Below, one piece after another: positions 1 to 31,226 of a stretch of 31,226 bases of DNA (positions are counted from its first letter, which is position 1; each line of letters begins with the position of its first letter). A program made the translations under genes and the position numbers. The stretch comes from a virus: IMG/VR virus record IMGVR_UViG_3300027692_000007, positions 1-31,226 of that record, one strand, 5' to 3'. A model generated the notes under the pieces. The model was not told the origin of the DNA and searched no databases. It saw nothing but the letters and a program-made list of their open reading frames with translations.

Positions 1-236
1 GTATTGGTTTCCCACTCCTTGAAGTCGGTCTTTTCGCCCGCGATCAGCGCATCGACGAAGGCGTCGTATTGATCCCTGGTCATGGGGCAATTGATGTAGT
101 CGGCGCCGGTGCCGCCGGGCCCGGCATTGTCGTAGCGCGACTGGAACCAGGCCACCGACATGTCGATGGAGCCGCGATAGACGATCGGCGCGATGGCGTC
201 GAAGAAGGCAAGCGCGGCTTCGCCGGTAAGCGCGCC
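1..236 (-). other. trmFO: Internal fragment of trmFO (tRNA U54 methyltransferase), probably foreign to the phage
   Basis: Read on the minus strand, positions 236 to 1 encode a continuous match, by recall, to the middle of alphaproteobacterial TrmFO. Recognisable blocks are [52 protein letters not shown] and [14 protein letters not shown]. TrmFO is the folate/FAD-dependent enzyme that makes 5-methyluridine at tRNA position 54, and it is a chromosomal housekeeping gene. Neither its start nor its FAD-binding N-terminus is present. Immediately upstream, in the same frame, the sequence is phage-like. The exact junction is uncertain by a few codons, roughly 225-260. Confidence 0.8.
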
Positions 237-461
237 GAGATCACCCTGAAGCTCGTCGCCGGTCTGCGTCATCGCCTGGTCTTGCTGCTGCTCTTGGCTA
301 AACTGCATGATCGATCCGAGAATGTCGCCTATGCCGCCAGCGCCGCCGCTAATCATCGAAGACAGGCCAGGCTTACTCGAAGCCGAGCCGCCGCCAGCGG
401 GGTCGAGCGTGTCGCTAAATCCCGGCGAGAAACTTAGTCCGTCGTTTGGCGCTACGCTCAC
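1..461 (-). CDS. Fused ORF: phage internal-virion-like N-terminus joined to TrmFO segment (partial)
   Basis: This 153-codon ORF runs off the left edge. It starts at GTG 461-459, which overlaps the TGA of the upstream gene (GTGA), with GGAGG five bases upstream. Residues 1 to about 75 are Gly/Ser/Gln-rich and helical (for example [20 protein letters not shown] followed by a Gln-rich run). They lie directly after a GNAT-like gene, as T7 gp14 lies after gp13, so an ejection or internal-core protein is a reasonable guess. From about residue 76 onward the sequence changes to a clear stretch of the tRNA methyltransferase TrmFO ([40 protein letters not shown]). An in-frame join of half a virion protein to the middle of TrmFO makes no functional sense to me, and I suspect a chimeric assembly join. 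I see no stop codon in the readable part. Confidence 0.6.
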
Positions 462-871
462 GCTTTGCCTCCATACTGGTAAACGAGCGACGTCGGCTCA
501 ATCCCAAAGTAACGCTCGGCACGCCGCTGCCCTTTTTTGTTTCGGAAGACGACGCCTCCAATCCAAAACGGAATAATCTTTTCGTCAACGAGCATCTTTA
601 GCATACGCAGGCCGACATAGCCCGCCTTTACTCCGTCACGCGACGGCGCGGGATAGAAGTCCGTTATCTCGATTGCGTTATCCGGGCGCACGAAAAGGCC
701 AACAACGAGCGCAAGTGGGCCGTCTTTTGCAAAGCCGAGCCATTTGATTGCCGGATGACGCCACGGTTTCGGCACGCCCACGCTTTTGAAGAACGCATCT
801 ATGCGCTCTTGAACCGCGGGGTCTTTCTCGCGCAGTGCGATAATCTCGAAACCTTCGAGTAACGAGCTCAC
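458..871 (-). CDS. GNAT-like protein, T7 gp13-like position
   Basis: A 137-aa protein with the alternating strand and helix pattern of a GNAT acyltransferase fold. A hydrophobic strand around residues 54-60 (LALVVGLFV) is followed by an EITDFYP strand, a long helix ([15 protein letters not shown]), a strand FWIGGVVF and a C-terminal helix and strand ending [18 protein letters not shown], typical of the GNAT C-terminus. Length and position match T7 gp13 (138 aa, also GNAT-like), which precedes internal core protein gp14. The next gene here is also gp14-like in character. Whether it is catalytic or only a morphogenesis factor cannot be read from the sequence. It overlaps the following ORF by 4 nt (GTGA). 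Confidence 0.55.
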
Positions 872-874
872 GCG

Positions 875-1474
875 CTAGATTTGTCCCTGCCGCGGCTGCG
901 GGCGTTGCTGCACGCGGCCGCGCTGGATCGGATTCTGTATCGGGCCGCCTTGGCCGCCGCGCATCGTTCCGCCGCCTGGCGCCCCGGAGATCGGCGCAAT
1001 CGGACGAGGCATCGGACGCGGGCCGCCGAGAATCGGACGACCTTGAACCGGCTGACCGGGACGCCCGCGCATGATCGGCGGCTGCATCCGAGGGCCTTGG
1101 CCCATGCCCTGCCGATTGCTCCCGAGCCCGCGGCGCTGGCCCATCGCCGACGACTGCGGCGAGAGCCCGAGCAGTTGCGAAAGCATCGGCTTGAGTCCCT
1201 GCGACTGAGCCGCGGTGTTCGTCGATCGGTTCATCCCGCGCTGGCCGGGAATCCCTTGCCCTGGCGACATACCGGGTCCGCCGAACTGGATCGGAGCGGT
1301 TGCCGTTCCTCCGCCACCCGGAGCGGCCGTCGAGCCGCTACCGTACTCGATCGGAGCCTGCGGGCCGCCGGGGTCGCCGCCGAACATTCCCTGATATCCC
1401 TGGCCGTAGCCATTGGAGCCGTTTCCATAGCCATCGACGCCGGATTGAGAGATCGAACTGTACTCGGTGGTCAT
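875..1474 (-). CDS. Gly/Pro/Gln-rich disordered protein
   Basis: A 199-aa low-complexity protein made mainly of Gly, Pro, Gln, Arg and Met. It starts with a Tyr/Gly/Ser-rich segment (YGNGSNGYGQGYQGMFGG), and later has many PGQ, RGMG, GRPG and PRPM-type motifs and an RQGQI terminus. No folded domain is visible. The start ATG is preceded by AGGAG about 7 nt upstream, and the gene sits in line with its neighbours (3 nt before the next start), so I take it as real. A 459-aa plus-strand reading of the same DNA is an Arg-rich shadow. A structural linker or virion-internal disordered protein is possible, but no function can be assigned. Confidence 0.7.
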   Translation of the reverse strand: MTTEYSSISQSGVDGYGNGSNGYGQGYQGMFGGDPGGPQAPIEYGSGSTAAPGGGGTATAPIQFGGPGMSPGQGIPGQRGMNRSTNTAAQSQGLKPMLSQLLGLSPQSSAMGQRRGLGSNRQGMGQGPRMQPPIMRGRPGQPVQGRPILGGPRPMPRPIAPISGAPGGGTMRGGQGGPIQNPIQRGRVQQRPQPRQGQI

Positions 1475-1514
1475 AATTGGCTCCTATTCTACGACGAAAG
1501 GGTCGGCTGCCGCA

Positions 1515-1772
1515 CTATTGCGGGAGCCTTTTTGGGTTGCGGGCGGTATGGTACTGCGCGCAAAGCGGACACCGGTACACATGGAGCCGTTCGGCGAAGG
1601 CACCGCGGGCCTGAAGCACCTGTTCGAACGCCTCGTCGAACGTCGCGAAGGGCTGCTTTGGTTGGCCGTGCGCAAGTAGGCACTGGCGCTCCTCGAACCT
1701 TACGACTGGACGATCGGCGGCGAGCACAGAAGCAGAATCCAGCCACCGACAGTGAGCGATTGCGCGGCGCAT
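1515..1772 (-). CDS. Small zinc-knuckle-like protein
   Basis: About 85 aa. The C-terminal half looks like a real small protein, with a helical run FATFDEAFEQVLQARGAFAE and then YRCPLCAQYHTARNP, a single CxxC followed by a His that resembles half of a zinc ribbon. The start is uncertain. The ATG at 1772 would overlap the end of the upstream gene by about 70 nt. Later in-frame starts (a GTG inside EQVLQ) would shorten it strongly. An overlapping frame is open through the same DNA but is Arg-rich and implausible. No function can be given. Confidence 0.5.
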   Translation of the reverse strand: MRRAIAHCRWLDSASVLAADRPVVRFEERQCLLAHGQPKQPFATFDEAFEQVLQARGAFAERLHVYRCPLCAQYHTARNPKRLPQ

Positions 1773-2224
1773 CCCGCCGGCGAAAAGAACCGGATCGACC
1801 CTTGAATCGACGCGGCCTGATAGGTCTGCCGCGGGACGAGGGTCCAAGTCGGAGATCCCGCCTGCTGCGGCGGCCCAATCGCGAAGACGAGGCTCTTCGA
1901 ATAGCCGAGAACCCCGCAGCCGGTCGGCAGCACCGGGAAGAGCAAGTCGGCGATGACCAGGCCCGAAGCGCCGGCAACGAGCGAAAAGTTGACCTTGAAC
2001 GTCGCCGGGTTGTAGACGTACGGGACGTCCGCCGTGTCGCCGGCTGCAATCTCCGGGACGTCGAGGCTAAAGTTGTCGCTGCTGTACCCGAGCGCTTGGA
2101 GCTCGACGGCGCCGACGATCGCTGGCGGGCGAATCGGGAGCGAGTTGGCCGCGCCGCCGGTGATCGGCATAAAGAAGCCGCCGCCGGGGGTGTAAGCAAT
2201 CGGAACGCGCTGGACGTTACTCAT
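1700..2224 (-). CDS. Probable virion protein, beta-rich
   Basis: A 174-aa protein following the nozzle-like gene by 3 nt. It reads as beta-sandwich-like sequence: a Pro/Gly-rich start (YTPGGGFFMPITGG), then alternating hydrophobic strands such as VNFSLVAGASGLVIADLLFP and SIQGSIRFFSPAG, ending in a hydrophobic WILLLCSPP. There is no signal peptide and no recognisable catalytic motif. Its place between the nozzle-like protein and the internal-virion gene group suggests a tail or neck accessory protein. This is inference from order only. Confidence 0.7.
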   Translation of the reverse strand: MSNVQRVPIAYTPGGGFFMPITGGAANSLPIRPPAIVGAVELQALGYSSDNFSLDVPEIAAGDTADVPYVYNPATFKVNFSLVAGASGLVIADLLFPVLPTGCGVLGYSKSLVFAIGPPQQAGSPTWTLVPRQTYQAASIQGSIRFFSPAGCAAQSLTVGGWILLLCSPPIVQS

Positions 2225-2227
2225 GCG

Positions 2228-4216
2228 CTACACACGGATAGCAAATTCTCTCTTAATTGAACCGTACGCTTCCGCTTTCCATATTTGGACCGGCGACGTC
2301 GCTCCGACCGCAGGCTGAAACTTCGTCTCGAGCGAGAGCATCGTGCACTCTTGATATTCCTGCGGAACCTTCTGGATATTGGGATACGGCAGGCTCAGAT
2401 CGAAGGTCGCCGTGTACGGCTTATACTGGCCGGTCGTCGTCGGCTGATCGAGGTTGCGGTGCAGCGTGACGGTGCAGTACGTCCCGATCGGTTGGGGCGG
2501 CGCCTCCACGAGCAAATAGGCGACGGTCTTCGTAAAGCCAGGCGTGTCGAGGTCGCTGGCCGGTCCTACCCAATCGGACTCAACCGGAAGGCCAAGATCG
2601 AAGACCGGATCGGCAAACCAGGCGTCGAGAATGTTTGTCCCAGGACGCACACCGACGACCTGATTGAACGTCGGGCTACCGGCGACGTTCGCCGGCTGCG
2701 TGCCAACGCTGCGAAGCTGCGACGCATTGGCGAGCGCGTACGGCAAGGTGCTCCACTGCTGCGTCGGCGCGTGCCAGCACAGGGTGATATTGTTCGCTGG
2801 AAAGCTCCAGCAGAAATAGTTTTGCCAGTAGAAGCCGACCGCCGTCGTTTGCGTGCCAGGCGTAAAGGTAAGCAAAAGCTCCCAAATGTCGTCGCTGATA
2901 TAGTTGAGGTTCGTTCCGTCGAAGGTCCAGATTCCGCTATCGGCGATCCAGGCCCAAATTCCGCGGCCGACGACGCCGCCATTTGGCGCGATACTGCCGA
3001 CCGAATCAAAGAGCGTAATAACCTGAAACGTGTTCTCGTCCTGGCCGGTGACGAACCACGAGTCGCCTTCGCGCTGCGCGATGAGGAGCGACCCGAACTT
3101 CGTGAGCGAGACCGGCTGCTCGCCGTAGGGCACCACATAGTTGACGTGCGTCTGCGCTGGAGTCGTCGCTTCGTTCCCAACCAAGAGCACCTGCGCGACG
3201 TCATCGAAATTCCAGGTCTGCCCGACGTTGCTGTACCAAAGCTGCGTCTGCGGCTGCTGCTGCGTCGCGCTGTTTTGTACGACGGCGAAGACCCACCCAC
3301 GGTCGAGGTACTCGGCAACCGGCCAGGTCTTATTCATCCCGACCGGCGGCTGCTGCCCCGAGAAAGGTAGTTGCGCGTTACCTGAGATCGATTGGTCGGT
3401 CGCGGTGTCGATGTAGGTCGCATCCTGAGTCGTCGTGACTTCGAACCATATCGCCTGATTGGTCGATTGCCGGTAAATACGGATCGCGTAGGTTGTGCCG
3501 TCGTCGTTCGTTCCGCCTCCAAGGCCGCTGATTTGAATGGCCGCGGGCTCGTCCGATTGCTTGATATTCTTATGGAACGGATACGGCGCATCGGCACCGA
3601 TCGGTGCACTCTCCTGCTTGATCGGACCGTTAATCGTCGTAATCGTCGTGACGACCGTAAAGGCGTAATAGTATTCCTGCGGCGCGAGCTCGTCTTCGGG
3701 AGGCACCGATACGATCGAGAGCACGGGCGTTCCGGCGAACTTTGGAAACTGCCACTGCGTGATCGCGAGCGCCTGTTTCGGCGTGCCAGGATAGCTCGAG
3801 TCAGGCGTGACGTAAATCTGCATCCCATTATTGAGGAAAATGTTGCCGTCGCACTGGAAGCCTTCGGTGAACGGCGTTCCCTGAACGCCAAGGTCGGTGA
3901 TGAGGTTGTTTTTGAGATCGTAGTAGTTTAGCCGACCGGTCGAGTCTTGAGCGATCCAGTACGGTCGAATCGAGTCAACGTCGTATCGGATAAGCCCGAC
4001 AATATCAACGAGGTTCGGGAACTGGACGAACTGCTGGCGACCGTAGCCTCCCGTCGCCGCCATATGGAAACGCTGCGTGTCGATGAAGCTCGTAAAGTAC
4101 GCATCGGACGGCCCTTGCGTCATCGGCCGAACCGGATTAAAAACTCCCGGACGGCCATATTTCATGCCTCCGAACGGGCCTAGGCCGTAAAGGAGGGTCG
4201 CTGCGGTATCGGCCAC
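2228..4216 (-). CDS. Large tail nozzle/stabilisation-like protein (T7 gp12 or P22 gp10 position)
   Basis: A 662-aa protein with a GTG start directly after the stop codon of the fibre-like gene. The middle of the protein has the character of phage beta-propeller nozzle or DNA-stabilisation proteins: SLTKFGSLLIAQREGDSWFV, then FQVITLFDSVGSIAPNGGVV and GIWAWIADSGIWTFDGTNL. This is the pattern in which a measured-value strand is followed by a status check and an FDG turn. In such proteins the domain closes the tail tube and prevents genome leakage. The gene is followed by accessory virion genes and a gp13/gp14-like pair, matching the T7 order gp12-gp13-gp14. I recognise the fold type rather than a close homologue. 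Confidence 0.65.
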   Translation of the reverse strand: MADTAATLLYGLGPFGGMKYGRPGVFNPVRPMTQGPSDAYFTSFIDTQRFHMAATGGYGRQQFVQFPNLVDIVGLIRYDVDSIRPYWIAQDSTGRLNYYDLKNNLITDLGVQGTPFTEGFQCDGNIFLNNGMQIYVTPDSSYPGTPKQALAITQWQFPKFAGTPVLSIVSVPPEDELAPQEYYYAFTVVTTITTINGPIKQESAPIGADAPYPFHKNIKQSDEPAAIQISGLGGGTNDDGTTYAIRIYRQSTNQAIWFEVTTTQDATYIDTATDQSISGNAQLPFSGQQPPVGMNKTWPVAEYLDRGWVFAVVQNSATQQQPQTQLWYSNVGQTWNFDDVAQVLLVGNEATTPAQTHVNYVVPYGEQPVSLTKFGSLLIAQREGDSWFVTGQDENTFQVITLFDSVGSIAPNGGVVGRGIWAWIADSGIWTFDGTNLNYISDDIWELLLTFTPGTQTTAVGFYWQNYFCWSFPANNITLCWHAPTQQWSTLPYALANASQLRSVGTQPANVAGSPTFNQVVGVRPGTNILDAWFADPVFDLGLPVESDWVGPASDLDTPGFTKTVAYLLVEAPPQPIGTYCTVTLHRNLDQPTTTGQYKPYTATFDLSLPYPNIQKVPQEYQECTMLSLETKFQPAVGATSPVQIWKAEAYGSIKREFAIRV

Positions 4217-5443
4217 TTAGTACCCGATGCAGATGATGTCGAAGTTGATGTTGCCGGCTCCCGTTCCGCCCGTGCCGTATCCGACGACGGTAAAGCCACC
4301 CGCGGTGAGCGAGTTAGCCTCAAGCACAAAAACCGGCGGCCCGCTTCCTGTTACGCCTTGTATTGCGAAGATTACCGCGTAGGTCGCGCCGCTCGTGAAC
4401 TGCGCATCACCGACGAACGAGACCGTCGTCGAGCCGATCGTATTCCCGCTGAAGGTGATACTGTAGGCCGCGGCTCGGCTTGCCACGATGTGCGGGTTAT
4501 TCAGCTGCGAACCGCCTGGGTTGTAGACCGGAAGCGACGAGACGGCCGACGACGTCTCAAGGTTGATCTTGTTCCCGGTAGGATTCGTAATCGCGATCGT
4601 GCCGCCGGAAGAGTCCAGAAGAATAGCGCCGGTGAGCGCCCCGAGCGCCGCCGGGTTGATGCTCAGAACGCCCGTGTTGGTGATAAGCCACTGGAACGAC
4701 TGGTCCTGGACGCCGGTCGCGCCGTTGACGTTGATTCCCGCTCCACCTTCGGCGTACGGGTTGGCCGTCGCCGTGCCCCCATCGTTGACGGGGAGCGGAG
4801 TTTCAAGACCGATAACTGGATTCGCCGCCGTTCCGCTTTCGGTGATCGGAGCATTAACGGCCACACTCTGCACGCCGCCGGCTCCCTGGATGACCGAGAT
4901 CGTTTGATTCGGCCAAGATCCCGTGATAACGACGCTCGTACCGGCGATGAGCGACGGATCTCCCGAACCGCTTCCACCGAAGATAACAGCGAGCGGCGTA
5001 TCCAATCCGATGATCGGGTCGACACCCGTGCCAAGATTTGTAATCGGCGCCTGCACGCCAACGTCCACCGTCGGCGGCGTTGCGGTACGGAACGGCGTGT
5101 ACGGAATCGTCGAAGCGTAGAAATAGAACGGGAGCGCTGGCCCGGTGATCGTGACGACCGGCGCATCGTTCGGAATCGAGACGAGCTCGGCCACGGAGCC
5201 GTCGGTAACGTAGAAGGGCGTGCCGGTCGCGCTGTCTCCAGCGTAGAAGCTCATCGGCCCTTGCGGATCGGGGAACCACAGGCTCTTGACCGCCAGCCCG
5301 GAGACGAACGAGACCGTTAACGGGCCAAAGGTTGGATTGCCAGGGCCGCCCCACTGTAGCCATGCGTCGCTGCCAAGCGGCCCGGCTTGCCCGAGCGCGT
5401 AAACTTGGACGTCGTAGTTTGTCGGTTGAATCGGCGCTGTCAT
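4217..5443 (-). CDS. Tail fibre/collar-like protein with internal repeats
   Basis: A 408-aa Gly/Thr/Val-rich protein typical of trimeric phage fibres. Two copies of a 21-residue unit are visible at residues 131-151 (QAPITNLGTGVDPIIGLDTP) and 197-217 (NAPITESGTAANPVIGLETP), each followed by a Gly/Ser/Asn-rich stretch. The N-terminal part (residues about 28-56) has a WLQW...GLAVKSLWF strand pattern that also appears in the two genes upstream. The C-terminus (after residue 300) looks like a small beta head (ITFSGNTIGSTTVSFVGDAQ). The start codon overlaps the upstream stop (ATGA). The likely role is receptor binding or baseplate decoration, inferred from composition and position. Confidence 0.65.
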   Translation of the reverse strand: MTAPIQPTNYDVQVYALGQAGPLGSDAWLQWGGPGNPTFGPLTVSFVSGLAVKSLWFPDPQGPMSFYAGDSATGTPFYVTDGSVAELVSIPNDAPVVTITGPALPFYFYASTIPYTPFRTATPPTVDVGVQAPITNLGTGVDPIIGLDTPLAVIFGGSGSGDPSLIAGTSVVITGSWPNQTISVIQGAGGVQSVAVNAPITESGTAANPVIGLETPLPVNDGGTATANPYAEGGAGINVNGATGVQDQSFQWLITNTGVLSINPAALGALTGAILLDSSGGTIAITNPTGNKINLETSSAVSSLPVYNPGGSQLNNPHIVASRAAAYSITFSGNTIGSTTVSFVGDAQFTSGATYAVIFAIQGVTGSGPPVFVLEANSLTAGGFTVVGYGTGGTGAGNINFDIICIGY

Positions 5444-5814
5444 GGGTTACTGCTGCCTTCCATTAGAAGCCGGGCAATCCCCGACGTTGCGACCACATAA
5501 TACGTCTCGGAGCTCGTCGCTGTGAGCGTGACCTGTATCGTTCCGGGCGGCAACGGAACGGTCTGCGGGTTGTTTCCGTCATCGGGCGGAGTCGCCGTAT
5601 AAAAAGGGTTGCCGCCAGGGGGCACGGGTTCTGCGCTAAACGCGATCGGGACGTCAACCTTCGAAAGATAGAGCGCGCCGATTGGCTGATTACTCTCGAA
5701 CGCAATAACAAGCGGCGCGGCGTTCGGCGTCCATGGATAGGTCTGCGTGTAGAGCGGCCCATTCTGCGGTGGCGACTTCAAGGCCGCCAGCATATCCGCT
5801 ACGCCGGAGAACAT
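5440..5814 (-). CDS. Small tail-associated protein
   Basis: 124 aa if started at the ATG at 5814, chosen because GGAAG lies 6 nt upstream. Longer starts would run deep into the preceding gene. After a short helix (VADMLAALKS) the protein is beta-rich: YPWTPNAAPLVIAFESNQPI, GALYLSKVDVP, NPFYTATPPDDG, IQVTLTATSSETYYVVAT. Its W...LVIAF.S..PIGALY segment resembles segments in both flanking fibre-like genes, so it may be a single-domain member of the same module family. It overlaps both neighbours by a few bases, indicating coupled translation. Confidence 0.65.
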   Translation of the reverse strand: MFSGVADMLAALKSPPQNGPLYTQTYPWTPNAAPLVIAFESNQPIGALYLSKVDVPIAFSAEPVPPGGNPFYTATPPDDGNNPQTVPLPPGTIQVTLTATSSETYYVVATSGIARLLMEGSSNP

Positions 5815-6467
5815 AACTGCTTCCATAGCGGCATGATGAGCGATGACGCATAGACCGGAATCTGCGGGGGCGACGAGCGCGCAAGGTTCGTGACCACCCA
5901 AAGGGTCCGCACGGGTAGTCCATTAGAGAGCGATACTTGAAGCGCACCGCTCTGAGGAAACCACGTCACCCAGGTTCCATCCGTAGTTAGTGTCTGAGCG
6001 ACCACCGTCTCGACCCCGTTACTTACAGTAACGGACGAGTCGGCGAATCCAACCGGAACGGTCTCTGCGCCCATTTCCTTCATCGTGTAGAATGGCCCCG
6101 ATACGTTACCCGAAAAGATGAGCGGGTACGGCAGCATGCACGCGACCGACGCGATCGGGCCGAGAACCTCGAGGACCAGTTGCGTGATGCGCGCGAAAGC
6201 ACTTTCCGTCGGCGGTCCGAGAGCTTCAGCGAGAAGCTGCGTTATGCGCGCGGCGGTTGCCGGCGGCCCGAGCGGTTCAGCGTAAAGCTGCGTAACGCGA
6301 GCGTGAGCAAACACCGGTGCGAGCACCTCGACGTAAAGCTGCGTGATTCTCGCGGTTGACGACGTTGGGCCGAGAGCCTCGACGATCTCCTGCGTGATGC
6401 GAGCATGGCCTTCGTCCGCTCCAAGAACCTCGACGGTCTCTTGGGTGATTCGGCCAAAGCCGCTCAT
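5799..6467 (-). CDS. Tail protein with six N-terminal RITQ repeats
   Basis: A 222-aa protein. Residues 6 to about 109 are six tandem copies of a unit of about 17 residues, RITQ-x2-[VA]E-[VAP]L[GA]P-x5-A, with start points at residues 6, 23, 40, 57 (RVTQ), 74 and 93. The fifth unit has two extra residues. Residues 110-222 form a beta-rich domain containing GTWVTWFPQSGALQVSLSNG and LPVRTLWVV, similar in pattern to the N-terminal part of the fibre-like protein downstream. R[IV]TQ...E.L repeats occur in other phage tail proteins (family knowledge, not searched). The repeats probably form an extended or oligomeric stalk. No signal peptide is present. Confidence 0.7.
   Translation of the reverse strand: MSGFGRITQETVEVLGADEGHARITQEIVEALGPTSSTARITQLYVEVLAPVFAHARVTQLYAEPLGPPATAARITQLLAEALGPPTESAFARITQLVLEVLGPIASVACMLPYPLIFSGNVSGPFYTMKEMGAETVPVGFADSSVTVSNGVETVVAQTLTTDGTWVTWFPQSGALQVSLSNGLPVRTLWVVTNLARSSPPQIPVYASSLIMPLWKQLCSPA
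6141..6452 (-). repeat. Six tandem 51-bp coding repeats (RITQ units)
   Basis: On the minus strand the units begin at codons 6, 23, 40, 57, 74 and 93 of the gene, so spacing is 51 nt four times and then 57 nt. The plus strand shows the recurring text tgcgtgat or tgcgttat followed by gcgcg at each unit, while the rest of each unit has diverged. The divergence suggests an old duplication kept for protein structure rather than a recent slippage repeat. Confidence 0.85.
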
Positions 6468-6468
6468 G

Positions 6469-7536
6469 CTAGCTCGCTAGATCGGCGGCCACTTGCAGCC
6501 CGGTCATCGCCGCAAGCGTCCAGGCCGACGACGTAAACGGATTCTCACTAAACGCCGTCGTGTTCATTTTGTAGGTCGTGCCGAGCCCCCAGGCGGAACC
6601 GTACGAGCGCGTCGTGCCGTTTCCAAGTCCAAGCTCTATCGTGCGGCCGCCGCCGCTAGTATCCTGGCGCTGATCGGAGATAACCGAGACGCAGTAGACG
6701 CCGCTGATTCCCGAAGGCGCCGAAAGCGCGCACGCCTCTTCTTGCGTCGGCGTCGAGCTACTGATATAGGTCGTGTCGCCATCGGGCGGGATCTCGCTGA
6801 TGCACTCCCACCCGAGACTCGCGCCATTGGGCGTCCATGCGGACTCCTGGCCCGGAGCGTTTGGAATCATCGGCACGGAGATCGCCGGACCGACGGGAGC
6901 ATTACAGAACGAGCCACTCGTATCGAAAGCGTAGAACGAGTCGCAGACGATCGCGCGCGCCGTAGGGGCGTCCACCATATTGTTTACGGCGTTCGATCCA
7001 CCCACGGCAACCGAATGGATCGTCGCACCGTCAGGCATAGCCGAGAGATTAAACGCGAGCGACGTAAGCCCCGAAACTGAGACTCCGTCGAGGTAGAGCG
7101 TCACCGATGCGGTAGAACTAAACTCGGAGATTTTCAACTCGATCTCGTGGCGATTCCCGAACGTGAACGTACCGGAAGGCGAGGAGTAGTAGGTTCCCTC
7201 CACCACGCCGACCTGCATACTTCCGTCCGAAGCTACCTGCACGACGAGAGCGTTGGCAAAGTTTGACGTTCCCTGAGACCCGACCGCGAAGATATTGGCG
7301 AACGCGCTGGCTGCGGCGACGTTGAAGCCGCCTCCGAGGATGAGGCCAACGGTGTTGATAGCGATGCCGATATTGGGGAGCCATCCCCAAGCGGTTGCGC
7401 CGTCGGTGTGAAAGGTGTTGATGCCCTGCGGGCCGTCGCCCGAGCCAACAGTCGGAGAGCCGGTAGTATTAGCGAGAGCGCCAGGCAGCGCCGCGGTATT
7501 TATATTATTGAAACTATAATTAAAGAGCGCTGCCAT
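6469..7536 (-). CDS. LamG/jelly-roll-like fibre or decoration protein
   Basis: A 355-aa protein with AAAGGAG upstream of its ATG. The N-terminal half reads like a concanavalin/LamG jelly roll, in which FGNRHEIELKISEFSSTASV is followed by TLYLDGVSVSG, the usual surface-area and strand-turn pattern. The C-terminal third matches a block I know from phage fibre proteins: a GDTTYISSSTPTQEE motif, then VYCVSVISDQRQDTSGGGRT, and ENPFTSSAWTLAAMTGLQVA at the end, in which the last strand reports the entry of a column. It probably binds carbohydrate or sits on the virion surface. Specificity cannot be read. Confidence 0.7.
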   Translation of the reverse strand: MAALFNYSFNNINTAALPGALANTTGSPTVGSGDGPQGINTFHTDGATAWGWLPNIGIAINTVGLILGGGFNVAAASAFANIFAVGSQGTSNFANALVVQVASDGSMQVGVVEGTYYSSPSGTFTFGNRHEIELKISEFSSTASVTLYLDGVSVSGLTSLAFNLSAMPDGATIHSVAVGGSNAVNNMVDAPTARAIVCDSFYAFDTSGSFCNAPVGPAISVPMIPNAPGQESAWTPNGASLGWECISEIPPDGDTTYISSSTPTQEEACALSAPSGISGVYCVSVISDQRQDTSGGGRTIELGLGNGTTRSYGSAWGLGTTYKMNTTAFSENPFTSSAWTLAAMTGLQVAADLAS

Positions 7537-7552
7537 GTGCTTTCTCCTTTGG

Positions 7553-7795
7553 CTAGGCGGGTCCGGCTTCGAGCACGATGTCTGCCCCGTCGCTCGAAAT
7601 CGTCACCTTCAGGGTTTTCCCGAAGATGTTGATTGTGTCGGAAATCGAGAACGTCGGCAGCGTTACGCCGACCGGGATTCTGACTTTTCCGGTTCCGCCG
7701 CCAGCGACGGTCAGAACGAACTGCAGGAGCTTGGTCCACCACTGCCCGGAGGTAGTGGGGGCCAGGGCTGTACTTGGGCTAAGAAACTCGTCCAT
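7553..7795 (-). CDS. 80-aa protein of unknown function
   Basis: The start ATG is one base after the stop codon of the holin-like gene (TAATATG), with AGGAGAAGG directly upstream. The protein has a helical segment with a Trp pair (SGQWWTKLLQFVLTVAGG) followed by a beta-rich half (VRIPVGVTLPTFSISDTINI, TLKVTISSDGADIVLEAG). No transmembrane helix is certain. It lies between the lysis-like membrane genes and the fibre genes, so a small virion or assembly protein is as likely as a lysis factor. Confidence 0.65.
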   Translation of the reverse strand: MDEFLSPSTALAPTTSGQWWTKLLQFVLTVAGGGTGKVRIPVGVTLPTFSISDTINIFGKTLKVTISSDGADIVLEAGPA

Positions 7796-7796
7796 A

Positions 7797-8156
7797 TTAT
7801 CCTTCTCCTATTAGACGGCGCGCGGGCGCCTGGATTGGGTCGGTTGTGGTAGTGGTTACGTTCTCCGCGCCCGTCGGCGCTCCGCTCGGCGTGACGATTG
7901 GAGCGTTCTCCACGACGGTTGTCGCCGGCGCCCCCGCCTTTACGCTGAAGATGCGGACGAGTTGCGCCGAGAGCGTTCCGAACGCACCGACGACGGCCGA
8001 CGAGATAATCGCCCAGGCGGGCACAACTGAAGGCGCTCCGGGATGCAGTTGCGCTTGTACCGAGACAACGGTCGTCAGGATGAGCGCGCTTAGGATGCCG
8101 CAGACGCCTGCGGTTCCCGTCAGGATTGAGATAATGTCGGGCGCCTTTAGTTTCAT
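7797..8156 (-). CDS. Holin-like two-TM membrane protein
   Basis: 119 aa from the ATG at 8156, which has AGAAAGG upstream. An alternative reading extended to 8246 is Arg-rich and overlaps the preceding gene. Two hydrophobic helices are clear: residues about 8-32 (ISILTGTAGVCGILSALILT) and about 43-65 (VVPAWAIISSAVVGAFGTLS), with a short linker. A Thr/Pro/Ala-rich hydrophilic tail follows. Size, topology and position beside another small membrane protein fit a phage holin. No endolysin lies alongside, so the lysis role is inferred from topology only. Confidence 0.6.
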   Translation of the reverse strand: MKLKAPDIISILTGTAGVCGILSALILTTVVSVQAQLHPGAPSVVPAWAIISSAVVGAFGTLSAQLVRIFSVKAGAPATTVVENAPIVTPSGAPTGAENVTTTTTDPIQAPARRLIGEG

Positions 8157-8166
8157 TTGTGCCTTT

Positions 8167-8550
8167 CTATTTTGTCGGTGTTGGGACGAAGGAGTGCGTA
8201 AAGTAGAACGTGAGTGCGACCGTGACGGCCGCCGCGAGGATGGCAACGAGTAACTGGTTCATTTTTCCGACTATCGCGGCCTGAGAACTCGCCTGCAACT
8301 GCTCTACCTTCCCTAGCCGATCTTCCACCGACTTGTGCTCGGCGTTGTACGTCGAAATAGGGAGGTACGTTAGCGCCTGCTGCGCGGCCATAGCTTTGAT
8401 TTCGTTCATGCCTTCCAGGCGCTTGTCTTGCGCTGCTACGGCCGTCTTGACCGCCTCCTCCTGAGACACGAAACGGTTGGTATAGAGCGCGTCCTTGTCC
8501 ACGAGGCGCTGATCGACGTACTCCTTGAGTGAGTTTATGTCCCACGGCAT
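8167..8550 (-). CDS. Coiled-coil protein with C-terminal TM anchor (spanin/holin-like)
   Basis: 127 aa. A long helical region (residues 5-95) contains LKEYVDQRLVDKDALYTNRF, VAAQDKRLEGMNEIKAMAAQ and a predicted coiled coil VEDRLGKVEQLQASSQAAIV. It ends in one hydrophobic helix, residues about 101-120 (LLVAILAAAVTVALTFYF), and a short Pro/Thr tail. This architecture (helix-rich ectodomain plus one C-terminal TM) is common in phage lysis cassettes. The start ATG immediately follows the TGA of the 32-aa ORF upstream. Confidence 0.65.
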   Translation of the reverse strand: MPWDINSLKEYVDQRLVDKDALYTNRFVSQEEAVKTAVAAQDKRLEGMNEIKAMAAQQALTYLPISTYNAEHKSVEDRLGKVEQLQASSQAAIVGKMNQLLVAILAAAVTVALTFYFTHSFVPTPTK

Positions 8551-8649
8551 TCATCGGGCTTTCACTGGCTTGCGGCGACCACTCCACCACACCATCGCCG
8601 GGAACCACGCGAACGCCGAGAGGATCACCAGGTCTCCAAGAATCTTCAT
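8551..8649 (-). CDS. 32-aa membrane microprotein
   Basis: A short ORF bridging two genes. Its ATG overlaps the stop of the collagen-like gene (TAATG), and its TGA directly precedes the next ATG. The peptide begins [16 protein letters not shown], continues with a further hydrophobic PAMVWW segment and ends SGRRKPVKAR. This is a single TM helix with a positive C-terminus. No clear ribosome-binding site is visible, so translation would rely on coupling. A small holin or antiholin is possible but not shown. Confidence 0.45.
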   Translation of the reverse strand: MKILGDLVILSAFAWFPAMVWWSGRRKPVKAR

Positions 8650-10370
8650 TAGCAGTGGTAGTCCGCGCCGACTTGGCCGCTCGCGCCGGATATCGCCTTG
8701 AACGTTACGGTGAGCGTGGTCGATGAGACGCTTTGAGAAACGACCGTGAACAGTCCGAGCGTTCCGCTGGTTAGCGTTGTATCCAGAGACGAAGTGCAGA
8801 TTGCACCGGATGCCACGGTGGCCGTTGCGGTGCACGCGAGCACGGAAAGCGTGCAGGAAACCTGTCCCTGGTTCGTGGTTAACCCAACGCACGGTAGAAG
8901 CGTGTAGCCGGGATAACCGCTAACGCCGCTCGTCGCTGGCCCCGTGCAGACCGACTGGTTCGCCCCTACGTACGGAAGCCCTAAGCCTGCAACTCCACTG
9001 CAGCCCGTACAGCCCGGTCCAAACAGGATGCCGTTGTTACCGGAGCCGTCATAGAAGCCGCACGGCGAACCGGTTGAGGTGCATTGCTCTGACCAAAATC
9101 CACCGACCGAATTTGTGTCATGCAGCGTGGAGGAACCATTCGTAATATAGTACTCACTTGAATAAATGGCGTTTAATCCAATATCGCCATGCTCGCCCAT
9201 TGTAATGTACGGAGTCGTGATGCCGGGGCACCCAAGAGCGAGCAGTTGCCCAACGACACCGCCAAGAGCAGAGCTTGACGTTCCCCATACAGAGTAGTTT
9301 CCAGCCTCGCATTGGCCTTCGCCATTCTGGACGAGCATCGCGCTTGGATACGGCGACGGCAACGGTGGACCAGTAGCGACAGGATTAAACGGCGCGTCAC
9401 CAATGATAATTTGTCCAAGAGCCAGCGCCGAGGTTCCCGGCGGGTTGGCCGACGGGACGGCAGTTGCGGGATACGGCGTCGTAAATATGACGCCAACGGT
9501 GTTCCCCGAGCTCGTATTTGCAACGAGGCAAGAGGGGCACGACACGTTGACTTGTCCCGGAGGCGTCGAGACGACGATCGGAGGCGACCCGGAGGCCGAA
9601 ACCGTGACGCCTGGCGCTCCGCTCGGACCCATCGTTCCGATCGGGCCAGTTGTTCCCGGAGGTCCGCTTGGTCCGGTCGGTCCGTTTGGACCCGTAGTTC
9701 CAGCCGGTCCCGTCGTTCCCGTAGGACCGGTCGTTCCCGGTGCGCCCGAAGGCCCCGTTGTTCCAGCAGGCCCGGTCGTTCCCGCCGGTCCTGTCGTTCC
9801 GGCCGGCCCCGTAATGCCAGCAGGACCTTGAGTTCCTACCGGTCCCGGTCCGCCGGTTGGGCCAGTCGTTCCAGCGGGTCCAGTAGTTCCAGCCGGCCCG
9901 GTTGTGCCAGCCGCGCCGGGAGCACCGGACGGACCGGTCGTTCCGGCGGCGCCGATCGTTCCGGCAGGTCCCGGAGATCCGCTAGGCCCAGGAGCCCCTG
10001 AAGGCCCGGTGGTTCCTGCGGCACCCGGAGATCCAGCCGCTCCCGGAGATCCTGAAGCGCCGACCATTCCCGAAGGTAAGACGCACGGTGAAGCCGTCGT
10101 GAGGTTGATTTGCGAACCGGACGTCGGTGAAGAAACCGGTGTGACCGATATGCAGTTGCCGCCTACGACGTTGGCCGCTCCGCCGGGATTCGGACCTGGA
10201 TACTCCGGCCCGCACACGACGAGCCCTTGAATGTCGGTGTAGCACCCGCTCGGGATCGGCGAGATCGTTGCGCCGATCACCGAGGATGAGAACCGGCCGG
10301 GAACGATGAGCGCCGCGCACGACGCGAAAATCATCGTAGCAACGAATGCGGATGCGAGAAGGCGGTTCAT
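8649..10370 (-). CDS. Collagen-like secreted or fibre protein (downstream copy)
   Basis: A 573-aa protein. Residues 1-25 look like a signal peptide ([20 protein letters not shown]). Residues about 38-103 are a Cys-containing module ([20 protein letters not shown], then [14 protein letters not shown] and [10 protein letters not shown]), shared with the next gene upstream. Residues 104-253 are 50 uninterrupted Gly-X-Y triplets, mostly GTT, GPA, GPS and GAP. A large C-terminal region has Cys-rich and beta-rich sequence and ends in a small CTSSLDTT-type domain with GADYHC at the C-terminus. The ATG directly follows the previous stop codon. A trimeric collagen-like fibre is likely. A cleavable signal peptide would be unusual for a virion fibre. 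Confidence 0.75.
9612..10061 (-). repeat. Collagen Gly-X-Y coding repeat (50 triplets)
   Basis: 150 codons read as unbroken G-X-Y triplets. The most frequent pair is GPA-GTT. At DNA level the plus strand shows repeating ccngtngttcc blocks of 9 or 18 nt, so slippage-driven length variation is plausible. Confidence 0.9.
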
Positions 10371-11729
10371 TTACCAGGCTCCATTCGGTTGCCAGTAGGC
10401 CGTCGTCGTGGCCGTATTTCCAGGTATTACGATAAGACCGCCGCCAGCGCAAACGTGAGCAATGTATCCAGTCGAGCCGTTCACTAGGTTCGGAGCGATG
10501 TACGGAAACGCCCAAAAGCGCGCTCCTGCGTTAGAGTTTGCCGCCGAGCCCCCCAGACCGCTTGCAACACCGGCAAGAGGAAAGGCTCCAAGAGCGTACG
10601 GCTGGTCCCAGTTCGTCGTGCCTCCCGATTCATAGCACGCTCCGAATGCGAGAAGAAGGTCATTGCTAGGGATCGGAACGGGGGAGGCAACGATTACTAC
10701 GGTATTCGCCGCTCCTACGAATCCCGTGGCGGTTGGAATCGGGCTTGGCGAAGCGTTTGCTATCTCCGCTACGACGATTTGCTGCCCAACGTTTCCGGTG
10801 ATAGTTACTGGAGATACGGTTGATGCCGAACTGCCAACTACCTGGTAGGAAGCGTACGCGCCGACGTTTCCAGAGACGCCCGTATTGAAAAGTCCTGTCC
10901 AGCCTGAAGCCGTGGTAACCGAGGTAGCTCCGCCTCCCCATCCCAAGAGCATCGTAACTAGCAGGTTGCCAACCGTCGTCGCGCGTTCGCACGGTATCGC
11001 GGGAGTTCCCGAGCTTGCGGTATTTTGAAGTTCGCAGCGATTGACGACGAACGGAAGTCCGGTGTATGCGCCGACGTAGGAAAACATTTTCATTCCCGCC
11101 CAAGTCGTGTCGGTCGCTATGTCAAGTTGCCCAGCTTGCGCTGGAACACTCGACGGAACGCCAGCCGCATAAATAATACTGGCCGCTCCGGTGCTGCACG
11201 TTGGACAGCTATAGGTAACGGTGTTTGCCACCGCCGTACTAACGACAACCGGCGCGATCGCCGTATAAGTACCGTTTGCGCCCGGAGCACCGCTTGGACC
11301 GGTCGTCCCTGCCGGGCCGGTAGTTCCCGCGGGACCGGTAGTGCCTGCCGGGCCAGTCGTCCCTGCTGGACCTGTCGTACCCGCGGGACCGGTCGTTCCT
11401 GCGGGGCCTTGCGTTCCCGGAGGTCCGCTTGCGCCGACCATACCGGAAGGCAGCACACACGGCGACGCGCTCGGATTGACAGCAATAACGGAGCCCGCCG
11501 TCGGCGACGATGTTGGCGAAATCGAAATACAGTTTCCACCGATGACATTCGCAGCGCCGCCGCCAGGGCCGGGGTAGTTTGGCCCACAAACCGGCAAACC
11601 GCTCGCGTCGGTATAGCATCCACTTGGAAGCGGCGTCGCAGCTTCGAGACCGTTCGAAACCTGAGCGCCTATCTCGACGAGTCCGATCGCCATAACGACG
11701 GCCATGAAACCAACAAATAACTTACGCAT
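10371..11729 (-). CDS. Collagen-like secreted or fibre protein (upstream copy)
   Basis: 452 aa from the ATG at 11729, which overlaps the adaptor stop codon (TAATG). The N-terminus is a signal-peptide-like sequence ([20 protein letters not shown]) and is followed at residues about 33-98 by the shared module ([47 protein letters not shown]). Residues 99-155 are 19 Gly-X-Y triplets, six of them pairs of GPA-GTT. The C-terminal 300 residues form a beta-rich domain unrelated by eye to that of the downstream copy (for example [20 protein letters not shown] and [12 protein letters not shown]). The two genes look like a duplication in which the tip domains have diverged or been exchanged. Confidence 0.75.
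11265..11435 (-). repeat. Collagen Gly-X-Y coding repeat (19 triplets)
   Basis: 57 codons of perfect Gly-X-Y, with GPA-GTT repeated six times. The underlying DNA is close to an 18-bp tandem repeat, and its codon variants differ mostly at third positions. Confidence 0.9.
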
Positions 11730-12625
11730 TAGGGATACCCGCTGTAGGCACCATTTCGCCTCCATCGCGCGCCAACATATCGCTGCCTGTTCGTCTGCAT
11801 ATTGATCCGGTCGTAAGACCGGTAACTCTTAGCCCAAAACATCATCTGCTGGATCTGATTGCGGTACTGCTCGGCTGCCCAATCGCGCGTGCGAGAGTTG
11901 GCCGAGTCATCGGCAGCCAGCATCCGCTCGACGAGCCCGGCGACCAAGACGTTGAGAAAGTTGTTCGGGAACCAAATGCGCTGGCCGACGTTCGAAAGGC
12001 AGCGCGGCTGCACCGTCGCGGCGTTCCAAGTGTACGGCCCAACGTAGGCATCGCTTATGCACATATCGACAACGAGGTTAGGGATAGGATTCCCATTCGT
12101 ATCGAGTTGCGCAGAGGCGTTCGGCGGCGGAACGACGACCAGATTGCCCCCGTGAATCGCGTAGACTCCGGGCGACCGGCCGCACGACCACGGCGCCGTC
12201 AAGGACCGAAGATTTGAGTAGGTCGGCATCGGAAAGCTCGTCGGCGGAGCGACTGTCCACGACGGAACGAACATTCCCGCGTTTCCCGTCGGCCCGTCGC
12301 TGTTGGCGTTCGGCGTGCCGAAGCCGGTCGAATCAAAGTAGCCGATCTGCTGGCCCTGCAACGTCTCAATATCGGTCTTCGTGAGCAGTTGACCGTTGAG
12401 CCAAACGCACCCGGTGCCGTCGTCGATCGGCGTTTCGGGTAGCAGGTACGAGCCTTGATTGGCAACCGTCGCGGTCGAAATGCGTGCGAACGGAAACTTG
12501 ACCTGCGTTATAACGTCGAGGCATACAAGGTCGAGTTGCCCGAGCAGCGCGTCGTTCGAGTAGGTTCCGGGCTCGGGGTCTTTTGCGAGCGTCCGCGCCG
12601 GCTTGATAATCTGACTTACCAGCAC
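11729..12625 (-). CDS. Head-tail adaptor (gp11/gp4-like)
   Basis: A 298-aa protein with a GTG start one base after the preceding stop. The N-terminus has the usual adaptor pattern: a helix ([14 protein letters not shown]), a Ser/Asp turn ([20 protein letters not shown]) and then a strand-rich insert. The C-terminus is helical ([37 protein letters not shown]) and ends in a basic stretch. In podoviruses this protein joins the portal ring to the nozzle. Here it lies downstream of the capsid group and upstream of the tail genes, which fits that role. No small protein of the neck-completion type is separately recognisable. Confidence 0.65.
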
Positions 12626-12626
12626 G

Positions 12627-13184
12627 TTATTGCCCTAGACTTGCGGGGGTCTCCAGCGTGGTGAAAACGATGACGTTGCCATCCTGCAACGGCTGGAGAA
12701 ACGCGGCGAGCTCTTTCCAATCGACGTTGAGCATACGCTGGCAACCGTAAGTCCGAAAAAGACCCTGGTTGTCGGCCAGCGGGTCGGGAGAGTTGCTCCC
12801 TCCGCAGTGAATCATAATGCCGCTGCGGTCGTATTGCGAAAGCTGCGCGAGCGGCGCCTCGATCCCGCCGATTGTCGCCGTGAGTCCATTGACCGTCGCG
12901 TAGCCGCCCTGCATGAGCTTAGCGAGAGAGCCCGCGTCGACGTCCAACACCGGAATTTGCCCATAGCCTTCACTTGCGATTGGCGTGTCGAAAACGTCAA
13001 CGGGACCGAGAACATAATGCCCGACGGGTGCCCAACAATCATATCCCCAGGGAGGCAGAGCGCCTTCAACTACGCCGTAGTTTCCCCAAGCGTCTCCCGA
13101 AGATTCGAAATACTCCCATAGTGACCCGTCGCGCGTGAAAACCTTCAGCGTGTTTTGGCTACGGGCCGCTACAAGATGGATCAC
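12627..13184 (-). CDS. L,D-transpeptidase (YkuD)-like protein
   Basis: 185 aa from GTG 13184, which overlaps the stop of the lysine-rich gene (TAGTG). Residues 122-154 carry the family signature: His126 in GIMIHCGGS, then Cys148 and Arg150 in LFRTYGCQRMLNVD, corresponding to HxG...[ST]xGCxR[LM]. An upstream WAPVGHYVLGPVDV resembles the TPxGxY strand that precedes the catalytic core in such enzymes. L,D-transpeptidases exchange or form meso-diaminopimelate cross-links in peptidoglycan through a Cys thioester. No signal peptide is seen, so a virion-borne wall-modifying enzyme is possible. Substrate and activity are inferred. Confidence 0.65.
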   Translation of the reverse strand: MIHLVAARSQNTLKVFTRDGSLWEYFESSGDAWGNYGVVEGALPPWGYDCWAPVGHYVLGPVDVFDTPIASEGYGQIPVLDVDAGSLAKLMQGGYATVNGLTATIGGIEAPLAQLSQYDRSGIMIHCGGSNSPDPLADNQGLFRTYGCQRMLNVDWKELAAFLQPLQDGNVIVFTTLETPASLGQ

Positions 13185-13438
13185 TACTTCTTCTTGCGGC
13201 TCTTTTTCATCATGCCGCCCTTGCCGCCCATCGCCTTCTTCATGGCGGGCTGCGACTTGCGAGCGCCAGGAGCTTTGGTCGCGCCGAACGGCATCTTCTT
13301 CGAGGAGCCCTTCTTGCGCGAGGTCTTCTTCATGCCGCCCTTCTTGCCACCGAACTTGACGCCGCGAGCGGTCTTGCCGCCGGCAGGCTTGTGCGCCTTG
13401 GGCATCGAGGGCTTCTTGGTTTTCTTGGTTGCAGCCAC
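13184..13438 (-). CDS. Lysine-rich basic protein
   Basis: 84 aa from the GTG at 13438, chosen because AAGGAG lies 7 nt upstream. An in-frame start at 13462 has no such site. The protein is almost entirely Lys, Gly, Ala and Ser in histone-like blocks (KKTKKPSMPKAHKPAGGKTA, FGGKKGGMKKTSRKKGSSKK, MKKAMGGKGGMMKKSRKKK). It is too basic and too simple to be globular. DNA condensation or interaction with the packaged genome is a reasonable inference. It overlaps the transpeptidase-like start by one base. Confidence 0.7.
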   Translation of the reverse strand: MAATKKTKKPSMPKAHKPAGGKTARGVKFGGKKGGMKKTSRKKGSSKKMPFGATKAPGARKSQPAMKKAMGGKGGMMKKSRKKK

Positions 13439-13462
13439 TTTTGAACTCCTTGTCGCGAACAC

Positions 13463-13987
13463 TTACGGGATGCGAACGACCGCGACGGCAATATCGCCGG
13501 TTGCGCTCGTACACGTTGCAACGAAACGAACCGCGACCCACGGTTCAGGCGAGAAAGCCGATGTGCCGAGCGCCACCAGTGGGTTCGTCCACGTCGGCGT
13601 CGTTTCGGATTGCGGGAGCGCCCACTGGACCCACGAGGTTGTCGGGAGCGTAAAGCCTGGCGGGATCGCTTCGGGGTCGACGTTATTCTCGAGAGACATG
13701 AGGTACGCGCGATAGTCGTAGGTGCCGTAGCAGGCTACAGACCATCCGGTAATCGCCGACGTTCCAGTCTGAGCAAGAAGCTGCGCACCGGTCTTCGAGA
13801 AGAAGACGCCTGCCGGCGCAAGGATCGGACCCGTATCGTAGGTGCCGGAAGCCTTCGCCGCCCATCGCGCGGCGATCTCGGCAACGTAATTTAGGCCGGC
13901 GCCCGATCCCGCGAAAAGCTGGCAGTCGAACTCCCAGTCGCCTTCGGTCCGAATCTTGAAGTCGTTAGGCGTGTAGAGTCTACGCAT
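13463..13987 (-). CDS. Probable virion protein
   Basis: 174 aa from ATG 13987 (an alternative ATG lies at 13999). The start is inside the end of the HNH gene, so translation is coupled. The N-terminus MRRLYTPNDFKIRTEGDWEF leads into beta-rich segments (TGPILAPAGVFFSKTGAQLL, GWSVACYGTYDYRAYL). The C-terminus is a strand-rich PWVAVRFVATCTSATGDIAV. No catalytic motif or TM segment is visible. Its place between the capsid-associated and tail genes suggests a head-completion or neck protein. Confidence 0.65.
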   Translation of the reverse strand: MRRLYTPNDFKIRTEGDWEFDCQLFAGSGAGLNYVAEIAARWAAKASGTYDTGPILAPAGVFFSKTGAQLLAQTGTSAITGWSVACYGTYDYRAYLMSLENNVDPEAIPPGFTLPTTSWVQWALPQSETTPTWTNPLVALGTSAFSPEPWVAVRFVATCTSATGDIAVAVVRIP

Positions 13988-14513
13988 AAATCGGCGCATC
14001 CATCGAGTAGAGCTTTATGTACGCTTGCCATGTCTCCACTAGCTCAGGTGCCTTTTCTAAGTAACCTATGAACGTGTTGCAGCGGTCGCAAAGCAACCCG
14101 CGGATTTCTCCGGTCTCGTGATTGTGGTCTACGTTTAGCACGTCTCTTTTTGGCGGGCGGTCGCAGGTTGCACAGGAGCCGCCCTGGCGCAGCATCATTT
14201 CGCCGAACTGCTCAGGCGTCAACCCAAAGGTGCGCCGCAAGTGCCCTACGCGGGCTTGGACCCTGCGGGTCGGAAGAGTTTTACGGTGCCATGCGCGGGA
14301 AAAGCCGTTATGCTTTTCGCGGTTAACCGGGTCTTCTCGGTATTCGCGCATATAGAGCATGTGAGCTACGCGCTTTTCATCGCTGCTTTCTTTGCAAATA
14401 CGAGAGCAGTATTTGTGCCGGTTGTGTCTAGGGTTAAACCCTACGCCACAGGTCGCACAGAGTTGCACTTGCGCGGCTCTGGCCGCCCGCTGTTCATTGG
14501 TAAGTTTGGGCAT
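13980..14513 (-). CDS. Endonuclease VII-type HNH protein
   Basis: A 177-aa protein with two zinc-binding regions. The first is an N-terminal C19-x2-C22...C36-x3-C40 finger. The second is C114-x2-C117 followed by VDHNHETGEIRGLLCDRC (residues 128-145), the recombination endonuclease VII signature, with the D-H pair at 129-130 and C142/C145. T4 endonuclease VII resolves branched DNA, while small relatives in phage genomes are often free-standing homing nucleases. This copy sits between a virion gene and its apparent partner, and its 3' end overlaps the next start. That context favours a mobile element, though packaging use is possible. Its start codon lies inside a palindrome (GGGCATATGCCC). Confidence 0.85.
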   Translation of the reverse strand: MPKLTNEQRAARAAQVQLCATCGVGFNPRHNRHKYCSRICKESSDEKRVAHMLYMREYREDPVNREKHNGFSRAWHRKTLPTRRVQARVGHLRRTFGLTPEQFGEMMLRQGGSCATCDRPPKRDVLNVDHNHETGEIRGLLCDRCNTFIGYLEKAPELVETWQAYIKLYSMDAPIYA

Positions 14514-14522
14514 ATGCCCATT

Positions 14523-15302
14523 CTACCAAGTAAGGCAAGGCACTGGTCTGCTGGGGTTACCGATAAACTTGTCGAGGTATTGGACGAGCAGTACGACGAC
14601 GAGGTTCGTCAGGTCGCCCGTGCTCGCGGTCGTGACCGCGCGAAGCGACAGAATCGTGCCGGGGCAGTAGACCGTATCCCATTCGGTCGTCGGGAAGACT
14701 TGGCCGCCGCCGGTCGTGCCGGCCGATGGATTGGTGAAAAACGTAGGCCCGAATCCAATGTCGGTTCCGAACAAGCACGTTCCGAGCGCGGCGTACTGAG
14801 CCGGATAACCGAAGACGCCCGAGTTGTCGCCAGGGCCGGTCGTCTGCGCAACGCCAGGCGTATAGGTCGCGCCGTAGCCCGAGCCTCCGCCGGTCGGCGA
14901 ACCGTTTGCCATCGCGGCGTTCGGGTAGCCGTTCGCAAGAATCGCCGGGTTGTAATCGCCCGCCGAATCGACCACGATATTGAACGTCTCGGTCGCATTA
15001 AAGAGGTCGACGGACTTGAAGCCGACGGCCACCTTCGGAATCTTGCAGTATTGCGGGATGATGACCGAACCTTCGATCTCGCTGCCATTGTGGCCGGCGC
15101 CGATCGTGATGTTCGAAACCATAACCAGGCCGGAAAGCTGTCCGAAGCCCCACGCCTTGACCGCACCGTGCGCTTTCGCGTTGATGTACGCGCCGATGTT
15201 ACCCGGAGCGTTTTGGTACGGGTTCTGCGGGCCGGCGGCCGTGCCGTATTGGCCCGTGTTCGCAGGTCCGGTCGGTGGGATATTTACGACTGGAGTCGCC
15301 AA
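14523..15302 (-). CDS. Probable capsid decoration/accessory protein
   Basis: 259 aa from a TTG start with GGGGG 5 nt upstream, 9 nt after the capsid gene. Gly/Pro/Asn-rich at the N-terminus (residues about 10-35), then beta-rich: LSGLVMVSNITIGAGHNGSE, VIIPQYCKIPKVAVGFKSVD, TFNIVVDSAGDYNP. The C-terminal half has Gly/Pro-rich loops and a hydrophobic strand LTNLVVVLLVQYLDKFIG. No enzymatic motif is visible. A head decoration or cement protein is the best guess from position directly after the major capsid gene. Confidence 0.6.
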   Translation of the reverse strand: MATPVVNIPPTGPANTGQYGTAAGPQNPYQNAPGNIGAYINAKAHGAVKAWGFGQLSGLVMVSNITIGAGHNGSEIEGSVIIPQYCKIPKVAVGFKSVDLFNATETFNIVVDSAGDYNPAILANGYPNAAMANGSPTGGGSGYGATYTPGVAQTTGPGDNSGVFGYPAQYAALGTCLFGTDIGFGPTFFTNPSAGTTGGGQVFPTTEWDTVYCPGTILSLRAVTTASTGDLTNLVVVLLVQYLDKFIGNPSRPVPCLTW

Positions 15303-15311
15303 GGCTACCCC

Positions 15312-16301
15312 CTAGACCGAGTACGGTCCGGCGCCGGCGCTCGCGTTGATTCCGCGCCAGTCGCGCGCCATCCAGAGACCACGGAACCGGATCGCGATGT
15401 TCCACGAAAGCGTCGCCGGTTCGAACCAGGCCCGCATGTGATTTCGGAACTGGAAGCTCGCGATCAGCGACTGGCCGCTCTTGGGATCGACGCCCTGCGG
15501 CGCCGCCGAGAGATACCAGGCGTACGGGTTCGTGAGGTACTGGTCGGCGACGACTTCCTGGATGCCGTACTGGACGTTCGTCCGGTTGTCCGACGTCATC
15601 GGAGCGCTTACCGAGCCGACGATCTCCTTGAGCACTTTCTCGATGAACGGGTGCCCGACGACGTAGACTGGGATGCGGTTTGACGGCAGACCGCGATCCG
15701 ACCGCAGTAAGCTCATGTTGAGCAGAGCGTCTTGGATCGCTTCGGCCGTCGGCGCGACGTTGCCGATGAGGTTCGAGTAGGTCTGACCGATCGCCGAAAC
15801 CGGCCCGTTTGGACCCGGAACCGGCGCGAGCAAATGGTTTGCCGAGAAGAGCGGCTGGCCGTCGTACAGTGGGAACGACGGATCGAACCCAAAGTTGATA
15901 ACGGAGTGGATGTAGGTATCTTCCGTCACCCGCTCGGAGTCGACGAGCATCGGCGCGGCTTTGCCCATCATGTCGTACGGATCTTCGTACTGCGCTTCGT
16001 GCGAAATCGACGTCATCAACGCGAACGTCTGGAACTCGCCGTGCGACGGTACGAGCTCGAGCGGCACGTCGTAGGCCGGGACTTCGCCTTCAGCCTTCGG
16101 CTGGAGCAGACCGAGCTCGGCGAACTGGCCGAACTCTACGAAAGATTGGTTGACCGGGGGCTCGGCCATCGCGAAGAGCTTGGGCCAAAACGGGGGCTCC
16201 TCGAGCGACCGGTTCGAGACGATTTGCGCGATCCGGTGGGCCTGGGCAACCTTTGAGGATTTAGTTTGCCACTGGCCGGTGCCGTAGTTTCCGCCTGCCA
16301 T
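15312..16301 (-). CDS. Major capsid protein, Mu gpT-like (HK97 fold)
   Basis: A 329-aa protein. Residues about 145-158 carry YDGQPLFSANHLLA, the L-[DY]-G-x-PLF...H element typical of Mu gpT-like capsid proteins, followed by a P-domain-like region with AIQDALLNMSLLRSDRGLPS. The E-loop and spine region lie upstream (EFQTFALMTSISHEAQYEDP). Near the C-terminus ATLSWNIAIRFRGLWMARDW gives the usual closing strand. The length is within the usual range. The start ATG directly follows the preceding stop codon, and GGAGG lies about 10 nt upstream. It probably forms the icosahedral shell. Confidence 0.8.
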   Translation of the reverse strand: MAGGNYGTGQWQTKSSKVAQAHRIAQIVSNRSLEEPPFWPKLFAMAEPPVNQSFVEFGQFAELGLLQPKAEGEVPAYDVPLELVPSHGEFQTFALMTSISHEAQYEDPYDMMGKAAPMLVDSERVTEDTYIHSVINFGFDPSFPLYDGQPLFSANHLLAPVPGPNGPVSAIGQTYSNLIGNVAPTAEAIQDALLNMSLLRSDRGLPSNRIPVYVVGHPFIEKVLKEIVGSVSAPMTSDNRTNVQYGIQEVVADQYLTNPYAWYLSAAPQGVDPKSGQSLIASFQFRNHMRAWFEPATLSWNIAIRFRGLWMARDWRGINASAGAGPYSV

Positions 16302-17240
16302 TTATGCCAAGCCTCCGATAAAGATGCCCGTCACAGGCTGGTAGACGTTCCCTGTCTGGACCCCGGTGGGATTATACGGACCGTACAAGCCTCCGTAGGG
16401 CCGCTGGATCGAAAAGATTCCATTGCTCTGCGTCGTGTCGAGATAGAAGACGCCGAAGGCCGCCGAGTAGACGATTCCGGCCGTGCCGGTCTGGAACGCC
16501 CACGGCTGCAAGAGCGAAATCGTGACCGGAACGTTTTGCAGCTTGACCACGGCGGCCATGTACTGCTCGAGCAACGCCTGGTTGCCCGAAAGCGATTGGT
16601 CGACTCCGAAGAGCGCACGCCAGTTGACGCCGGCGCCGAGAATGTCTCCCTCGCGCTGAGCGTAACCGCTGCCAGCGTCGTAGGCGGCGTACCCGACGAT
16701 TCCTGAAGCCGGGTCGTTCGCGCACCGGTTGACTCCGGTGTTGTTCGTGAGCGGGTAGGCGGGAATCGTGGCAGCCGATCCGAGCGCCGTCGTCGCGACC
16801 TGGAGCCACTGCTGGCCCGGAAGCGTTCCGACGTAGAGCGCAAAATGGGTTGCCGCGGCGGGATAGTTGCCGTCTGCCGGCACTTCCACCGTCGCGTTGA
16901 AGCCCGCGGCGTTGACGATCGGGCCTATTTCGTACGGCTGCGACTCGATGACTCCGACGCCGCCAGCGCCGATAAGGGTGTACCAGGCGAAGAGCGTCTT
17001 CTGAGGTTCCCCTGAGCTTGCCGACCCGGCGACGTTGACCGTCGGAGCCGAGGTCGGCTGAAAAGCGATGAGTGAGCCCGCGGGCGTCGGGTAGGTTATC
17101 GTGCCGGTCGTGTAAACCTGAAGAAAATCTCCGGCGCTGAAAATGGCGCCAGGCTGCTCAGCGTAAATCGTGAACGGCTGATACTCTCCACCTGTTACGA
17201 GGCCAAGCGCGGGGCGGATAGGCGTCAACGTGATTCCCAT
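16302..17240 (-). CDS. Virion protein upstream of capsid gene
   Basis: 312 aa from the ATG at 17240. A possible TTG start at 17276 has no better ribosome site. The N-terminus MGITLTPIRPALGLVTGG leads into repeated beta-rich stretches: a GTITYPTP strand, an IGAGGVGVIESQPYEIGPIV strand, a GNYPAAATHFALYVGTLPGQ stretch and a C-terminal GIVYSAAFGVFYLDTTQSNG. I recognise no motif. It lies between the terminator at 17.3 kb and the capsid gene and could be a head or fibre component. No Shine-Dalgarno sequence is evident before the ATG, consistent with a near-leaderless message. Confidence 0.6.
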   Translation of the reverse strand: MGITLTPIRPALGLVTGGEYQPFTIYAEQPGAIFSAGDFLQVYTTGTITYPTPAGSLIAFQPTSAPTVNVAGSASSGEPQKTLFAWYTLIGAGGVGVIESQPYEIGPIVNAAGFNATVEVPADGNYPAAATHFALYVGTLPGQQWLQVATTALGSAATIPAYPLTNNTGVNRCANDPASGIVGYAAYDAGSGYAQREGDILGAGVNWRALFGVDQSLSGNQALLEQYMAAVVKLQNVPVTISLLQPWAFQTGTAGIVYSAAFGVFYLDTTQSNGIFSIQRPYGGLYGPYNPTGVQTGNVYQPVTGIFIGGLA

Positions 17241-17248
17241 TGGAATCG

Positions 17249-17276
17249 GATATAGCACGGGTAAACTAGCGTGCAA
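17249..17276 (-). promoter_or_regulatory. Possible near-leaderless promoter before capsid gene group
   Basis: On the minus strand TTGCAC (17276-17271) is followed by 16 nt, then TATATC (17254-17249), and the start ATG is at 17240-17238. This leaves about 8 nt between the -10-like box and the start codon, about the distance at which transcription usually starts. The hexamers match consensus only partially (3 of 6 and 4 of 6). The position directly after a terminator and before an ATG without a Shine-Dalgarno sequence is the main support. Confidence 0.35.
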
Positions 17277-17299
17277 GATATTGCGGGAGGGTAAGAGGC

Positions 17300-17335
17300 A
17301 AAAAAGAGGGGGCCGCTTTTTTAACGGCCCCCTCT
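17300..17335 (-). terminator. Intrinsic terminator inside the late region
   Basis: On the minus strand a perfect 10-bp stem GAGGGGGCCG/CGGCCCCCTC (17334-17325 and 17315-17306), extended by an A-T pair, closes a loop of nine bases. It is followed at once by six T residues (17305-17300). It stands 24 nt after the stop of the 237-aa protein gene. The plus strand has no T-run after the stem, so it acts on minus-strand transcripts. Confidence 0.9.
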
Positions 17336-17358
17336 CTCCTCACAGTAAACGGGTGTGT

Positions 17359-18072
17359 CTAACGGCCGCCTTTCGCCGCGTCCGCGAACGGAGCCCCTGG
17401 GCCGATTGGATTTCTAATCTCCTGGGCGACAGTTTGATTGTCGCCTTCCTCGACGCCGAGCGACGAGCCGTGAACTCGCATCCCGCGGTTGCGCGCCGCG
17501 AAGTCTTCGGCGTCCTGTTTGAACCCTGGCTCGAGACCTTGAAGCCTCGAAAACGCCTCGTCGACCGCAGCGTCGTACCATTCATACGCCCAACGCGGCG
17601 CGACTTCGAAGAGCGCCATATCGCCGACGGCGACCAGGCCCACGATCTGCGGTTCCTTCGTATTCGGATCGTTCCCACCGGAACCGGAGTATTCGTAGCA
17701 CCACATGCGAAGCTCGGATGCCGCGTCCACCTCGCTCATTTCCACCGGTCTCAGGCAGCCGCGGCCGACGAGCGCTTCGGTCGAGTGCTTTGGATCCTCG
17801 CGCGGCCGCCAAACGTACTTGCAGCGCTCGTCGGGATTGAGTAAAAGCTCTTCGGGCCGGTTCATTACGAAGGTCTGGACCTGGACCGAGTGCTTAAAGC
17901 CGCGCCACGGGCGGCCGTCGATAACGACACCGGCCGGCAGCACGACGCCGCTGCCTTCCTTGAGGAGTTTTCTCCCGGCGTAGCGTTGATACGTCCGATA
18001 GTTGGCGTCGTTGAGACGCATATCCGGCCGTTCGATCGGCCGGCGCGCGTTCTGATTGAACTCTGTCGTCAT
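17359..18072 (-). CDS. Unknown virion/head-associated protein
   Basis: 237 aa from the ATG at 18072, with GGAGG 7 nt upstream. The N-terminus is polar (MTTEFNQNARRPIERPDMRL); later there are aromatic and charged segments (WRGFKHSVQVQTFVMNRPEE, MWCYEYSGSGGND, VAVGDMALFEVAPRWAYEWY). There are several Cys residues but no clear zinc pattern. The C-terminus ends GAPFADAAKGGR. It is the last gene before the strong terminator, after the scaffold-like gene, suggesting a head-completion or morphogenesis role. I do not recognise a family. Confidence 0.65.
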   Translation of the reverse strand: MTTEFNQNARRPIERPDMRLNDANYRTYQRYAGRKLLKEGSGVVLPAGVVIDGRPWRGFKHSVQVQTFVMNRPEELLLNPDERCKYVWRPREDPKHSTEALVGRGCLRPVEMSEVDAASELRMWCYEYSGSGGNDPNTKEPQIVGLVAVGDMALFEVAPRWAYEWYDAAVDEAFSRLQGLEPGFKQDAEDFAARNRGMRVHGSSLGVEEGDNQTVAQEIRNPIGPGAPFADAAKGGR

Positions 18073-18075
18073 CTA

Positions 18076-19050
18076 CTATCCTCCGAATCCGACGGATTCG
18101 CCAAAGCGGACCGATTCGCGCGTGAGCGCTCGCACCGTCGGGTTTCCGGTCATGCCGTGTTCGATCTCCCAAACCTGCCGGCGGAAGCGCTTTTCACCTT
18201 CTTCTCCCGAGAAGAGGCGCGGGGACGCTGCGCGGAGGTCCCGCTTCTGCTGATCGGTCATGCGGATTACGACGCGGCCGACCCCGGGCTTTCCGGGTCT
18301 CGCACCGGCGCCTCGCGCGACGCCCGGCGACGGAGCGGCTTTCGTGACCGCCTTTCGCGTGTACGCTCGCCCTTGCGCGCGCTCCCACTGTTCGTCGAAC
18401 CATGCGTTACGGTCGGCTTGGTTCATGCTCGAGAGCTCGGCGACATTGTACCCGGCGAGAATCTCCTTGAAATACGGTTTGATCGCCTTCGCGTACTTCT
18501 CTTTGGGGTCGTCGAGCTTATCCTCGAGGTAATCGTTGACGAAAACTCTCCCTGCGGACTGGAGCGCCGACTGGCCTTCGGACGATTGCGCCAAGCGAGC
18601 CGTCGCGCGTTTGTCGCCGATATTGACCGCCGCGGCGATTAGCTTGGCGATTCCGCCCGGTTCGGTGAGCGCTTTATCGGTAAGCCGCTGCGCTTGCTCT
18701 TCGGTGAGAACGAAGGGCTGCAACTCGACCGGCACGCGGCGCTCTTGCTCTCGCGGTTGCGCCGCAGGCTGCTCTTGCCGAAGCCCCTGGAAGATTTCTC
18801 GAAGCTCGGCGACGACCGCACTACGATCTTCGGCCTCGCGAACTGGTGCGACCGGCGCACGGCCCGCGCGTTCACGGGTTCGCTCGGCGCGCTCCTCGTC
18901 GGTGAGGAGGTCCTCGGGCATTTCCTCGACTTCGGCTTCGGGCTCGCCGCCTTCCGGTGCGCCGCCCTCCGGCGTCTCTTGATCCTCGAGCTCCTGGTCG
19001 TCGAGCTCTTCCTCTTCGTCGCCGCCGACCGGCGTTAAGTCTTGGCTCAT
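18076..19050 (-). CDS. Scaffold-like protein with acidic N-terminus
   Basis: 324 aa with AAAGGG upstream. The N-terminal 60 residues are strongly acidic (VGGDEEEELDDQELEDQETP and more). The middle is helical with Gln/Glu/Arg-rich segments (AELREIFQGLRQEQPAAQPR). The C-terminal half is basic and helical (GRAYTRKAVTKAAPSP, RPGKPGVGRVVIRMTDQQKR, RLFSGEEGEKRFRRQVWEIE). An acidic start, a helical body and a basic end, between portal and capsid genes, is the classic scaffold arrangement, with the basic tail contacting the capsid. No protease is visible, so the scaffold would be released intact or be cut by another factor. Confidence 0.65.
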   Translation of the reverse strand: MSQDLTPVGGDEEEELDDQELEDQETPEGGAPEGGEPEAEVEEMPEDLLTDEERAERTRERAGRAPVAPVREAEDRSAVVAELREIFQGLRQEQPAAQPREQERRVPVELQPFVLTEEQAQRLTDKALTEPGGIAKLIAAAVNIGDKRATARLAQSSEGQSALQSAGRVFVNDYLEDKLDDPKEKYAKAIKPYFKEILAGYNVAELSSMNQADRNAWFDEQWERAQGRAYTRKAVTKAAPSPGVARGAGARPGKPGVGRVVIRMTDQQKRDLRAASPRLFSGEEGEKRFRRQVWEIEHGMTGNPTVRALTRESVRFGESVGFGG

Positions 19051-19062
19051 TGGTGTCCCTTT

Positions 19063-19326
19063 CTATTCGAATAGCGCCGTTACTTGCGGTGGAACTTCTT
19101 TGTTCGCCCGACGGCTAACCGCGAGAACGATGTTTTTTAGAACCGCTAGCGACCCGCGCGCGAAAGACTGCTCGCGCTCACTCGCAATATCACTGAAGAG
19201 TACGCTACGCGCGGCTCGTGCTTCGCGGACCACGTCTCTCAAAATGTCACTCCATCCTGGGTGCTCAAGTATATCGCCCGCGCTCGCGGATTCGCGCTGC
19301 TCGCGTTGCTGACGCTCTCGCGTCAT
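19063..19326 (-). CDS. Small helical protein between portal and scaffold
   Basis: 87 aa from the ATG at 19326, preceded by AAGGAGG at good spacing. A start at 19365 (overlapping the portal stop, ATGA) would add 13 residues. The sequence is helical and charged (ERQQREQRESASAGDILEHP, ILRDVVREARAARSVLFSD, AVLKNIVLAVSRRANKE). No motif is recognised. Its position suggests an assembly cofactor or a portal-scaffold accessory. Confidence 0.65.
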   Translation of the reverse strand: MTRERQQREQRESASAGDILEHPGWSDILRDVVREARAARSVLFSDIASEREQSFARGSLAVLKNIVLAVSRRANKEVPPQVTALFE

Positions 19327-19361
19327 AACCGAGCCCTCCTTCGCGGGCGTTATGGGTCCAT

Positions 19362-21470
19362 TCATTGTCCTGCTCCTACTGGCTGAGGTGCGCCGTTCTG
19401 CGACGGCTGGCCGTTGCCGCCAGGCTGCCCCGGTGGCTGTTGGCCCGGCGGCGGTTCGAAGAGTTTGGCGATATCATCCGGTCCGAGTAGCGACATACCG
19501 GCTTGCGGACGGCCGCGGTTGTAGCGCGTCGCGATCTCGCCGTACGCCTGCTGCTTCTCGATAGCGGACTTCTCTTGTCCCTGTTTTTCTTGCTCCTGCT
19601 GCATTTTCGTAACGTCGTCGGGCGTGCCGAAGATTCCGTCGAGCCCGCCGATCCCGAACTTGCTCGCGATCGCACGCTCAAAGTTGTAGCGGTGCATGAG
19701 ATTTCCTTGGATGAACGGTGAGTCTTCGAACGTCTTCTTGAACCCGAGCATTTCCTCGAGTTGCGCCTGCTTGTCGAGCGGATCGTCTTCGCCCGAGACG
19801 GAGCGCTTGTACGGAAGCTGCATCATCTGCTTGGTGAGCGGCTTCGCACCTTGCGGAGCGTTTCGTTCGGTTCCGTCGAGATTGAAGCCGTACTGTAATC
19901 TCAGGCTCCATAGCGCGTCGAAGATTTGGTGCGAGACGTACCGGAGCTCCATCGCAATATCGTTGGTGCCGAGGTCCGACTCGCCAGCGCGTGTCTTGAC
20001 ACCGGCGGCACTTTCGCGCGACGTCGCGGGCTGCGTCGAGCCTCCAAGTACGGAATCGGCCGCAGTGAGAACGCCCTGCTCCTGCTGATACGAAGCGAGC
20101 GGCACTTCGGGAAGCTGCGGATAGTACAGGACGTTTTGCAGTGAGCCTTGCTGTGCGTTACCGAGGACCCACCACACGCGGCCGTTGCCCCACGACATTC
20201 CAGAGTCTTTGATCTGGATATTCGTATCGGTGAGAAGCGGAACTTCGAGCCTGGTCGAGACAGCATCGTTTCGTTGATTCCACTGCAACGTCGCTTCGGC
20301 TTGGAATGGTCCGATAAGCTCGGGAACGCCGAATCCTAAAGGCGAATCGGGCCGCGGATACGGAGCGAATCCGACGATTAACCGCATCGGCGCCATATCG
20401 GTATCCGGCGTATGTCCGATCATAAATCCCGAAACTTCGTGAATGAAGAGGATGTTGGGCTCTTCGATTTTGTCGCCGTCGAAATCGTATTGCCGCGAGT
20501 AGAGAACCCAACAGCCGAGCGGACCGCGATTTACAAACTCTTTGGCTGCGATCCCTTGGCCCTGGCCGACACCGACGTCGATCTGCCCGCCGGCCGTCCA
20601 ATTATAGACGCCCTGGAAGCGCGACGCGTAATCGCTATATCCTTGCGGATCGTACTCAAGCGCACGGTTCACCCACTCCTCGTCGAGAATATCGTCTTCG
20701 ATCATCGCGCGAAGGTCGCTCTCGTAATAGAGGTGATAGATTGCGACCGCAGCGGCCGTCTCGACGCTCGTGCTTTCGTTCGGCATAAGGAGCACGTCTT
20801 TGAGAAGGCACGGGTTGAGAACGGCGTCGTCGTACACCGTGACCGGCATCGTAACGTACTCGGGCTTCGTTGAAATCTCGCCGCTCTCTTCGTCGACGAC
20901 CGGCATACCAGTCTCGTCGGTGACAGGCGACTCGACTTTGTAACGCTGCATCCGCTCGTCTTTGACCCACGAGCACTCCATAAACGCCGTACCGTCGCGC
21001 AACGCCATGTGAAGCATTTTGTCGTGCGCCTTCTGCCACGACATATACGGCCCGCGAAGCCGGTGGAAATCGCTGTTCCATCGGACTTGCATATCGCTGG
21101 CCTGCGCCTGTGAGGCTTCGTCTTGGCCCGTGAAAAGGTAGAAATCCGGGACAAAGGTGAGCGACGCGACTTCGGTCTTCTGCTTACGCAGCTTGGAGAA
21201 AACGAGCGGAATGGTTAGGTCGGACGAATCGACGTACGGATCGTCTTCGACCCCTTCGTCGCGGTTGTCTCGCTCATAGAGCGCGTAGGCGGTTCGGAGA
21301 TTGGCTTCGAGCGCCGAGCGCGTGCCGATCGCGGAAATGATCGACTGCCACGCATCTGACGCCACGATGCTCCAGTCTCCAGGCGATAACTTTCCGGCGC
21401 CCGCGTCGCGAACGACTTGAGACTTCGGGGCGCGCGTTATCGACCTTGTAAGTTTTTTCTTCCGCGGCAC
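19362..21470 (-). CDS. Portal protein
   Basis: A 702-aa protein with a GTG start, in the expected place between terminase and scaffold-like genes. The N-terminal 200 residues include the clip/stem-like region with DPYVDSSDLTIPLVFSKLRK. A hydrophobic wing follows, GPLGCWVLYSRQYDFDG, FIHEVSGFMIGHTPDTDMAP and PLGFGVPELIGPFQAEAT. The C-terminal 120 residues turn Gln/Pro-rich and disordered (PPPGQQPPGQPGGNGQPSQN). The size and the PLGxGVPE motif fit podovirus/P22-like portals. In the virion it forms the dodecameric ring through which TerL packages DNA. Confidence 0.8.
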   Translation of the reverse strand: MPRKKKLTRSITRAPKSQVVRDAGAGKLSPGDWSIVASDAWQSIISAIGTRSALEANLRTAYALYERDNRDEGVEDDPYVDSSDLTIPLVFSKLRKQKTEVASLTFVPDFYLFTGQDEASQAQASDMQVRWNSDFHRLRGPYMSWQKAHDKMLHMALRDGTAFMECSWVKDERMQRYKVESPVTDETGMPVVDEESGEISTKPEYVTMPVTVYDDAVLNPCLLKDVLLMPNESTSVETAAAVAIYHLYYESDLRAMIEDDILDEEWVNRALEYDPQGYSDYASRFQGVYNWTAGGQIDVGVGQGQGIAAKEFVNRGPLGCWVLYSRQYDFDGDKIEEPNILFIHEVSGFMIGHTPDTDMAPMRLIVGFAPYPRPDSPLGFGVPELIGPFQAEATLQWNQRNDAVSTRLEVPLLTDTNIQIKDSGMSWGNGRVWWVLGNAQQGSLQNVLYYPQLPEVPLASYQQEQGVLTAADSVLGGSTQPATSRESAAGVKTRAGESDLGTNDIAMELRYVSHQIFDALWSLRLQYGFNLDGTERNAPQGAKPLTKQMMQLPYKRSVSGEDDPLDKQAQLEEMLGFKKTFEDSPFIQGNLMHRYNFERAIASKFGIGGLDGIFGTPDDVTKMQQEQEKQGQEKSAIEKQQAYGEIATRYNRGRPQAGMSLLGPDDIAKLFEPPPGQQPPGQPGGNGQPSQNGAPQPVGAGQ

Positions 21471-21476
21471 GCGGCG

Positions 21477-21728
21477 TTAGCCGCCTTTGCCGACTACCTT
21501 GACGCCTGGCCCAAAGCCTTTGCCTTTGCCTTCGCCGGGATACTCGACGATGTGGACGCCCTTGGGAAGCTCGACGGTTCCGTGCCCGCCTTTACCCTTG
21601 GCGGTCTTCTCGTGCTGGCGGCTGAGACCGTTGACGTGCTTCACGCCGCTCTTGCCGCCGCCGATTTTTTTGGCTTTGGCGTTGCTCTTCTTGGTGACTT
21701 TCGGGCGCTGTTTGATCGGTGTCGCCAT
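21477..21728 (-). CDS. Small basic Gly/Lys-rich protein
   Basis: 83 aa directly upstream of portal, separated from it by 6 nt. It begins MATPIKQRPKVTKKSNAKAK and continues with Gly/Lys-rich runs (KIGGGKSGVKHVNGLSRQHE, HIVEYPGEGKGKGFGPGV). It is strongly basic with no domain. It resembles the other lysine-rich proteins of this window in composition. A nucleic-acid or capsid-assembly role is likely but unproven. Confidence 0.65.
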   Translation of the reverse strand: MATPIKQRPKVTKKSNAKAKKIGGGKSGVKHVNGLSRQHEKTAKGKGGHGTVELPKGVHIVEYPGEGKGKGFGPGVKVVGKGG

Positions 21729-21729
21729 C

Positions 21730-21915
21730 TTAGTAGGGCCTCACAGCAGAGGGTTGCGGCGGAATTCCTTCGATGGGGATTCCGGCCTCGCGTTCGAGCG
21801 CCGCCGTTACCTGGCTGAGAATTATTTCGGCGTTCCCTAGCCTCATCTGTAGGTCGGCGATACGCTCCGCGTGGGTCATTTGACGGGGGGCTTCACCTTT
21901 ATTGCTGTCGTACAT
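21730..21915 (-). CDS. Small helical protein (61 aa)
   Basis: The helix HAERIADLQMRLGNAEIILS followed by a short QVTAALEREAG run is typical of a coiled-coil microprotein. The C-terminus is Pro-rich (IPIEGIPPQPSAVRPY). It is one nt from each neighbour and clearly belongs to the same operon. Function is unknown. Confidence 0.65.
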   Translation of the reverse strand: MYDSNKGEAPRQMTHAERIADLQMRLGNAEIILSQVTAALEREAGIPIEGIPPQPSAVRPY

Positions 21916-21916
21916 T

Positions 21917-22126
21917 TTAGAGACCCATCGAGTCGCGCAGGCTGTTGCGACCGATCTTGGTCGCCTTGCGCTTCATGGTCTGACCGGTTTTGAGACTATC
22001 GACGAGCGTTTGTGTTGCGGCGCCGCGGCCGGGGAGCGACTTGGGACCGGTGATCCCGAGCGACGTCTGAAGCGTCTGCACGGTATTCACCCTCGCTTTG
22101 GCCTTCTGACTGACGTTAGCTGGCAC
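21917..22126 (-). CDS. Small basic protein (69 aa)
   Basis: The GTG start at 22126 has AAAGGGG 7 nt upstream. The protein is Lys/Arg/Ser/Thr-rich (VSQKAKARVNTVQTLQTSLG, GRGAATQTLVDSLKTGQTMK, KATKIGRNSLRDSMGL). No domain is seen. It is the first gene after the extended -10 promoter at 22.17 kb, so it opens the portal and capsid transcript. It could be a small assembly or DNA-binding protein. Confidence 0.65.
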   Translation of the reverse strand: MPANVSQKAKARVNTVQTLQTSLGITGPKSLPGRGAATQTLVDSLKTGQTMKRKATKIGRNSLRDSMGL

Positions 22127-22166
22127 TTGCGCACCCCTTTCGGGCGATTCGGTACATGGTGAGGCG

Positions 22167-22175
22167 ATTATATCA
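22167..22175 (-). promoter_or_regulatory. Extended -10 promoter for the portal/capsid group
   Basis: On the minus strand TGATATAAT combines a perfect TATAAT (22172-22167) with a TG one base upstream, the extended -10 form that can work without a good -35. No convincing -35 is seen. The expected start would be near 22160, about 34 nt before the GTG of the first small gene, and immediately downstream of the HNH gene. This could restore transcription after the homing insertion. Confidence 0.65.
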
Positions 22176-22178
22176 CGG

Positions 22179-22571
22179 TTACGGTACGGATAGAGCGGCT
22201 ATACGCTCCCGTCTGGTGATTTGCCTCCGGTGGTGGGCATGGTGGCAACTTCGGCAAAGCCAGCGAACGTCGAGCGGCTTCCCGTAATCGTCGTGGTGGG
22301 CTTCCGTCTTGGCCGCGCCGCACCGTTCACAGGGACCCGGGGTTAGGCGACCGGACCTTACCGCGCGGGCAACTCTCTCCCGGATCGCATGCTGAAATCG
22401 CTTACGCTCGGGGTCTCTGAGGTCTCGTGCTTTGGAGGCAACCGCGACCTTGCGGGCGCAGGCTTCGCAGTGGACGCGCTCCGCTCTTGCCGGAGCCTTA
22501 TGGCAACGATGGCAGACACCTAGCTTCCGAGCTATCTCGTTGCGGAGCGCGCTCCTGTTAGCCTCGTCCAT
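22179..22571 (-). CDS. HNH endonuclease overlapping the terminase 3' end
   Basis: 130 aa from the ATG at 22571, chosen for AGAGGA upstream. Two zinc sites are visible: C20-x2-C23...C35-x2-C38, and C81-x2-C84...C106-x2-C109. A histidine-rich segment reads EAHHDDYGKPLDVRWLC (90-106), then RSCHHAHHRR. This is the HHxDY-type HNH arrangement common in free-standing phage homing nucleases. Its first 14 nt overlap the last codons of TerL, so it was probably inserted at or right after the terminase stop. It is expected to cleave related genomes that lack it. Confidence 0.75.
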   Translation of the reverse strand: MDEANRSALRNEIARKLGVCHRCHKAPARAERVHCEACARKVAVASKARDLRDPERKRFQHAIRERVARAVRSGRLTPGPCERCGAAKTEAHHDDYGKPLDVRWLCRSCHHAHHRRQITRRERIAALSVP

Positions 22572-24363
22572 ATCGTTTCCTCTTGAGATATTCGACGGTC
22601 TTGGAACCTGGCCTATAATCACGTGGGTCCGAGCCGTACTCTAAAGTGTTGAGCCAACGGGCCGCATCCGCTCCCGGTGGTGGACCCATAGCTAGACGGG
22701 AGACCTTTTCTGCTGGCAATCCATGAACGTTGCCATCGGGGTCAGTCCATGTAACGTCCCACTCCGGGGGATTATTCGCCTCCAACTGTTCCTCATAGTC
22801 GCCTTCATCCATAGGAACGAAGGGCAACACATAGTGCGACATGCTCCAGGAATCGATCGCGTCGTTCCGGATGAGCGACGGCCACTTGTCGATCTGCTGG
22901 AGAAGGTCGTAGCAGTATCCGCCGTAGTGATCGACCTGGCTCGGATCGTCGGCCATGCGGAAGAAGCACTGGTCATTGGAGACGTAGGTCTCCATCCGCC
23001 GGATGCGCTGATGCTTGGCACGGTGCCCGGACTTCTCGTGCTGCAAGGCCGAGAACGGCTGCACGACGCAATCGAGCGCCTCTCTTTGGATGAACTTGCC
23101 GATCTCCACGATGAGCCAAGCGTCGCCGCCGGCCGATTCGATCACGACTCGGTTGGGCCGATAGGTCAGGAGCATTTGCTTGATGATCTCAAGCGCGCGC
23201 GACGGGAGCAGAACGCGCTCGCGCGACTCAAGCGTGAACTGCCGGCGGTCGCGAGCGAACCCCGTGACCGTGAGGCCGTAGCCGCATGATCCGGTCTCGT
23301 CGGTAAGCGCCGGGTCGACGACGAGCGCGACGTAGAGCCGCACCTTTTCGCCGGCATACTGCGGGTCCAGGAGCGTGAGTGTCCGCTTGTACGGATACGA
23401 GAACTCGTACTTACCGGAGAACTTGTGAATGTTTTGCGGCTTGAACGGCTTTTCGGCCGGATCGACCATCCGGTTATACATCCACGCATTGAAGCGCCGT
23501 ACGTCGACCTTGAGACGCATAGCCTCCAGCCGCTCTTCGTCAAGGTAGGCCGGAAAGTAATACTCCCACGAGCCGTCCGCGACTTGCCACTTGGCTTCAA
23601 AAATGTACGTCTTCCACGGCAGGTCTTCTTCGGCGACGCCTGCACGGCGCGCGGCTTCGTTGAGCGCCTCGACTCGTCCGTAACAGTCGATCTCAGACCA
23701 CCGCGTGCCGGTCAGAAGCGTTGCGCCCCAGGACGGCATTTGCGGTTCAAACGCCTCGATATAATTCCAGAGCGTCTCTTGCTCTTTGATCGAGTCGCAG
23801 TTTACTTCCGTTACAAGGTCGTCGCCGTAGATAAAGTCAGGATGGTTGCCGGTCGACGTGCCGCTCGTGCCCATCGTGAAGACGGTCGGGTCGGCACGCG
23901 AGACCGTGCGCCACGGAATCACGATCGCGTCTTCGTTCCAGAGCTCGGAGCCAAAGTACGGGTCGCCGAAAAAGTGCGTGACCCTCGGGCTGCGCAGAAT
24001 GTTTTTGGTGAGCCTCAGTAACTTTCGCGATTCGTCGCGCGTCGACCGAACAATGCCGATCGATATATCGGGATCTTTCAGGACGCGGCGCGCGATACTC
24101 TTAGCGACGCCGTACGTCTTATTTGAGAAGCGCGGCGCCAGGAACATCGACGAGAGCGGCTTGCGCCGTAGCTTGGACATATCGGGACCGGAGGAATCAA
24201 AGATCCCGAACATTTCCCTGTGCGGCTGATCGTAAATCGGCCACGGGTCGCTCGCCTTCCAAAAGGAAAACGTCGAGCGAAGCATGCTCCTGGCCTTGCG
24301 TTCGTCTTCGATTGAGAGGCTAGGTCGCGGCGGAACGTCGCCGCCGCGGGGACCGCGAGGCAT
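22558..24363 (-). CDS. terL: Terminase large subunit (packaging ATPase/nuclease)
   Basis: A 601-aa protein with the expected order of motifs. Walker A is APRFSNKTY (residues 76-84), of the [AP]RxxxKT kind rather than GxGKS. Walker B is DFIYGDDLV (177-185 region), and motif III is TGTRW (218-222). The nuclease half carries ALVVDPALT with D350, RVVIES with E409, and NDAIDSWS with D504, giving the RNase H-like acidic triad. It pumps DNA into the prohead through the portal and cuts the concatemer. The start ATG overlaps the previous stop (TAATG). No gene in the window could be confidently named small terminase. Confidence 0.92.
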   Translation of the reverse strand: MPRGPRGGDVPPRPSLSIEDERKARSMLRSTFSFWKASDPWPIYDQPHREMFGIFDSSGPDMSKLRRKPLSSMFLAPRFSNKTYGVAKSIARRVLKDPDISIGIVRSTRDESRKLLRLTKNILRSPRVTHFFGDPYFGSELWNEDAIVIPWRTVSRADPTVFTMGTSGTSTGNHPDFIYGDDLVTEVNCDSIKEQETLWNYIEAFEPQMPSWGATLLTGTRWSEIDCYGRVEALNEAARRAGVAEEDLPWKTYIFEAKWQVADGSWEYYFPAYLDEERLEAMRLKVDVRRFNAWMYNRMVDPAEKPFKPQNIHKFSGKYEFSYPYKRTLTLLDPQYAGEKVRLYVALVVDPALTDETGSCGYGLTVTGFARDRRQFTLESRERVLLPSRALEIIKQMLLTYRPNRVVIESAGGDAWLIVEIGKFIQREALDCVVQPFSALQHEKSGHRAKHQRIRRMETYVSNDQCFFRMADDPSQVDHYGGYCYDLLQQIDKWPSLIRNDAIDSWSMSHYVLPFVPMDEGDYEEQLEANNPPEWDVTWTDPDGNVHGLPAEKVSRLAMGPPPGADAARWLNTLEYGSDPRDYRPGSKTVEYLKRKRYGRG

Positions 24364-24629
24364 TAGCCGACCGCGGCGGTCGCGGCCTTCTTGACCCTAA
24401 AGGTTCGCTGCTCGCCGCTGCCCGGAACCGGAGCGGGAGCTTCGGGTGCGTCCCGGCGGAGCTTCGTCCTTTCGGTCGGCGACATTTGCTTCATGTAGAC
24501 CATGACGGCCCCGATGAAGGCAGACTCGGTAACGACCATTTCTTTCGGTACGAACGCTCCGCCGGCGAGCTTACAGAGAGTGACGACCCCGGCGTACGGG
24601 TGGTTTCGCCGAATCGTGAAAGTCGCCAT
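24363..24629 (-). CDS. Small protein before terminase
   Basis: 88 aa from the ATG at 24629. The longer alternative up to 24743 is Arg-rich and overlaps the preceding gene. The N-terminus is a beta strand and loop (ATFTIRRNHPYAGVVTLCKL), and a helix EMVVTESAFIGAVMVYMKQM follows. The C-terminus is Ala/Pro-rich (RDAPEAPAPVPGSGEQRT). The single base shared with the terL start suggests coupled translation. It could be a small-terminase analogue but has no visible HTH. Confidence 0.6.
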   Translation of the reverse strand: MATFTIRRNHPYAGVVTLCKLAGGAFVPKEMVVTESAFIGAVMVYMKQMSPTERTKLRRDAPEAPAPVPGSGEQRTFRVKKAATAAVG

Positions 24630-24631
24630 TA

Positions 24632-24976
24632 CTAGGCGGTTAGGAAGTCGCGATCGACAATATCGGCTTCGTGAACGGCGACACCCTTTTCGAAGTCGGT
24701 AGTGGTCGAAAAGTATCTTCCGAGAAAATCGTATGCCGCGCAACGAGACTTGACGACGTGCGGGCGAACCTCTACGTCGTCGTACTCGGGCTCGTTACGG
24801 ATTACACCGTCTTTGGTTTGGTGCGGTAGGAGTAGAAAGTTGATAGCGTGCTGCGCTTTAGTTGATCGCGTGTTTTGCGCGAACTCTATTTCCTTAAGCC
24901 ACTTTTGTGCCTGTATAACCTTGTCTTGCGCAGAGAGCGCCTGTAGATCGGCGACTGGAACCTGGCGGGTGTGCAT
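24632..24976 (-). CDS. Unknown protein of 114 aa
   Basis: AAAGGAG lies well placed before the ATG. The sequence is largely helical at the N-terminus (LQALSAQDKVIQAQKWLKEI, RSTKAQHAINFLLLPHQ), with acidic beta-strand segments after it (EYDDVEVRPHVVKSRCAAYD and TTTDFEKGVAVHEADIVDRD). No motif is recognised. It is two genes upstream of terL, a common place for small terminase or packaging cofactors; neither can be claimed. Confidence 0.6.
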   Translation of the reverse strand: MHTRQVPVADLQALSAQDKVIQAQKWLKEIEFAQNTRSTKAQHAINFLLLPHQTKDGVIRNEPEYDDVEVRPHVVKSRCAAYDFLGRYFSTTTDFEKGVAVHEADIVDRDFLTA

Positions 24977-24989
24977 TACCTAGCTCCTT

Positions 24990-25274
24990 TCACGAGCGTC
25001 CCTTGTTCCTAGATTTGCGATTTGCCGCCTTGCGCGGCGGCTTCGTTTTGGTTGAGATATTGCGGCCCTGCGAGTCCTTGCTCGACTTTGGTTTCTTGGA
25101 GGCGGCCTTCTTCTTTTTGGATTTTCCCGCCGATTTGAGAGCGACGGCGACGGCCTGCTTCTGAGCGGCCTTCTTGCCGGACTTCTTGGCGGTCGCCTTA
25201 TTGCGCGGCCCCGCTTTAAACTCTTTGATATTCTTGCTGATCGTCTTGCGCGACGAGCCTTTTATGAGAGGCAT
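24990..25274 (-). CDS. DUF6496-type small basic protein
   Basis: 94 aa from the ATG at 25274. The N-terminal MPLIKGSSRKTISKNIKEF followed by AQKQAVAVALKSAGK is the pattern I recognise as the DUF6496 family of small phage and bacterial proteins (MP-x-KG-[KS]-S-x-KTIS-x-NI...[KR]QAVAIAL). The C-terminus is lysine-rich (KKKKAASKKPKSSKD and KTKPPRKAANRKSRNKGR). Its biochemical role is unknown. A nucleic-acid or packaging role fits its position upstream of terL. The start codon follows the upstream stop by one base, with GAGGG before it. Confidence 0.75.
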   Translation of the reverse strand: MPLIKGSSRKTISKNIKEFKAGPRNKATAKKSGKKAAQKQAVAVALKSAGKSKKKKAASKKPKSSKDSQGRNISTKTKPPRKAANRKSRNKGRS

Positions 25275-25275
25275 A

Positions 25276-25401
25276 TTATCCCTCGTCTCCCGCCACAATG
25301 GCGTCGATCGTCTCGTACTCCTCCGCGGCGGAGGTTGGCATCCAATCTTCGCTAGTGTCCTCTTGAACCCTTACGGTCGGCATGAGCCCATCGCAACTCA
25401 C
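25276..25401 (-). CDS. Acidic microprotein (41 aa)
   Basis: From GTG 25401, which overlaps the TGA of the upstream gene (GTGA). The sequence VSCDGLMPTVRVQEDTSEDW ends in an acidic EEYETIDAIVAGDEG. It is too short for domain assignment. The tight overlap on one side and one-base spacing on the other argue that it is translated. An ATG at 25383 is a shorter alternative. Confidence 0.5.
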   Translation of the reverse strand: MSCDGLMPTVRVQEDTSEDWMPTSAAEEYETIDAIVAGDEG

Positions 25402-25595
25402 TTGACGGCCACCCTTTGGAACTCGTGACCGCGCCGCCACGAGTGCTCCTGGCTCGGGATGCACGGGTCGGCCGCGTGCGTTTCGGGCTTACGGCACCAA
25501 TGGCACGACCGGCCTTCACGGCAGGTCATCTTCTCGCCAATACGCGCGTTGCAGAAGATGCAGCGAGGTTCGATCGTTTCAAACTTGAAGCTCAT
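25398..25595 (-). CDS. Zinc-ribbon-like protein
   Basis: 65 aa from the ATG at 25595, overlapping the TGA of the upstream gene (ATGA). Four pairs of Cys and His residues stand out: CIFCNARI, MTCREGRSCHWCRKPETH, and further ADPCIPSQEHSW. CxxC...CxxC spacing is consistent with a zinc ribbon, possibly with a further His pair. There is no signal peptide. The partner or substrate cannot be read; a transcription- or packaging-related adaptor is possible. Confidence 0.6.
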   Translation of the reverse strand: MSFKFETIEPRCIFCNARIGEKMTCREGRSCHWCRKPETHAADPCIPSQEHSWRRGHEFQRVAVK

Positions 25596-25843
25596 GCCCT
25601 CGGCCCAACGCCTCCCATAAGATAGTGCATCGCGGACTGCAAGAGCCACGCGACGCGCTCGTTGAATCGCGGCCAGTTGACGCCTACCACGTCGATCCGT
25701 GACGAATCGTACGGGCGCCCCTCGACCGTCGCGCTAACGCTCGTCAATAAAATAAACTCGGCGTCTTCAGGCTGCGCATCGATCAGCTTATGAAGCTGCT
25801 GCCGCGACGCGATGACCGCGATCGAACGCTCAATATGTTCCAT
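25592..25843 (-). CDS. Small alpha/beta protein (83 aa)
   Basis: 83 aa from ATG 25843. Helical N-terminus (MEHIERSIAVIASRQQLHKL) followed by a strand-turn-strand segment with a C-terminal helix (DAEFILLTSVSATVEGRPYD, WPRFNERVAWLLQSAMHYL). No family is recognised. It overlaps the GroES-like gene upstream and the zinc-ribbon gene downstream by a few bases. Confidence 0.6.
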   Translation of the reverse strand: MEHIERSIAVIASRQQLHKLIDAQPEDAEFILLTSVSATVEGRPYDSSRIDVVGVNWPRFNERVAWLLQSAMHYLMGGVGPRA

Positions 25844-26219
25844 CGGTCGCAATCCATAGACCGGAAGGGAGTTTCGTCGGCTCCTTTGGTTCGGGCGGCT
25901 TGGAAAACTCTTCGTCAACGCCGGACAACATTCGTTCCGTCGAGTGAACGAAGACCTCGCCGAGCGCGGTCCGCAACTCTTCGAATCGCCCCTGGTCGGC
26001 GCAAACCAAGTCGCCAACCTCGACGCGCTTGGTATCGTTCACCGCGACTACGATCCCCTGATAGGAGCGCCGTTGTTTGTGCGCGACAACCTCGACGCCG
26101 CCGGAGTCGCCCTCATCGAGGAGCGGAACGCAGAGAACGCCGCCCGCATACGACGGCTTCCAGTACGCCTCTTCGCGGCACGATTCGAGCGCGGTTTCGA
26201 GCTTATCCAGCGACAGCAC
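25830..26219 (-). CDS. Second GroES-like (Cpn10-type) protein
   Basis: 129 aa from a GTG at 26219, with GGGAG 6 nt upstream inside the end of the preceding gene. Residues 27-100 follow the GroES layout: strand GVLCVPLLDEGDSGGVEVV, a loop, then YQGIVVAVND (cf. G-x-V-x-AVG), VEVGDLVCAD (cf. VKVGDxVxF) and GEVFVHSTERMLSGVDEE (cf. E[VIY]LI-x-x-[ES]-x-[ID]L). The C-terminal 25 residues are an extra Pro/Lys-rich tail. GroES caps the chaperonin GroEL, and phage proteins such as T4 gp31 replace it for capsid folding. The match is weaker than that of the gene 0.9 kb upstream, and the mobile loop is not obviously conserved. Confidence 0.5.
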   Translation of the reverse strand: MLSLDKLETALESCREEAYWKPSYAGGVLCVPLLDEGDSGGVEVVAHKQRRSYQGIVVAVNDTKRVEVGDLVCADQGRFEELRTALGEVFVHSTERMLSGVDEEFSKPPEPKEPTKLPSGLWIATDGTY

Positions 26220-26772
26220 GTTTTCTCCCTGGAAGGTGAAGCCTCGCCGCGGCTTCGTCTCGCTCGCGTTCGATCTCCGCTTCGACTTCGGTGTCGGCGA
26301 CAACGGCGGCCTCGATCGCCGCTCGGGCGCGGGCTTCGTCGCCGTTGACGATGGCTGTCGGTTTCCATTCGCCTCGCCCCGTGGACGCCACGGAGCGCGG
26401 TTTACCGAACTGCGCGCCAGCCATCTGCGCGATTCCGAGATCCATGCAGTGCACGGCAACGTCGGTTATCTTCTCCGGGCCGACGGCCTCGGCAATCGCA
26501 ACGAGCGACTCGTGCGTCTCGAGCGAGACGGCCAGCCGCAGCGGAATCCGAATCTTTTGCTCCTGCGAGAGCTTGCGCGCCTTGGCCTTAGTCGCCGCGA
26601 GGCGCTCCGCGACGGTTTGCTCTACGGGCGGCGGAGCCGGCGCTGGCGCAGGAACGGCCGTGCGTGGGCGGCGCGTACGTGAAGGTTTTGCCCGGACACC
26701 TTCTCCGGGCTCACCTACTGATAGTGTCCCGCGTTCGGGGGATTCAGTTGACACCACCTCCTCGCCGTTCAT
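26203..26772 (-). CDS. Unknown, disordered N-terminus and helical C-terminus
   Basis: 189 aa, starting at the ATGA overlap with the previous gene. Residues 1-60 are Pro/Arg/Glu-rich and disordered. Residues 70-110 contain LRLAVSLETHESLVAIAEAV and a helix with DVAVHCMDLGIAQMAGAQ, which could be a small ribbon-helix-helix or dimerisation motif. The C-terminus is charged (AAIEAAVVADTEVEAEIERE). No functional call is safe. A DNA-binding or regulatory role is possible. Confidence 0.55.
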   Translation of the reverse strand: MNGEEVVSTESPERGTLSVGEPGEGVRAKPSRTRRPRTAVPAPAPAPPPVEQTVAERLAATKAKARKLSQEQKIRIPLRLAVSLETHESLVAIAEAVGPEKITDVAVHCMDLGIAQMAGAQFGKPRSVASTGRGEWKPTAIVNGDEARARAAIEAAVVADTEVEAEIERERDEAAARLHLPGRKRAVAG

Positions 26773-27047
26773 GCTAGCCCGAGCTTCTCGTGCTGCCCTT
26801 TATACCGTTCGGGCGGACGCATAATCCGCTCGACGTCGCGAAACTTCGGGTCTTCCCAATTGATCGCCGTCGATAAATAGCACTCCATGACCGTGCGGCA
26901 CAGCCCGCTAATCCCGCCGCTATCGGTGAGCGCAGAGAGTAGCTTTATGGCGGAACTCGTGTTGGGAGAAAAGTGTACGTTGTGCATCACGTCGACGCGC
27001 GGCCGCGGACCCTTCCTTCGCCTGACCTTCTCCGCCGTCGCTGGCAT
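26769..27047 (-). CDS. Small regulator-like protein
   Basis: 92 aa following the GroES-like gene by 2 nt. The basic N-terminus (KVRRRKGPRPRVDV) is followed by VHFSPNTSSAIKLLSALTDS and a helix GGISGLCRTVMECYLSTAIN. A strand (VHFSP) followed by two helices fits a ribbon-helix-helix plan, though I do not see the full consensus. The C-terminal third is charged with RPPERYKGQ. Role unknown. Confidence 0.6.
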   Translation of the reverse strand: MPATAEKVRRRKGPRPRVDVMHNVHFSPNTSSAIKLLSALTDSGGISGLCRTVMECYLSTAINWEDPKFRDVERIMRPPERYKGQHEKLGLA

Positions 27048-27049
27048 CG

Positions 27050-27436
27050 TTAGCGCCGCTGTTGCTGCGCTGGCTGTGGGATCGGACGAGCGATGACCTC
27101 GACCTTCTCGCCTTCGTCGACGATCGCCAGCACGTCGCGCTCGGGAGTCAGTTGATGATCGATCCCGTCAATCCGAATCTCGAGCCCCGTCCACGACCGA
27201 TACAGAACCCGGTCGCCTTCCTTAATCGCAATCTTCACGTCGTCGCCGAGCGCGCGAACGATTCCCTCCGACGGCTTGCTCTGGACCTTGTTATCTTTTC
27301 CGGGCGCCAGGAGCGTCGAGCCGGGAATAGCTTGCGCCGTGACCGCGACGTCGCTGCCGGCGAAGGCGACGCTCTCCGTCTTATCGGCCGTCGTATCGGC
27401 CGGGCAGATCAGCACGTTAACCGCGAGTGGCTTCAA
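27050..27436 (-). CDS. GroES-like co-chaperonin
   Basis: A 128-aa protein with a TTG start and AAGGG 10 nt upstream. It has the Cpn10 order: strand VNVLICPADTT, a flexible segment, GSTLLAPGKDNKVQSKPSEG (mobile loop and re-entry), EGIVRALGD at residues 57-65, IKEGDRVLYR at 71-80, WTGLEIRIDGIDHQLTPERD and finally VLAIVDEG. Known GroES proteins show GxVxAVGxG, VKVGDxVLF and EYLIMxxxDILAVV at these places. It is longer than typical GroES (about 95 aa) by an N-terminal insertion and a Gln/Arg-rich tail. A phage co-chaperonin would redirect host GroEL to fold capsid proteins. Confidence 0.7.
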   Translation of the reverse strand: MKPLAVNVLICPADTTADKTESVAFAGSDVAVTAQAIPGSTLLAPGKDNKVQSKPSEGIVRALGDDVKIAIKEGDRVLYRSWTGLEIRIDGIDHQLTPERDVLAIVDEGEKVEVIARPIPQPAQQQRR

Positions 27437-27767
27437 AGTTTTTCAACCCTTCTCTTTCAGCTTCAGCAAACTCTCGATCGTTGGCATAACGCCGACGGCG
27501 CGCGGCGGTCAGTTGCCCGATCGGCCGAACCGGCACGGGGACCCCGTACGTCTCGGGATCCGGCAGACCGTTGATAAACGTGTCGCGCATAAGCGCGCGG
27601 AGCGGCGCGATCTTCTTAGCGTCGGCCATTTCAAAGTACCGCTCGATCCCCAAACGAAGAAGCCCGGCGCATAAGCGCGACCGGGACTTCTCTTCATAGC
27701 GAGCGATACGATCGACGTCGCGCCGTAGCGCGCGCGGAAGATAAATACTTACCACAACCTCGGGCAC
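27417..27767 (-). CDS. Ribbon-helix-helix (CopG/Arc-like) protein, first late gene
   Basis: 116 aa with a GTG start. The N-terminus VVVSIYLPRALRRDVDRIAR is an RHH strand, a turn and helix A, and EEKSRSRLCAGLLRLGIERY is helix B with the usual S-R-x-x-L-x-x-L-G pattern. This is the DNA-binding dimer fold of CopG/Arc-type repressors and antitoxins. The remaining half (residues 50-116) is charged and helical. It opens the minus-strand region and overlaps the GroES-like gene by 20 nt, so it may regulate this promoter region itself. No operator repeats were confirmed. Confidence 0.7.
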   Translation of the reverse strand: MPEVVVSIYLPRALRRDVDRIARYEEKSRSRLCAGLLRLGIERYFEMADAKKIAPLRALMRDTFINGLPDPETYGVPVPVRPIGQLTAARRRRYANDREFAEAEREGLKNFEATRG

Positions 27768-27823
27768 AGGAGCCCCCCTACGCCGGGAGGGGTAGCGTCT
27801 CCTTTGGCGATAACTAAACTCAC

Positions 27824-28003
27824 ATGGATGAGAAGCTACCGCTCGTCTCCGTCAAGACCTCGCACCACGACGCGCGCCTTCATGGCTACGTTGGCGAAGT
27901 GCTCGGGAGCCAAGGCAACTGCTTTCGCCTGCGCTTCCTAGTAAAGATCCGAAACGAGATTTCCGAAGCGATCGTCCCGTGGGTCGACTGCAAGCCGGTC
28001 TAG
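27824..28003 (+). CDS. Plus-strand microprotein (59 aa)
   Basis: A 60-codon ORF of plausible protein character on the opposite strand to its flanking genes: MDEKLPLVSVKTSHHDARL at the start and FRLRFLVKIRNEISEAIVPW with a DCKPV end. It is beta-rich with charged turns. No Shine-Dalgarno sequence is visible. It begins 57 nt from the divergent start of the RHH gene, so the short gap between must hold any promoters for both. Its last 4 nt overlap the stop of the convergent membrane gene. Confidence 0.5.
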   Translation: MDEKLPLVSVKTSHHDARLHGYVGEVLGSQGNCFRLRFLVKIRNEISEAIVPWVDCKPV

Positions 28004-28161
28004 CGGTGGACGGCGGCCCCGAAAACTTCCCACCCGAGAATACCCGTGCAAATAAAGAGAGGCCACCAGGCCCATCGGACGAGATTCGGCTGCGACGGAG
28101 CCCACGCCCCGAACAGTAGCGACAGAACGTAGATCACCCAAAACCAAATACCTAGGCTCAT
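28000..28161 (-). CDS. Two-TM membrane microprotein (53 aa)
   Basis: From the ATG at 28161 with GGAGG upstream. Two hydrophobic segments are clear: LGIWFWVIYVLSLLFGAW and LVRWAWWPLFICTGILGWEV, separated by a short PSQPN turn. It ends EVFGAAVHR. Trp-rich and very hydrophobic, it could be a holin-like or superinfection-related membrane peptide. Its role cannot be fixed. Confidence 0.65.
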   Translation of the reverse strand: MSLGIWFWVIYVLSLLFGAWAPSQPNLVRWAWWPLFICTGILGWEVFGAAVHR

Positions 28162-28177
28162 TTTTCCTCCACCGGCT

Positions 28178-28369
28178 TCAGCCGATAGGGTCGCCCTTCG
28201 ACAGCCGAGCCCAGTTATTCTGCTCGCGACGCTCGCGTACGTTCGCCGGCACAGGCTTTCGGTTCGCCACCGCAATCGCAACACGCTCACCAATCGACGG
28301 GTCCAACCGCACCGACTTCTCCAACGGCGGCAATGCCATCGCGCGCGGAAGTGAGGAGTCCTCGTTCAT
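28178..28369 (-). CDS. Small protein (63 aa)
   Basis: The ATG at 28369 has GAGGAAGG upstream and overlaps the previous TGA (ATGA). The peptide runs MNEDSSLPRAMALPPLEKSV, a helical IGERVAIAVANRKPVPANVR and NNWARLSKGDPIG. No domain is recognised. Its neighbours on both sides share the same strand and tight spacing, so a small operon is likely. Confidence 0.55.
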   Translation of the reverse strand: MNEDSSLPRAMALPPLEKSVRLDPSIGERVAIAVANRKPVPANVRERREQNNWARLSKGDPIG

Positions 28370-28545
28370 GCCTTCCTCGGATAACGGCGCCATGGACGTT
28401 TCACGGGAAACGAAAACGCCGAACGCTCCGCCAGCTTCCTCTCGCGACGACGCTGCAACACCTCGGCTCGAACCTGGGCCGAGACCTCCGCCACCGCACG
28501 ACGACCGGCCAACAACGCCTCAGCCGTCACTAACCTATCGTCCAT
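28366..28545 (-). CDS. Small helical basic protein (59 aa)
   Basis: From ATG 28545, preceded by AAGGG 7 nt upstream. An earlier ATG at 28563 has no such site. It is one long helix rich in Ala, Glu and Arg (VTAEALLAGRRAVAEVSAQV, RAEVLQRRRERKLAERSAF) with a basic aromatic tail (PVKRPWRRYPRKA). A DNA- or RNA-binding microprotein is possible. Confidence 0.55.
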   Translation of the reverse strand: MDDRLVTAEALLAGRRAVAEVSAQVRAEVLQRRRERKLAERSAFSFPVKRPWRRYPRKA

Positions 28546-29089
28546 CAGCCAACCCTTCTCCATCGTAGACGTAATCCCGTGTGCGCGAAACGGTGGCATA
28601 CGGTACCAGAATTTGCGCCCACCCCCGGCCCCTCGGGGGGACCCGCCGCCCGCCCTCGTCGATCGCCCGCGCGCGCACGCACCGATCGCGCTCGCTCGAG
28701 GCGGTTACAGACACGATTCGGTACGTTTTGAGCGTGGAAGCAAGCGTTTGGGGATGTGACAGGTTATCGGTGCTGGCGTTGGTGGGGTGTGTGTTGGCGA
28801 CGTCGACGGTGGGGTGCTGTTCGGTTGGCGGCCGTGCCGTTCGTCGCTGGTGATCGTTCTGTGGCGCTGCGGCTAACTCGCGTCGCTCGTGGGCTGGTCG
28901 CTGCGCTCGGCCCGAAGGTGCTCTCATCCCCCTACCCCCTTCTCTCGGCGGCCGCGATCGTGGGCGGAATTGCCGAGCTACTGACGGTTCCAGCGTGCTT
29001 GGGGCACGGATACGACCAGCCGGCAAAGGTTGCGGCTGGTCTCGAGCCGTGGTATTGTTGGCTCGGGGTCGCCTGCACGACCTTTTGAG
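28546..29089 (+). other. Control region without a convincing gene
   Basis: About 540 bp between small minus-strand genes and the plus-strand early cluster. Positions 28615-28690 are C/G-rich with short inverted runs (cccccggcccctcggggg). From about 28730 to 28870 the plus strand is strikingly G/T-rich and low in A. A 110-codon ORF (28756-29088) spans it, but its first half is Trp/Arg-rich and looks unlike the local proteins, so I do not call it. A cluster of hairpins follows at 29014-29082. Possible roles are an origin, a packaging site or a structured RNA; nothing proves any of these. Confidence 0.4.
29014..29082 (+). ncRNA. Three consecutive hairpins, possible structured RNA
   Basis: Within 69 nt there are three inverted repeats: GACCAGCC/GGCTGGTC (29014-29021 and 29034-29041), CGAGCC/GGCTCG (29043-29048 and 29060-29065) and GGTCG/CGACC (29067-29071 and 29078-29082), the last followed by TTTT. 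A terminator comes right after. The adjacent perfect stems suggest folded RNA rather than coding DNA. No tRNA cloverleaf fits: the T-loop motif and the acceptor pairing are missing. Confidence 0.35.
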
Positions 29090-29124
29090 AGCCTCCGGCG
29101 CTTCACCGGGGGCTTTCGCTTTGT
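29090..29124 (+). terminator. Intrinsic terminator, plus strand
   Basis: A 9-bp stem AGCCTCCGG/CCGGGGGCT (29090-29098 and 29106-29114, one G-T pair) with a seven-base loop, followed by the T-rich TTCGCTTTGTT. It would end plus-strand transcription coming from the control region and insulate the promoter at 29.17 kb. Confidence 0.75.
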
Positions 29125-29169
29125 TCTACTCCTTTTCGGCCGCATTTGCAAGAATAGTGCGGGAGGGGC

Positions 29170-29199
29170 TTGACGTCGTGGTACGCCGCGTGGTACAAC
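29170..29199 (+). promoter_or_regulatory. Early promoter P1 (sigma70-type)
   Basis: TTGACG (29170-29175), an 18-nt spacer and TACAAC (29194-29199). The sequence around -10, CGTGGTACAA, is identical to that in the second promoter at 30.14 kb. The expected start is near 29206. The leader contains a 5-bp hairpin GCCGC/GCGGC (29218-29222 and 29228-29232) before the first small gene. Confidence 0.75.
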
Positions 29200-29250
29200 C
29201 TGTGTCAGTAACAACTCGCCGCACTTAGCGGCAGAAGGGCAGAAGCCTGA

Positions 29251-29337
29251 ATGTCTAAACTCCTCGGAATCGTCCTGTTCGGCCTCGCGATTGCGGCCTT
29301 GGTCGTCTTCGCTCAGACCTTCGCGGGGGTGCGCTAA
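29251..29337 (+). CDS. 28-aa membrane peptide
   Basis: The first ORF downstream of P1. MSKLLGIVLFGLAIAALVVF is one hydrophobic helix, followed by AQTFAGVR. AAGGG-type bases lie about 10-15 nt upstream. The next gene starts at its stop codon (TAATG), which supports translation. It could act on the host membrane early in infection; that is inference. Confidence 0.55.
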   Translation: MSKLLGIVLFGLAIAALVVFAQTFAGVR

Positions 29338-29501
29338 TGCGAGACCCCTCGACGTCCAAACCGATCGATATTTACTCTGACCCGCGCACGGATATTTCGT
29401 GCCCTCAATGTCACGCTCAAATGGCGCTTATCGAGTGGGAGCAAGGACTTTGCTTCGAGTGCCTAGATGCCGACAAGTCACCGGAGTACGACGATGCCTG
29501 A
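29337..29501 (+). CDS. Zinc-ribbon microprotein (54 aa)
   Basis: Translationally coupled to the membrane peptide (TAATG). An N-terminal polar segment (MRDPSTSKPIDIYSDPR) leads into CPQC at residues 22-25 and CFEC at 39-42, a C-x2-C...C-x2-C zinc ribbon with 13 residues between the two pairs. An acidic tail (DADKSPEYDDA) follows. Small zinc ribbons like this are frequent in phage early regions and may bind host polymerase or nucleic acid. Confidence 0.65.
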   Translation: MRDPSTSKPIDIYSDPRTDISCPQCHAQMALIEWEQGLCFECLDADKSPEYDDA

Positions 29502-29691
29502 CCTCTTCGAAGCCGCGGCCGAGCGGATCGCGTACGAGGGCGGCCGCAACGTGGCGCAGGTTCGCACGGAGCTCGTCTTCGGAACGATCGGGCACGCGGT
29601 CCAATCGTGCGTGACGTGCGGCGCCGCGTTCCTAGCCAAGCCGCGCACGCCAGCGACCTGCAATCTGTGCCGCGCTCGTGTCCCCGCGTAG
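29494..29691 (+). CDS. Zinc-ribbon protein (65 aa)
   Basis: From ATG 29494, chosen for GGAG 8 nt upstream. A helical N-terminus (MPDLFEAAAERIAYEGGRNV, QVRTELVFGTIGHA) precedes CVTCGAAFLAKPRTPATCNL, where C-x2-C and a following C-x2-C (CNLC) give a compact zinc ribbon near the end. It overlaps the previous gene by 8 nt. Function unknown. Confidence 0.65.
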   Translation: MPDLFEAAAERIAYEGGRNVAQVRTELVFGTIGHAVQSCVTCGAAFLAKPRTPATCNLCRARVPA

Positions 29692-30142
29692 GCGAGCGGT
29701 TCGAGCCGTCCTCGACGTTGCGCGCGAGTGCGACGCCAAGGGCGGCTTCGTCCAGATCGAGGGTCACAGGCTCGGCGGCTATTGGATCGGCGCGCAGGGC
29801 GAGCGCCAAGTCTACGGCTACACGCTCGCCAACGCGAAGGCGGTTCAAAAGATTCTCGCACAAGCCGCCGGCTGGAAACCGCGTTCGCGCGGGATCGAGC
29901 AGTATTGCACGATCCAGAAGGCCGAGGGCGAGCTCGCTCACGCGATCGCGCATCCGGCCGACTACGCCAGGGATCAAAGCGCCAGGCGCAGTCGTAAGGC
30001 GCGCGCTAAGGCAACGGCCGAGGGCCGGTGCATTGTTTGCCGGCGCGAAGACGCGCGCGAAGGCCGGAAGACGTGCGGCCAATGCTCGTACGCCGCGAGC
30101 GTGAGAGTAGCGATCGCTCGAGAATCCAAGAAGATCGCTTGA
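29678..30142 (+). CDS. Protein with C-terminal zinc ribbon (154 aa)
   Basis: A GTG start overlaps the end of the previous gene. The first part is mixed alpha/beta (AVRAVLDVARECDAKGGFVQ, GGYWIGAQGERQVYGYTLAN, AKAVQKILAQAAGWKPRS). Residues near 117-136 are CIVCRREDAREGRKTCGQCS, a clear C-x2-C...C-x2-C. The linker before it is Arg/Ala-rich (ARDQSARRSRKARAKATAEG) and likely contacts nucleic acid. The arrangement (small N-terminal domain, basic linker, zinc ribbon) is common in phage-encoded DNA-binding proteins. Confidence 0.6.
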   Translation: MSPRRRAVRAVLDVARECDAKGGFVQIEGHRLGGYWIGAQGERQVYGYTLANAKAVQKILAQAAGWKPRSRGIEQYCTIQKAEGELAHAIAHPADYARDQSARRSRKARAKATAEGRCIVCRREDAREGRKTCGQCSYAASVRVAIARESKKIA

Positions 30143-30168
30143 CGTGGTGGCGACTCCCGTGGTACAAA
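30139..30168 (+). promoter_or_regulatory. Early promoter P2 (sigma70-type)
   Basis: TTGACG (30139-30144), 18-nt spacer and TACAAA (30163-30168). Both hexamers, the spacer length and the CGTGGTACAA core match P1. The expected start is near 30175. The leader has a hairpin GGAGC/GCTCC (30184-30188 and 30193-30197) just before AGGAGG at 30198-30203 and the ATG at 30215. The hairpin borders the ribosome-binding site and could influence its access. Confidence 0.75.
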
Positions 30169-30214
30169 CGCAACACTAAACTCGGAGCAGTAGCTCCAGG
30201 AGGACAGTAGTCTG

Positions 30215-30403
30215 ATGAATTGCACTGATCCCGACGTTGCGGCCGTCGTGAAACGAATCGCGGCGCTCCGCTCGCTTGAGACGCATGCCTTCGCTGGCGT
30301 TCGCTGCCAGCATGGAGTGGCGCTCACCGAAGACTGCGATGCTTGCGAACCCCTGCTCGACGGTTTCGGATGCTGGACGTTCGACGAGGAGGCCTTCGTA
30401 TGA
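30215..30403 (+). CDS. Small Cys-containing protein (62 aa)
   Basis: AGGAGG lies 11 nt before the ATG. The N-terminus is helical (DPDVAAVVKRIAALRSLETH). A C-x-H...C-x2-C pattern follows (GVRCQHGVALTEDCDACEPL), then an aromatic acidic end (FGCWTFDEEAFV). A zinc-binding microprotein is likely. Its stop overlaps a seven-codon ORF (30400-30423, MSGKLRK) which itself ends over the GTG of the next gene, so re-initiation through this mini-ORF may couple the two. Confidence 0.65.
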   Translation: MNCTDPDVAAVVKRIAALRSLETHAFAGVRCQHGVALTEDCDACEPLLDGFGCWTFDEEAFV

Positions 30404-30419
30404 GCGGCAAGCTACGAAA

Positions 30420-31028
30420 GTGAGTGCTTTTAGCGAAAGAGTAGCGCAGAGACTTGGCTACGTGGTTACTCTGCATATTGCCTACGGGCTCAATGGTGCA
30501 ATAACTGCCGAACAGCTTGGGGTTAGTCGGGAGCGCGTCCGACAGCTTCTCAACAAAGCGCGCGCTGCCGGGATGTTCGTACCTGCGAAAGAGCGCCTGG
30601 AAAAGCCGCGTAAACGAACGCGTGAAGAACGCCTTACGATCGCCCGCGACAGAGATTATAAAGAGTACTGCGACTTAGCGGCGGCGCTGAGGTATAACCC
30701 ATCCGCTACTGATTTACAGGTTGGTTTAGGGCGCGAAGCTCATAACCTGTTTGGGCGTATCGCGCGTCACTTCGGAGGCTTTAAGAAGTTTCTTTCGTGG
30801 TACGCGATTACGCCAAACTACAAACCGCCTGGGTTTTGTGATCCGGTAGTCAGAGCCAAGATAAACGCGACCCTAAAAGCGCGCCCGCACGTAGTGGCTG
30901 GAACGTGTCGCAGAGGGCATCTACGAAGTACAGACGGCGTAACTTACACTTTTAGCAGCGGGGTGGTGCAGCACTACTGCAAAACATGCGCTAAAATACG
31001 CTATAACGCCAAAAAGGAGCAGGTATGA
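30420..31028 (+). CDS. Sigma-region-4-like HTH protein with C-terminal zinc motif
   Basis: 202 aa from the GTG at 30420. Longer readings upstream are shadows of the preceding gene. Residues 28-50 give an HTH of sigma region 4.2 type (AITAEQLGVSRERVRQLLNK), with a preceding helix. The middle is a basic linker and a helical region (RKRTREERLTIARDRDYKEY). The C-terminus has C163-x3-H167 and C187-x2-C190 (CRRGHLRS and YCKTC), a zinc-binding form also seen in phage HNH-like proteins. It might direct transcription, or be a DNA-binding endonuclease relative; catalytic residues are not evident. Confidence 0.6.
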   Translation: MSAFSERVAQRLGYVVTLHIAYGLNGAITAEQLGVSRERVRQLLNKARAAGMFVPAKERLEKPRKRTREERLTIARDRDYKEYCDLAAALRYNPSATDLQVGLGREAHNLFGRIARHFGGFKKFLSWYAITPNYKPPGFCDPVVRAKINATLKARPHVVAGTCRRGHLRSTDGVTYTFSSGVVQHYCKTCAKIRYNAKKEQV

Positions 31029-31226
31029 GCGACAAGCAGTTCGCCGGCAACCTTCTCGCGATCGGCGCCTTCACGGTAGGCGTTCTCGTCGCCGCGTTCG
31101 CGCTCGAGCTCGTAGGCCGCGGCCCGGCGGAGATTCCAACCTACGCCGCGCGCGCCGACTACTACAACGGCATGACGTCGAACGGGCGCGATCGGTGCCC
31201 CGGCCCGCTGCCGAAGGGCGTGCAGA
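31025..31226 (+). CDS. Membrane protein, truncated by window end
   Basis: The ATG overlaps the previous stop (ATGA), with AAAGGAG upstream. 67 residues are visible: a polar MSDKQFAGNLL start, one TM helix (LAIGAFTVGVLVAAFALELV), then a hydrophilic segment with DYYNGMTSNGRDRCPGP. It remains open at position 31226. A single-pass N-in anchor with the following domain outside is the simplest reading. Confidence 0.6.
   Translation, partial: MSDKQFAGNLLAIGAFTVGVLVAAFALELVGRGPAEIPTYAARADYYNGMTSNGRDRCPGPLPKGVQ

Follow-up and report, generated by a model that had tools for sequence, protein, structure and literature searches.

A stalk and a tip are routinely enough for a phage fibre gene to be annotated as a receptor-binding protein of the virion, and tailed phages, as a rule, assemble wholly in the cytoplasm. 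Two adjacent genes of an uncultured phage, named here gpA and gpB, encode proteins with such a stalk and tip that also begin with a segment resembling an export signal. The question raised by this locus is whether their products are tail fibres of the virion or proteins sent to the envelope of the host.

Source phage and layout of the locus

The window, that is, the whole stretch of DNA analysed, is a 31,226-base IMG/VR record from an uncultured, podovirus-like soil phage without close cultured relatives. Nearly all of its genes lie on the minus strand, and its structural block holds portal-like, capsid, adaptor-like and nozzle-like genes alongside a terminase (22558-24363; PHROG match, E=1e-41); the adaptor and portal names come from matches under the curated cut-offs, and the label "nozzle" from size and position. 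No close relative of the window was found among 50,697 annotated phage records, in which the portal had no match either, and tblastn searches of gpA, gpB and the portal against annotated phages gave none. The terminase shared 21-25% identity with cultured podoviruses, among the matches listed. A weak likeness to SU10-like podoviruses was seen in the adaptor (PF24175, 20.5 bits against a cut-off of 27) and in the portal (PF23899, 16.7 bits against a cut-off of 30), and neither reached the SU10 model.

The first-pass annotation had placed two adjacent collagen-like genes at 8649-11729, and these coordinates proved exact. Both genes lie on the minus strand and encode collagen-like fibre proteins with a signal-like N-terminus, of 452 aa for gpB (10371..11729) and 573 aa for gpA (8649..10370), and both match Pfam Collagen (PF01391) above the cut-off (E=7.7e-9 and E=2.4e-18, respectively). 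The start ATG of gpB at 11729 overlaps the stop of the tail adaptor-like gene directly upstream (11729..12625, minus strand; SU10_adaptor, under the curated cut-off), and the start of gpA overlaps the stop of gpB. On the other side, immediately downstream of gpA, the pair is flanked by three small genes for membrane proteins (7797..8649, minus strand), which are lysis-cassette-like by position and topology only: one has a single TM (8551-8649), one a C-terminal TM (8167-8550) and one two TM (7797-8156). Small membrane-protein genes directly adjoin the fibre locus in every relative examined, and no holin, spanin or endolysin family matched. GC at third codon positions is 57-61% in gpA and gpB (8649-11729) versus 71-83% in six other structural genes measured, an unusual composition that is perhaps foreign or repeat-driven.

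Other features of the window were recorded in passing. The product of 5799-6467 has repeated RITQ...EALGP units near its start and matches phrog_13560, of unknown function (E=5.7e-11). An L,D-transpeptidase-like (YkuD) protein without a signal peptide is encoded at 12627-13190, between a basic protein and the adaptor; its match lies above the cut-off once trimmed to the likely start, and the gene is kept in relatives. The structural region also contains three small, very Lys-rich proteins (13184-13462, 21477-21728 and 24990-25298).

Anatomy of gpA and gpB

Both proteins are made up of five parts, all encoded on the minus strand, in which a signal-like start leads into a four-Cys module, the collagen stalk, a short SCP[TS]C neck and a distal part. 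In gpB, the signal-like segment (aa 1-31, 11637..11729; borders approximate) consists of MRK and a hydrophobic core at aa 4-22, whose character is kept in relatives, and it is followed by the four-Cys module (aa 33-95, 11445..11633; C38, C48, C67 and C91), a stalk of 20 Gly-X-Y triplets (aa 96-155, 11265..11444) and a distal part made of an SCPTC neck and a unique tip (aa 156-452, 10374..11264). In gpA, MNR and a hydrophobic core at aa 5-23 form the signal-like segment (aa 1-36, 10263..10370; borders approximate), and behind it come the four-Cys module (aa 37-100, 10071..10262; C43, C53, C73 and C96), a stalk of 52 triplets (aa 101-256, 9603..10070), an SCPSC neck with a Cys-rich middle (aa 257-501, 8868..9602) and a C-terminal domain with four invariant Cys (aa 502-573, 8652..8867).

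The common signal-like start and Cys module reported previously were confirmed, the two modules being 58-61% identical with all four Cys conserved. The triplet counts are near-identical to the 19 and 50 reported before, and 2,000 shuffles of each protein never gave runs above 7 (gpB) and 9 (gpA). Identical GPAGTT units differ from one another at third codon positions alone (0, 0, 0.64 and 0, 0, 0.57), and therefore the repeats appear to be selected as protein. Two observations led to the rejection of recent gene conversion within the pair: the N-terminal codons differ mostly at third positions (35, 28 and 71 of 101), and the repeats match as DNA at only 65-78%. Besides PF01391, no Pfam family matched at E<=0.1, including the PF08400 N-domain and the PF06820 C-domain. 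The C-termini had been described as unrelated, which holds past the neck, where no similarity was found between gpA and gpB; the short neck itself is shared ("APVVVST...VTYSCPTC" in gpB and "PPIVVST...VNVSCPSC" in gpA) and is present in the related contig G001 too.

Relatives and exchange of tips

Four viral contigs, G001 (48.5 kb), G002 (30.2 kb), G003 (48.1 kb) and G004 (18.3 kb), have the same gene order as the window, with capsids 98-99% and adaptors 83-89% identical, and a further related contig, PMUK01000233.1 (L033), belongs to a metagenome-assembled genome (MAG) of Eremiobacterota. In each of these five contigs a single gene takes the place of gpA and gpB, starting at or beside the adaptor stop, with an HNH gene intervening in G001. 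A 362-aa protein, 100% identical, is encoded at this locus in three separate assemblies, namely the MAG (L033:10001-11089), G002 and G004 (L012:8901-9989 and L013:8901-9989), and the five distinct proteins compared were those of gpA, gpB, G001, G002 and G003.

The N-terminal module of the relatives' proteins is 48-64% identical to that of gpB. The proteins of G001 and G002 end in the C-terminal domain of gpA (49-51% identity, with the four Cys invariant), and that of G003 ends in a lectin-like LamG domain of the concanavalin A-like kind (Laminin_G_3; 33.1 bits against a cut-off of 27.6, E=7.7e-8). The comparison of C-termini among relatives, proposed in the first-pass annotation, thus showed that four distinct phages with near-identical capsids share the N-terminal module and differ in the distal part attached to it. 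Its pattern of a duplicate stalk with a variable tip stands as regards the tip; the stalk is peculiar to the window phage, since the collagen is absent from the fibre-locus protein of all relatives. The locus thus combines a conserved base with an optional stalk and an exchanged tip.

As to the origin of the pair, gpB occupies the start position of the relatives' single gene and has the more typical N-terminal module (62-64% identical to G001 and G003), and the typical tip belongs to gpA; the simplest history would be an insertion or duplication inside one ancestral gene. Of two HNH-endonuclease-like genes recognised by eye, one separates the adaptor gene from the fibre gene in G001 (L011:8872-9393) and the other lies beside the YkuD and basic genes in the window (13980-14513); such mobile elements near a variable locus may aid its exchange.

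The phage group appears to be small. Searches of viral and genome contigs with the N-terminal module, and scans of viral contigs with capsid, nozzle and adaptor profiles, led back to members or fragments of this group alone. Outside the phage contig, neither the N-terminal module (149 genomes searched) nor the gpA tip domain (147 genomes searched) occurs in the phylum of the MAG; these scans gave one additional marginal match (G082, E=0.003). The match to a Chloroflexi locus (L034) spans 18 residues and was discarded as due to chance, the locus having no related genes.

The window also carries a separate, conventional fibre-like gene (4217..5443, minus strand), whose product has no export signal and one Cys. 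Its first 302 aa are conserved (61%) and its C-terminal ~100 residues are replaced in G003, and it is probably a conventional receptor-binding fibre, judging from these features. Since this gene has a swapped tip of its own, gpA and gpB need not be the receptor binder of the virion. The linker of the conventional fibre-like protein and the middle of the protein at the fibre locus of G001 are homologous (27% over 113 aa, E about 1e-6 to 8e-8), and in the G001 protein a Cys pair flanks the WP.QT motif that the two share.

Signal-like start and cysteines

In all five distinct proteins M-[KRN]-[KR] opens the sequence, one to two of the first five residues are positive, and a single hydrophobic segment without charges (aa 4-22 or 5-23) comes next. 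The mean KD of this segment is 1.84-2.36 over 19 residues, and most other proteins of the window reach at most 1.54 over 15 residues, the exceptions being two small membrane proteins. The positive n-region and N-terminal hydrophobic core of a Sec-exported protein are hence found in five of five. The segment drifts in sequence and holds its character, with a conserved Cys module behind it; in export signals the sequence varies and the character does not. Charge, hydropathy and this conservation of character in the five proteins are the grounds for the signal call. Small-residue pairs seen by eye near aa 15-35 do not fall at one aligned place, so that potential cleavage sites are non-uniform, and an uncleaved hydrophobic anchor would look no different. 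A lipoprotein reading of gpA (FASC) was rejected, as the Cys is not conserved: only gpA (C18) and G003 (C9) have a Cys there, unaligned, and the others have none. A small ORF of G003 (L048:12510-12740) also combines a signal-like start with a Cys/Pro-rich composition and is possibly another exported phage protein.

The five proteins have 18, 10, 18, 10 and 12 Cys after the signal-like segment, all even numbers, a parity that across five related proteins makes for weak statistics. Exported proteins of Gram-negative bacteria favour even Cys numbers (PMC7678975). Overall Cys content is 2.2-4.2% in these proteins versus 0-1.7% in other structural genes (0 in the capsid and 0.2% in the conventional fibre).

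Structure of the distal domains

AlphaFold gave low confidence for most of the gpA distal part, and its last 73 residues were modelled as a beta-sandwich (block pLDDT 56-78). The first PDB match of this C-terminal model in Foldseek was the H-type lectin SLL-2 (probability 0.89, E 0.26), and the top matches in VIA-align were tailspike C-termini (Sf6, Pam1, phi297 and AP22), Helix agglutinins, discoidins, R-pyocin fibres and capsule depolymerases (Z 5.8-8.1). An H-type lectin is a six-stranded, trimeric beta-sandwich with a GalNAc site. Residues 491-573 of gpA superpose on the tailspikes of Sf6 (4urr), AP22 (4y9v) and phi297 (4ru5), the R1 pyocin fibre (6cl5) and Helix agglutinins (4q56/2ccv) with Z 5.8-8.1 over 66-82 residues at 7-19% identity, on a weak model (pLDDT about 56-78), and the same weak model gives Z 6.0-7.3 against SLL-2 and Helix agglutinins. 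In contrast to these tailspike and lectin structures, the gpA domain carries four invariant Cys and has no sequence match to them. A Z near 8 can reflect a common arrangement, and the resemblance of the modelled last domain to tailspike C-termini and H-type lectins, at Z 6.0-8.1, is supportive and not proof. For gpA, Z up to 8.1 on a weak model hints at a possible fibre- or tailspike-fold distal domain; the AlphaFold model of the gpB tip has a pLDDT of 31.7. The gpB tip has no relative in viral contigs, phylum genomes, Pfam, PHROGs or PDB sequences, and its best PDB match, the avidin family (E=0.014), was not credible.

Host

The only host lead is the Eremiobacterota MAG whose contig PMUK01000233.1 carries the sister phage. 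Since the 13.5 kb read upstream on this contig is all phage-like or unassigned, the phage is assigned to this host through the binning of a single contig and not through integration. A VKOR-type disulfide catalyst is present in this MAG and in 81 of 147 genomes of the phylum, and a cultured member of Eremiobacterota is diderm, with a Gram-negative wall containing LPS (PMC9758169). In a diderm host Sec leads to the periplasm, so gpA and gpB would be periplasmic, membrane-anchored or released at lysis, and the neighbouring membrane-protein genes are consistent with the last of these.

Export or virion

The first-pass annotation had suggested that these may be secreted or surface proteins, and the sequences lend this some support through the signal-like start in five of five proteins, the even mature Cys counts, the separate conventional fibre gene and the nearby membrane proteins. 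From the architecture, the conserved base, the exchanged tips, the signal-like starts and the Cys parity we infer Sec export, disulfides, trimers, glycan binding and a masking or decoy activity on a receptor. We tentatively propose that gpA and gpB descend from phage fibres, are sent to the envelope through Sec and form trimers, which probably serve as blockers or decoys that bind glycans; we give this proposal somewhat less than an even chance. The proteins would be translated late in infection together with the tail adaptor, cross the inner membrane via a Sec-type signal and trimerise through the collagen stalk and the distal domain, and disulfides would lock the trimers in the oxidising envelope. 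They would act outside the cytoplasm, in the periplasm or membranes, and be free after lysis, with exchangeable lectin-like tips that may bind host surface glycans. Most plausibly they would block or decoy the receptor of the phage itself, which would keep progeny from adsorbing to infected cells or debris, or keep rivals out.

The main alternative, a serious one that we rate somewhat lower, is that both bind the receptor as tail fibres of the virion. They would then be built in the cytoplasm, their hydrophobic N-terminus and Cys module would dock on the adaptor or nozzle with the collagen and the tip outward, and tip exchange would change host range. Indeed, architecture, adaptor-side position and tip exchange are exactly those of virion receptor-binding fibres: gpB lies directly downstream of, and overlaps, the adaptor gene in the structural block, the collagen stalks match many PHROG tail-fibre families, the modelled last domain of gpA is tailspike C-terminus-like, and the locus is the most divergent in a set with 98-99% identical capsids. 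Moreover, the E. coli prophage collagen fibres are modular trimers whose N-terminus is taken as the virion attachment end (PMC3368898). The Cys of a virion fibre could be oxidised after lysis instead, and the 52-triplet stalk, about 45 nm by standard collagen geometry, is long for a periplasm if the host is diderm. However, a virion fibre does not account for the charged start and single TM-length hydrophobic core of all five proteins, unlike other fibre and tail genes here, nor for the high, even Cys counts, and a conventional fibre gene is already present. We lean to export over a virion role, and regard it as the more likely reading and not an established one, because it is not obvious what use a fibre built in the cytoplasm would have for a conserved start of this signal-like kind.

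Both sets of evidence would be reconciled if the proteins were exported first and joined the virion later: they would fold and form disulfides in the periplasm, and the conserved Cys module would let virions pick them up while lysis proceeds or once it is over. The export signal and the Cys would then agree with the adaptor-linked position and fibre-type tips, and yet no precedent was found in the literature searched, and we consider this unlikely. A wider idea, with a small chance of being right, is that a tailed phage sends its fibres via Sec to fold in the periplasm, where they gain disulfides, and that they are then either joined to virions during lysis or remain free, as decoys that mimic the tail fibre of the phage itself. 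The single N-terminal TM-like segment and the adjacent small TM proteins in relatives would also suit inner-membrane-anchored periplasmic trimers that act with these neighbours in lysis, an accessory role for which exchanged lectin-like tips are superfluous and no holin, spanin or endolysin family matched, and which is very improbable. Surface-active tail proteins of phages, PblB among them, reportedly mediate the adhesion of bacteria (PMC4508584), but a prophage-made adhesin giving its host a new surface protein is hardly to be expected here, as integrase or repressor were not recognised in the parts of the sequence read, gpA and gpB lie inside the late structural block, and 149 phylum genomes lack a homologue outside phage contigs.

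If the fibre family is exported as we propose, host-range inference from such genes would be wrong for these phages, and large, exchangeable phage proteins that bind glycans and act on the envelope of the host would emerge as a class; assembly of tail fibres outside the cytoplasm, if true, would break the cytoplasmic-assembly rule for tailed phages. The locus makes export testable, as it offers a conserved 60-residue export and Cys module, swapped tips and a conventional fibre gene as internal control.

Comparison with known systems

Two general traits of collagen tail fibres are present, namely a continuous Gly-X-Y stalk and a place in the structural block directly after the adaptor. As in the E. 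coli prophage collagen fibres EPclA-D (PMC3368898), the stalk stands between an N-terminal module and a distal domain, in a modular protein encoded in the structural region; unlike them, gpA and gpB lack PF08400 and PF06820, have a signal-like start, are Cys-rich and end in other distal domains. In phage T5, Llp is an exported, disulfide-bonded protein that blocks the receptor of the phage itself (PMC9586334), and gpA and gpB, if exported, would resemble the superinfection-exclusion lipoproteins Llp and Cor as phage proteins that leave the cytoplasm, contain disulfides and act on the envelope. Llp and Cor are small lipoproteins, whereas gpA and gpB are large collagen fibres without a conserved lipobox Cys and are not members of the Llp family. 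PblA and PblB (PMC4508584), likened here by description and not by sequence, are also tail-type proteins with a possible surface role, and they come from streptococcal, temperate phages. Set against these systems, the locus is real and well bounded, and it is an unusual variant of phage collagen fibres.
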